Shown here: piece after piece, positions 1-32,420 of the stretch | Layout of the letters: every line of letters starts with the position of its first letter | Position numbering within the stretch: the stretch's first letter is position 1 | Assembly (NCBI GenBank): GCA_025451775.1 | Contig: JANWJU010000093.1 | Span: 1 to 32,420 of the forward strand | Direction: 5' to 3' | Source: Terriglobales bacterium | GTDB taxonomy: Bacteria > Acidobacteriota > Terriglobia > Terriglobales > SCQP01 | DNA length: 32,420 nucleotides | Made by a program: the position numbers and the translations under genes | Notes under the pieces: generated by a model | What the model was told of the DNA's origin: nothing | What the model saw: the letters and a program-made list of their open reading frames with translations, nothing else | Databases searched by the model: none

Positions 1-1075
1 GGACGTTGGGGATGAGGCCATCTTCGATCAGCTTGCCTTTGGGAGAGTAGTAGCGGGCCACGGTGAGCCAGATGGCAGAGCCATCACCGACCGGGATGAG
101 CTTTTGCAGCGAGCCCTCGCCGAAGGTGTCATCGCCGATGAGTTGGGCGCGTTCGTTCTGCTGCAGGGCGGCGGCGGCAACCTCAGCCGGGCCAAACGTG
201 CCGAAGTTCACCAACACATCGAGGGGATCGGTGGCGTCGATGGCGCGGGCGGGATCGGCGGTGGTGGTGACGCGCGGATACTTCTGGCCCTCGAGATAGG
301 TGATGGTGCCGTGATCCAGGAAGACGTTGGCGAGGTCTTCAGCTTCCGTGTAGGAGCCGGCGGCGCTGTTGCGGAGGTCAAGGATGAAGCTGTGGGCGCC
401 CTGGGTGCGGAGGCGGCGGACGGCGGCAGCGACTTGGCGGGCGCGGCCGGCATCGAAGTCGGGCACATGGATGACGCCCACGCCAGCGTTCAGGGTGGCT
501 GGCAACGGCACGGGAGTGGGCACCGCGCGAGTGATGGTGACCTTCACCGGATCGGAGTGATGGAGGTGAACGACGCTGAGGGTCACGGTGGTGCCGGGCG
601 GGCCTTCCATCATGCGGCGGATGGCTTCGAGGGAGAGGTCACGGGTGCCCTGGTCGTTGATGGCCTCGACGAAGTCGCCGCGCACCAAGCCGGCTGCGGC
701 GGCGGCGCCGCCGGGACGGACATCAACCACATCGGCGTAGCCGACGCGTTTGGAGAAGACCGCCTGCACGCCGGCGGCGGGGGGATCGTTCTGATCAGCG
801 AGAAAGGCGCGATACTCGGCGGGGTCGAGATAGCTGGAATCGGCGTCGAGGGAGGAGAGCAACCCGCTGAGCCCGCCTGCAGAGACCTTGGCGAGGTTGG
901 GGGTGGTGACGTAATCGTCGGCGATGTGCTGGTACACCTCGACCATGACGCCGAGCTGCTGCTCGGGATTTTGCGAGGCGGCGGGGCTGTCTTGGCGCCA
1001 CACGACACCGGTCATGAGCACCACCACCAGCACCAGCGAGAACACCAGAACCCACAGGCTTGATTTCCGCGACAT
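1..1075 (-). CDS. S41 C-terminal-processing-peptidase-like protein, partial, with a degenerate active site
   Basis: The gene starts at ATG 1075 and runs off the left edge, so only about 358 residues are visible. A membrane anchor (about residues 7-26) is followed by a helical region, a PDZ domain (about 110-190, with GLVRGD) and an S41 fold. S41 peptidases cleave C-terminal tails of envelope proteins with a Ser/Lys pair, normally in SASASE and TFGKG contexts. Here the matching segments read GTFGPAE and TFGEG, so by alignment to E. coli Tsp the serine position is Gly295 and the lysine position is Glu320. The fold continues normally after them (ARYYSP). The protein is therefore probably a non-catalytic paralogue acting as a binder or scaffold, although a relocated active site cannot be excluded. 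It is outward-facing or periplasmic by its anchor. A TATACT box and AAGGAT lie just upstream of the start. Confidence 0.85.
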   Translation of the reverse strand, partial: MSRKSSLWVLVFSLVLVVVLMTGVVWRQDSPAASQNPEQQLGVMVEVYQHIADDYVTTPNLAKVSAGGLSGLLSSLDADSSYLDPAEYRAFLADQNDPPAAGVQAVFSKRVGYADVVDVRPGGAAAAAGLVRGDFVEAINDQGTRDLSLEAIRRMMEGPPGTTVTLSVVHLHHSDPVKVTITRAVPTPVPLPATLNAGVGVIHVPDFDAGRARQVAAAVRRLRTQGAHSFILDLRNSAAGSYTEAEDLANVFLDHGTITYLEGQKYPRVTTTADPARAIDATDPLDVLVNFGTFGPAEVAAAALQQNERAQLIGDDTFGEGSLQKLIPVGDGSAIWLTVARYYSPKGKLIEDGLIPNV

Positions 1076-1109
1076 AAGCTGCTGATCCTTAGTATAACGG
1101 CATTGACCC

Positions 1110-1817
1110 TTACACCTCGATCAAGCGGAATGCCGCGGGCGGGGACTGGGAAAGGAGCAGGGGCTGCGCCACGTTATAGACCGGGATGCCGCCGCGGGTG
1201 CGGCCTTCCAGCGCGCCATGGTGGGCGTGGCCGTGAAAGATCACGGTGGCGCCAAAGCGGTCGCAGACGTCACTGAGGCGGGAGCTGCCGAGGAAGGGAA
1301 ACAGTTCGCGCGCTTCGCCCACCGCCGTCTCCGGGATGGGGGCGTAGTGCAGCAGCACCACCCGGCGCTCTTCCCGGAGCTGGGAGAGGGAGCGCTCCAG
1401 TAGCAAGCTCTCCTCCATCGAGGTGTGAACGAAACTCTTGATCTCCGGTTCGCCAAAGGCGGTGAGTTCGCCGCGTCCGAAGCCGCCACAGAAGCCTTTG
1501 ACGCCAGCGAAGCCGACGCCGTCGCGGACGTAAGGTTCGCCATCGAGGGTCGTGATGCCCACCTCGCGCAGCATGCGGAGCAGCACGGGGACCTGGTTGG
1601 ATTCGTAGTCGTGGTTGCCGAGGACGGAGATGATGGGCAGGCGCAGCCGCAAGAGTTGGCTGATAAGCACCTCCATTTCCTCGGGCCGGCCGTAGTTGGT
1701 GAGATCGCCACCGAGCAAGAGGATGTCGGCTTGGGGCGGCAGCAGGTTAAAGCGCTCGCGGATGCGTTCGCGGTCGTTGAGGCCGCAGTGTAAGTCGGCG
1801 GTGGCGGCGATGTACAT
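1110..1817 (-). CDS. Calcineurin-like metallophosphoesterase
   Basis: A 235-residue cytoplasmic protein with the full metallophosphoesterase signature in order: DLH near the N-terminus (residues about 8-10), GGDLTN, GNHDY, a lone HY, and HGHAHHG near the C-terminus. These residues hold a dinuclear metal centre that hydrolyses phosphoesters. The substrate cannot be told from sequence. I chose ATG 1817 because the DLH motif then sits at the usual distance from the N-terminus and a GGGAGGGG ribosome-binding site lies about 10 bases upstream, inside the end of the preceding gene. A longer in-frame reading into that gene would add Arg-rich sequence without a family match. It follows the nucleotidyltransferase-like gene with a single base between stop and start, so the two are probably translated together. 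The stop lies 34 bases from the start of the S41 gene. Confidence 0.9.
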   Translation of the reverse strand: MYIAATADLHCGLNDRERIRERFNLLPPQADILLLGGDLTNYGRPEEMEVLISQLLRLRLPIISVLGNHDYESNQVPVLLRMLREVGITTLDGEPYVRDGVGFAGVKGFCGGFGRGELTAFGEPEIKSFVHTSMEESLLLERSLSQLREERRVVLLHYAPIPETAVGEARELFPFLGSSRLSDVCDRFGATVIFHGHAHHGALEGRTRGGIPVYNVAQPLLLSQSPPAAFRLIEV

Positions 1818-1818
1818 G

Positions 1819-2646
1819 CTATCCCGTCCCCTCCCGCGGTTCCGGCGCCGGGGCTGGGCGGGGGCCGCGCCCCGGGGGCGCGGCCATGCCGTGGCGGTGG
1901 CGGCGCAAGCGTTCCTCCAAGTTCTCCAAGCCCCATTGCGAGACGTCAACTTCGAACATGAGGGGGTCGATAAGGCTGCCACGAAACTCCAGCGGCGGCG
2001 CCGGAGGCTGGCCGGCCCGTTCGAGCAACTCCCGCCACAGCCGCTCCGGAACCACCTGCGCCGCCGCCGGATACACGTAGCGGAACAGCAGCAAATGCCA
2101 CAGCAGCATCTCCCAGTGTTGCCCCACATGCCGCTGCAGCCGGTCCCAGTCCATGGTGGCGCCGCAGCGGTAGATCAGGTGGCAGATGTCGCTGCCGTCG
2201 AATCGTTCCCGCCGGGTGACGAAGATTTTGCTGAGGATCATCTCCTCGGGCGCCAGCAGCCGCACACGCTGATCCAGGATCTCCCCCTCGTGTGCCAAGT
2301 CGATCCACTCGGGGGTGACCCAGAATACGCCGGTGGACATGCCGCTGATCAGGTCGACGTAGTAATCGCCCGCCGACGCCTTCGCCAGCCAGACCGGATC
2401 GGTGATCTCGGTCACCAGCCCGGCGGTGCGGCAGAGCGCGAGGGCCACCTCGACCTTCTCCGCGGGCAGGAAGAGATCCAGATCTTTGGTGAAGCGCCAG
2501 ATCCCGGTGTAGTGTTGAAACGCGAACGCTCCCGCCACGGCGTGGTTCACCCCACCGCGGCTGAGCGCCCGCAGGACGCGCTGGAACAGTTGGCGCTGTT
2601 CGGCGACCACGATCGGGGGCGAGCGGGGCGAAACACGGCGCGGCAT
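1819..2646 (-). CDS. Nucleotidyltransferase-like protein (AbiEii/minimal NTase-like)
   Basis: A 275-residue protein starting at ATG 2646. The segment AGAFAFQHYTG followed by TKDLDLFL (about residues 37-60) resembles the G-G/S...D-x-D catalytic core of nucleotidyltransferases of the AbiEii/DUF1814 type, which transfer a nucleotide to protein or RNA. The first glycine-rich element is altered (AGAFAF rather than GGxA), so activity is uncertain. A later aspartate-bearing segment (YYVDLISG) fits the third acidic residue. The C-terminal 30 residues are Pro/Arg-rich and look disordered. A start at 2718 would overlap the divergent peptidase gene and add an atypical N-terminus, so I rejected it. It forms a pair with the metallophosphoesterase, one base apart. 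It could be an orphan toxin-like enzyme or an RNA-modifying enzyme; no antitoxin gene is adjacent. Confidence 0.65.
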   Translation of the reverse strand: MPRRVSPRSPPIVVAEQRQLFQRVLRALSRGGVNHAVAGAFAFQHYTGIWRFTKDLDLFLPAEKVEVALALCRTAGLVTEITDPVWLAKASAGDYYVDLISGMSTGVFWVTPEWIDLAHEGEILDQRVRLLAPEEMILSKIFVTRRERFDGSDICHLIYRCGATMDWDRLQRHVGQHWEMLLWHLLLFRYVYPAAAQVVPERLWRELLERAGQPPAPPLEFRGSLIDPLMFEVDVSQWGLENLEERLRRHRHGMAAPPGRGPRPAPAPEPREGTG

Positions 2647-2647
2647 T

Positions 2648-2684
2648 TTCAATCCAGACTCAATCCCGCCAGATTCAATCCAGA
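2648..2684. repeat. Short direct repeats in the divergent start region
   Basis: TTCAATCCAGA occurs at 2648-2658 and again at 2674-2684, with a related TCAATCC at 2660-2666 between them. The repeats fill the 37-base gap between two divergent start codons. They could be an operator or the by-product of a small duplication. The spacings of 11 and 15 bases are not regular, so a regulatory reading is weak. Confidence 0.4.
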
Positions 2685-3871
2685 TGACCGCCATTGCCAG
2701 CGCAGTTGTCCCTATCACCGGAGCTGAGCTGGCGCGCGCCCGCCAGTATCTGTATGGCGGCTTGGCGTGGGGCGTGGGCGCGGAGGTGTGGACGCTGGTG
2801 CTGCTGGCGTTCGCCTACTACTCCGGCGCCAGCGCGGCGCTCGCCGCGTGGCTCGGGAGGAAGATGCCGCGCTGGGCGGTTGCTTCTGGCGTCACGGCGG
2901 CGCTCATGATCTATGGGCTAACGGGGCTTTTGCCCTTCAGTTTTTATGTGGATTACGGGCGCGAGCGGCGCTTCGGATTCGAGCACCTGGGCGTGGCGGC
3001 GTGGCTGGCCCAGTGGGCCGCCGCTTCACTGCTAACCGTGATCGCGGCGGTGGTGGTGGCGACGATCGCTTACGCCTGGGTGGGACGCGGGATGAGCGAG
3101 CATAAGCGGGACGCGCGGCCGGGCCGCGCTGGGGCGCGCGCCCAGCGATGGTGGTTGAAGATGTGGGTGGTCATGGCGGCGGCGGTGGTGGTGACGGTGG
3201 CGCTGGAGCCGGTGGTGATCGAGCCGCTGTTCAATCACTTCACGCCGGTGCGCAACGCCGCATTGCGCACCGATATCGAGGCGCTGGCACGCCGCGCCGG
3301 CATCCCCAACGCTCACATCTACGAGATGGACGCCAGCCGGCAATCGGCGCACACCAACGCGTACGTGGTCGGCATCCTCGGCAGCCAGCGCATTGTGCTC
3401 TACGACACCATGATCGCGCGCCAGCCACCAGCGGAGATCGAGTTTGTGGTGGGGCACGAGATCGGCCACTACGTGCTCCATCATTTGTGGAAAGGGGTCG
3501 GATTTACGGTGGTGCTGCTGCTGGGGTGGTTTGCGCTGCTGGGATTGATCTTCCCCCGCCTGTCGCGCGGCGAAAGCGGTGCGGACGTGGCCGCCCTGCC
3601 GCTGGTGCTGTTGATCTTAGTGGCGTTGGTGTACCTCTCGGCGCCCGCGACGAACGGGTTTTCCCGCTGGGAGGAGCACCAGGCCGATGCCTACGGGCTG
3701 CAGTTGACGCCGGCGCCGTGCGCGGCGGTGGCGAGTTTCGAGCGGGAGGAGCGGACCGATCTGATCTACCCCGATCCGCCGGACTGGATGGTGTGGTGGT
3801 TCTTCAACCACCCCGATCAGCAGGAGCGCATCAATTTTGCGCGCCAGGCGTGCCTGGCGCGGCCACAGTAA
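2684..3871 (+). CDS. M48 family zinc metallopeptidase, Ste24/CaaX-protease-like
   Basis: A 395-residue multi-pass membrane protein. Hydrophobic segments lie at about residues 25-55, 65-85, 100-135, 160-185, 270-295 and 305-325. The zinc site is HEIGH (His258, Glu259, His262) with the third ligand in EEHQAD (Glu331), the arrangement of M48A (Ste24-type) proteases rather than of the shorter HtpX. Ste24-like enzymes cut within or next to the membrane. Bacterial members act on envelope proteins and their substrates here are unknown. No ribosome-binding site is visible before ATG 2684. The start lies only 37 bases from the divergent ATG of the nucleotidyltransferase-like gene. The 3' end overlaps the convergent gene by 41 bases. 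Confidence 0.9.
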   Translation: MTAIASAVVPITGAELARARQYLYGGLAWGVGAEVWTLVLLAFAYYSGASAALAAWLGRKMPRWAVASGVTAALMIYGLTGLLPFSFYVDYGRERRFGFEHLGVAAWLAQWAAASLLTVIAAVVVATIAYAWVGRGMSEHKRDARPGRAGARAQRWWLKMWVVMAAAVVVTVALEPVVIEPLFNHFTPVRNAALRTDIEALARRAGIPNAHIYEMDASRQSAHTNAYVVGILGSQRIVLYDTMIARQPPAEIEFVVGHEIGHYVLHHLWKGVGFTVVLLLGWFALLGLIFPRLSRGESGADVAALPLVLLILVALVYLSAPATNGFSRWEEHQADAYGLQLTPAPCAAVASFEREERTDLIYPDPPDWMVWWFFNHPDQQERINFARQACLARPQ

Positions 3872-4688
3872 GCGCGCGGACGGCGTAGGCGCGCAGGGCG
3901 GCTTCGATATCGCCGCGCAGCGGTTCAAGCTGGCGGCGGAAGCGCAGGGCGGCATCGCGGCCGAGCGGGGACCAGCGGGGAGCATCGAGGCGCCAGCGGA
4001 TGCGGTCGATATCGGCGGCGGGGAGCGAGGTGGCGGGAACGCCGAGCAGGGGCGCGGCGGTGGCGCGGGCGGCTTGCACGAGCACGTCGCCGGCGATGAG
4101 CGGCAGGGCGTCGTTCGACTCGCCGGCGGCGGCGGCCAGCGCCTGCGCCATGGCCTCGATCACGGTGCCGGTGGCCGCACCCAGGGCGGCGGCGAGCGTG
4201 GCGAGTGTCTCAGGGGTGGGCCGCGCGGGGCTTGGCAACCCGGCGGAATTGATGGGCGCCGGCCCAATGGCGGTCATGGCTTGGCGCAGCGTGAGCGCCA
4301 GGCGGTCCAACTGTTCCGTCTGCTCGGGGGCGAGTTCGCCGTAGCCGCGCATGGAGCGCGCTCCCATCTCTTCGGCCGCCAGCTCGAGCACGCTGAGGTG
4401 GGCGCGCACCGCCTGCTCGACCCCGGTGGCGGGCGGTTCGGGCGCGATGGCGTTGGCCGCGAGGGTTTGGGCAATCACCGCCCGCGCTGCGGCAATTCCG
4501 GCCTGCACTTGGCGGCGCCGTTCGCCCTGGAGATCGTCGGCGTATTTGGGGAACAACTCGGCCGCCGCCGCGGGCGCCAGGATGGCCTCCAGGCTGGCGA
4601 GCTGCCGCTCGAGGTGCACCAGCCCATCGTAGAGATGGCGGCGCTGGGACGGGTTCAGGCTGCTGTAAAGGTTGGTGTACGGGGACAC
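3831..4688 (-). CDS. Helical Ala-rich protein of unknown function
   Basis: I do not recognise this family. With GTG 4688 as start it has 285 residues, begins MSPYTNLYSSLNP, and is almost entirely predicted helix with frequent Ala, Leu, Gln and Glu, two or three long amphipathic stretches, and no signal peptide or membrane segment. An alternative GTG is at 4706. An ORF extension to 5237 runs antisense through the proline dehydrogenase and has no start context, so I excluded it. Its third-position G+C bias matches neighbouring genes, which supports it being real. It is convergent with the M48 gene (41-base overlap) and divergent from the proline dehydrogenase, whose start lies 39 bases away. 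Confidence 0.6.
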   Translation of the reverse strand: MSPYTNLYSSLNPSQRRHLYDGLVHLERQLASLEAILAPAAAAELFPKYADDLQGERRRQVQAGIAAARAVIAQTLAANAIAPEPPATGVEQAVRAHLSVLELAAEEMGARSMRGYGELAPEQTEQLDRLALTLRQAMTAIGPAPINSAGLPSPARPTPETLATLAAALGAATGTVIEAMAQALAAAAGESNDALPLIAGDVLVQAARATAAPLLGVPATSLPAADIDRIRWRLDAPRWSPLGRDAALRFRRQLEPLRGDIEAALRAYAVRALTVAAPGTPGAQN

Positions 4689-4727
4689 GGCTCGATTATG
4701 GTCCACCCCGCCGCCTATGATGGAGGT

Positions 4728-5714
4728 ATGCTGCGCGCCGCCTTGCTGGCGTTGTCGGGCGATGCGCCGATCGGGCGCCACCTGCGCCGCTGGGCGGAGC
4801 ACAGCGGCTGGGGGCGGCGGCTCTCCGGCCGTTTTGTCGCGGGCTTGACGCTTGGGGATGCACTGGCGGCGGTACAACAGCTGAACCGCCAAGGGTTGGC
4901 CGCGAGCCTCGATCCGCTGGGCGAGCATGTGGCCACGCGCGCCGCCGCCGCGCAGGCGGCTGAACAGGCCATCGCGATCCTTGATGCCATCGCGGCCGTC
5001 CGCGCCGATGCCACCCTCTCGCTGAAACTCTCCCAACTGGGCCTCGATGTTAATAGCCATGGCCATGATGTCGACCGGGATCTTGCCGCTGCGCACCTGC
5101 GCCGGGTGCTGGCCGCGGCGGCGCGGCAGGGCAACGTGGTGTGCGTCGACATGGAGGGTTCCGACTACACCGCCGCCACCTTGGCGCTGGTCGAGCAACT
5201 CCACGCCGAGGGACTGCCCGTCAGCACGGTGGTGCAAGCCGCCCTGCGCCGCACCCCCGCCGATCTGGAGCGGTTACTGTCACAGAGGATTGGAGTGCGG
5301 CTGGTCAAGGGCGCCTACCGCGAACCGGCGGAGCGCGCCTGGCAGCGCAAGGCGGCGGTTGACGAGTGTTACCTGCGCCTGATGCGCCGGGTGCTGGAAG
5401 CCGCGCCGGGGCTGGCCGCGGCGCCCCCTGGCATGACCATGGGCGCCGCCACCGGCGTCGCCATCGCCACCCACGACGAGCGCCTGATCCGGGCGGCGGT
5501 CGCCTATGCGCGGCAGCGGGGGTTGGCGCCAGCGGCGTTCGAGTTCCAATTGCTGTACGGCATCCGCCGCGATCTGCAGCGCCAACTCCAAGCCGAGGGT
5601 TGGCGGGTGCGGATCTATGTCCCGTTTGGCCCGGCGTGGTACCCCTATTTGATGCGCCGGCTGGCGGAGCGCCCAGCGAACTTGTTGTTTCTTCTCCGAA
5701 ATCTGGGAAACTGA
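4728..5714 (+). CDS. Proline dehydrogenase (monofunctional, PutA-type FAD enzyme)
   Basis: A 328-residue TIM-barrel flavoenzyme that oxidises L-proline to pyrroline-5-carboxylate, passing electrons to the quinone pool. Family signatures are present in order: SLKLSQLGLD (about residue 100), VDMEGSDYT, VRLVKGAYREPAE, FEFQLLYGIR, and the C-terminal VRIYVPFGPAWYPYLMRRLAERPAN that closes the active site. The start at ATG 4728 aligns with the usual MLRxALLxLS N-terminus. The adjacent GGAGG is only one base away, however, so ATG 4698 (ten residues longer) is an alternative. No pyrroline-5-carboxylate dehydrogenase gene is in the window. The next gene starts seven bases after its stop. Confidence 0.92.
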   Translation: MLRAALLALSGDAPIGRHLRRWAEHSGWGRRLSGRFVAGLTLGDALAAVQQLNRQGLAASLDPLGEHVATRAAAAQAAEQAIAILDAIAAVRADATLSLKLSQLGLDVNSHGHDVDRDLAAAHLRRVLAAAARQGNVVCVDMEGSDYTAATLALVEQLHAEGLPVSTVVQAALRRTPADLERLLSQRIGVRLVKGAYREPAERAWQRKAAVDECYLRLMRRVLEAAPGLAAAPPGMTMGAATGVAIATHDERLIRAAVAYARQRGLAPAAFEFQLLYGIRRDLQRQLQAEGWRVRIYVPFGPAWYPYLMRRLAERPANLLFLLRNLGN

Positions 5715-5721
5715 AGTCGCT

Positions 5722-7409
<1,688 letters not shown>

Positions 7410-7416
<7 letters not shown>

Positions 7417-7859
7417 CGCTCGACGCCACCGCCGATTCCGCCGAAGCGCTCGAGGAGCAGGGCCGGTTGTTGGCGCGCGCGCTGCCGCCGTTCGCCGTGG
7501 TGGTGCTGATCGGCGAGCTGGGGGCAGGCAAAACCACGCTCATGAAAGGGGTCGCCGAGGGTTGGGAGGTGGCCAGCGCCGACGAGGTGACCAGCCCCAC
7601 CTACACCCTCATTCACGAATATCAGCGCGGCGGGCGGCGGCTTCTGCATTTGGATTTGTACCGCATCGAAACCGGCGCCCAGTTGGAGACGTTGGGGCTC
7701 GACGATGTGTTGCGCCCGCCGGAGAGCGGGGAGCGCAAGCTGGTCGCCATCGAGTGGGGCGAGCGGGTCGAGGACCAACTCCCGCGCCCCTATGTGCGTT
7801 TGGAGATTACGCCCACGGGCGGTGGTATCCGCCACCTGCGGTCGAGCTGGGTGCGTTAG
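7410..7859 (+). CDS. tsaE: tRNA threonylcarbamoyladenosine biosynthesis ATPase TsaE
   Basis: A 149-residue P-loop protein, the usual TsaE length. It helps the TsaB-TsaD complex make the t6A37 modification of ANN-decoding tRNAs. It shows the Walker A motif GELGAGKTTLMKG (about residues 33-45), TSPTYTLIHEY, and HLDLYRIE followed by IEWGERV, all typical of the family. It starts at GTG 7410, overlapping the end of nnr by seven bases. It is tail-to-tail with the next minus-strand gene, whose stop begins at the following base. tsaB and tsaD are not in the window. Confidence 0.95.
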
Positions 7860-8120
7860 TTAACTGGCCAGCCAGCGGATGCTCTTGCCCGCCTCGGCCA
7901 TGCCATGGCCGACCTCCTTGCCCATGCGCGCCCAGGCTTTGCCGGTTTTCCGCGGGACGGCGCGCAACAGTTTGCGCGTGCCGCGCGGATGCTGCGTGGC
8001 TGCCGTAATCGGCGAGGTCAGCGCGACCGCCAGGCCGATCCGGCGGTGGCCGCTCAAGATCAGGGCGAGACCGGCGCCCAGCGGCGCCCACGTTAGCAAC
8101 TGCTCAGTGGTTCGATTCAT
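7860..8120 (-). CDS. Small membrane protein of unknown function
   Basis: An 86-residue protein starting at ATG 8120. Two short hydrophobic segments (about residues 11-24 and 27-43) are followed by a basic, amphipathic C-terminal half containing GTRKLLRAVPRKTGKAWARMGKEVG. No family is recognised. It resembles small inner-membrane proteins with a cytoplasmic basic tail. An AAGGAA sequence lies about ten bases before the start. It lies between tsaE (convergent, no gap) and the ZIP gene (divergent, 72 bases). Confidence 0.55.
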   Translation of the reverse strand: MNRTTEQLLTWAPLGAGLALILSGHRRIGLAVALTSPITAATQHPRGTRKLLRAVPRKTGKAWARMGKEVGHGMAEAGKSIRWLAS

Positions 8121-8192
8121 GGGGTAAGTTCCTTGGTCCGGATGTCTGGATTAGAGGCGCGGTTCGGGCCCGCCGTTGTACGCTAGTCGAGA

Positions 8193-8927
8193 ATGCCTGC
8201 TGCATACGCCGCCGCCCTGGCATTGGGCGTGATCGCTGCGCTGGCCAACATTTTTGGCGGCTTGGTGCTCACCGGCCGGTCCTGGGAACGCCGCTATCTC
8301 CGCTACTTTGTTGCCGTTGGCGCCGGTTTCATGCTGGGCGCGTCGCTGCTTGAAATGCTGCCAGAGAGCTGGAAACTGGCGCCGGCGTCGACCCCGTTTC
8401 TGCTGCTGCTGGGGTTTTTGCTGGTGCACTTTGTCGAGCACACCGTGACCTCACACTTCCACTTCGGTGAGGAGACGCACGCGACCGAGTACGTGGGCGG
8501 GCATCTGCCGGTGGCGGTGATGACGGGGTTGGGAATACACACCTTTTTCGACGGGGTGGCCATCGGCAGCGGCTTTCTGGTGTCGGCGTGGTTGGGGTGG
8601 ATCATTTTCCTGGCGGTGTTCATGCACAAGATCCCGGAGGGGTTCACCATGGCGTCGGTGATGCTGGCGGCGGGCAAAGGGAATCGCGCCGCGGTGCTGG
8701 CCGCCGCCGCCATTGGCGGGGCTTCGGTGGCGGGCGTGGCGGTCATGCTAATGTATCCGGTAAGTTTGCCGCAGGCGCTGCCCTTCGCCGCCGGGGTGAC
8801 GCTTTACGTGGCGGCCACCGACCTGCTGCCCGAGGTGAACCGGGAGCCGGGAATCCGCATGGCGCTGGGTGTGTTTTTGGGGGTGGTCATCCTGGCCGGC
8901 CTGCAACTGGCGTTTCGAGGGCGATGA
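8193..8927 (+). CDS. ZIP family divalent metal transporter
   Basis: A 244-residue polytopic membrane protein with about eight hydrophobic segments. The two ZIP metal-site signatures are visible: HTFFDGVAIG in the fourth predicted helix region (about residues 119-128) and HKIPEGF in the next (about 149-155). A His-bearing loop (HFVEHTVTSHFHFGEE, about 77-92) corresponds to the variable metal-binding loop. ZIP proteins move Zn2+, Fe2+ or similar cations into the cytoplasm; the substrate is not decidable here. The stop overlaps the start of the TPM gene in an ATGA arrangement, so the two are translationally coupled. Confidence 0.9.
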   Translation: MPAAYAAALALGVIAALANIFGGLVLTGRSWERRYLRYFVAVGAGFMLGASLLEMLPESWKLAPASTPFLLLLGFLLVHFVEHTVTSHFHFGEETHATEYVGGHLPVAVMTGLGIHTFFDGVAIGSGFLVSAWLGWIIFLAVFMHKIPEGFTMASVMLAAGKGNRAAVLAAAAIGGASVAGVAVMLMYPVSLPQALPFAAGVTLYVAATDLLPEVNREPGIRMALGVFLGVVILAGLQLAFRGR

Positions 8928-9754
8928 AAAACCGCGCACGACTCTGGGCGATGATGATGGCGCTGGCGATGATGGCCGCGTTGGCGGCCGGAGCATGGGC
9001 GCAAGCGGCGCCCGCGCCGGAGAGCCTCAAGCCCTCCGGGTATGTGAACGATTTTGCCCATGTGCTCGCGCCCGCCGACGCCTCCTCTCTGGAGCAGCAG
9101 GCGCAGGCGCTCGATCAAGCGTTAAAGGTGCAGGTGGCGTTCGTCACCGTCGATTCAACCGGGGGCGATGGCGCCCAGGATTACTCCTACCGCATCGCCG
9201 AGCACTGGGGCGTGGGCCGCAAGGTGGCCACCAACGGCCAGGACAAAGACACCGGCATCCTCATCTTCCTCGCCGTTAAGGACCACACCTACTTCACCCA
9301 GATTGGCTACGGAATCGAGCCGTATATCACCGACGCCGACGCGGGGACGTGGATGCGGGCGCTGCTGCCGCAGCTCCGCGCCGGGAATTTTGGCACGGTA
9401 TTGGCGGCCATGCTGGGGCAGATTGAGCGCACGCTGGCGGCGCGCATGCCGGGGGCGGCGGGCGCCCTGGCGGGGATGGCGAACGCGCCTCCGCCGCAAC
9501 CCCAGGGGCCATCGCCGGGGCAGGGCCTGGGGCTGTTCGGCATTTTGATCGTCATCTGGATCCTCGGGGCGTTGTTCTCGCGCGGCCGGGGCGGGTTCGG
9601 CGGCTGGTGGTGGCCGCTGATCTTCTTGAACATGGGTGGCTTTGGCGGCGGCAACCGCGGCGGCTGGGGCGGGGGTTTCGGCGGCGGGGGCGGTGGCTTT
9701 GGTGGCTTTGGCGGTGGGGGATTCGGCGGCGGCGGCGCCGGGGGGAACTGGTGA
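8924..9754 (+). CDS. TPM-domain (YgcG-like) exported membrane protein
   Basis: A 276-residue protein with a signal peptide ending near AGAWA (about residue 25), a TPM domain (about 38-165: YVNDFAHVL, the GRKVATNGQDKDTGILIFLAV segment, IGYGIEPYITD), a membrane helix around 201-213, and a C-terminal tail of about 55 residues made almost only of Gly, Phe and Trp. TPM proteins are membrane-anchored, of debated function (proposed phosphatase or photosystem repair role in plants), and in bacteria often sit beside lemA, as here. The ATG overlaps the ZIP stop. The nucleotidyltransferase gene begins 24 bases after its stop. Confidence 0.88.
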   Translation: MKNRARLWAMMMALAMMAALAAGAWAQAAPAPESLKPSGYVNDFAHVLAPADASSLEQQAQALDQALKVQVAFVTVDSTGGDGAQDYSYRIAEHWGVGRKVATNGQDKDTGILIFLAVKDHTYFTQIGYGIEPYITDADAGTWMRALLPQLRAGNFGTVLAAMLGQIERTLAARMPGAAGALAGMANAPPPQPQGPSPGQGLGLFGILIVIWILGALFSRGRGGFGGWWWPLIFLNMGGFGGGNRGGWGGGFGGGGGGFGGFGGGGFGGGGAGGNW

Positions 9755-9778
9755 GCGCTGGTAAGCATTGGTGAAACC

Positions 9779-10543
9779 ATGAAAACGGATCCAGACGCGG
9801 CGCTGCAAAAAATTTCAGACTGGCTGGCGGAGTTATACGGGCCGCGGCTGCAAACGCTGGTGGCCTACGGTTCGGCGGCGGGGGGCAATCACCGCCATTC
9901 ACGCTCGGACATCAACCTGCTGGCCGTGCTCGATCACCTCGATGCCGCCACGCTCGATCAGGGCACGGAGGCGCTGCGGTGGTGGACCAAGCAGGGCAAT
10001 CCGCCGGTGGTGCTGCTGTCCCGGGCGGAGCAGGACGCCACGGCGGCGTTATTTCCGATCGAGTACCTCGACATTCAGGCCCATCATCGCGTGTTGCGGG
10101 GGGAGGAGCTGTTTGCCGCGCCGCCCCACGCCGCCCAGGCGCACCGCCAGGCCGTGGAGCGGGAGCTGCGTTCGAAGCTGCTGCGGCTGCGCGGGGCGTA
10201 TACCAGCGTTGCTGGCGACGCCAAGAAAATGGAAGCGGTGCTGCACGATTCCGCCAGCGCCATCCTGACGCTGTTCCGGCACGCGTTGGTGGCGGTGGGT
10301 GAGCCGCTGCGGCTACACAAGGACGAGGTGCTGGCCGCCGCCGCCGGGCGCTTCGGCTTCGCCCCCGAGCCGTTACAGGACATTCTGCACGCCCGGCGCA
10401 CGGGCGGGCGCATCGCCGGCGGCAAGCGGGAGGCGGTGGGGAGTGTGTTTGCCGCCTATCTGGACGCCGTGCAGGCGGTTGAACGCGCCGTGCGGGAGTA
10501 TGATGGACCTCAGCACGCCCATGTCGAGCACTCAAATTCTTAA
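9779..10543 (+). CDS. MNT-type nucleotidyltransferase domain protein
   Basis: A 254-residue cytoplasmic protein. The pol-beta-like nucleotidyltransferase signature is clear near the N-terminus: YGSAAGGNHRHSRSDINLLAVL (about residues 30-51), that is G-S-x9-12-S-D-x-N, with the metal-binding Asp at about 44. The rest is helical and may be a nucleotide- or substrate-binding (HEPN-like) domain. Function is not assignable. Family members include antibiotic adenylyltransferases and MNT antitoxins that AMPylate HEPN toxins. It sits between the TPM and lemA genes and overlaps lemA by 41 bases, which is unusual for that gene pair. Confidence 0.75.
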   Translation: MKTDPDAALQKISDWLAELYGPRLQTLVAYGSAAGGNHRHSRSDINLLAVLDHLDAATLDQGTEALRWWTKQGNPPVVLLSRAEQDATAALFPIEYLDIQAHHRVLRGEELFAAPPHAAQAHRQAVERELRSKLLRLRGAYTSVAGDAKKMEAVLHDSASAILTLFRHALVAVGEPLRLHKDEVLAAAAGRFGFAPEPLQDILHARRTGGRIAGGKREAVGSVFAAYLDAVQAVERAVREYDGPQHAHVEHSNS

Positions 10544-11132
10544 TTCGCCGGGCCGCCGTTTTATCAAACCGTGGCTGATCGCCGTGATCGTGATCGTGCT
10601 GGTGATCCTTGGCGTCATCGTCAGCTTCATCGGACGCTACAACAACATGTTTCGCCTGCAGCAGCAGGTCAAACAGAGTTGGTCCCAGGTGGACGTGGAC
10701 ATCCAGCGCCGCGCCGATCTCATTCCCAACCTGGTGGCGACGGTCAAGGGTTTTGCCAAGCAGGAGCAGACCGTCATCGGCGAGGTGACTGCGGCGCGGG
10801 CCGCCCTCGGCGGCGCCCGCACGCCCAACCAGACCATGGCCGCCAATAACCAGCTGGATGGCGCGCTGAGCCGCCTGCTGGTGATTGTTGAGAACTACCC
10901 CGATCTGAAAAGCAACCAGAACTTTCTGGCGCTGCAGGACGAGCTGACCGGCACCGAGAACCGCATCGCGGTGTCGCGGCGGCAGTACAACCTGTCCATC
11001 CAGACCTACGACTCCTACATCGGCACGTTCCCCAACAGCTTGGTGGCGCACTTCAGCGGCATGACCTATAACAACGATTACTTCCAGACCGCGGCCACCA
11101 ACCGCGCGGCTCCGCCCACGGTCAGCTTTTAA
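10503..11132 (+). CDS. lemA: LemA family membrane protein
   Basis: A 209-residue protein with one N-terminal membrane helix (about residues 24-45) followed by the LemA helical domain: YNNMFRLQQQVKQSWSQVDVDIQRRADLIPNLVATVKG, then SRLLVIVENYPDLKSNQNFLALQDELTGTENRIAVSRRQYN and a C-terminal FPNSLVA segment. LemA proteins are inner-membrane proteins with long cytoplasmic or periplasmic helices of uncertain role. ATG 10503 has GGGAG four bases upstream; ATG 10521 is an alternative. The gene starts inside the end of the nucleotidyltransferase gene, implying coupled translation. Confidence 0.92.
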   Translation: MDLSTPMSSTQILNSPGRRFIKPWLIAVIVIVLVILGVIVSFIGRYNNMFRLQQQVKQSWSQVDVDIQRRADLIPNLVATVKGFAKQEQTVIGEVTAARAALGGARTPNQTMAANNQLDGALSRLLVIVENYPDLKSNQNFLALQDELTGTENRIAVSRRQYNLSIQTYDSYIGTFPNSLVAHFSGMTYNNDYFQTAATNRAAPPTVSF

Positions 11133-11181
11133 CGCGCCCCCTGGTTCGGCCCCTTGGTTCGGCGGCCTTCCGGCCCCCCTC

Positions 11182-12279
11182 ATGCGCGCCTCCCGCCCCC
11201 AACCCGCCAGCGCCAAGGGCTGGGGGCGGTGGGCAGCGTTCGTGTCCCAGCGCGCGGTGTGGGGCGCCATTTTCGCCAATCTCGTCATTGCGCTCGCCAA
11301 GTTCGATGGCTACCGCCATACCGGTAGTGCCGCCATGTTCTCCGAGGGCGTCCACTCGCTGGTGGATGCCGGCAATGGTTCCTTGCTGCTGGTGGGGCTG
11401 CGGCTGAGCCGGCGGCCAGCGGACGAGACGCATCCCTTCGGCTACGGCAAGGAGCTCTATTTCTGGACGCTCATCGTCGCCCTGCTGGTCTTCGCCTTGG
11501 GCGGCGGAATCTCGATTCTTGAAGGCGTGCTCGCGGTGCGGGCGCCGGAGTTGCTGCACGGCGTGGGGTGGAATTACGCGATCCTGGCGGTGGCGTTTGT
11601 CTTCGAGGGAAGTTCCCTGCTGGTCGCGCTGGGGCAGTTCCGCGCGGGGCAGCCGCCGGCCGAGGCAGGTGGACAGGAACCGAGCGGGCGCCCGCTGCCC
11701 GCGAACGAAGGCGGCCAAGCGAAAAGGGGCGAGCCACTGTCGATCTGGAGCGCCATCCACCGCAGCAAGGATCCGAGCACGTTCACGATTATTTTTGAGG
11801 ACAGTGCCGCTTTGGTCGGGTTGACCATCGCCTTCCTAGGGCTGTTGTCGCACCAGCTCTTTGGATGGGAGAGCGCCGACGGCGTGGCGTCGATCGCGAT
11901 CGGCGTGCTGCTGATGCTCGTGGCCCTCCTGCTGGTCAGCGAGAGCCGGGCGCTGCTGGTGGGTGAGGGCGCCGACCGGGCCACGCTGCGCCGCATCCGG
12001 CAGTTGGCGCTCGCCGATCCCGCCGTCGAGCGCGCGGGCTATCCGATGACGATGTACTTCGGCCCCCATAACGTGCTGCTGACCATGGATATTCAGTTCG
12101 GCCGGAACCTGTCGGGAACCTCGATCGAGCAGGCGGTGGACCGCGTGGAAGCGGCGATCCGCAAGCAGTTTCCCGAAGTGCGCTACATCTACCTCGAGGT
12201 GGAAGCGGTGCGCTCGGTACCGCGCGGCGAGGAGATCACGTTTCCCACGCCCGAGGAGCCGCCCCCGAGCCTGGAATGA
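11182..12279 (+). CDS. Cation diffusion facilitator (CDF) family metal transporter with an in-frame repeat insert
   Basis: A 365-residue member of the CDF family, exporting Zn2+, Co2+ or similar ions by proton exchange. TM segments surround HSLVDAGN (about 58-65, metal site in TM2) and FEDSAALVG (about 205-213, TM5, with Glu-Asp in place of the common HxxxD). The HPFGYGKELYFW motif between TM2 and TM3 and a C-terminal ferredoxin-like domain are typical. Relatives usually go from the TM4 end to the SxW...SKDP helix within about 10-15 residues. Here an extra segment (about 163-188) rich in Gly, Pro and Glu intervenes. It is encoded by DNA matching the dispersed repeat seen elsewhere in this window. 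The insert lies in a cytoplasmic loop, so the protein probably still functions. Confidence 0.88.
   Translation: MRASRPQPASAKGWGRWAAFVSQRAVWGAIFANLVIALAKFDGYRHTGSAAMFSEGVHSLVDAGNGSLLLVGLRLSRRPADETHPFGYGKELYFWTLIVALLVFALGGGISILEGVLAVRAPELLHGVGWNYAILAVAFVFEGSSLLVALGQFRAGQPPAEAGGQEPSGRPLPANEGGQAKRGEPLSIWSAIHRSKDPSTFTIIFEDSAALVGLTIAFLGLLSHQLFGWESADGVASIAIGVLLMLVALLLVSESRALLVGEGADRATLRRIRQLALADPAVERAGYPMTMYFGPHNVLLTMDIQFGRNLSGTSIEQAVDRVEAAIRKQFPEVRYIYLEVEAVRSVPRGEEITFPTPEEPPPSLE
11701..11738 (+). repeat. Dispersed repeat, diverged copy inside the CDF transporter gene
   Basis: Bases 11719-11738 match the repeat core (gcgaaaag followed by the gagccact end) at 19 of 20 positions, compared with the intergenic copy at 24943-24983. 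The upstream part is more diverged. The copy keeps the reading frame and is translated as part of an extra cytoplasmic loop (GGQAKRGEPL). Confidence 0.7.
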
Positions 12280-12295
12280 TCTTAATGGAAGGCGA

Positions 12296-12326
12296 GATCC
12301 CGTGTGGGACAGGACGCTGCGGGATC
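12296..12326. terminator. Hairpin between convergent CDF and PIN genes
   Basis: GATCCCG at 12296-12302 pairs with CGGGATC at 12320-12326, leaving a 17-base loop. It lies in the 50-base gap between two convergent stop codons and could serve both strands. No T-run follows, so it is at best a weak intrinsic terminator. Confidence 0.4.
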
Positions 12327-12329
12327 GGC

Positions 12330-12731
12330 TTAGGCTGGAAACGGCGCCACGATGCGCACGTTCAACTCCCGCTGGAGCCGGTGGAAATCGGCTTGGTTGC
12401 GCGTGATCAGGGTCGCCTGTAAACGCGCGCACTGCGCTGCCAGCAACGCATCGTTCCAGAACGAGCGCGATTTGGCGCCCGCCACTTCCAAGCGGGCCAG
12501 TGCCGCCGCTGCGGCCATCCAATCTTCATGCGCCGGCGCCAGCGCCGGTCCACTGAATGTCATGGCCTGCTCGGTCGCCAGGAGTTGGGCCGGCGCCTTG
12601 CCCAAAAGGATCTCGGCCACAACCACGCTGCTCACCGCCAAAGAGTGTGCCTTGGCGAAGTTCCTAAAATGTGTTCTGAATTCCGGGTCGTTCACCGCAT
12701 CCACATAGACGTTGGTGTCGGCGAAGATCAT
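12330..12731 (-). CDS. vapC: PIN-domain toxin, VapC type
   Basis: A 133-residue PIN-domain protein, normal VapC size. Acidic residues of the predicted RNase site are visible: Asp5 in ADTNVYVD, Glu at about 40 in VVVAEILLG, Asp at about 92 in FWNDALLAAQC, and Asp at about 114 in TRNQADFHRL. VapC toxins cut tRNA or rRNA when freed from VapB. The gene starts 12 bases after the stop of the RHH-like antitoxin gene, the standard antitoxin-first order. The specific RNA target cannot be predicted. Confidence 0.88.
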   Translation of the reverse strand: MIFADTNVYVDAVNDPEFRTHFRNFAKAHSLAVSSVVVAEILLGKAPAQLLATEQAMTFSGPALAPAHEDWMAAAAALARLEVAGAKSRSFWNDALLAAQCARLQATLITRNQADFHRLQRELNVRIVAPFPA

Positions 12732-12743
12732 CGGTCGAGTCGA

Positions 12744-12941
12744 TTATGTGTCGATGCGCGTGGTATCGATCGGGCCCAAGCGCGCCAGCATTTCCAGGCC
12801 CTCGATGAAGCGCTGCCGGCGCACGACTTCCTCCAGCGCTTGTTTGACGGCTTCGGTGTCGTTGCGTGCCCCTAGAAGCCGCCGCGCCTGATCCAGCAGC
12901 GTTTGGTCGATCAGCATCGTCTTTTTGCGGACCCGTATCAT
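12744..12941 (-). CDS. vapB: VapB-like ribbon-helix-helix antitoxin
   Basis: A 65-residue protein. The beta-strand segment RKKTMLIDQTLLDQARRLLG followed by the helix ARNDTEAVKQALEEVVRRQR is the pattern of RHH antitoxins of the VapB/DUF2191 group. The C-terminal part (FIEGLEMLARLGPI) would wrap the toxin. It would neutralise the adjacent PIN toxin and autorepress the operon. ATG 12941 lies eight bases after a perfect TATAAT box with no ribosome-binding site, so the mRNA may be leaderless. It begins 27 bases after the xseA stop. Confidence 0.85.
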   Translation of the reverse strand: MIRVRKKTMLIDQTLLDQARRLLGARNDTEAVKQALEEVVRRQRFIEGLEMLARLGPIDTTRIDT

Positions 12942-12942
12942 T

Positions 12943-12957
12943 CGTATGAATTATACG
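12943..12957 (-). promoter_or_regulatory. vapBC promoter and candidate operator
   Basis: On the minus strand TATAAT occupies 12955-12950, eight bases before ATG 12941. It is embedded in an inverted repeat CGTAT-N5-ATACG at 12943-12957. TACGGT is also directly repeated at 12954-12959 and 12963-12968. RHH antitoxins normally bind such short palindromes over the -10 box. No good -35 is visible. Confidence 0.6.
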
Positions 12958-12968
12958 GTAAATACGGT

Positions 12969-14354
12969 TCACGACGAGTGGCGGCGGGCTTGGGCGTCGA
13001 GCCAGCCGGAGGCGAAGCGGATGCGGAGCGGGTCGCCGTCGGCGAAGGCGTCGGGGCGGGTGGCGAGGGCGCCGTGGGCGTCGTAGACGAGGGTGTAGCC
13101 GCGCTCGAGTAAATGCAGGGGGTTGCGCTCGGCGAGCAGGGCGGCGAAGGCGTCGAGCTGGTGGCGGCGGGTGGTTTGGCGCAGGCGCCAGGCGGCGGCG
13201 AGGGAGTGCTCGGCAGTTTCCACCAGGGTGCGGGTCTGGCGCACGGCGGCGCGAACGTCGCGGTGGTGGACGCGGGCAGCGGCGGCCGCAAGGCGCTCGC
13301 GGCTGGCGTGCAGGCGGCGCTGCACCAGCGCGCTCAGGCGGTAGCTGAGCTCATCGGTGAGTTGGGCGCGCCGGGCGAGTTTTTGCCGCAGGGCGTGGAA
13401 GGCGCGGTGGGCGGCCCAGTCCTCGATCCTTTGGCGGCGGCGCAGCAGGCGGTAGCGCATGCACTGATGGAGATGGCGGGCTGAGGCGGACAGTTCACGT
13501 TCCCAATCGGCGCGCGGGCGGATGGCCAGCTCCGCCGCCGCGGTGGGGGTGGGGGCGCGCAGATCGGCGACGAAGTCGGCGATGGTGAAATCGGTTTCGT
13601 GGCCGACGCCGGAGATGAGCGGCATGGGGAGGCGGGTGATGGCGCGGGCCACGGCCTCCTCGTTGAAAGGCCACAGGTCTTCGAGTGAGCCGCCGCCCCG
13701 CGCCAGGATCACGACATCAACCCAGTCCGGCGTTCCCGGTGACTGGGCGGCGAAGTAGTCGAGCGCGGCGCAGATTTCGCCCGCGGCGGCGTCGCCCTGC
13801 ACCGCGACCGGGTAGAGGCGCACGGCGAGGCCGGGGAAGCGGCGGGTGAGGGTGTGGATGATGTCGGCGACAGCTGCGCCACGGGGCGAGGTGATGACGC
13901 CGATACGCCGCGGCAGCAGCGGCAGCGGGCGTTTGCGCTCGGGGAGGAACAGGCCCTCGGCGGCGAGCTTGTCTTTCAACTGTTCGAAGGCGAGCTGCAG
14001 GCCGCCGCGGCCCATGGGCTCGACGTGCTCGACGTAGCACTGCAGCTCGCCCCGGGCTTCATAGACGCTCAACCGTCCGCGGACGATGACCTGCAAGCCG
14101 TCGTGGAGTTTGAACTTCAGGTAGCGGGCTTGGGCAGCGAACATCGCGGCGCGGAGCTGAGCGTGGCCGTCCTTGAGGGTGAAGTAGCAGTGGCGGGAGG
14201 CGGCTTGGTGAAAGTTCGAGATCTCGCCCTCGATCCAGACGTCGAAGAACTCCCGCTCGAGGCCGTCCTTCAGTTTGGCCAGCACCGCCGAGACGGTCCA
14301 CACCCGGCGCGGCGGCGGGAACGCGAAACTCGCCTGCTCGGACGGATCCCCCAT
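12969..14354 (-). CDS. xseA: Exodeoxyribonuclease VII large subunit
   Basis: A 461-residue protein, typical XseA length. An N-terminal OB-fold (about 15-115: [24 protein letters not shown]) is followed by the catalytic domain with [34 protein letters not shown], and [25 protein letters not shown], then a long helical region (about 290-410). With XseB it degrades single-stranded DNA into oligonucleotides in repair. XseB is not seen nearby. The start ATG 14354 has no strong ribosome-binding site and is 23 bases from the divergent hydrolase start. The stop lies 27 bases before vapB. Confidence 0.95.
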
Positions 14355-14377
14355 GCAGGCATGGTATCAATAGTGAA

Positions 14378-15358
14378 GTGAGCCTGCCTTTTCCGTATCC
14401 CGGCCGGATGTATGGCGTTGGCGGACGCAGGCTGCACGTTGATTTTCACCCCGGTCCTGCCGGGGCGCCCACGGGGGCGCCGACGGTCGTGTTCGAGGCG
14501 GCGTTGGGCGCCTCGTCGCTGGGATGGATGTTCGTCGAGCGGCAGGTGCGGGCGTTCGCGGCCACCGTCGCCTATGACCGTGCCGGTTTGGGGTGGAGCG
14601 AGCCGGGACCGCGGACCCAGGATCTGCCGGCGGCGGTGGCGGAGCTGGAAGGCGTGCTGCAAGCGGCGGCGCCATCCGGGCCGCTGGTGCTGGTGGGGCA
14701 CTCCTATGGGGCGTTGATCGTCCGCTATTATGTGGCGCTGCATCCGGAGCGGGTGGCGGGGTTGGTGCTGGTGGATCCGCCGGGGCTGGAGGAGTGGGCG
14801 CATCCGGACGCTGCGCATGTGGCCAAGCTGGAAACCGGTATCCGGCTGGCGCGGCGAGGGGGATGGGCGGCGCGGTGCGGGGCGGCAAGGTTCGTCGCGT
14901 GGCTGATCGGGATTGGGGCCTTGGAGTTGGCGGCACGGTGCGCAGTGGTGGTCAGCGGCGGCAAACTCAGAGAGCCGAGCGACTTCAACTTCACCCCCGC
15001 CATGCTGTTGCCGCCCGACGCCAAGCCCATCATGCGCTGGTTCTGGACGCGGCCCTGCTTTTACGACGCGCTGGTCAGCCAGATGGAGGCGCTGCCGGAG
15101 GCGGCGCGGCTGGTGGCGCAGGCGCCGCCCTTGGCAGAGATGCCGCTGGCCGTGCTCTCGGCCGCCGACACGCCGCCGGTGCAGGCCGCCGAGCATGAAC
15201 GCGCCGCCCGCCAATCGCGCCGCGGACAGCACTTGGCCGCCCGCGCCAGCGGCCACTGGATTCCGATCGAGGAGCCGGAGACGGTCATTGCGGCGGTGCG
15301 CTCCCTGGTGGCGCAGGCGGTGGAAATGCGGTATGATGGCTCCAAGTCAGCCTTATGA
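14378..15358 (+). CDS. Alpha/beta hydrolase
   Basis: A 326-residue alpha/beta-hydrolase fold protein. The nucleophile elbow is GHSYGA (Ser109 from the GTG start), preceded by [10 protein letters not shown] (oxyanion/strand 4 region). The catalytic His is in [12 protein letters not shown] (His293), and an Asp in the segment VLSAADTPP is the likely acid. The substrate is unknown; related proteins are esterases or lipases. GTG 14378 keeps the segment before [11 protein letters not shown] that is common in relatives; ATG 14408 is an alternative. Its stop codon overlaps the start of the polycysteine ORF (ATGA), although their functions are probably unrelated. Confidence 0.85.
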
Positions 15359-15435
15359 TCACCCCGAGTCTCAACTGTTGTTGTTGCTGCTGTCGCCCGG
15401 CGTGTACGCGCGGCGCCGGCGCCTGCTCGGTTTGA
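15355..15435 (+). CDS. Polycysteine leader peptide (candidate cysteine attenuator)
   Basis: A 26-codon [23 protein letters not shown], then AGACSV and a stop. Eight of 26 residues are Cys and six are consecutive (15376-15393, using both TGT and TGC). It starts in an ATGA overlap with the hydrolase stop and ends 117 bases before the sulfite/nitrite reductase. A TATGAT box at 15332-15337 would place a transcript start about ten bases before the ATG. A run of codons for the pathway's end product directly upstream of biosynthetic genes is the hallmark of translational attenuation, and polycysteine leaders upstream of sulfur genes are known in mycobacteria. The peptide is probably regulatory only. 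Chance cannot be fully excluded without conservation data. Confidence 0.8.
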
Positions 15436-15436
15436 T

Positions 15437-15482
15437 CTGATTCGCTGTCTCCCGCCTTTAGTATTTTCCGACAGAGCATCAG
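15437..15482 (+). promoter_or_regulatory. Stem-loop just after the polycysteine ORF
   Basis: CTGAT (15437-15441) pairs with ATCAG (15478-15482) and CTGTC (15445-15449) with GACAG (15470-15474), separated by a small internal loop and closing a 20-base apical loop. The stem begins two bases after the leader stop, where a ribosome stalled on the Cys codons versus one at the stop would leave different RNA free to fold. A second weaker pairing, ACCGA 15484-15488 with TCGGT 15509-15513, follows. Confidence 0.55.
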
Positions 15483-15525
15483 AACCGAGAAGCCGCCGCC
15501 GACTTTGATCGGTCCGGTGAGGTAT

Positions 15526-15549
15526 TACTTTTAAGCTCTACTTTTAAGC
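15526..15549 (+). repeat. Direct repeat TACTTTTAAGC before the reductase start
   Basis: The 11-mer occurs at 15526-15536 and 15539-15549, immediately before ATG 15553. It takes the place where a ribosome-binding site would be expected; none is visible. It may be a promoter or protein-binding element or a small duplication. Confidence 0.5.
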
Positions 15550-15552
15550 CCT

Positions 15553-17241
15553 ATGACCCAGCCACCTGTAGCCGAGACTCTCATTCAGCGCCACGAGCGC
15601 ATCAAGCGCGAGCAGAACCCGTGGGAGGAGCTGCCGCGGCTGTTCACGGCGTTTCGCAGCGGCATCGGCGCGATCGGCAGGGCCGACATTGGGACCCGGT
15701 TGCGTTGGTGGGGGCTGTACACGCAGGGCGATGGGGAAGGCGCCTTTGGCGGCGCCGCCCCGTATTTCATGATGCGCGTGCGCATCCCCAACGGGTTGCT
15801 GACCGCCGCCCAGCTCTCCACCGTGGCCGGCATCTCGCGGCGCTGGGGGCGCGGACTCGCCGACGTCACCGTGCGGCAGAATATCCAGTTGCACTGGATC
15901 GACTCCGAAAATATCCCCGACATCTTTCACACCCTCTGGGAGGCGGGCCTGACCACGCAGTCGGCGTGCGGTGACGATCCCCGCAACCTCACCGGCTGCC
16001 CGCTGGCGGGATTCGATCCGACCGAGTACGTGGATGCCAGCCCGCTGACCACGGCCACCAACAAGATGCTGCTGGCCGGCAGCGACTTTTATAACCTGCC
16101 GCGCAAGTACAAGGTGTGCATCGTCGGCTGCCGGCAATGGTGCCCCAACCCGGAGATCAACGATGTGGCGTTTACCGCCTTTCCGCGCGCCGCGGGCGAC
16201 GAGGGGCCGGTGTGGTTCGGTTTGCGCATCGGCGGCGGGTTGTCGAACACGCCGTTTTTGGCGGTGCCGATGCCGGTCAAAGTGGCCTGGGATGAGGTGG
16301 TGCCGGTGACGCGCGCCATCACCGAGCTGTTCCGCGACAGCCAGGAGTTGCGGCAGAACCGGGGCCATGCGCGCTTGAAGTTTCTCTTCATCCGGCATAA
16401 ATGGACGGCGGAGAAGTTTTTGGCGGAGACCGAGCGCCGGCTGGGGTATGAGCTGCATCGTTCCGAGCCCGACCCGCCGCCGCCGCCGGTGTTCCGCGAC
16501 CACTTGGGCGTGCACCAGCAGAAGCAGCCGGGTTTGTACTACGTGGGGCTGAGCGTGCTGCGGGGCCGGGTCAACGCCGATCAGCTTGATGCGGTGGCGG
16601 AGGCGGCGGCGCGGTGGGGCGGTGGGGAAGTCCGGACCACGGCGCAGCAGGGCATCGTCATTCCTCATGTTCCGGAGGCCAACGTCGAGGCGTTGGTGGC
16701 GCACTTGGGACGGCACGAACTTCCGGTGGACGCCAGCACCTTCCGGCGCGGCGTGATGAGCTGCACCGGCCGGGAGTTCTGCAAGCTGGCGGTGGTGGAG
16801 ACCAAGGCGTTTGCCAGCACGCTGGTGAACGAGTTGGAGCGGCGGATGCCGGATTTTCCGCTGCCGCTGAGCATCAACTTGAACGGCTGCCCCAACTCCT
16901 GCGGCCAGCACTGGACCGCCGACGTCGGATTGCAGGGTTCGCGGGTGAAGACGCCCGAGGGCACCGCCGATGGCTTTGACGTCTACCTGGGCGGCGGCTT
17001 GGGCGCGGGGGCGCGGCTGTCGAAGAAAACCCTGGGGCGGGTGCTGGCGACGGAGTTGCCCGATCGGCTGGAATCGCTGTTCCGGCACTTCCAGGCGCAG
17101 CGGCTCGAGGGGGAGATCTTCCGCGATTTTGTAGAACGTCAGGGCACGGCCGAACTCGAGAAGGTGCTGGGCACGCTGCCGGCGGCGGAGATGCCCGTCC
17201 GCGGGCACGACGACTTTGTGCCCATAGGCGAGATCGTTTAG
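15553..17241 (+). CDS. sir: Siroheme [4Fe-4S] assimilatory sulfite/nitrite reductase
   Basis: A 562-residue, ferredoxin-type NirA/Sir family enzyme. It performs six-electron reduction of sulfite to sulfide (or nitrite to ammonia). The cluster and siroheme cysteines are Cys404 and Cys410 (CTGREFC) and Cys446 and Cys450 (NGCPNSC). Two NIR_SIR ferredoxin-like half domains (about 60-135 and 325-390) each precede a catalytic domain. GLYTQ and NLTGCPLAG contain the Tyr and Cys that are cross-linked in the mycobacterial sulfite-reducing enzyme; whether the link forms here is inference. The upstream polycysteine leader and the downstream siroheme-synthesis gene favour sulfite as substrate. The stop is five bases before the next ATG. 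Confidence 0.92.
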   Translation: MTQPPVAETLIQRHERIKREQNPWEELPRLFTAFRSGIGAIGRADIGTRLRWWGLYTQGDGEGAFGGAAPYFMMRVRIPNGLLTAAQLSTVAGISRRWGRGLADVTVRQNIQLHWIDSENIPDIFHTLWEAGLTTQSACGDDPRNLTGCPLAGFDPTEYVDASPLTTATNKMLLAGSDFYNLPRKYKVCIVGCRQWCPNPEINDVAFTAFPRAAGDEGPVWFGLRIGGGLSNTPFLAVPMPVKVAWDEVVPVTRAITELFRDSQELRQNRGHARLKFLFIRHKWTAEKFLAETERRLGYELHRSEPDPPPPPVFRDHLGVHQQKQPGLYYVGLSVLRGRVNADQLDAVAEAAARWGGGEVRTTAQQGIVIPHVPEANVEALVAHLGRHELPVDASTFRRGVMSCTGREFCKLAVVETKAFASTLVNELERRMPDFPLPLSINLNGCPNSCGQHWTADVGLQGSRVKTPEGTADGFDVYLGGGLGAGARLSKKTLGRVLATELPDRLESLFRHFQAQRLEGEIFRDFVERQGTAELEKVLGTLPAAEMPVRGHDDFVPIGEIV

Positions 17242-17246
17242 GGGCC

Positions 17247-18482
17247 ATGGTCTACTTGGTGGGCGCCGGACCCGGCGATCCGGAACTGCTCACGCTTAAG
17301 GGAAAGCGCGTGCTGGGGCAGGCCGACGCCGTGCTCTATGACGAGTTGGCGAACCCGGCGCTGCTCGATTGGGCGCCAGCGCGGGCGGAACGCTGCTACG
17401 TGGGCAAACGCGCCCGCCATCACGCCCTGCCGCAAGCCGAAATTGCCGCCTGGATGATCGAGCGCGCCCAGCGCGGGTTGTGCGTGGTGCGGCTGAAAGG
17501 CGGCGATCCGCTCATCTTCGGACGGGGCGGGGAAGAGATCGAGGCGCTGGCACGGGCGGGGGTGGCGTGGGAGGTGGTGCCGGGGGTGAGTGCGGGCACG
17601 GGCGTGGCCGCGGCGGCCGGGATTCCGCTGACGCACCGGGGGCTGAGTTCGGGGGTGCGGTTTTTGGCCGGACACACCGGGTTGGCGGCGGCGGCCCTGA
17701 ATCCCAACGGCGAGACGCTGGTGGTCTTCATGGGGCTGGAGCGGCTGGCGGAGAGCGCCACGGCACTCATCGCCCGGGGCTGGCCGCGCACCACTCCCGC
17801 CACGGTCATCGAGCGCGGGACGCTGCCGGGCGAACGCATGGTCACGGCCACGCTGGCCGGCATCGCCGCCAAAGTGCGGCGGGCCGCCATGCAGTCCCCG
17901 GCGCTGGTGATCGTGGGTGCGGTGGCGGGACTGCCGGCGCGCTGGCGGCGGAGCGGGGCGCGGAGTTCGCCGGCGACGACGACCGCGCTGCCCGGTCTGA
18001 TTTTAATGGCGCATGGCTCACCGCTGCCGGGCTGGCAGACGGGCGTGGATCAACTGGCGCGGTCGCTGGCGGCGCCCGGACAGTTCAGCCGCGCCGCCTA
18101 CCTGCCCCCGGTGCGCCCCAGTCTGAGCGAGGTAGTGGGGGCCGCAGCCGCGGCGGGCGTGCGGCGGCTGGCGGTGGTGCCGTATTTTTTAGCGCCGGGC
18201 CTGCACGTGACCCGCGACTTGCCGGAGTTGGTCGCGGCGGAGCGGCAGAGGCATCCCGGAATCGAGATGGCGCTGGCGCCGTGCTTGGAAGGGCATCCGG
18301 CGCTGCGCACGGCGGTGCTGGCGCGAGCAGGGGAGGCTGCGCTAAGCTGGAGCCATGAGGCCAAAATCGGCGGCACAATGGGCACGCTGGGCCGCAGCGG
18401 GCGTTCTGCTGGCGGCGGTGACGCTGCTCGCCGGGGCGCAACAAGCCGGGACACAAAAGAGGTCCGAAAAAAATCCCGTTAG
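17247..18482 (+). CDS. Uroporphyrinogen-III C-methyltransferase fused to sirohydrochlorin chelatase (SUMT-CbiX)
   Basis: A 411-residue fusion. The SUMT part (about 1-235) begins VYLVGAGPGDPELLTLKG, with VVRLKGGDPLIFGRGGEE, VPGVSAGTG, IPLTHRG and FMGL motifs; it makes precorrin-2 using SAM. The C-terminal CbiX/SirB-like part (about 250-365) has MAHGSPLPGW (His256) and PYFLAPGLHVTRDLPEL (His320), the metal-binding histidines for Fe2+ insertion. The intermediate dehydrogenase is not encoded here. It follows the reductase by five bases and would provide its siroheme. The last 45 or so residues are Gly/Arg/Ser-rich, unlike any chelatase, and overlap the next gene by 128 bases. A TAA in the next frame at 18343 suggests that an indel extended the protein. 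Confidence 0.9.
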   Translation: MVYLVGAGPGDPELLTLKGKRVLGQADAVLYDELANPALLDWAPARAERCYVGKRARHHALPQAEIAAWMIERAQRGLCVVRLKGGDPLIFGRGGEEIEALARAGVAWEVVPGVSAGTGVAAAAGIPLTHRGLSSGVRFLAGHTGLAAAALNPNGETLVVFMGLERLAESATALIARGWPRTTPATVIERGTLPGERMVTATLAGIAAKVRRAAMQSPALVIVGAVAGLPARWRRSGARSSPATTTALPGLILMAHGSPLPGWQTGVDQLARSLAAPGQFSRAAYLPPVRPSLSEVVGAAAAAGVRRLAVVPYFLAPGLHVTRDLPELVAAERQRHPGIEMALAPCLEGHPALRTAVLARAGEAALSWSHEAKIGGTMGTLGRSGRSAGGGDAARRGATSRDTKEVRKKSR

Positions 18483-18786
18483 CTCGATCCGGGTCACCGT
18501 CCAAGTGAAGGACACCGCCGGGGCGCCAGTGCCGGGCGCCGGTGTGGTGCTCAAGCAGGCGTCGGTCGACAGCGGCCGCATGTCCAAGGATCCGTTCCAG
18601 GTCGAACTGCACACCGACAGTAAGGGCAACGTGGCGGTGCAAGGTTTCGCTCCCGGTGAGGTGCTGGTGCAGGTGATCGCCCACGGCTACCAGACCTATG
18701 GGCAGGCGTTTATCATGGAGCATGCCGACGAAACGGTCCACGTCAAGCTCGACCCGCCCCGGCGGCAAATCAGTATTTATAAATAA
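18355..18786 (+). CDS. Exported carboxypeptidase-regulatory-like (Ig-fold) domain protein
   Basis: A 143-residue protein with a signal peptide (basic start, hydrophobic AAAGVLLAAVTLLAGA, residues about 13-28) and a single beta-sandwich domain: VTVQVKDTAGAPVPGAGVVL, DSKGNVAVQGFAPGEVLVQVIAHGYQTYG. This is the pattern of CarboxypepD_reg and related domains, common in Acidobacteriota envelope proteins. ATG 18355 has GGAG three bases upstream. It overlaps the end of the SUMT-CbiX frame. Its function is not known; the fold usually mediates binding or stabilisation. Confidence 0.8.
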   Translation: MRPKSAAQWARWAAAGVLLAAVTLLAGAQQAGTQKRSEKNPVSSIRVTVQVKDTAGAPVPGAGVVLKQASVDSGRMSKDPFQVELHTDSKGNVAVQGFAPGEVLVQVIAHGYQTYGQAFIMEHADETVHVKLDPPRRQISIYK

Positions 18787-18835
18787 CGCGGGCACTCCCT
18801 TCGCCCCGCTCCCGCGCCGGGCGCTGCCGTGGGAT

Positions 18836-18988
18836 GTGAACCTGTTGGCGCATGCGCTGGCGCGGCCCCCAGAGACGGTGGCCAAGCAGGTCATGGAGCT
18901 ATTGAAAGCGCGGCGGCGCGGCCGGCAGTGGGCGGAGGCGCTATTGCTGGCGGCGCGTGATGCCTATGCCGAGACGGGCGTAGAATGA
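18836..18988 (+). CDS. Small ORF, unknown function
   Basis: A possible 50-residue protein from GTG 18836, containing LARPPETVAKQVMELLKARRRGRQWAEALLLAARDAYAETG. It is helical and basic with strong coding bias. The open frame extends upstream into the preceding gene, but the start is uncertain. Its stop overlaps the ATG of the following ORF (ATGA at 18985), which suggests coupled translation and supports it being real. No family is recognised. Confidence 0.4.
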   Translation: MNLLAHALARPPETVAKQVMELLKARRRGRQWAEALLLAARDAYAETGVE

Positions 18989-19365
18989 GGGCGGGCCGGG
19001 CGAACGCTGCATCGCCAGTTCCGTCGCTCGTCTCGTGTACCATGGCCACGTTTCTTTGTCCGTTCTGCCAGTCGGCTATCCCGGGGGTGGGGCCAGCGGC
19101 GCACGCGTTCGTGTTTAACGTGGCGGTGCGGCAGGTCGTGCGGGAGGCGCGTACGCTGCGCGCCGGCGATGTGCTGGTGGTGGTGGACTCGACCGTGCAT
19201 CCGGAGGATCACTCCATCCACCGTTGCGATGATCCCGGGGGGAGGCAAGTGGTGACGTGGTTCCAACACCACGCCACGGAAGCCTACTCGGCCATCAACT
19301 CAGCGATCCGGCGCAGTTTGGACACGCGGCGGGACGCCACTGTGCTGGCGCCCCGGACCAAATAA
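18985..19365 (+). CDS. Small Cys-pair protein of unknown function
   Basis: A 126-residue ORF from ATG 18985; ATG 19042 (MATFLCPFCQ) would give 107 residues and may be the true start. The CPFC pair resembles half a zinc ribbon or a thioredoxin-like site, but no second Cys pair follows, only a lone Cys and several His (HPEDHSIHRC). The remainder (RQVVTWFQHHATEAYSAINSAIRRS) looks like a compact alpha/beta domain. No family is recognised. It overlaps the upstream small ORF by four bases. Confidence 0.5.
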   Translation: MRAGRANAASPVPSLVSCTMATFLCPFCQSAIPGVGPAAHAFVFNVAVRQVVREARTLRAGDVLVVVDSTVHPEDHSIHRCDDPGGRQVVTWFQHHATEAYSAINSAIRRSLDTRRDATVLAPRTK

Positions 19366-19434
19366 AACGCCGGGCCCCCACGGTGGCCGAGCGTAGCAGA
19401 ACGGCCCTTACTCGGTGAGCAGCTAAACTAAGGG

Positions 19435-20202
19435 GTGATCCGCAAACATCAACGGCCGGCCAGCAAGCCTCCGGTCGCCCACAAAGCCGCACGCGCCGAC
19501 AAGCCGGAGATGACGCTGGACCGCGCCTTGTCGCGCGCGGGCGTGGCTTCACGCACGGTGGCGGCGGATCTCATCGCCGCGGGGCGGGTCACGATCGATG
19601 GGCGGACGTGCCGCGATCCGCAGACGTGGGTGACGCCGGCGCGGCAGCAGGTGGCGTTGGATGGGCAGGCCCTTCAACGCCCCCAGCCGCTCTATTTGGC
19701 GCTGCACAAGCCGGTGGGCTACATCACCAGCCACGGCGATCCGGAGGGGCGGAAGACCATCTACGATTTGTTGGGTGAGCAAGCCCCCTGGGTCTTCCCG
19801 GTGGGGCGGCTGGACCGGGACACCAGCGGCCTGCTGTTGCTGACCAATGACAGCATTTTCGCCGAACGCATCGCCAACCCCGCGCTGCACGTGGGCAAAG
19901 TGTACCGGGTCAAGGTGCAGCCGCCGCTGCGCGAGAGCCACCTGGACTGCTTGCGCCAGGGAATCGAGATCGGCCGCGACGAGCGCACCGCGGCCGCCAC
20001 TGTCACCTGGCTGCGCGCCAACGCACGCTACTGCTGGATCGAGTTGGAGATTCACGAGGGCAAGAACCGCCAAATCCGGCGCATGATCGCCGCCCTCGGC
20101 CATGAGGTCATGCAACTGGTGCGGGTCCGTATTGGAAAATTGGAGTTGGGCTCGCTGCGGCCAGGGGCGGTGCGGACCGTGCGCCCGGCCGAGGTGGTGT
20201 GA
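19435..20202 (+). CDS. 23S rRNA pseudouridine synthase, RsuA/RluB/E/F family
   Basis: A 255-residue enzyme (GTG 19435; ATG 19510 alternative). It has an S4 RNA-binding domain (about 26-85: MTLDRALSRAGVASRTVAADLIAAGRVTIDG) and a catalytic domain with the family motif GRLDRDTSGLLLLTND, catalytic Asp127. The KVYRVKV strand and EGKNRQIRRMIAALGHEV are typical of the RsuA/RluB group, which isomerise uridine in ribosomal RNA. The exact rRNA site is not predictable. AGGG directly abuts the GTG, giving a poor ribosome-binding site. Confidence 0.9.
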   Translation: MIRKHQRPASKPPVAHKAARADKPEMTLDRALSRAGVASRTVAADLIAAGRVTIDGRTCRDPQTWVTPARQQVALDGQALQRPQPLYLALHKPVGYITSHGDPEGRKTIYDLLGEQAPWVFPVGRLDRDTSGLLLLTNDSIFAERIANPALHVGKVYRVKVQPPLRESHLDCLRQGIEIGRDERTAAATVTWLRANARYCWIELEIHEGKNRQIRRMIAALGHEVMQLVRVRIGKLELGSLRPGAVRTVRPAEVV

Positions 20203-20312
20203 TCCACAGGTTTGTGAAAAAGTCTGTGCAAAACCCTGCGTACAACCGGCGAAACTGCTGGCCTGCTCTGGCGTTGCTGCACATTGCACCCGGTTGGGGC
20301 GGTACACTTGTA

Positions 20313-20334
20313 GTGGATCAATCCACCGGAGGAG
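20313..20334 (+). promoter_or_regulatory. Inverted repeat and ribosome-binding site before superoxide dismutase
   Basis: GTGGAT (20313-20318) and ATCCAC (20321-20326) form a six-base inverted repeat with a two-base spacer. They touch the strong GGAGGAG ribosome-binding site at 20328-20334. The repeat could be an operator or a small hairpin that tunes initiation. The 110 bases before it contain no further clear signal. Confidence 0.45.
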
Positions 20335-20343
20335 ACCGTCAAC

Positions 20344-20961
20344 ATGGCTTTTGAACTTCCACCGCTGCCGTACGCGTACAACGCCCTGGAACCTGTGATC
20401 GACGAGGCGACGATGCACCTGCATCACGAGAAACACCACGCCGCCTACGTCAACAACCTGAATGCCGCCCTCAAAGAGCACGCCGATTTGGCGGCGTTGC
20501 CGCTGGACGACCTGCTGCGCGCGGTGCAGACCAAGGTGCCGGAGGCGATCCGCACGGCGGTGCGCAACAACGCCGGCGGGCACTCGAACCACAGCATGTT
20601 CTGGAAGATCATGAAGCCCGCGGGCGGCGGCGCGCCGTCGGGGGCGCTGGCGCAGGATATCGACAAGACGTTTGGCGGTCTGGACGGCTTCAAGGCGAAG
20701 TTCAACGACGCCGGCCTGAAGCGGTTTGGTTCCGGATGGGCGTGGCTGGTGCTGAAGAAGGGCCAGCTCGAGGTGCTCTCGACCGCCAATCAGGACAGCC
20801 CGATCATGGACGGTCTGTATCCGGTGATGGGCAACGACGTGTGGGAGCACGCCTATTACCTGAAGTACCAGAACCGCCGCGGCGACTACCTCACCGCCTG
20901 GTGGAACGCGGTGAACTGGGACGAGGTCGGGCGCCGCTACGAGGCGGGCAAGAGGGGATAA
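20344..20961 (+). CDS. sodA: Superoxide dismutase, Fe/Mn family
   Basis: A 205-residue enzyme of normal family length that dismutates superoxide to H2O2 and O2. Metal ligands are His27 (in [12 protein letters not shown]), His83 ([10 protein letters not shown]), Asp165 and His169 (NDVWEHAYY). GSGWAWLV is also present. The sequence does not firmly separate Mn from Fe use; the N-terminal GGHSNH favours Mn weakly. There is no signal peptide, so it is cytosolic. A perfect hairpin follows the gene, so it is probably monocistronic. Confidence 0.96.
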
Positions 20962-20963
20962 GA

Positions 20964-20984
20964 AGTTGCTAGTTGCTAGTTGCT
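20964..20984. repeat. Tandem 7-bp repeat (AGTTGCT x3)
   Basis: Three exact copies of AGTTGCT follow the SOD stop by two bases, with a partial fourth. It is a short microsatellite in non-coding DNA. Confidence 0.9.
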
Positions 20985-20993
20985 AGTCAACAC

Positions 20994-21025
20994 AGCGGCG
21001 TGGGGCACGGGGGCCCCACGCCGCT
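20994..21025 (+). terminator. Hairpin downstream of superoxide dismutase
   Basis: A perfect 12-bp stem (20994-21005 with 21014-21025) with an eight-base loop lies 32 bases after the SOD stop. It lacks a T-run but is strong and well placed to end transcription or protect the 3' end. Confidence 0.65.
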
Positions 21026-21117
21026 GCGAGCATACGCGGGCGGCGGAGCGCCGGCGGTCAGGATGCGCGCGCGGTGCAGGAGCGGGGCGCACCCCCGCGA
21101 CGCGCCGAGCGCCCGCG

Positions 21118-21147
21118 TTCAATCAAATCGCTGCCCGCGCCTATAAT
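21118..21147 (+). promoter_or_regulatory. Promoter of the ROK gene, probably leaderless
   Basis: TATAAT at 21142-21147 with a weak TTCAAT -35 at 21118-21123 (18-base spacer). The GTG start at 21153 is six bases after the -10 box, so transcription would start at or next to the start codon. No ribosome-binding site is present, consistent with a leaderless mRNA. Confidence 0.6.
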
Positions 21148-21152
21148 AGTCC

Positions 21153-22196
21153 GTGCAACTCGTAGCTGGCATCGACCTTGGCGGCACCGCCATCAACTAC
21201 ACCCTGCTTGATGAGCGTGGCGCATTTCTGATCGCGGAGCTGTGCGAACATCCGGCACGCTCGATCGAAGGCCCCGAGATCTGCTTGACGCAGATCGTCG
21301 AGGGGCTCAAGTTGGCCGCCGAGCGCGCCGGGGTGCCGCTCAGCGACATCGTCGCCGCCGGATTGGACACGCCCGGGCCGGCGAGCGCGGCGGGGGTGTT
21401 CAGCCGCGAGGGCGGGACCAACTTTAAACACGCGGCGTGGGCTGGGTACGATATCCGCGCTGGCCTGGAGCAGCGGCTGGGCATTCCCGTCGCCTACCTG
21501 AACGACGGCAACGCGGCGGCGCTGTGGGGGCACGCGTCGTTGTTCGGTCCTTCCGGCCGGGAGACCTCGATCTCGGCCATCGTGGGCACGGGGCTGGGCG
21601 GGGGCGTCATCGTCGACGGCAACGTGGTTAAGGGCCGGCTGGGGTTTGGCGGCGAGTTGGGGCACGTGTACATCGCCTACTGCGCCATCCCGGAGATCGA
21701 AGGCATGCAGCCGCGGTGCAACTGCGGACGCGTGGGCGATCTGGAATCGCTGTGCTCGCTGACCGCCATCCAGAACAATTTATTGCCGCATTTTCTGGCG
21801 CGGGATCCCGGTCATCCGCTGCACGCGCTGGCGCGGGCGGGACAGATGAACAAGGCCGCCAAGCAGGTGCGTGGGTTGGCGGAGCAGGGCGACCGGCTGT
21901 GCCGGGAGGTGTTCCGGGTGCAGGCGCAGGCGCTGGGGCTGTTCTTCGACGCCATGGTCAACACCTTCGATCCCGATGCCCTCATCGTCGGCGGCGGGGC
22001 GATCGAGACCGGCGCGGCATTCCAGCGCTGGTTCATGAACGAGATCCACGCCGGCATGCCCACGCAGCGCACCGAGCAGGCGGGCATTCCCCTGCACCTC
22101 ATGCCCCACGGCGACACGGCGGGGGCGCGCGGGGCGGCGATTGAAGCGCAAAAAATGCTGGCCGCGCGTTCGGGCGCGGCCAGCGGGCGCTTCTAG
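21153..22196 (+). CDS. ROK family sugar kinase or regulator-like protein
   Basis: A 347-residue ROK protein. The N-terminal phosphate-binding GIDLGGT, the catalytic-Asp segment YLNDGNAAALWG, VGTGLGGGVIVDG, and the zinc motif GELGH (His171) with CNCGRVGDLES (Cys189, Cys191) are seen. There is no N-terminal helix-turn-helix, so it is a kinase-type member, probably phosphorylating glucose or a related hexose with ATP. The usual third zinc Cys (CxCGxxGCxE) is Asp196 here. The C-terminal FDPDALIVGGGAIETG segment is typical. It is followed convergently by the cytochrome gene. Confidence 0.9.
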   Translation: MQLVAGIDLGGTAINYTLLDERGAFLIAELCEHPARSIEGPEICLTQIVEGLKLAAERAGVPLSDIVAAGLDTPGPASAAGVFSREGGTNFKHAAWAGYDIRAGLEQRLGIPVAYLNDGNAAALWGHASLFGPSGRETSISAIVGTGLGGGVIVDGNVVKGRLGFGGELGHVYIAYCAIPEIEGMQPRCNCGRVGDLESLCSLTAIQNNLLPHFLARDPGHPLHALARAGQMNKAAKQVRGLAEQGDRLCREVFRVQAQALGLFFDAMVNTFDPDALIVGGGAIETGAAFQRWFMNEIHAGMPTQRTEQAGIPLHLMPHGDTAGARGAAIEAQKMLAARSGAASGRF

Positions 22197-22207
22197 GAGG
22201 ACTTCAC

Positions 22208-23347
22208 TTAGGGTTTTTGCGACGCCAAGTAGGCGACGACATCGACGATCTGGGCGTCGGTGAGGTTCTTGACGGGCGCTTCCATGAGGGCGACCTGGCC
22301 GCCCTTGCGGGCGCCGGTTTGGATGTCGATGATCTCGCGCGCCATCTGACTGGGGGAGCGGCCGGCGATGCCGGGAATATTGGCCATGCCGTGCAGGTCC
22401 TGGCCGTGGCACATGGTGCAGGCCATGGGGGAGAGGACGTTGCCGCTGGCGTCCTTGCCGGTGGTGACGATCTCCTTGCCGCGCGCGATGCTGCCGGGCG
22501 GCACGTAAGCGATGAAGCCGGAGGTGGTGTCGCGCAGTTCGGTGCGCGCCTGATCGACGGAGACCTCGATGACGCGGTCGCCGATGGGCTCGGTGCCGCC
22601 GTCAGGCACGGCCACCATCATGCCGCCCTGGGCACGGGTGACGGGGACGGTCGCGGCTTCCTTCACCTGAATCCAGTCCTCGGGTAGTTTGAGGGAGGAG
22701 AAGTAGTCGGCAGCCTGCTGCATCTCGTCGGGGGTGAGGCCCTTGGCGACGCGAACCATGAAGCTGACCGAGCCCATGCGGGGCGAGGAGCTATGGCGGT
22801 CACCGCTGCGGAAGGCGTCGAGCTGTTCCAGGATGTAGGCCTTGGGCAGGCCAGCAACGCTCTCGTTTTCGGGGCGTCCGGCGCCGGTGGGGAGGTGGCA
22901 GTAGCCGCAAGCGGCGACGCCGTTGGCGCGGTCGCCAGTGGCGACGACGGCGGGCATGGGCGGATGGGAGCTGGGGAACCAGTCGGGGACGGTGTACAGG
23001 TTGGCGATATAGGCCTTGGAGTAGCCCGCGCTGCTGCCGGGGACGTGCTCCTTGGGGCCGGTATCGGCGGCCGCGGCGGCATTGCCAGCGTTACCACCCG
23101 GCGCGCCCGGTCCACGGCCGCCGGGGGCAAATCCGCGGCCCCCGGGGCGCCCAGGCCCGCGGCGGCCGGTCGCGGGCGCCACCGGGTAAGCCCACAGCGG
23201 CAGGTCCCGCGCGGGCGCGGCGGCGGCATCGCCAGGAGCGGCCGGCGCGGCGGGAGCTTGCGCGCGAGCCCCACCGGCGGCGAACAGGACGAGCGCGCCG
23301 AAGGCGGCGGTAGAAGCAAAACTGGTCAAGCTGCGGCGAAGATCCAT
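22208..23347 (-). CDS. Exported di-heme cytochrome c
   Basis: A 379-residue secreted protein from ATG 23347: signal peptide ending near GGARAQA (about 30), then an Ala/Pro/Gly-rich linker (about 31-100), and two c-type heme domains with CGYCH (Cys147, Cys150, His151) and CTMCH (Cys310, Cys313, His314). Distal Met candidates lie in the MGSVSFM and LMEAPVKNL segments. The order matches periplasmic cytochromes c that pass electrons between redox enzymes. A start at ATG 23377 or GTG 23380 would put extra residues before a good signal peptide, so I chose 23347. GGAAGGG lies 11 bases upstream of it. Confidence 0.88.
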   Translation of the reverse strand: MDLRRSLTSFASTAAFGALVLFAAGGARAQAPAAPAAPGDAAAAPARDLPLWAYPVAPATGRRGPGRPGGRGFAPGGRGPGAPGGNAGNAAAAADTGPKEHVPGSSAGYSKAYIANLYTVPDWFPSSHPPMPAVVATGDRANGVAACGYCHLPTGAGRPENESVAGLPKAYILEQLDAFRSGDRHSSSPRMGSVSFMVRVAKGLTPDEMQQAADYFSSLKLPEDWIQVKEAATVPVTRAQGGMMVAVPDGGTEPIGDRVIEVSVDQARTELRDTTSGFIAYVPPGSIARGKEIVTTGKDASGNVLSPMACTMCHGQDLHGMANIPGIAGRSPSQMAREIIDIQTGARKGGQVALMEAPVKNLTDAQIVDVVAYLASQKP

Positions 23348-23464
23348 AAAAAAAGACACCCTTCCCGGCCGGCGCATCACTCCGGCGATTCACGGCGGAT
23401 CATACCACAGCCACGTGCTCCCCGATGTGCCCGGAACCGTGCGGCGATTTACCGAGCTGGGTCG

Positions 23465-23480
23465 TATACTGCGCTGGAGG
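23465..23480 (+). promoter_or_regulatory. -10 box and ribosome-binding site of the hydrolase gene
   Basis: TATACT at 23465-23470 is followed by GGAGG at 23476-23480, eight bases before ATG 23489. If this box is used, the 5' leader would be only about 12 bases. No clear -35 is seen. Confidence 0.45.
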
Positions 23481-23488
23481 ATTTCGGC

Positions 23489-24277
23489 ATGACGCGAACG
23501 ACGACGCGAACGATGACTGGGACGATGACTGTGACGATGACGGGAACACTGCTTCGGCTCATTTTGGCGGGTTTGGTTTCGCTTCTGGCGCTGCCGCTGG
23601 CGGCGCAGCAGATGGTGGCCCTTGGCTCGGCGCAGGGCTACCTCGCACTGCCCAGCACGCCCGGCAAGCATCCCGCCGTCATCGTGATTCAGGAATGGTG
23701 GGGCCTGAATCCCTGGCTCAAGCAGCAGGCCGACACGCTGGCGGCGCAGGGCTACGTGGCCCTCGCGCCCGATCTCTACCACGGCAAGGTGGCGGAGACG
23801 GCGCCGCAGGCCATGGCGCTGACGCGTGCCTTCAACCGCACGCAAGGGCTGGACGAGCTCAACGCCGCCTACGCCTACCTGCGCGGCCGCAAGGACGTCG
23901 AAGCGGACCGCATCGGTGCGCTGGGCTGGTGTTTTGGCGGCGGCCTGACCTGGAGTCTGGCGGCGATGCAGCCCGGTTTGCGCGGTGTGGCCATTTTTTA
24001 TGGTCCACTGCCGGCGGTACCGGAGCGCCCCGCCTACATTGCCAAGCTCCGCGTTCCTGTCCTGGGTAGCTTCGGCGGCGCCGACCAAAGCATCCCGGCC
24101 GCTGGCGTGCAACAGTTCACCGCCGCGCTGCAGTCCGCGGGCCGCAGCGTGGATATCAAGATTTATCCCGGCATGCCCCACGCCTTCGCCCACGTGACCA
24201 CTCCGGAAGGCAAGGCCGCCTACGCCGACGCTTGGGCGCGCACGCTGCGCTTCCTACACCAACGCTTGGCGGATTAA
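23489..24277 (+). CDS. Exported dienelactone hydrolase family protein
   Basis: A 262-residue alpha/beta hydrolase of the dienelactone hydrolase family. The catalytic Cys is in GWCFGGG (Cys148), with Asp199 (GGADQS) and His231 (MPHAFAH); the QEWWGLNPW segment supplies the family Glu. A signal peptide (hydrophobic LLRLILAGLVSLLALPLAA, about residues 21-39) indicates export. The first 20 residues are an odd Thr/Met tandem (MT-rich) encoded by imperfect 15-base repeats, so several ATGs are available as starts. Family members hydrolyse enol-lactones or other esters; the substrate is unknown. Confidence 0.88.
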   Translation: MTRTTTRTMTGTMTVTMTGTLLRLILAGLVSLLALPLAAQQMVALGSAQGYLALPSTPGKHPAVIVIQEWWGLNPWLKQQADTLAAQGYVALAPDLYHGKVAETAPQAMALTRAFNRTQGLDELNAAYAYLRGRKDVEADRIGALGWCFGGGLTWSLAAMQPGLRGVAIFYGPLPAVPERPAYIAKLRVPVLGSFGGADQSIPAAGVQQFTAALQSAGRSVDIKIYPGMPHAFAHVTTPEGKAAYADAWARTLRFLHQRLAD

Positions 24278-24306
24278 CGCTGGGGCAGCCGGGTGATAAT
24301 GTTGGC

Positions 24307-24697
24307 ATGCGAAGCAGCACGCGATGGTTGATCGCGGCGTGCGTGCTGGCGCTGGTGCCGGGTTTTTGGGTCTGGGCAGGAGCCGGGCGGCATGGCCATC
24401 GTGCAGGACGTGTCCGTGCACCAGCCCGGCACGGTCTCGCCCGACGGCAAGCTGGACTACACGTTCATGGACCGGCGCGACCTGGCCGTTCCCTTCGCCG
24501 GCTTCGCCGTTCTGCACGACCAGGAAGCCGAGGAGCCGACGGAGTGGGGGGTGAAGGCGGTGATGGTCCGCTTCGCCGCCCGCAAGCCTTGGCCCGCCCA
24601 CGCCCTAGAAGCCACCTGGGTTAAATCGGCGCACACCCCCAGGTGTGCAATCCTGGGCAGCGCCGCGGCGCGCGCCGCCGCCATGATGGAGCCATGA
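24307..24697 (+). pseudogene. Exported protein with an apparent frameshift
   Basis: From ATG 24307 the frame encodes a good signal peptide (MRSSTRWLIAACVLALVPGF, then WVWA), but beyond about 24385 it becomes Arg/Gly-rich noise. The +1 frame from about 24371 encodes a well-formed sequence (QDVSVHQPGTVSPDGKLDYTF...), open to 24697, with ATG 24392 as its only internal start. One indel near the T-run at 24363-24367 would join signal peptide and body into an exported protein of about 130 residues. It may be a real frameshift, a sequencing error, or a separate short cytoplasmic ORF (24392-24697). A GATAAT box lies just before 24307. Family unknown. Confidence 0.5.
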
Positions 24698-24870
24698 CAT
24701 ACGATAAAGACGCCGCCTCGCATCCACCCTGCCCCAAATGCCATTTGCCCATGCGCGAGGGTCAACCCTCGATTTTCCACGAAGGGCATACCTTTCATGA
24801 GAACTGCGCGCCGAAGCCAGAAATTGCCGGTGACAAGGATGTAATTTATCCGTCGCTGATATCGATCTGA
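24694..24870 (+). CDS. Small Cys/His-rich zinc-ribbon-like protein
   Basis: A 58-residue protein from ATG 24694 with GGAG three bases upstream. CPKCHLPM followed by HEGHTFHENC gives a CxxC...HxxxHxxC arrangement that could bind one zinc. No longer domain is present and its function is unknown. Its ATG overlaps the upstream stop (ATGA), so it is coupled to the frameshifted gene. Confidence 0.6.
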   Translation: MTYDKDAASHPPCPKCHLPMREGQPSIFHEGHTFHENCAPKPEIAGDKDVIYPSLISI

Positions 24871-25130
24871 CGAATGGAGGCAGCTGGGAGATGCCACGAG
24901 CAGTGCGGGCATCCCCTGTCCCCAATCGAAGTCCGCCCTCACGCGACCAGCGGGAGCGACCCAGCGAAAAGTGGCGAGCCACTTGCCTGCGATAACCGAT
25001 GAGGGCTGCCGGCCTTGGGCGCGCTCGACTGCGACGCGCGCAATGCCCTGCGCGCCGCCCGGGCTCGCGCCGCTGGACATTGTTTCGTTGCCTATTTTGA
25101 CTCCGCGGCGGGCGCCGGCGGACGCGGCTA
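24871..25130. other. Non-coding stretch with one repeat copy
   Basis: No ORF in this 260-base region has convincing coding character. It contains the dispersed repeat copy at 24943-24983 and, just before it, GATGCC...GGCATC forming a small inverted repeat at about 24890-24915. Confidence 0.6.
24943..24983 (+). repeat. Dispersed repeat, intergenic copy
   Basis: A core of about 41 bases (gcgaccagcgggagcg... to ...gagccact). Thirty-eight consecutive bases are identical to the copy on the opposite strand at 29489-29526. It lies alone in intergenic DNA. Confidence 0.85.
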
Positions 25131-25286
25131 TTAGCGAATGCCGCCGACCAGGTAAACGATGAGGATAATGACCAGGATTGTGCCGAGGCCGACGCCAAAG
25201 CCGCCGTTACGGCCCCAGCGGCTGTGGCCGTAGTAGCCTCCGCCGGTACCGAAGAGCAGGATGAGGATAATGATGAGGAGCAACAT
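25131..25286 (-). CDS. DUF3309-like small hydrophobic protein
   Basis: A 51-residue protein: two hydrophobic stretches (LLLIIILILLFGTGGG and GTILVIILIVYLVGGI) flank a Gly/Tyr/Arg segment (YYGHSRWGRNGG). This is the pattern of DUF3309, tiny membrane proteins often found with stress-response genes. Start ATG 25286 lies three bases after the stop of the upstream small membrane-protein gene, so both are co-transcribed. Its role is unknown. Confidence 0.75.
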   Translation of the reverse strand: MLLLIIILILLFGTGGGYYGHSRWGRNGGFGVGLGTILVIILIVYLVGGIR

Positions 25287-25289
25287 AAA

Positions 25290-25508
25290 TTAGGCACTCT
25301 TTCCGCGGCCGGCCGCTAAAACGAAGACGCCGGCGATCAGCGCCAGCGCGCCCACGACGGGAGGCAACAACACCCTGTGCGCCGCTTCGCGGGTCGCGTG
25401 GAGCGAGCCGATGGAGAACACCGTCTGCTGAGTGTGGTAGGTAAAGCCTCCCCAGATCAGGCCGAAAACGCCGAGGACGCAGAGCACGATTCCGAGTGGC
25501 TTGTTCAT
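25290..25508 (-). CDS. Small two-helix membrane protein
   Basis: A 72-residue protein from ATG 25508: two TM helices (about 4-22 and 48-66) joined by a loop containing FTYHTQQTVFSIGSLHATRE. It resembles a widespread family of small membrane proteins with the loop pattern ITYTTREKVLDIGPIHAT, related to DUF3185 and annotated as hypothetical. Together with the DUF3309 and Tudor-like genes it forms a group commonly seen near stress-response genes. A TTG start at 25538 is less likely. Confidence 0.7.
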   Translation of the reverse strand: MNKPLGIVLCVLGVFGLIWGGFTYHTQQTVFSIGSLHATREAAHRVLLPPVVGALALIAGVFVLAAGRGKSA

Positions 25509-25690
25509 GAGGGGCGGAGACCGGCCGAAGTGAGGCAATGGCTGCGTTCCTGGCTATTTCCCATCACTGGCATGGCGGTCCTCCCGAGTTCCCGTATTAT
25601 CGCGGAGGAGGCGGCGGCGGTGCTGTTCGAATTGGTACAGATGGATTCAGGCGCCTCCCGGCAAACGCTCGCCGTGAGCGCGGGGCCAGC

Positions 25691-25903
25691 TCATGCGCGG
25701 CTGAGCGCCCTGCCTGAATGGTGCACGATGGCTGGTTCGCCCGGGTGGTGGTCAGTCTCGCGCACGCTATACATCGTGCCATCCGCGCTGGTGCCCATCT
25801 TGTAAATGCCGGTGACGGCGCCATGGCCGATGGCACTGCGGTAATGCCATGAAACCTTCGTGCCAACCGGGATGGTCTTGAACGCTTTTTCCTTGGTAGC
25901 CAT
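25691..25903 (-). CDS. DUF2945/HVA1 Tudor-like small protein
   Basis: A 70-residue protein from ATG 25903 with GGGAGAG seven bases upstream. VGTKVSWHYRSAIGHGAVTGIY and SVRETDHHPGEPAIVHHSGRALSRA match the HVA1 (DUF2945) Tudor-like pattern, a small SH3-like barrel found in many soil bacteria. Its function is unknown. It lies in the same orientation as its small-protein neighbours but is separated from them by 182 bases in which I see no gene. Confidence 0.75.
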   Translation of the reverse strand: MATKEKAFKTIPVGTKVSWHYRSAIGHGAVTGIYKMGTSADGTMYSVRETDHHPGEPAIVHHSGRALSRA

Positions 25904-26022
25904 ATCATCTCTCCCTCGATCTCCGCCAGCGCGGTTCGATCGCTAAGCTATCTTTTCGACGCGGATGCAAGCGTCATGAGCGGCCTCCACCGGTGTGCCG
26001 CGTGGAATTGCCGGTGGGTGCT

Positions 26023-26268
26023 TCAGCCCCGATCCTCGAGGTACTCGACCGGGACATCGTCCTCGAGGACTTCGCGGGTGGTGATTTCGGCCACATCCGG
26101 ATCCGCCGCGTCCTCGACGCCGCTCACGGCTTGAGCCTCGAAGGCTTGGCCCTCGTCAGCCAGCTCGGCAACGCTCTCCGAGCTCGGTCCGGTGTGCGAC
26201 AAGCCTTGGTCGTCGCCGGCTTGGCCCGCCGCATCTGGATCAGGGCGCTTGTGGTTATTGGTACGCAT
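26023..26268 (-). CDS. Small acidic conserved protein of unknown function
   Basis: An 81-residue acidic protein from ATG 26268: AGDDQGLSHTGPSSESVAELADEGQAFEAQAVSGVEDA followed by a C-terminal REVLEDDVPVEYLED. I recall similar proteins with the SESVxEL...EGQxFEA...GVExA...EVxEDDVPxEY pattern as widespread small hypothetical proteins in stress-type clusters. It has no membrane segment and is probably disordered. No ribosome-binding site is seen. The MITE-like element begins 35 bases upstream of its start. Confidence 0.65.
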   Translation of the reverse strand: MRTNNHKRPDPDAAGQAGDDQGLSHTGPSSESVAELADEGQAFEAQAVSGVEDAADPDVAEITTREVLEDDVPVEYLEDRG

Positions 26269-26302
26269 ACCACGGTTAGATGCCAAAACCCCGGTAAGGG
26301 GC

Positions 26303-26437
26303 GTGGCTCGCCACTTTTCGCTGGGCGGCTCCCGTGATGCCCGCACGGGAGGCGTGCAAAAGTGAACGGCCCGTTCGTCTCGAATGCCTCGAGAATCAGG
26401 GTGTGAGGCGACTTCCGGGCGAAACGTGGCGAGCCAC
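26303..26437. mobile_element. MITE-like element with terminal inverted repeats
   Basis: A 135-base element. The left end 26303-26322 (gtggctcgccac t tttcgc t) is an inverted match (18 of 20) to the right end 26418-26437. Both ends are copies of the dispersed repeat core, here paired as terminal inverted repeats. The interior has no coding capacity. Its size and structure fit a miniature inverted-repeat element. It lies between two divergent genes. No target-site duplication could be verified. Confidence 0.5.
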
Positions 26438-26463
26438 CACACCCGAGAAAGCGAATTTGTGAC

Positions 26464-28902
26464 ATGAGCGTGCAGAACGCAAGCGCCCCCATGGCGCCAG
26501 GCCATCCCGGCATACCGGCGCGCTGGACATCGAGCAGCAAAAGCGGAGTTGGCACCGCCGTCAGTGAACAAAGCCGCCTCTGGTTTACCGTATCCCACGG
26601 CATCGTCAACGAAGTCTACTACCCCGACCTCGATCAGGCGGACACTCGCGACTTTGGGTTATTGGTTACGGGTGAGGACGGGTTCTTTTCCGAAGAAAAG
26701 CGGGACACCGATCACGCGCTGGCGCCGTTCGCGCAAGGAGTCCCGGGATATCGCTTAACCAACACGTGCCAGCGCAAGCGCTATGCCATCGAAAAAACGG
26801 TGGTGACCGATACCCAGCGCGAGGTCTTGCTGCAAGAGATTCACTTCAAAGCCCTGCAGGGCGGGCTCGCTCAATACCACGTGTACGTGCTGCTGGCGCC
26901 CCACGTTCACGACCAAGGCCAGGGCAACGATGGCTGGCTGGGCGATTACAAGGGCGTTCCCATGCTTTTTGCGCAACGCGGCGACATCTGCCTTGCGCTC
27001 GCCTGCTCCATCCCGTTCCTGGGAAGAAGTTGTGGCTACGTCGGCACGAGCGACGGCTGGACCGACATTCACGAACACCGGCGAATGACCTGGTTCTATA
27101 CGCGGGCGATGGACGGAAATATCGCCTTGACGGCGGAGATCGATCTCCGCGGTTGCGGGGGCGACTTTCGCCTCGCGCTCGGATTTGGCAATTGCGCCGC
27201 CGAGGCTGGTCAGCGCGTCCGAGCCACGCTGCACCGAACCACCGGCGACCTGGTCAAGTGCTATGCCGAGGGATGGCGGCAGGTGCAATCGTCACTTCTG
27301 GACCTGGGAGGGACCACGCATCAGGGCTTCGATCCCTATCGGGTCAGCACCGCGGTGCTGAGAACGCACGAATCGAAACGGTTCCCGGGTGGCATGATCG
27401 CGAGCTTGTCCATTCCCTGGGGGGCGTCCAAGGGCGATCGCGACGTCACCGGCTATCACGTGGTCTGGCCGCGGGATCTGGTCCAGTCGGCCGGCGGCCT
27501 GCTGGCGGCTGGAGACCCGGGCAGCGCCCGGCGAACGCTTTCATACTTAATGAGCACGCAAGAGCTGGACGGCCATTGGCCGCAGAACATGTGGCTGGAT
27601 GGCACCCGCTGCTGGAACGGGATTCAAATGGATGGCACCGGATTCGTCATCCTACTGGCGGATCTGCTACGCCGCGCGGGAGAGTTGTCCGCTCTCGATC
27701 CGTGGCCAACCGTACGCGCGGCGGCGGGATTTCTGGTCCGTCATGGACCCGGATCCGAGCAGGACCGCTGGGAAGAAAACGCCGGCTATTCGACTTACAC
27801 CATGGCGGTCGAAGTCGCCGCTCTGCTCGCCGCCGCCGACTTTGCCGACACCGCCGGCGAAGCCAACGCCGGCGAATTCCTGCGCCAGACCGCCGACACC
27901 TGGAACGCCAACATCGATCAGTGGACGTACGCGGCCGGCACCCCACTGGCCCGCGAAAACGGCGTCCCGGGCTATTACGTGCGTCTCGCGCCCCCGCATG
28001 TGCTGGAAACCGGATCGATCCTGAATGTGCGTTTGAAGCTCAAGAATCGGCCGGCGGGGGAGGCGCCGCCGCCGGCAGCGTCGGTGGTCAGCCCCGACGC
28101 CCTGGGGCTGGTGCGCTTTGGCCTGCGCGCGGCGAAGGACCCACGCATCCTTGCCACCGTCAAAGTGATCGACGCCACGCTCAAGACCGAAGTGGCGACG
28201 GGTCCGGTGTGGCATCGCTACACCATGGATGGCTATGGAGAAACGAGCGACGGTGGCCCCTTTCTCGGGGTGGGCACCGGGCGCGGATGGCCGCTGCTGA
28301 GCGGTGAGCGGGCCCACTTTGAAATCGCCCGCGGCGACGATGCCGAGGCCAGCCGGCTGCTTGCTGTCATGGCGAAGCAAACGAGCGCCGGCGGACTGAT
28401 TCCGGAGCAGATTTGGGACGCGCCCGATATCGCGCAGCGGGAGCTGTTTAACGGCCACCCGTCCGGGTCGGGGATGCCTCTGGTCTGGGCCCATGGAGAA
28501 TATGTCAAGCTGGCGCGCTCGCTGCGCGATCACCACGTTTTCGATACCCCGCCGCAAACCGTGAAGCGCTATCAGTCCGCGCCGGCCGAGGCTTTGTTGA
28601 CCATCTGGCGCTTCAACCACGTGGCCAAACATCTTGTGCAAGGCACGAGCCTGCGGATTGCGCTTCTGGCGCCGGCGATGGTCCGTTGGAGCGCGGATCA
28701 GTGGAAGACGGTTCACGACGCCCACACGGCGGACTCCGCGCTGGGGCTGCATTACACCGACCTGCCAACGCAGAAATTAGCGGCCGGCGCAACGGTCGCG
28801 TTTACGTTCTACTGGATTCACGCGGACAAGTGGGAGGGAGCCAACTGGGAGGTCGCAGTGGCGCCTTGCCAGCGCTCGGGCATGAAGCCCGCCACCAATT
28901 GA
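26464..28902 (+). CDS. GH15 glucoamylase / glucodextranase-like glycoside hydrolase
   Basis: An 812-residue glycosidase. An N-terminal beta-sandwich domain (about 10-285: GVGTAVSEQSRLWFTVSHGIVNEVYYPDLDQADTRDFGLLV) of the glucodextranase-N type precedes an (alpha/alpha)6 catalytic domain (about 300-690). The general acid is in DRWEENAGYS (Glu437 or Glu438) and the catalytic base in LIPEQIWD (Glu648). GH15 enzymes release beta-glucose from alpha-glucan non-reducing ends. There is no signal peptide, so it may work on internal glycogen-like glucans. The start lacks a good ribosome-binding site; a MITE-like element ends 26 bases upstream. Confidence 0.93.
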   Translation: MSVQNASAPMAPGHPGIPARWTSSSKSGVGTAVSEQSRLWFTVSHGIVNEVYYPDLDQADTRDFGLLVTGEDGFFSEEKRDTDHALAPFAQGVPGYRLTNTCQRKRYAIEKTVVTDTQREVLLQEIHFKALQGGLAQYHVYVLLAPHVHDQGQGNDGWLGDYKGVPMLFAQRGDICLALACSIPFLGRSCGYVGTSDGWTDIHEHRRMTWFYTRAMDGNIALTAEIDLRGCGGDFRLALGFGNCAAEAGQRVRATLHRTTGDLVKCYAEGWRQVQSSLLDLGGTTHQGFDPYRVSTAVLRTHESKRFPGGMIASLSIPWGASKGDRDVTGYHVVWPRDLVQSAGGLLAAGDPGSARRTLSYLMSTQELDGHWPQNMWLDGTRCWNGIQMDGTGFVILLADLLRRAGELSALDPWPTVRAAAGFLVRHGPGSEQDRWEENAGYSTYTMAVEVAALLAAADFADTAGEANAGEFLRQTADTWNANIDQWTYAAGTPLARENGVPGYYVRLAPPHVLETGSILNVRLKLKNRPAGEAPPPAASVVSPDALGLVRFGLRAAKDPRILATVKVIDATLKTEVATGPVWHRYTMDGYGETSDGGPFLGVGTGRGWPLLSGERAHFEIARGDDAEASRLLAVMAKQTSAGGLIPEQIWDAPDIAQRELFNGHPSGSGMPLVWAHGEYVKLARSLRDHHVFDTPPQTVKRYQSAPAEALLTIWRFNHVAKHLVQGTSLRIALLAPAMVRWSADQWKTVHDAHTADSALGLHYTDLPTQKLAAGATVAFTFYWIHADKWEGANWEVAVAPCQRSGMKPATN

Positions 28903-28952
28903 CAGTTCCGCATCCAAGATGTGTGCATCTAACTTTATCTGGAGGAGTTGCA

Positions 28953-29474
28953 ATGAAACGAGTTCTCTCGACTGTGTGTTGCCTGGCTCTCTGTTCGATC
29001 CCCGTACTGGCGCAGAAAAAGGCTGCCCCAATGTCCGACCAGCAGTTCGTCACTCTCGCCGCCCAAACCGACATGGTCGAAGCGAACCTCGGGCAGCTGG
29101 CGCAAAGCGCGGCTGCGTCCCAGGCGGTCAAGGACTACGGCCACATGCTCGAGACCGATCACACCGCCAGCTACCAAAAACTCTGGAGTCTTGCCGCGCA
29201 GGCCAACGTCACCGTACCCGGCGCCATCGATTCGCAAAACAATAGGGCTGTCATCGGCCCCATGAACAAACTCACGGGCAAAGCCTTCGACCGCCGCTTC
29301 ATTCAGGATATGATCGCCGGCCACACCAAGGCCATCGCCACGTTCAAGAAGGAAGCCGACGACGCCACCAACCCCGCGATCAAGTCCTACGCGCAAGACA
29401 CGATTCCCGTGCTCCAGAAGCATCTCGACGACGCCAAGGCGATCGAGCGGGGCAGGACCCCGGCCGACATGTAA
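28953..29474 (+). CDS. DUF4142 exported protein
   Basis: A 173-residue protein from ATG 28953 with GGAGGAG five bases upstream. A signal peptide ends near PVLAQ (about residue 21). The four-helix ferritin-like DUF4142 domain follows: DQQFVTLAAQTDMVEANLGQLAQ, VKDYGHMLETDHTASYQKL, DRRFIQDMIAGHTKAIATFKKEADDA, and YAQDTIPVLQKHLDDAK. Such proteins are periplasmic, linked to stress, and of unknown mechanism. It lies 50 bases after the GH15 gene and may share its transcript. Confidence 0.9.
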   Translation: MKRVLSTVCCLALCSIPVLAQKKAAPMSDQQFVTLAAQTDMVEANLGQLAQSAAASQAVKDYGHMLETDHTASYQKLWSLAAQANVTVPGAIDSQNNRAVIGPMNKLTGKAFDRRFIQDMIAGHTKAIATFKKEADDATNPAIKSYAQDTIPVLQKHLDDAKAIERGRTPADM

Positions 29475-29485
29475 ATCACCCGGCG

Positions 29486-29526
29486 AGCGGCTCGCCACTT
29501 TTCGCTGGGTCGCTCCCGCTGGTCGC
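29486..29526 (-). repeat. Dispersed repeat, copy after the DUF4142 gene
   Basis: Opposite-strand copy of the core; 38 bases (29489-29526) are identical to 24943-24980. It sits between the DUF4142 stop (29474) and the hairpin at 29556. Confidence 0.85.
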
Positions 29527-29555
29527 TTGGAGCAAAAGCGAGCAGGAGAACGGGT

Positions 29556-29583
29556 CGCCTGTTGTCACTTAAGACAACAGGCG
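29556..29583. terminator. Bidirectional hairpin terminator
   Basis: An 11-bp perfect stem (29556-29566 with 29573-29583) with a six-base loop ends exactly at the stop codon of the convergent PEP-CTERM gene. It can terminate both converging transcripts. No long T-run is present. Confidence 0.7.
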
Positions 29584-30216
29584 TCAAGGCATGGCTGGCG
29601 CCGCCTTCCGGCGTCGATCCGTGTACCACGCCAAGCCGAGCAGTCCCAGCGCGCCGGTGCCCAGCAGCGCCCAGGAACTGGGCTCGGGCGTCACAACCGG
29701 GATGGGGCCGCTAAAGGAATCGTAGGAGTCGTAATAGACAGTTCCGTCCTGCAGCACGGTCGGTTCCCTCCCAAAGCTGCCGTACGGGCCATCTTCATTG
29801 CTGAGATTCAGTAATGGGCCCTCACCCCCTAGGTCGGACTGGGAGTCGAATTCAATTAGGTAATAGGATATTCCGCCGCTCGCGTTGGTTTGCAGGTCCA
29901 CGCCGGTTACGTAGCTGTTCAGCTTGGTGAAGGTCGTGGTGCCGTCCGAAAACGAGAAGTCAATGAGGTTAATGCCCCCGCCAAGCGCAACCGGCATGGT
30001 GGTCGAGTAGGTGGCGTTGTAGTCCTTGAAGCCGGCGAGCGATGCCGAAACGGTGAAAGACCCGGTGATGCTGGGCACGGGGGCATAGTTGAGCGGGCTA
30101 GCTCCGCTGAAGATGTACTGGTAGCCGATGGGGTCGGCGTGAGCCCGTGGCGTGAATGCCAACAAAGCCACCGCGAGTGCGGCGGAAAAGACGAGCGGAT
30201 GGGAGCCAAGGCGCAA
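29584..30216 (-). CDS. PEP-CTERM sorting-domain protein
   Basis: A 210-residue exported protein from TTG 30216. Its AGGAGG ribosome-binding site lies six bases upstream, so the TTG is credible. An N-terminal signal peptide (LVFSAALAVALLAF, cleavage near AHA) is followed by a beta-rich, Ser/Thr/Gly-rich body. The C-terminal tail TPEPSSWALLGTGALGLLGLAWYTDRRRKAA is the PEP-CTERM signal: PEP motif, TM helix, Arg cluster. Such proteins are cut and sorted by an exosortase when exopolysaccharide is made. No exosortase gene is in this window. Confidence 0.88.
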   Translation of the reverse strand: MRLGSHPLVFSAALAVALLAFTPRAHADPIGYQYIFSGASPLNYAPVPSITGSFTVSASLAGFKDYNATYSTTMPVALGGGINLIDFSFSDGTTTFTKLNSYVTGVDLQTNASGGISYYLIEFDSQSDLGGEGPLLNLSNEDGPYGSFGREPTVLQDGTVYYDSYDSFSGPIPVVTPEPSSWALLGTGALGLLGLAWYTDRRRKAAPAMP

Positions 30217-30255
30217 GGTCGTCCTCCTACCTAAAAGTTAGGCACGGCGGATCGA

Positions 30256-30563
30256 ATGCACTTGGAATGCCACTTTGGTCCACCAACAAAGCAAAGGGCT
30301 TTGCTCATTTCGCGAGTCAACGAGTATGCAGCCGATTGCACAGACCGGCCGCTTTGGTATCAGCTCTACATCCAAGACGCGCCTAAGGATCCAGACGGAG
30401 CGATTGCGTTCGCTGACCCAGCGCGGGCGTTGGGCGCGCTGCTTTCGCCTACCGCCGTGCGATCGAGCAGATCGAAGCGCGCGGCGCGCGGACCCACTCC
30501 ATCCAGGTCGGCGCCGTCGACTTCGCCGATCAAGAAGAGCTTGTCGTCATCAATCTGGGGTAG
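30256..30563 (+). pseudogene. Probable frameshifted remnant of an unknown gene
   Basis: Frame 1 from ATG 30256 encodes plausible protein (RPLWYQLYIQDAPKDPDGAIAFADPARALG) up to about 30440. A different plus frame then encodes plausible protein (AAFAYRRAIEQIEARG, then ARTHSIQVGAVDFADQEELVVINLG) up to TAG 30561-30563. One indel near 30440 would join them. On the opposite strand a long open frame (30676 down to about 30368: FYEAEANLAFTGREFESGAS, then YWDLPQIDDDKLFLIGEVDG) has no start codon. Both strands look partly protein-like, so the reading is uncertain. Family unknown. Confidence 0.35.
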
Positions 30564-30750
30564 ATCCCAATAGGAAGCCCCGCTCTCAAACTCCCGTCCG
30601 GTGAACGCCAGATTCGCCTCGGCCTCGTAGAATACATCGGGGCAACGCTCAATTCGCGCCGCGAGTGAAAATCACGGGGTCTGGCTCTTGATCAACAACG
30701 GGGGCGGGCCGGGACCCGGAGAGGGGCGAACATCAGAGCCGGCGTCTGGC
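30564..30750. other. Non-coding or remnant stretch
   Basis: Only the start-less minus-strand open frame noted for the preceding entry extends here, to about 30676. Beyond it I see no gene or RNA signal. Confidence 0.4.
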
Positions 30751-30751
30751 G

Positions 30752-30903
<152 letters not shown>

Positions 30904-30924
30904 GGCATTGGGCGTCTCCGGGTG

Positions 30925-30930
30925 ATTATA
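30925..30930 (-). promoter_or_regulatory. -10 box of tRNA-Ser
   Basis: A perfect TATAAT on the minus strand (30930-30925) lies 21 bases upstream of the tRNA 5' end. No convincing -35 at 16-18 bases is seen. Confidence 0.6.
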
Positions 30931-30999
30931 CCAGCGCCGCGAGCTCGGGGCCGGTGGCAAACCGCCGCCGGCGTGCCTTGAGAGCCGTCCTGCCGGCCG

Positions 31000-31335
31000 T
31001 CAGGTGGCTGGTTCGTTGGAGGATATCCCGAGCCAAAGCTGCACGGCGCGTTCGACAGCGGCGAACTGCGCCGAACTGAGCACTCCAAGCGACCGGATCA
31101 GCTTGGCGTGCGGAATGGTGATCAGGTTTTGCGCATCGAAGACGCCGGCTCGAAGAAAGGGCACCGATACCGAAGCCTCGAATCGAGATTGCCGTGGGCT
31201 GGTGGTATGAGGAACCAGAGTCACGAGTGCGCGATCTTGGTCGCGGGCAGGAACGCTGATGACAAGAGCGGGCCGAACCTTGGCCGTCATGCCGAGGTCC
31301 ACCAGCCATACTTCGCCGCGCCGGACGGCGGCCAT
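31000..31335 (-). CDS. mazF: MazF/PemK-type toxin
   Basis: A 111-residue protein matching MazF endoribonuclease toxins: RRGEVWLVDLG at the N-terminus (the usual RGEVWxxDL), VRPALVISVPARD, the catalytic-region T of LVTLVPHTTS, and FDAQNLITIPHAKL near the end (the usual xxDQxxTxxxxRL). It would cut mRNA unless bound by the antitoxin encoded just upstream, with whose stop its ATG overlaps (TGATG). The tRNA-Ser gene follows 97 bases downstream. Confidence 0.9.
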   Translation of the reverse strand: MAAVRRGEVWLVDLGMTAKVRPALVISVPARDQDRALVTLVPHTTSPRQSRFEASVSVPFLRAGVFDAQNLITIPHAKLIRSLGVLSSAQFAAVERAVQLWLGISSNEPAT

Positions 31336-31520
31336 CAGGATCGCTCGCGGTGATCGAGATCGCCGAAAAGCTCGTCGGCGGCGGCGATCAAGTCCTCGTC
31401 GGAGGGCACATCGTGGGGGGCGTGCGCGACGCGGCGTGCGATTTCAGCCACGAGTTCGGAACGCTCTTGATCCGGAAGCGCCTCGAATTCTGCAAGAATC
31501 CGCTCGGCTGCGCGCATCAT
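31335..31520 (-). CDS. Antitoxin partner of the MazF-type toxin
   Basis: A 61-residue helical acidic protein from ATG 31520 (ATG 31517 has better spacing to the GGAG upstream). MRAAERILAEFEALPDQERSELVAEIARRV followed by the acidic C-terminal DLIAAADELFGDLDHRERS fits small antitoxins of the addiction-module-component type rather than classic MazE. The one-base overlap with the toxin start (TGATG) shows translational coupling. Confidence 0.8.
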   Translation of the reverse strand: MMRAAERILAEFEALPDQERSELVAEIARRVAHAPHDVPSDEDLIAAADELFGDLDHRERS

Positions 31521-31585
31521 GGCTCCAGCGTCCCACGCCCGGCGTTGCGGGTCAAGTCGGCGCTCGTTCCGGTCTCCGCAGCGCC

Positions 31586-32420
31586 CTATGGGCCGCGGCG
31601 AACCGCGAGGTTGGCAGCGCGAATGGCGGCGAGGTTGGGCTTGATGACGGCGCGGTCGTAGGTGAGCAGGCCGTTGATCTCCTGTTCCACGTCGGTGATC
31701 TGGGTGTAGACGGCGGCGCTGAGGTTGTCGCTGGTGCGCAGGGCGGCGATTTTCTTGAGTAGATCCTGATAGCGGCTGGTGACCAGGCGGGAGTCGTGCA
31801 GCACGGCGCCGTAGCCTTTGAGTTTTTGCGTGGTCCACATGTGGCCTGCGACGGCCATGGTGACGCCGCCAAACTCGCCGTCGACGGTGGCGCGGTCAGT
31901 GGCGGGAGGCTTGTCGCCCGGGCCGGGGTAGGCGTGCGTGTCTTGAAGGTCGCCCACGCCCATATCCGTCCAGCCGCTGGCGTCGTTGACCAGGCGGCTG
32001 GGGTCGAGCTGCTTGGTCAGAGCGACGAGGGCGGCGGTGTCGTGCTGGCCCCAGCCTTCGTTGAAGGTGGTCCAGACGATGATCGAGGGGTGGTTGTAGA
32101 ACTCGGCAATCTCGGCGCGCCACTCCTTTTCGAACTCGGCCGAGGCTGCGGGGGTGAGGGTTTGGCCCTTGGCGAGGAACATCTGCGGCATGTCCTGCCA
32201 GACCAGGATGCCCAGCTTATCGGCCCAATAATACCAACGCGGGGGCTCGACCTTGGCGTGCTTGCGGATCAGGTTGAAGCCCAGCTGCTTGGTGATGGCG
32301 ATGTCGTAGCGCAGGGCGGCGTCGGTGGGGGCGGTGTAGACGCCGGCGGGCCAGTAGCCTTGATCGAGTGTGCCCATTTCAAAGACGAAATGGTTGTTGA
32401 GGAGCATGCGCATCTGGCCC
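31586..32420 (-). CDS. GH2 family glycoside hydrolase (beta-galactosidase/glucuronidase-like), partial
   Basis: The C-terminal portion of a GH2 TIM-barrel enzyme; the frame stays open to the right edge (codon 32419-32417), so the 5' part is missing and the internal ATG 32413 is not the start. About 278 residues are visible. The acid/base Glu lies in NHPSIIVWTTFNEGWGQ and the nucleophile Glu in TVDGEFGGV, both in typical order. LGFNLIRKHAKVEPPRWYYWADKLGILVWQDMP is the typical barrel segment. GH2 enzymes remove beta-linked sugars from glycans. The linkage cannot be decided from the visible part. It ends 65 bases before the antitoxin start. Confidence 0.92.
   Translation of the reverse strand, partial: GQMRMLLNNHFVFEMGTLDQGYWPAGVYTAPTDAALRYDIAITKQLGFNLIRKHAKVEPPRWYYWADKLGILVWQDMPQMFLAKGQTLTPAASAEFEKEWRAEIAEFYNHPSIIVWTTFNEGWGQHDTAALVALTKQLDPSRLVNDASGWTDMGVGDLQDTHAYPGPGDKPPATDRATVDGEFGGVTMAVAGHMWTTQKLKGYGAVLHDSRLVTSRYQDLLKKIAALRTSDNLSAAVYTQITDVEQEINGLLTYDRAVIKPNLAAIRAANLAVRRGP

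Follow-up and report, generated by a model that had tools for sequence, protein, structure and literature searches.

The leader and its operon

The window (the whole stretch of DNA analyzed here, 32,420 nucleotides from a Terriglobales bacterium) carries a gene for a siroheme-dependent sulfite/nitrite reductase, followed by a gene for siroheme supply and preceded by a short Cys-rich ORF that overlaps an upstream hydrolase gene. The features considered below are as follows, with positions counted along the window.

14378 to 15358, plus strand: alpha/beta hydrolase gene, upstream of the leader (Pfam Abhydrolase_1, 6e-18)
15332 to 15337, plus strand: candidate -10 box TATGAT, from sequence; weak, with the -35 match absent
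15355 to 15435, plus strand: leader ORF of 26 codons with ATG start, TGA stop, and 8 Cys; a Cys-rich ORF is kept in relatives
15376 to 15393, plus strand: run of six Cys codons (TGT TGT TGT TGC TGC TGT), the proposed sensor, UGU-enriched like other leaders
15410 to 15441, plus strand: region 2, 5' arm of an antiterminator-type hairpin (GCGGCGCCGGCG..CTCGGTTTGATCTGAT)
15437 to 15482, plus strand: stem-loop of an earlier note on this DNA, apex of the 2:3 hairpin (from folding)
15478 to 15501, plus strand: region 3, 3' arm that pairs with region 2 (ATCAGAACCGAGAAGCCGCCGCCG)
15484 to 15523, plus strand: weak terminator-like hairpin, region 3:4 (-12.9 kcal/mol)
15524 to 15533, plus strand: poor T-rich tract after the 3:4 hairpin (ATTACTTTTA)
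15553 to 17241, plus strand: siroheme-dependent sulfite/nitrite reductase, the controlled gene (NIR_SIR, 9.4e-48; NIR_SIR_ferr)
17247 to 18482, plus strand: fusion of SUMT (uroporphyrinogen-III methyltransferase) and CbiX, for siroheme supply (TP_methylase, 1.4e-52; CbiX, 2.2e-20)

Domain matches agree with the earlier note, which had called the downstream genes a siroheme sulfite/nitrite reductase and a SUMT-CbiX fusion. The fusion scored above the cut-off of TIGR01469, and the reductase reached the cut-off of no NCBIfam equivalog. The 26-codon ORF was also present as described there, with six consecutive and eight total Cys codons. Its ATG overlaps the TGA stop of the hydrolase gene (15356-15358) as ATGA, and another member of the genus (G003, locus L008) has the same arrangement between its leader and an orthologous hydrolase (58% identity).

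From the TATGAT box, transcription is predicted to start at about 15344, leaving a 5' untranslated region of ca. 10 nt without a Shine-Dalgarno sequence, so the box is compatible with a 5' end near this position; G003 also has a TATGAT near its leader start. The candidate is weak because a recognizable -35 match is absent. A consensus promoter and terminator scan of the window returned nothing at the leader and, over 20 kb, no excess relative to shuffled sequences. The Rfam covariance models (T-box, SAM riboswitches, etc.) matched only a tRNA in the window and nothing in the leader, and NCBIfam has no model for these leaders.

By direct reading of the sequence, there is no Shine-Dalgarno close to the reductase ATG of the window. 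Directly 5' of this ATG (15526-15551) lies a 13-base tandem duplication, TACTTTTAAGCTC/TACTTTTAAGCCC, in the place that a Shine-Dalgarno often occupies in relatives; the duplication could have been inserted recently or could be an artefact of assembly.

Conservation of the Cys-rich ORF upstream of the reductase

We collected reductase orthologues from relatives, from the rest of the phylum, and from named genomes, which provided 93 nonidentical upstream regions within the order Acidobacteriales. A Cys-dense ORF was defined as a short ORF with an ATG start and at least three Cys within eight codons. The expectation of the earlier note, that a Cys-run ORF is kept upstream of orthologues while its flanks vary, was borne out, since such an ORF appeared in 81 of the 93 regions (87%), with the rest of the leader variable, although these counts are not independent because the sequences are related. 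Under stricter definitions, the same regions gave 61% (at least four Cys) and 30% (at least five), versus 4.6%, 0.34%, and 0.02% in shuffled regions and 2.2%, 0, and 0 on the antisense strand for at least three, four, and five Cys, respectively. None of 26 outgroup reductase loci, which included Rokubacteria, Leptospirillum and other Nitrospirae, Armatimonadota, and other acidobacterial classes, had one. In the window itself, at least six Cys within eight codons in any ORF starting with ATG, GTG, or TTG were never obtained in 5,000 dinucleotide-preserving shuffles of the upstream region, and, judged by these comparisons, its Cys run is not due to chance.

The leader peptides are ca. 11 to 32 residues long (for example, MSDSCNLRALCCCTCCCCACVCAGAGRLLT, MASDRAPAFCTCCMCCCDRVCCRLCPAS from Edaphobacter modestus [L090], and MQTAKNSCCCPVCCCV) and, beyond the Cys cluster and some local groups, are unrelated in sequence. 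In relatives, other residues often break up the Cys cluster (CRCC, CPCC). The median distance between leader stop and reductase gene is 97 nt.

Codon usage also sets these ORFs apart from the genes that they precede. TGT accounts for 63% of leader Cys codons (289/458) versus 7.7% (68/879) of those in the accompanying reductase genes; in the window, the leader has five TGT among eight Cys codons and the reductase and SUMT-CbiX genes none among 12. The enrichment in the rare UGU would fit a sensor based on stalling, and escape from the G+C-rich coding bias may contribute too.

Predicted promoters and start sites of the leaders

A sigma70-type promoter (TTGAC-like -35 and TAnnnT -10) was found 5' of the leader ORF in 54 of 82 leaders, versus 3% of shuffled sequences. 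In 39 of these 54 promoter-bearing leaders, the start codon is located 6 to 7 nt past the -10 box, and therefore transcription should begin at or beside the start codon. Shine-Dalgarno-like 4-mers precede only 7 of 82 leaders but 49 of 82 reductase genes. Going by these predicted start sites, the leaders of the order are probably leaderless. The window departs from this spacing, with its ATG 17 nt past TATGAT and overlapping the hydrolase stop.

The promoter geometry bears on which frame is used. The run could be a TGY repeat that arose by chance or could encode a poly-Leu leader in a different frame; in the window, an ORF in the +2 frame that ends at 15440 does contain LLLLLL, as would be true of any TGY repeat. 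However, the start codon beside the promoter of the relatives opens the Cys frame, the Cys clusters are often interrupted and lie upstream of sulfur genes, and neither shuffles nor the antisense strand yields such ORFs. We rejected the poly-Leu leader on these grounds and regard this explanation, chance repeat included, as extremely improbable.

Terminators and proposed alternative pairings

Between the leader stop and the gene, a hairpin followed by a T tract was detected in 77 of 84 leaders (the weak hairpin of the window is counted among the 77), versus 90 of 840 shuffled sequences (10.7%). In most relatives, the switch is best read as an intrinsic terminator, nearer to the gene than the stem-loop beside the leader stop, and the window appears to show one weakly. 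A canonical terminator is absent in all three readable leaders of the window's genus (G000, which is the window's own genome, G003, and G004), and the consensus terminator scan did not pick up the hairpin at 15484-15523.

When 12 leaders were aligned, pairing in the terminator helix reached 96.5%, and both partners had changed at 5 of 12 pairs; 0 of 500 shuffles gave this result. Just past the Cys run of this group, TCTGGCG is complementary to CGCCAGA in the 5' arm of the terminator and would act as an antiterminator. The pairing is 90% kept in this best-aligned group, and its covariation does not exceed that of shuffles because it is nearly invariant. A second, Edaphobacter-like group appears to use CTTTGC:GCAAAG as its alternative pairing; its members retain both the leader block CTTTGCCTG and the GCAAAG that precedes the terminator. 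Not all leaders show antiterminator complementarity to the terminator arm (mean z, -0.58), with ca. 21% of 77 leaders at p ≤ 5% and the window at 4%.

When L113 and L118 are compared with L023 and L027, the CTTTGCCTG block is seen to be read in two frames, as RLCL in L023 and as LFA-stop in L113. Its being kept as nucleotides but read in different frames points to selection on the RNA over the peptide. This is relevant to whether the ORF encodes a functional Cys-rich small protein, for metal or redox binding, with regulation secondary. The ORF is conserved, and Cys-rich peptides can bind metals, but at ca. 11 to 32 residues the peptides share only the Cys cluster, the two readings of the block are what selection on RNA predicts, and rare UGU codons together with terminators fit a sensor. 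A small metal-binding protein was rejected on these grounds, and we consider a functional protein very unlikely.

Another alternative is that the leader mainly boosts expression through ribosome reinitiation or coupling, as a sort of antenna, with no cysteine sensing. This model would suit the two genomes in which the leader start and the hydrolase stop overlap as ATGA, and such a role has been proposed for leader genes located 10 to 11 bp from their gene (PMC4833913). The median of ca. 97 nt between leader stop and gene is far past that distance, and the model leaves the Cys clusters and the terminators unexplained; it was rejected on these grounds, and we find it highly improbable.

As for the window, the stem-loop that the earlier note had placed within two bases of the leader stop does exist, beginning 2 nt past the stop with CTGAT (15437-15441) and ATCAG (15478-15482) paired around CTGTC (15445-15449) and GACAG (15470-15474), but it forms the apex of a longer hairpin that extends back into the leader ORF, where 15410-15441 pairs with 15478-15501. 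The best reading makes this stem-loop the tip of a hairpin of the antiterminator type. G003 and G004 can form a long counterpart of the 2:3 hairpin as well, using different sequence. The whole window leader folds no better than shuffles (z, -0.83), and therefore the structure argument rests on comparison.

Equilibrium folding of the window with the ribosome footprint masked gave a terminator probability of 0.07 to 0.17 with the ribosome stalled versus 0.49 with the ribosome at the stop. As a test across relatives, this approach was discarded as mostly nondiscriminating because their terminators are too stable, only the co-transcriptional version being informative. In the latter, the 5' arm of the window's terminator, before its partner is made, was paired at 0.80 in the stalled state versus 0.31 at the stop. 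The stalled-state pairing of the window was matched by 3 of 20 shuffles, and across loci it was modestly above that of shuffled leaders (0.67 versus 0.62); part of the difference between stall and stop arises because an upstream ribosome leaves more RNA free.

Given the weak terminator of the window, translational control or another output is possible there. The sensor in this genus could be the same and its output translational or Rho-dependent, the hairpins governing access to the reductase start or the exposure of untranslated RNA. The three genus leaders without a canonical terminator are consistent with this, as is G004, in which a C-rich segment past the leader stop can pair with a purine-rich, Shine-Dalgarno-like segment before the gene; moreover, mycobacterial Cys leaders are without conserved terminators (PMC1262725) and act by translation attenuation (PMC13236596). 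Against it, the window gene has no Shine-Dalgarno near its ATG to sequester, the cysD leader in the window's own genome is followed by a perfect intrinsic terminator (see below), and a weak hairpin with a T-rich tail does exist in the window. Sequestration of the ribosome-binding site through Shine-Dalgarno pairing was a possibility only in G004, most relatives having terminators instead. We view a translational or Rho-dependent output in this genus as quite possible, while leaning slightly against it.

Leaders at other sulfur operons

Loci of cysD, found through PF01507, had a Cys-dense ORF upstream in 26 of 30 cases, the window's genome among them, versus 1 of 30 for the control gene gyrB. 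In this genome (L151, contig C131 of G000), a second Cys leader, MSLNPLMPVSCRCRACACCQSAEGCDLG, is followed by a perfect intrinsic terminator, CCCGCCGCCGG...CCGGCGGCGGGTTTTTT, just before cysD, so that this one genome has several cysteine operons with their own leaders. For cysK, 6 of 30 loci had a Cys-dense ORF, a minority of them convincing (L191, L214, L217), and none of 23 cysE-like genes had one. Together, these sequences suggest that several sulfur operons each carry a putative cysteine sensor of their own.

In other acidobacterial families, most cysD loci are without a Cys-dense ORF, any such ORF being present in 8 of 36. Cys leaders were seen upstream of cysD outside the order at L285, L288, L290, L292, and L294 (e.g., MCACCCCCPETSRGLGARRLAA), which suggests a wider or repeated origin. 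The putative short Cys leaders of cysK at L214, L217, and L191 read MFASLERRCPSCRC, MTASIEPRRCPSCRC, and MSLTPSWCQLRCTMCA, respectively. A search of the window's own genome for a 4-Cys pattern returned mainly scattered TGCTGC runs.

A probable cysteine-responsive attenuator

The conserved Cys ORF, the terminator, the rare UGU codons, the promoter geometry of the relatives, and the second leader at cysD are all documented by comparison of sequences, and with them the leader is very probably a cysteine-responsive, ribosome-mediated attenuator, the architecture that the earlier note had recognized and that gains from the conservation of the ORF and from the cysD leader of the same genome. The sensor part of the leader is well supported. 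For most relatives, we conclude from the predicted terminators that the output would be transcription termination.

A ribosome would translate the short leader ORF. With Cys-tRNA plentiful, it would clear the Cys run, reach the stop, and cover region 2, leaving region 3 free so that the downstream off-structure could form; in most relatives, this would be the clear intrinsic terminator just before the gene. With Cys-tRNA scarce, the ribosome would stall at the Cys codons, region 2 would pair with region 3, and the off-structure would come too late, allowing expression of the reductase-siroheme operon. We infer the stalling itself, the sequence of folding events, the dependence on cysteine, and, for the window, the exact form of the off-structure. 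The window's genus is atypical, with no canonical terminator, and the window is without leaderless spacing, its leader starting on the hydrolase stop (ATGA).

More broadly, Acidobacteriota may have a cysteine regulon without a dedicated regulator, in which each sulfur-assimilation operon would carry a leaderless, UGU-rich Cys leader coupled to an intrinsic terminator; this system would be separate from the mycobacterial one. In the window's genus, it would have been rewired: translational coupling through ATGA from the hydrolase would feed the sensor ORF, and another output would have taken the place of the terminator. We put this forward tentatively, with doubt somewhat outweighing confidence.

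Relation to known attenuators

Cys leaders without terminators were first predicted by Seliverstov et al. in 2005, in mycobacteria and others (PMC1262725), and a 2015 study reported conserved Cys-rich upstream ORFs (uORFs) in mycobacteria (PMC4633059). According to later accounts (PMC9031893, PMC13236596, PMC9094748), Canestrari et al. demonstrated leaderless polycysteine attenuators in M. smegmatis in 2020 (doi 10.1111/mmi.14498), and these are described as translational. Like these, the acidobacterial leaders are short Cys-run ORFs before sulfur-assimilation operons, one leader per operon, and in most relatives they appear leaderless from their predicted starts. They differ in belonging to another phylum and in their intrinsic terminators (77/84, versus none conserved in mycobacteria [PMC1262725]); the mycobacterial output is translation attenuation in the account of PMC13236596, whereas most acidobacterial relatives show terminators. 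The window, unlike the mycobacterial leaders, is also without leaderless spacing.

The earlier note held this architecture to be little described outside Actinobacteria. Our literature search, with subscription papers mostly beyond its reach, found no report of acidobacterial Cys leaders, and a 2010 genome-wide attenuator screen had assigned an associated function to almost no predicted attenuator of Acidobacteria (PMC2965389). However, a 2021 study had predicted a Cys uORF with a terminator upstream of cysS in Rhodobacterales (uORFC-8-2, PMC8632094). The likeness lies in a short uORF with Cys codons, the intrinsic terminator after it, and the proposal of attenuation. In that study, uORFC-8-2 has two tandem Cys codons at positions 14 and 15, occurs only before cysS in alphaproteobacteria, and is a prediction alone; the window falls outside it, its downstream gene being a sulfite/nitrite reductase and not cysS.

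With the classical attenuators (trpL, hisL, ilvL, and others), the leaders share sensor codons and, in the proposed mechanism, the logic of antiterminator and terminator, as a short ORF rich in codons for the end product lies upstream of a biosynthetic operon, and across the order an intrinsic terminator stands between leader and gene (77/84). Unlike trpL, hisL, and ilvL, they would sense cysteine, and most appear to start leaderless, without a Shine-Dalgarno; the window's terminator is weak.

If the attenuator is real, ribosome-based cysteine sensing extends from mycobacteria to a dominant soil phylum, which would explain how sulfate assimilation is tuned in Acidobacteriota and would offer a natural comparison of two outputs, termination and translation, behind one sensor. 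Cultured relatives make the proposal testable, the leader being present in Edaphobacter modestus (L090), Terracidiphilus gabretensis (L091), and Granulicella rosea (L093).

One MAG record among the loci, titled Opitutia bacterium fen_1432 (L089), has a reductase and a Cys leader (MQGCPCCRCCTLLRARR) typical of Acidobacteriota and is probably mislabelled or mis-binned.
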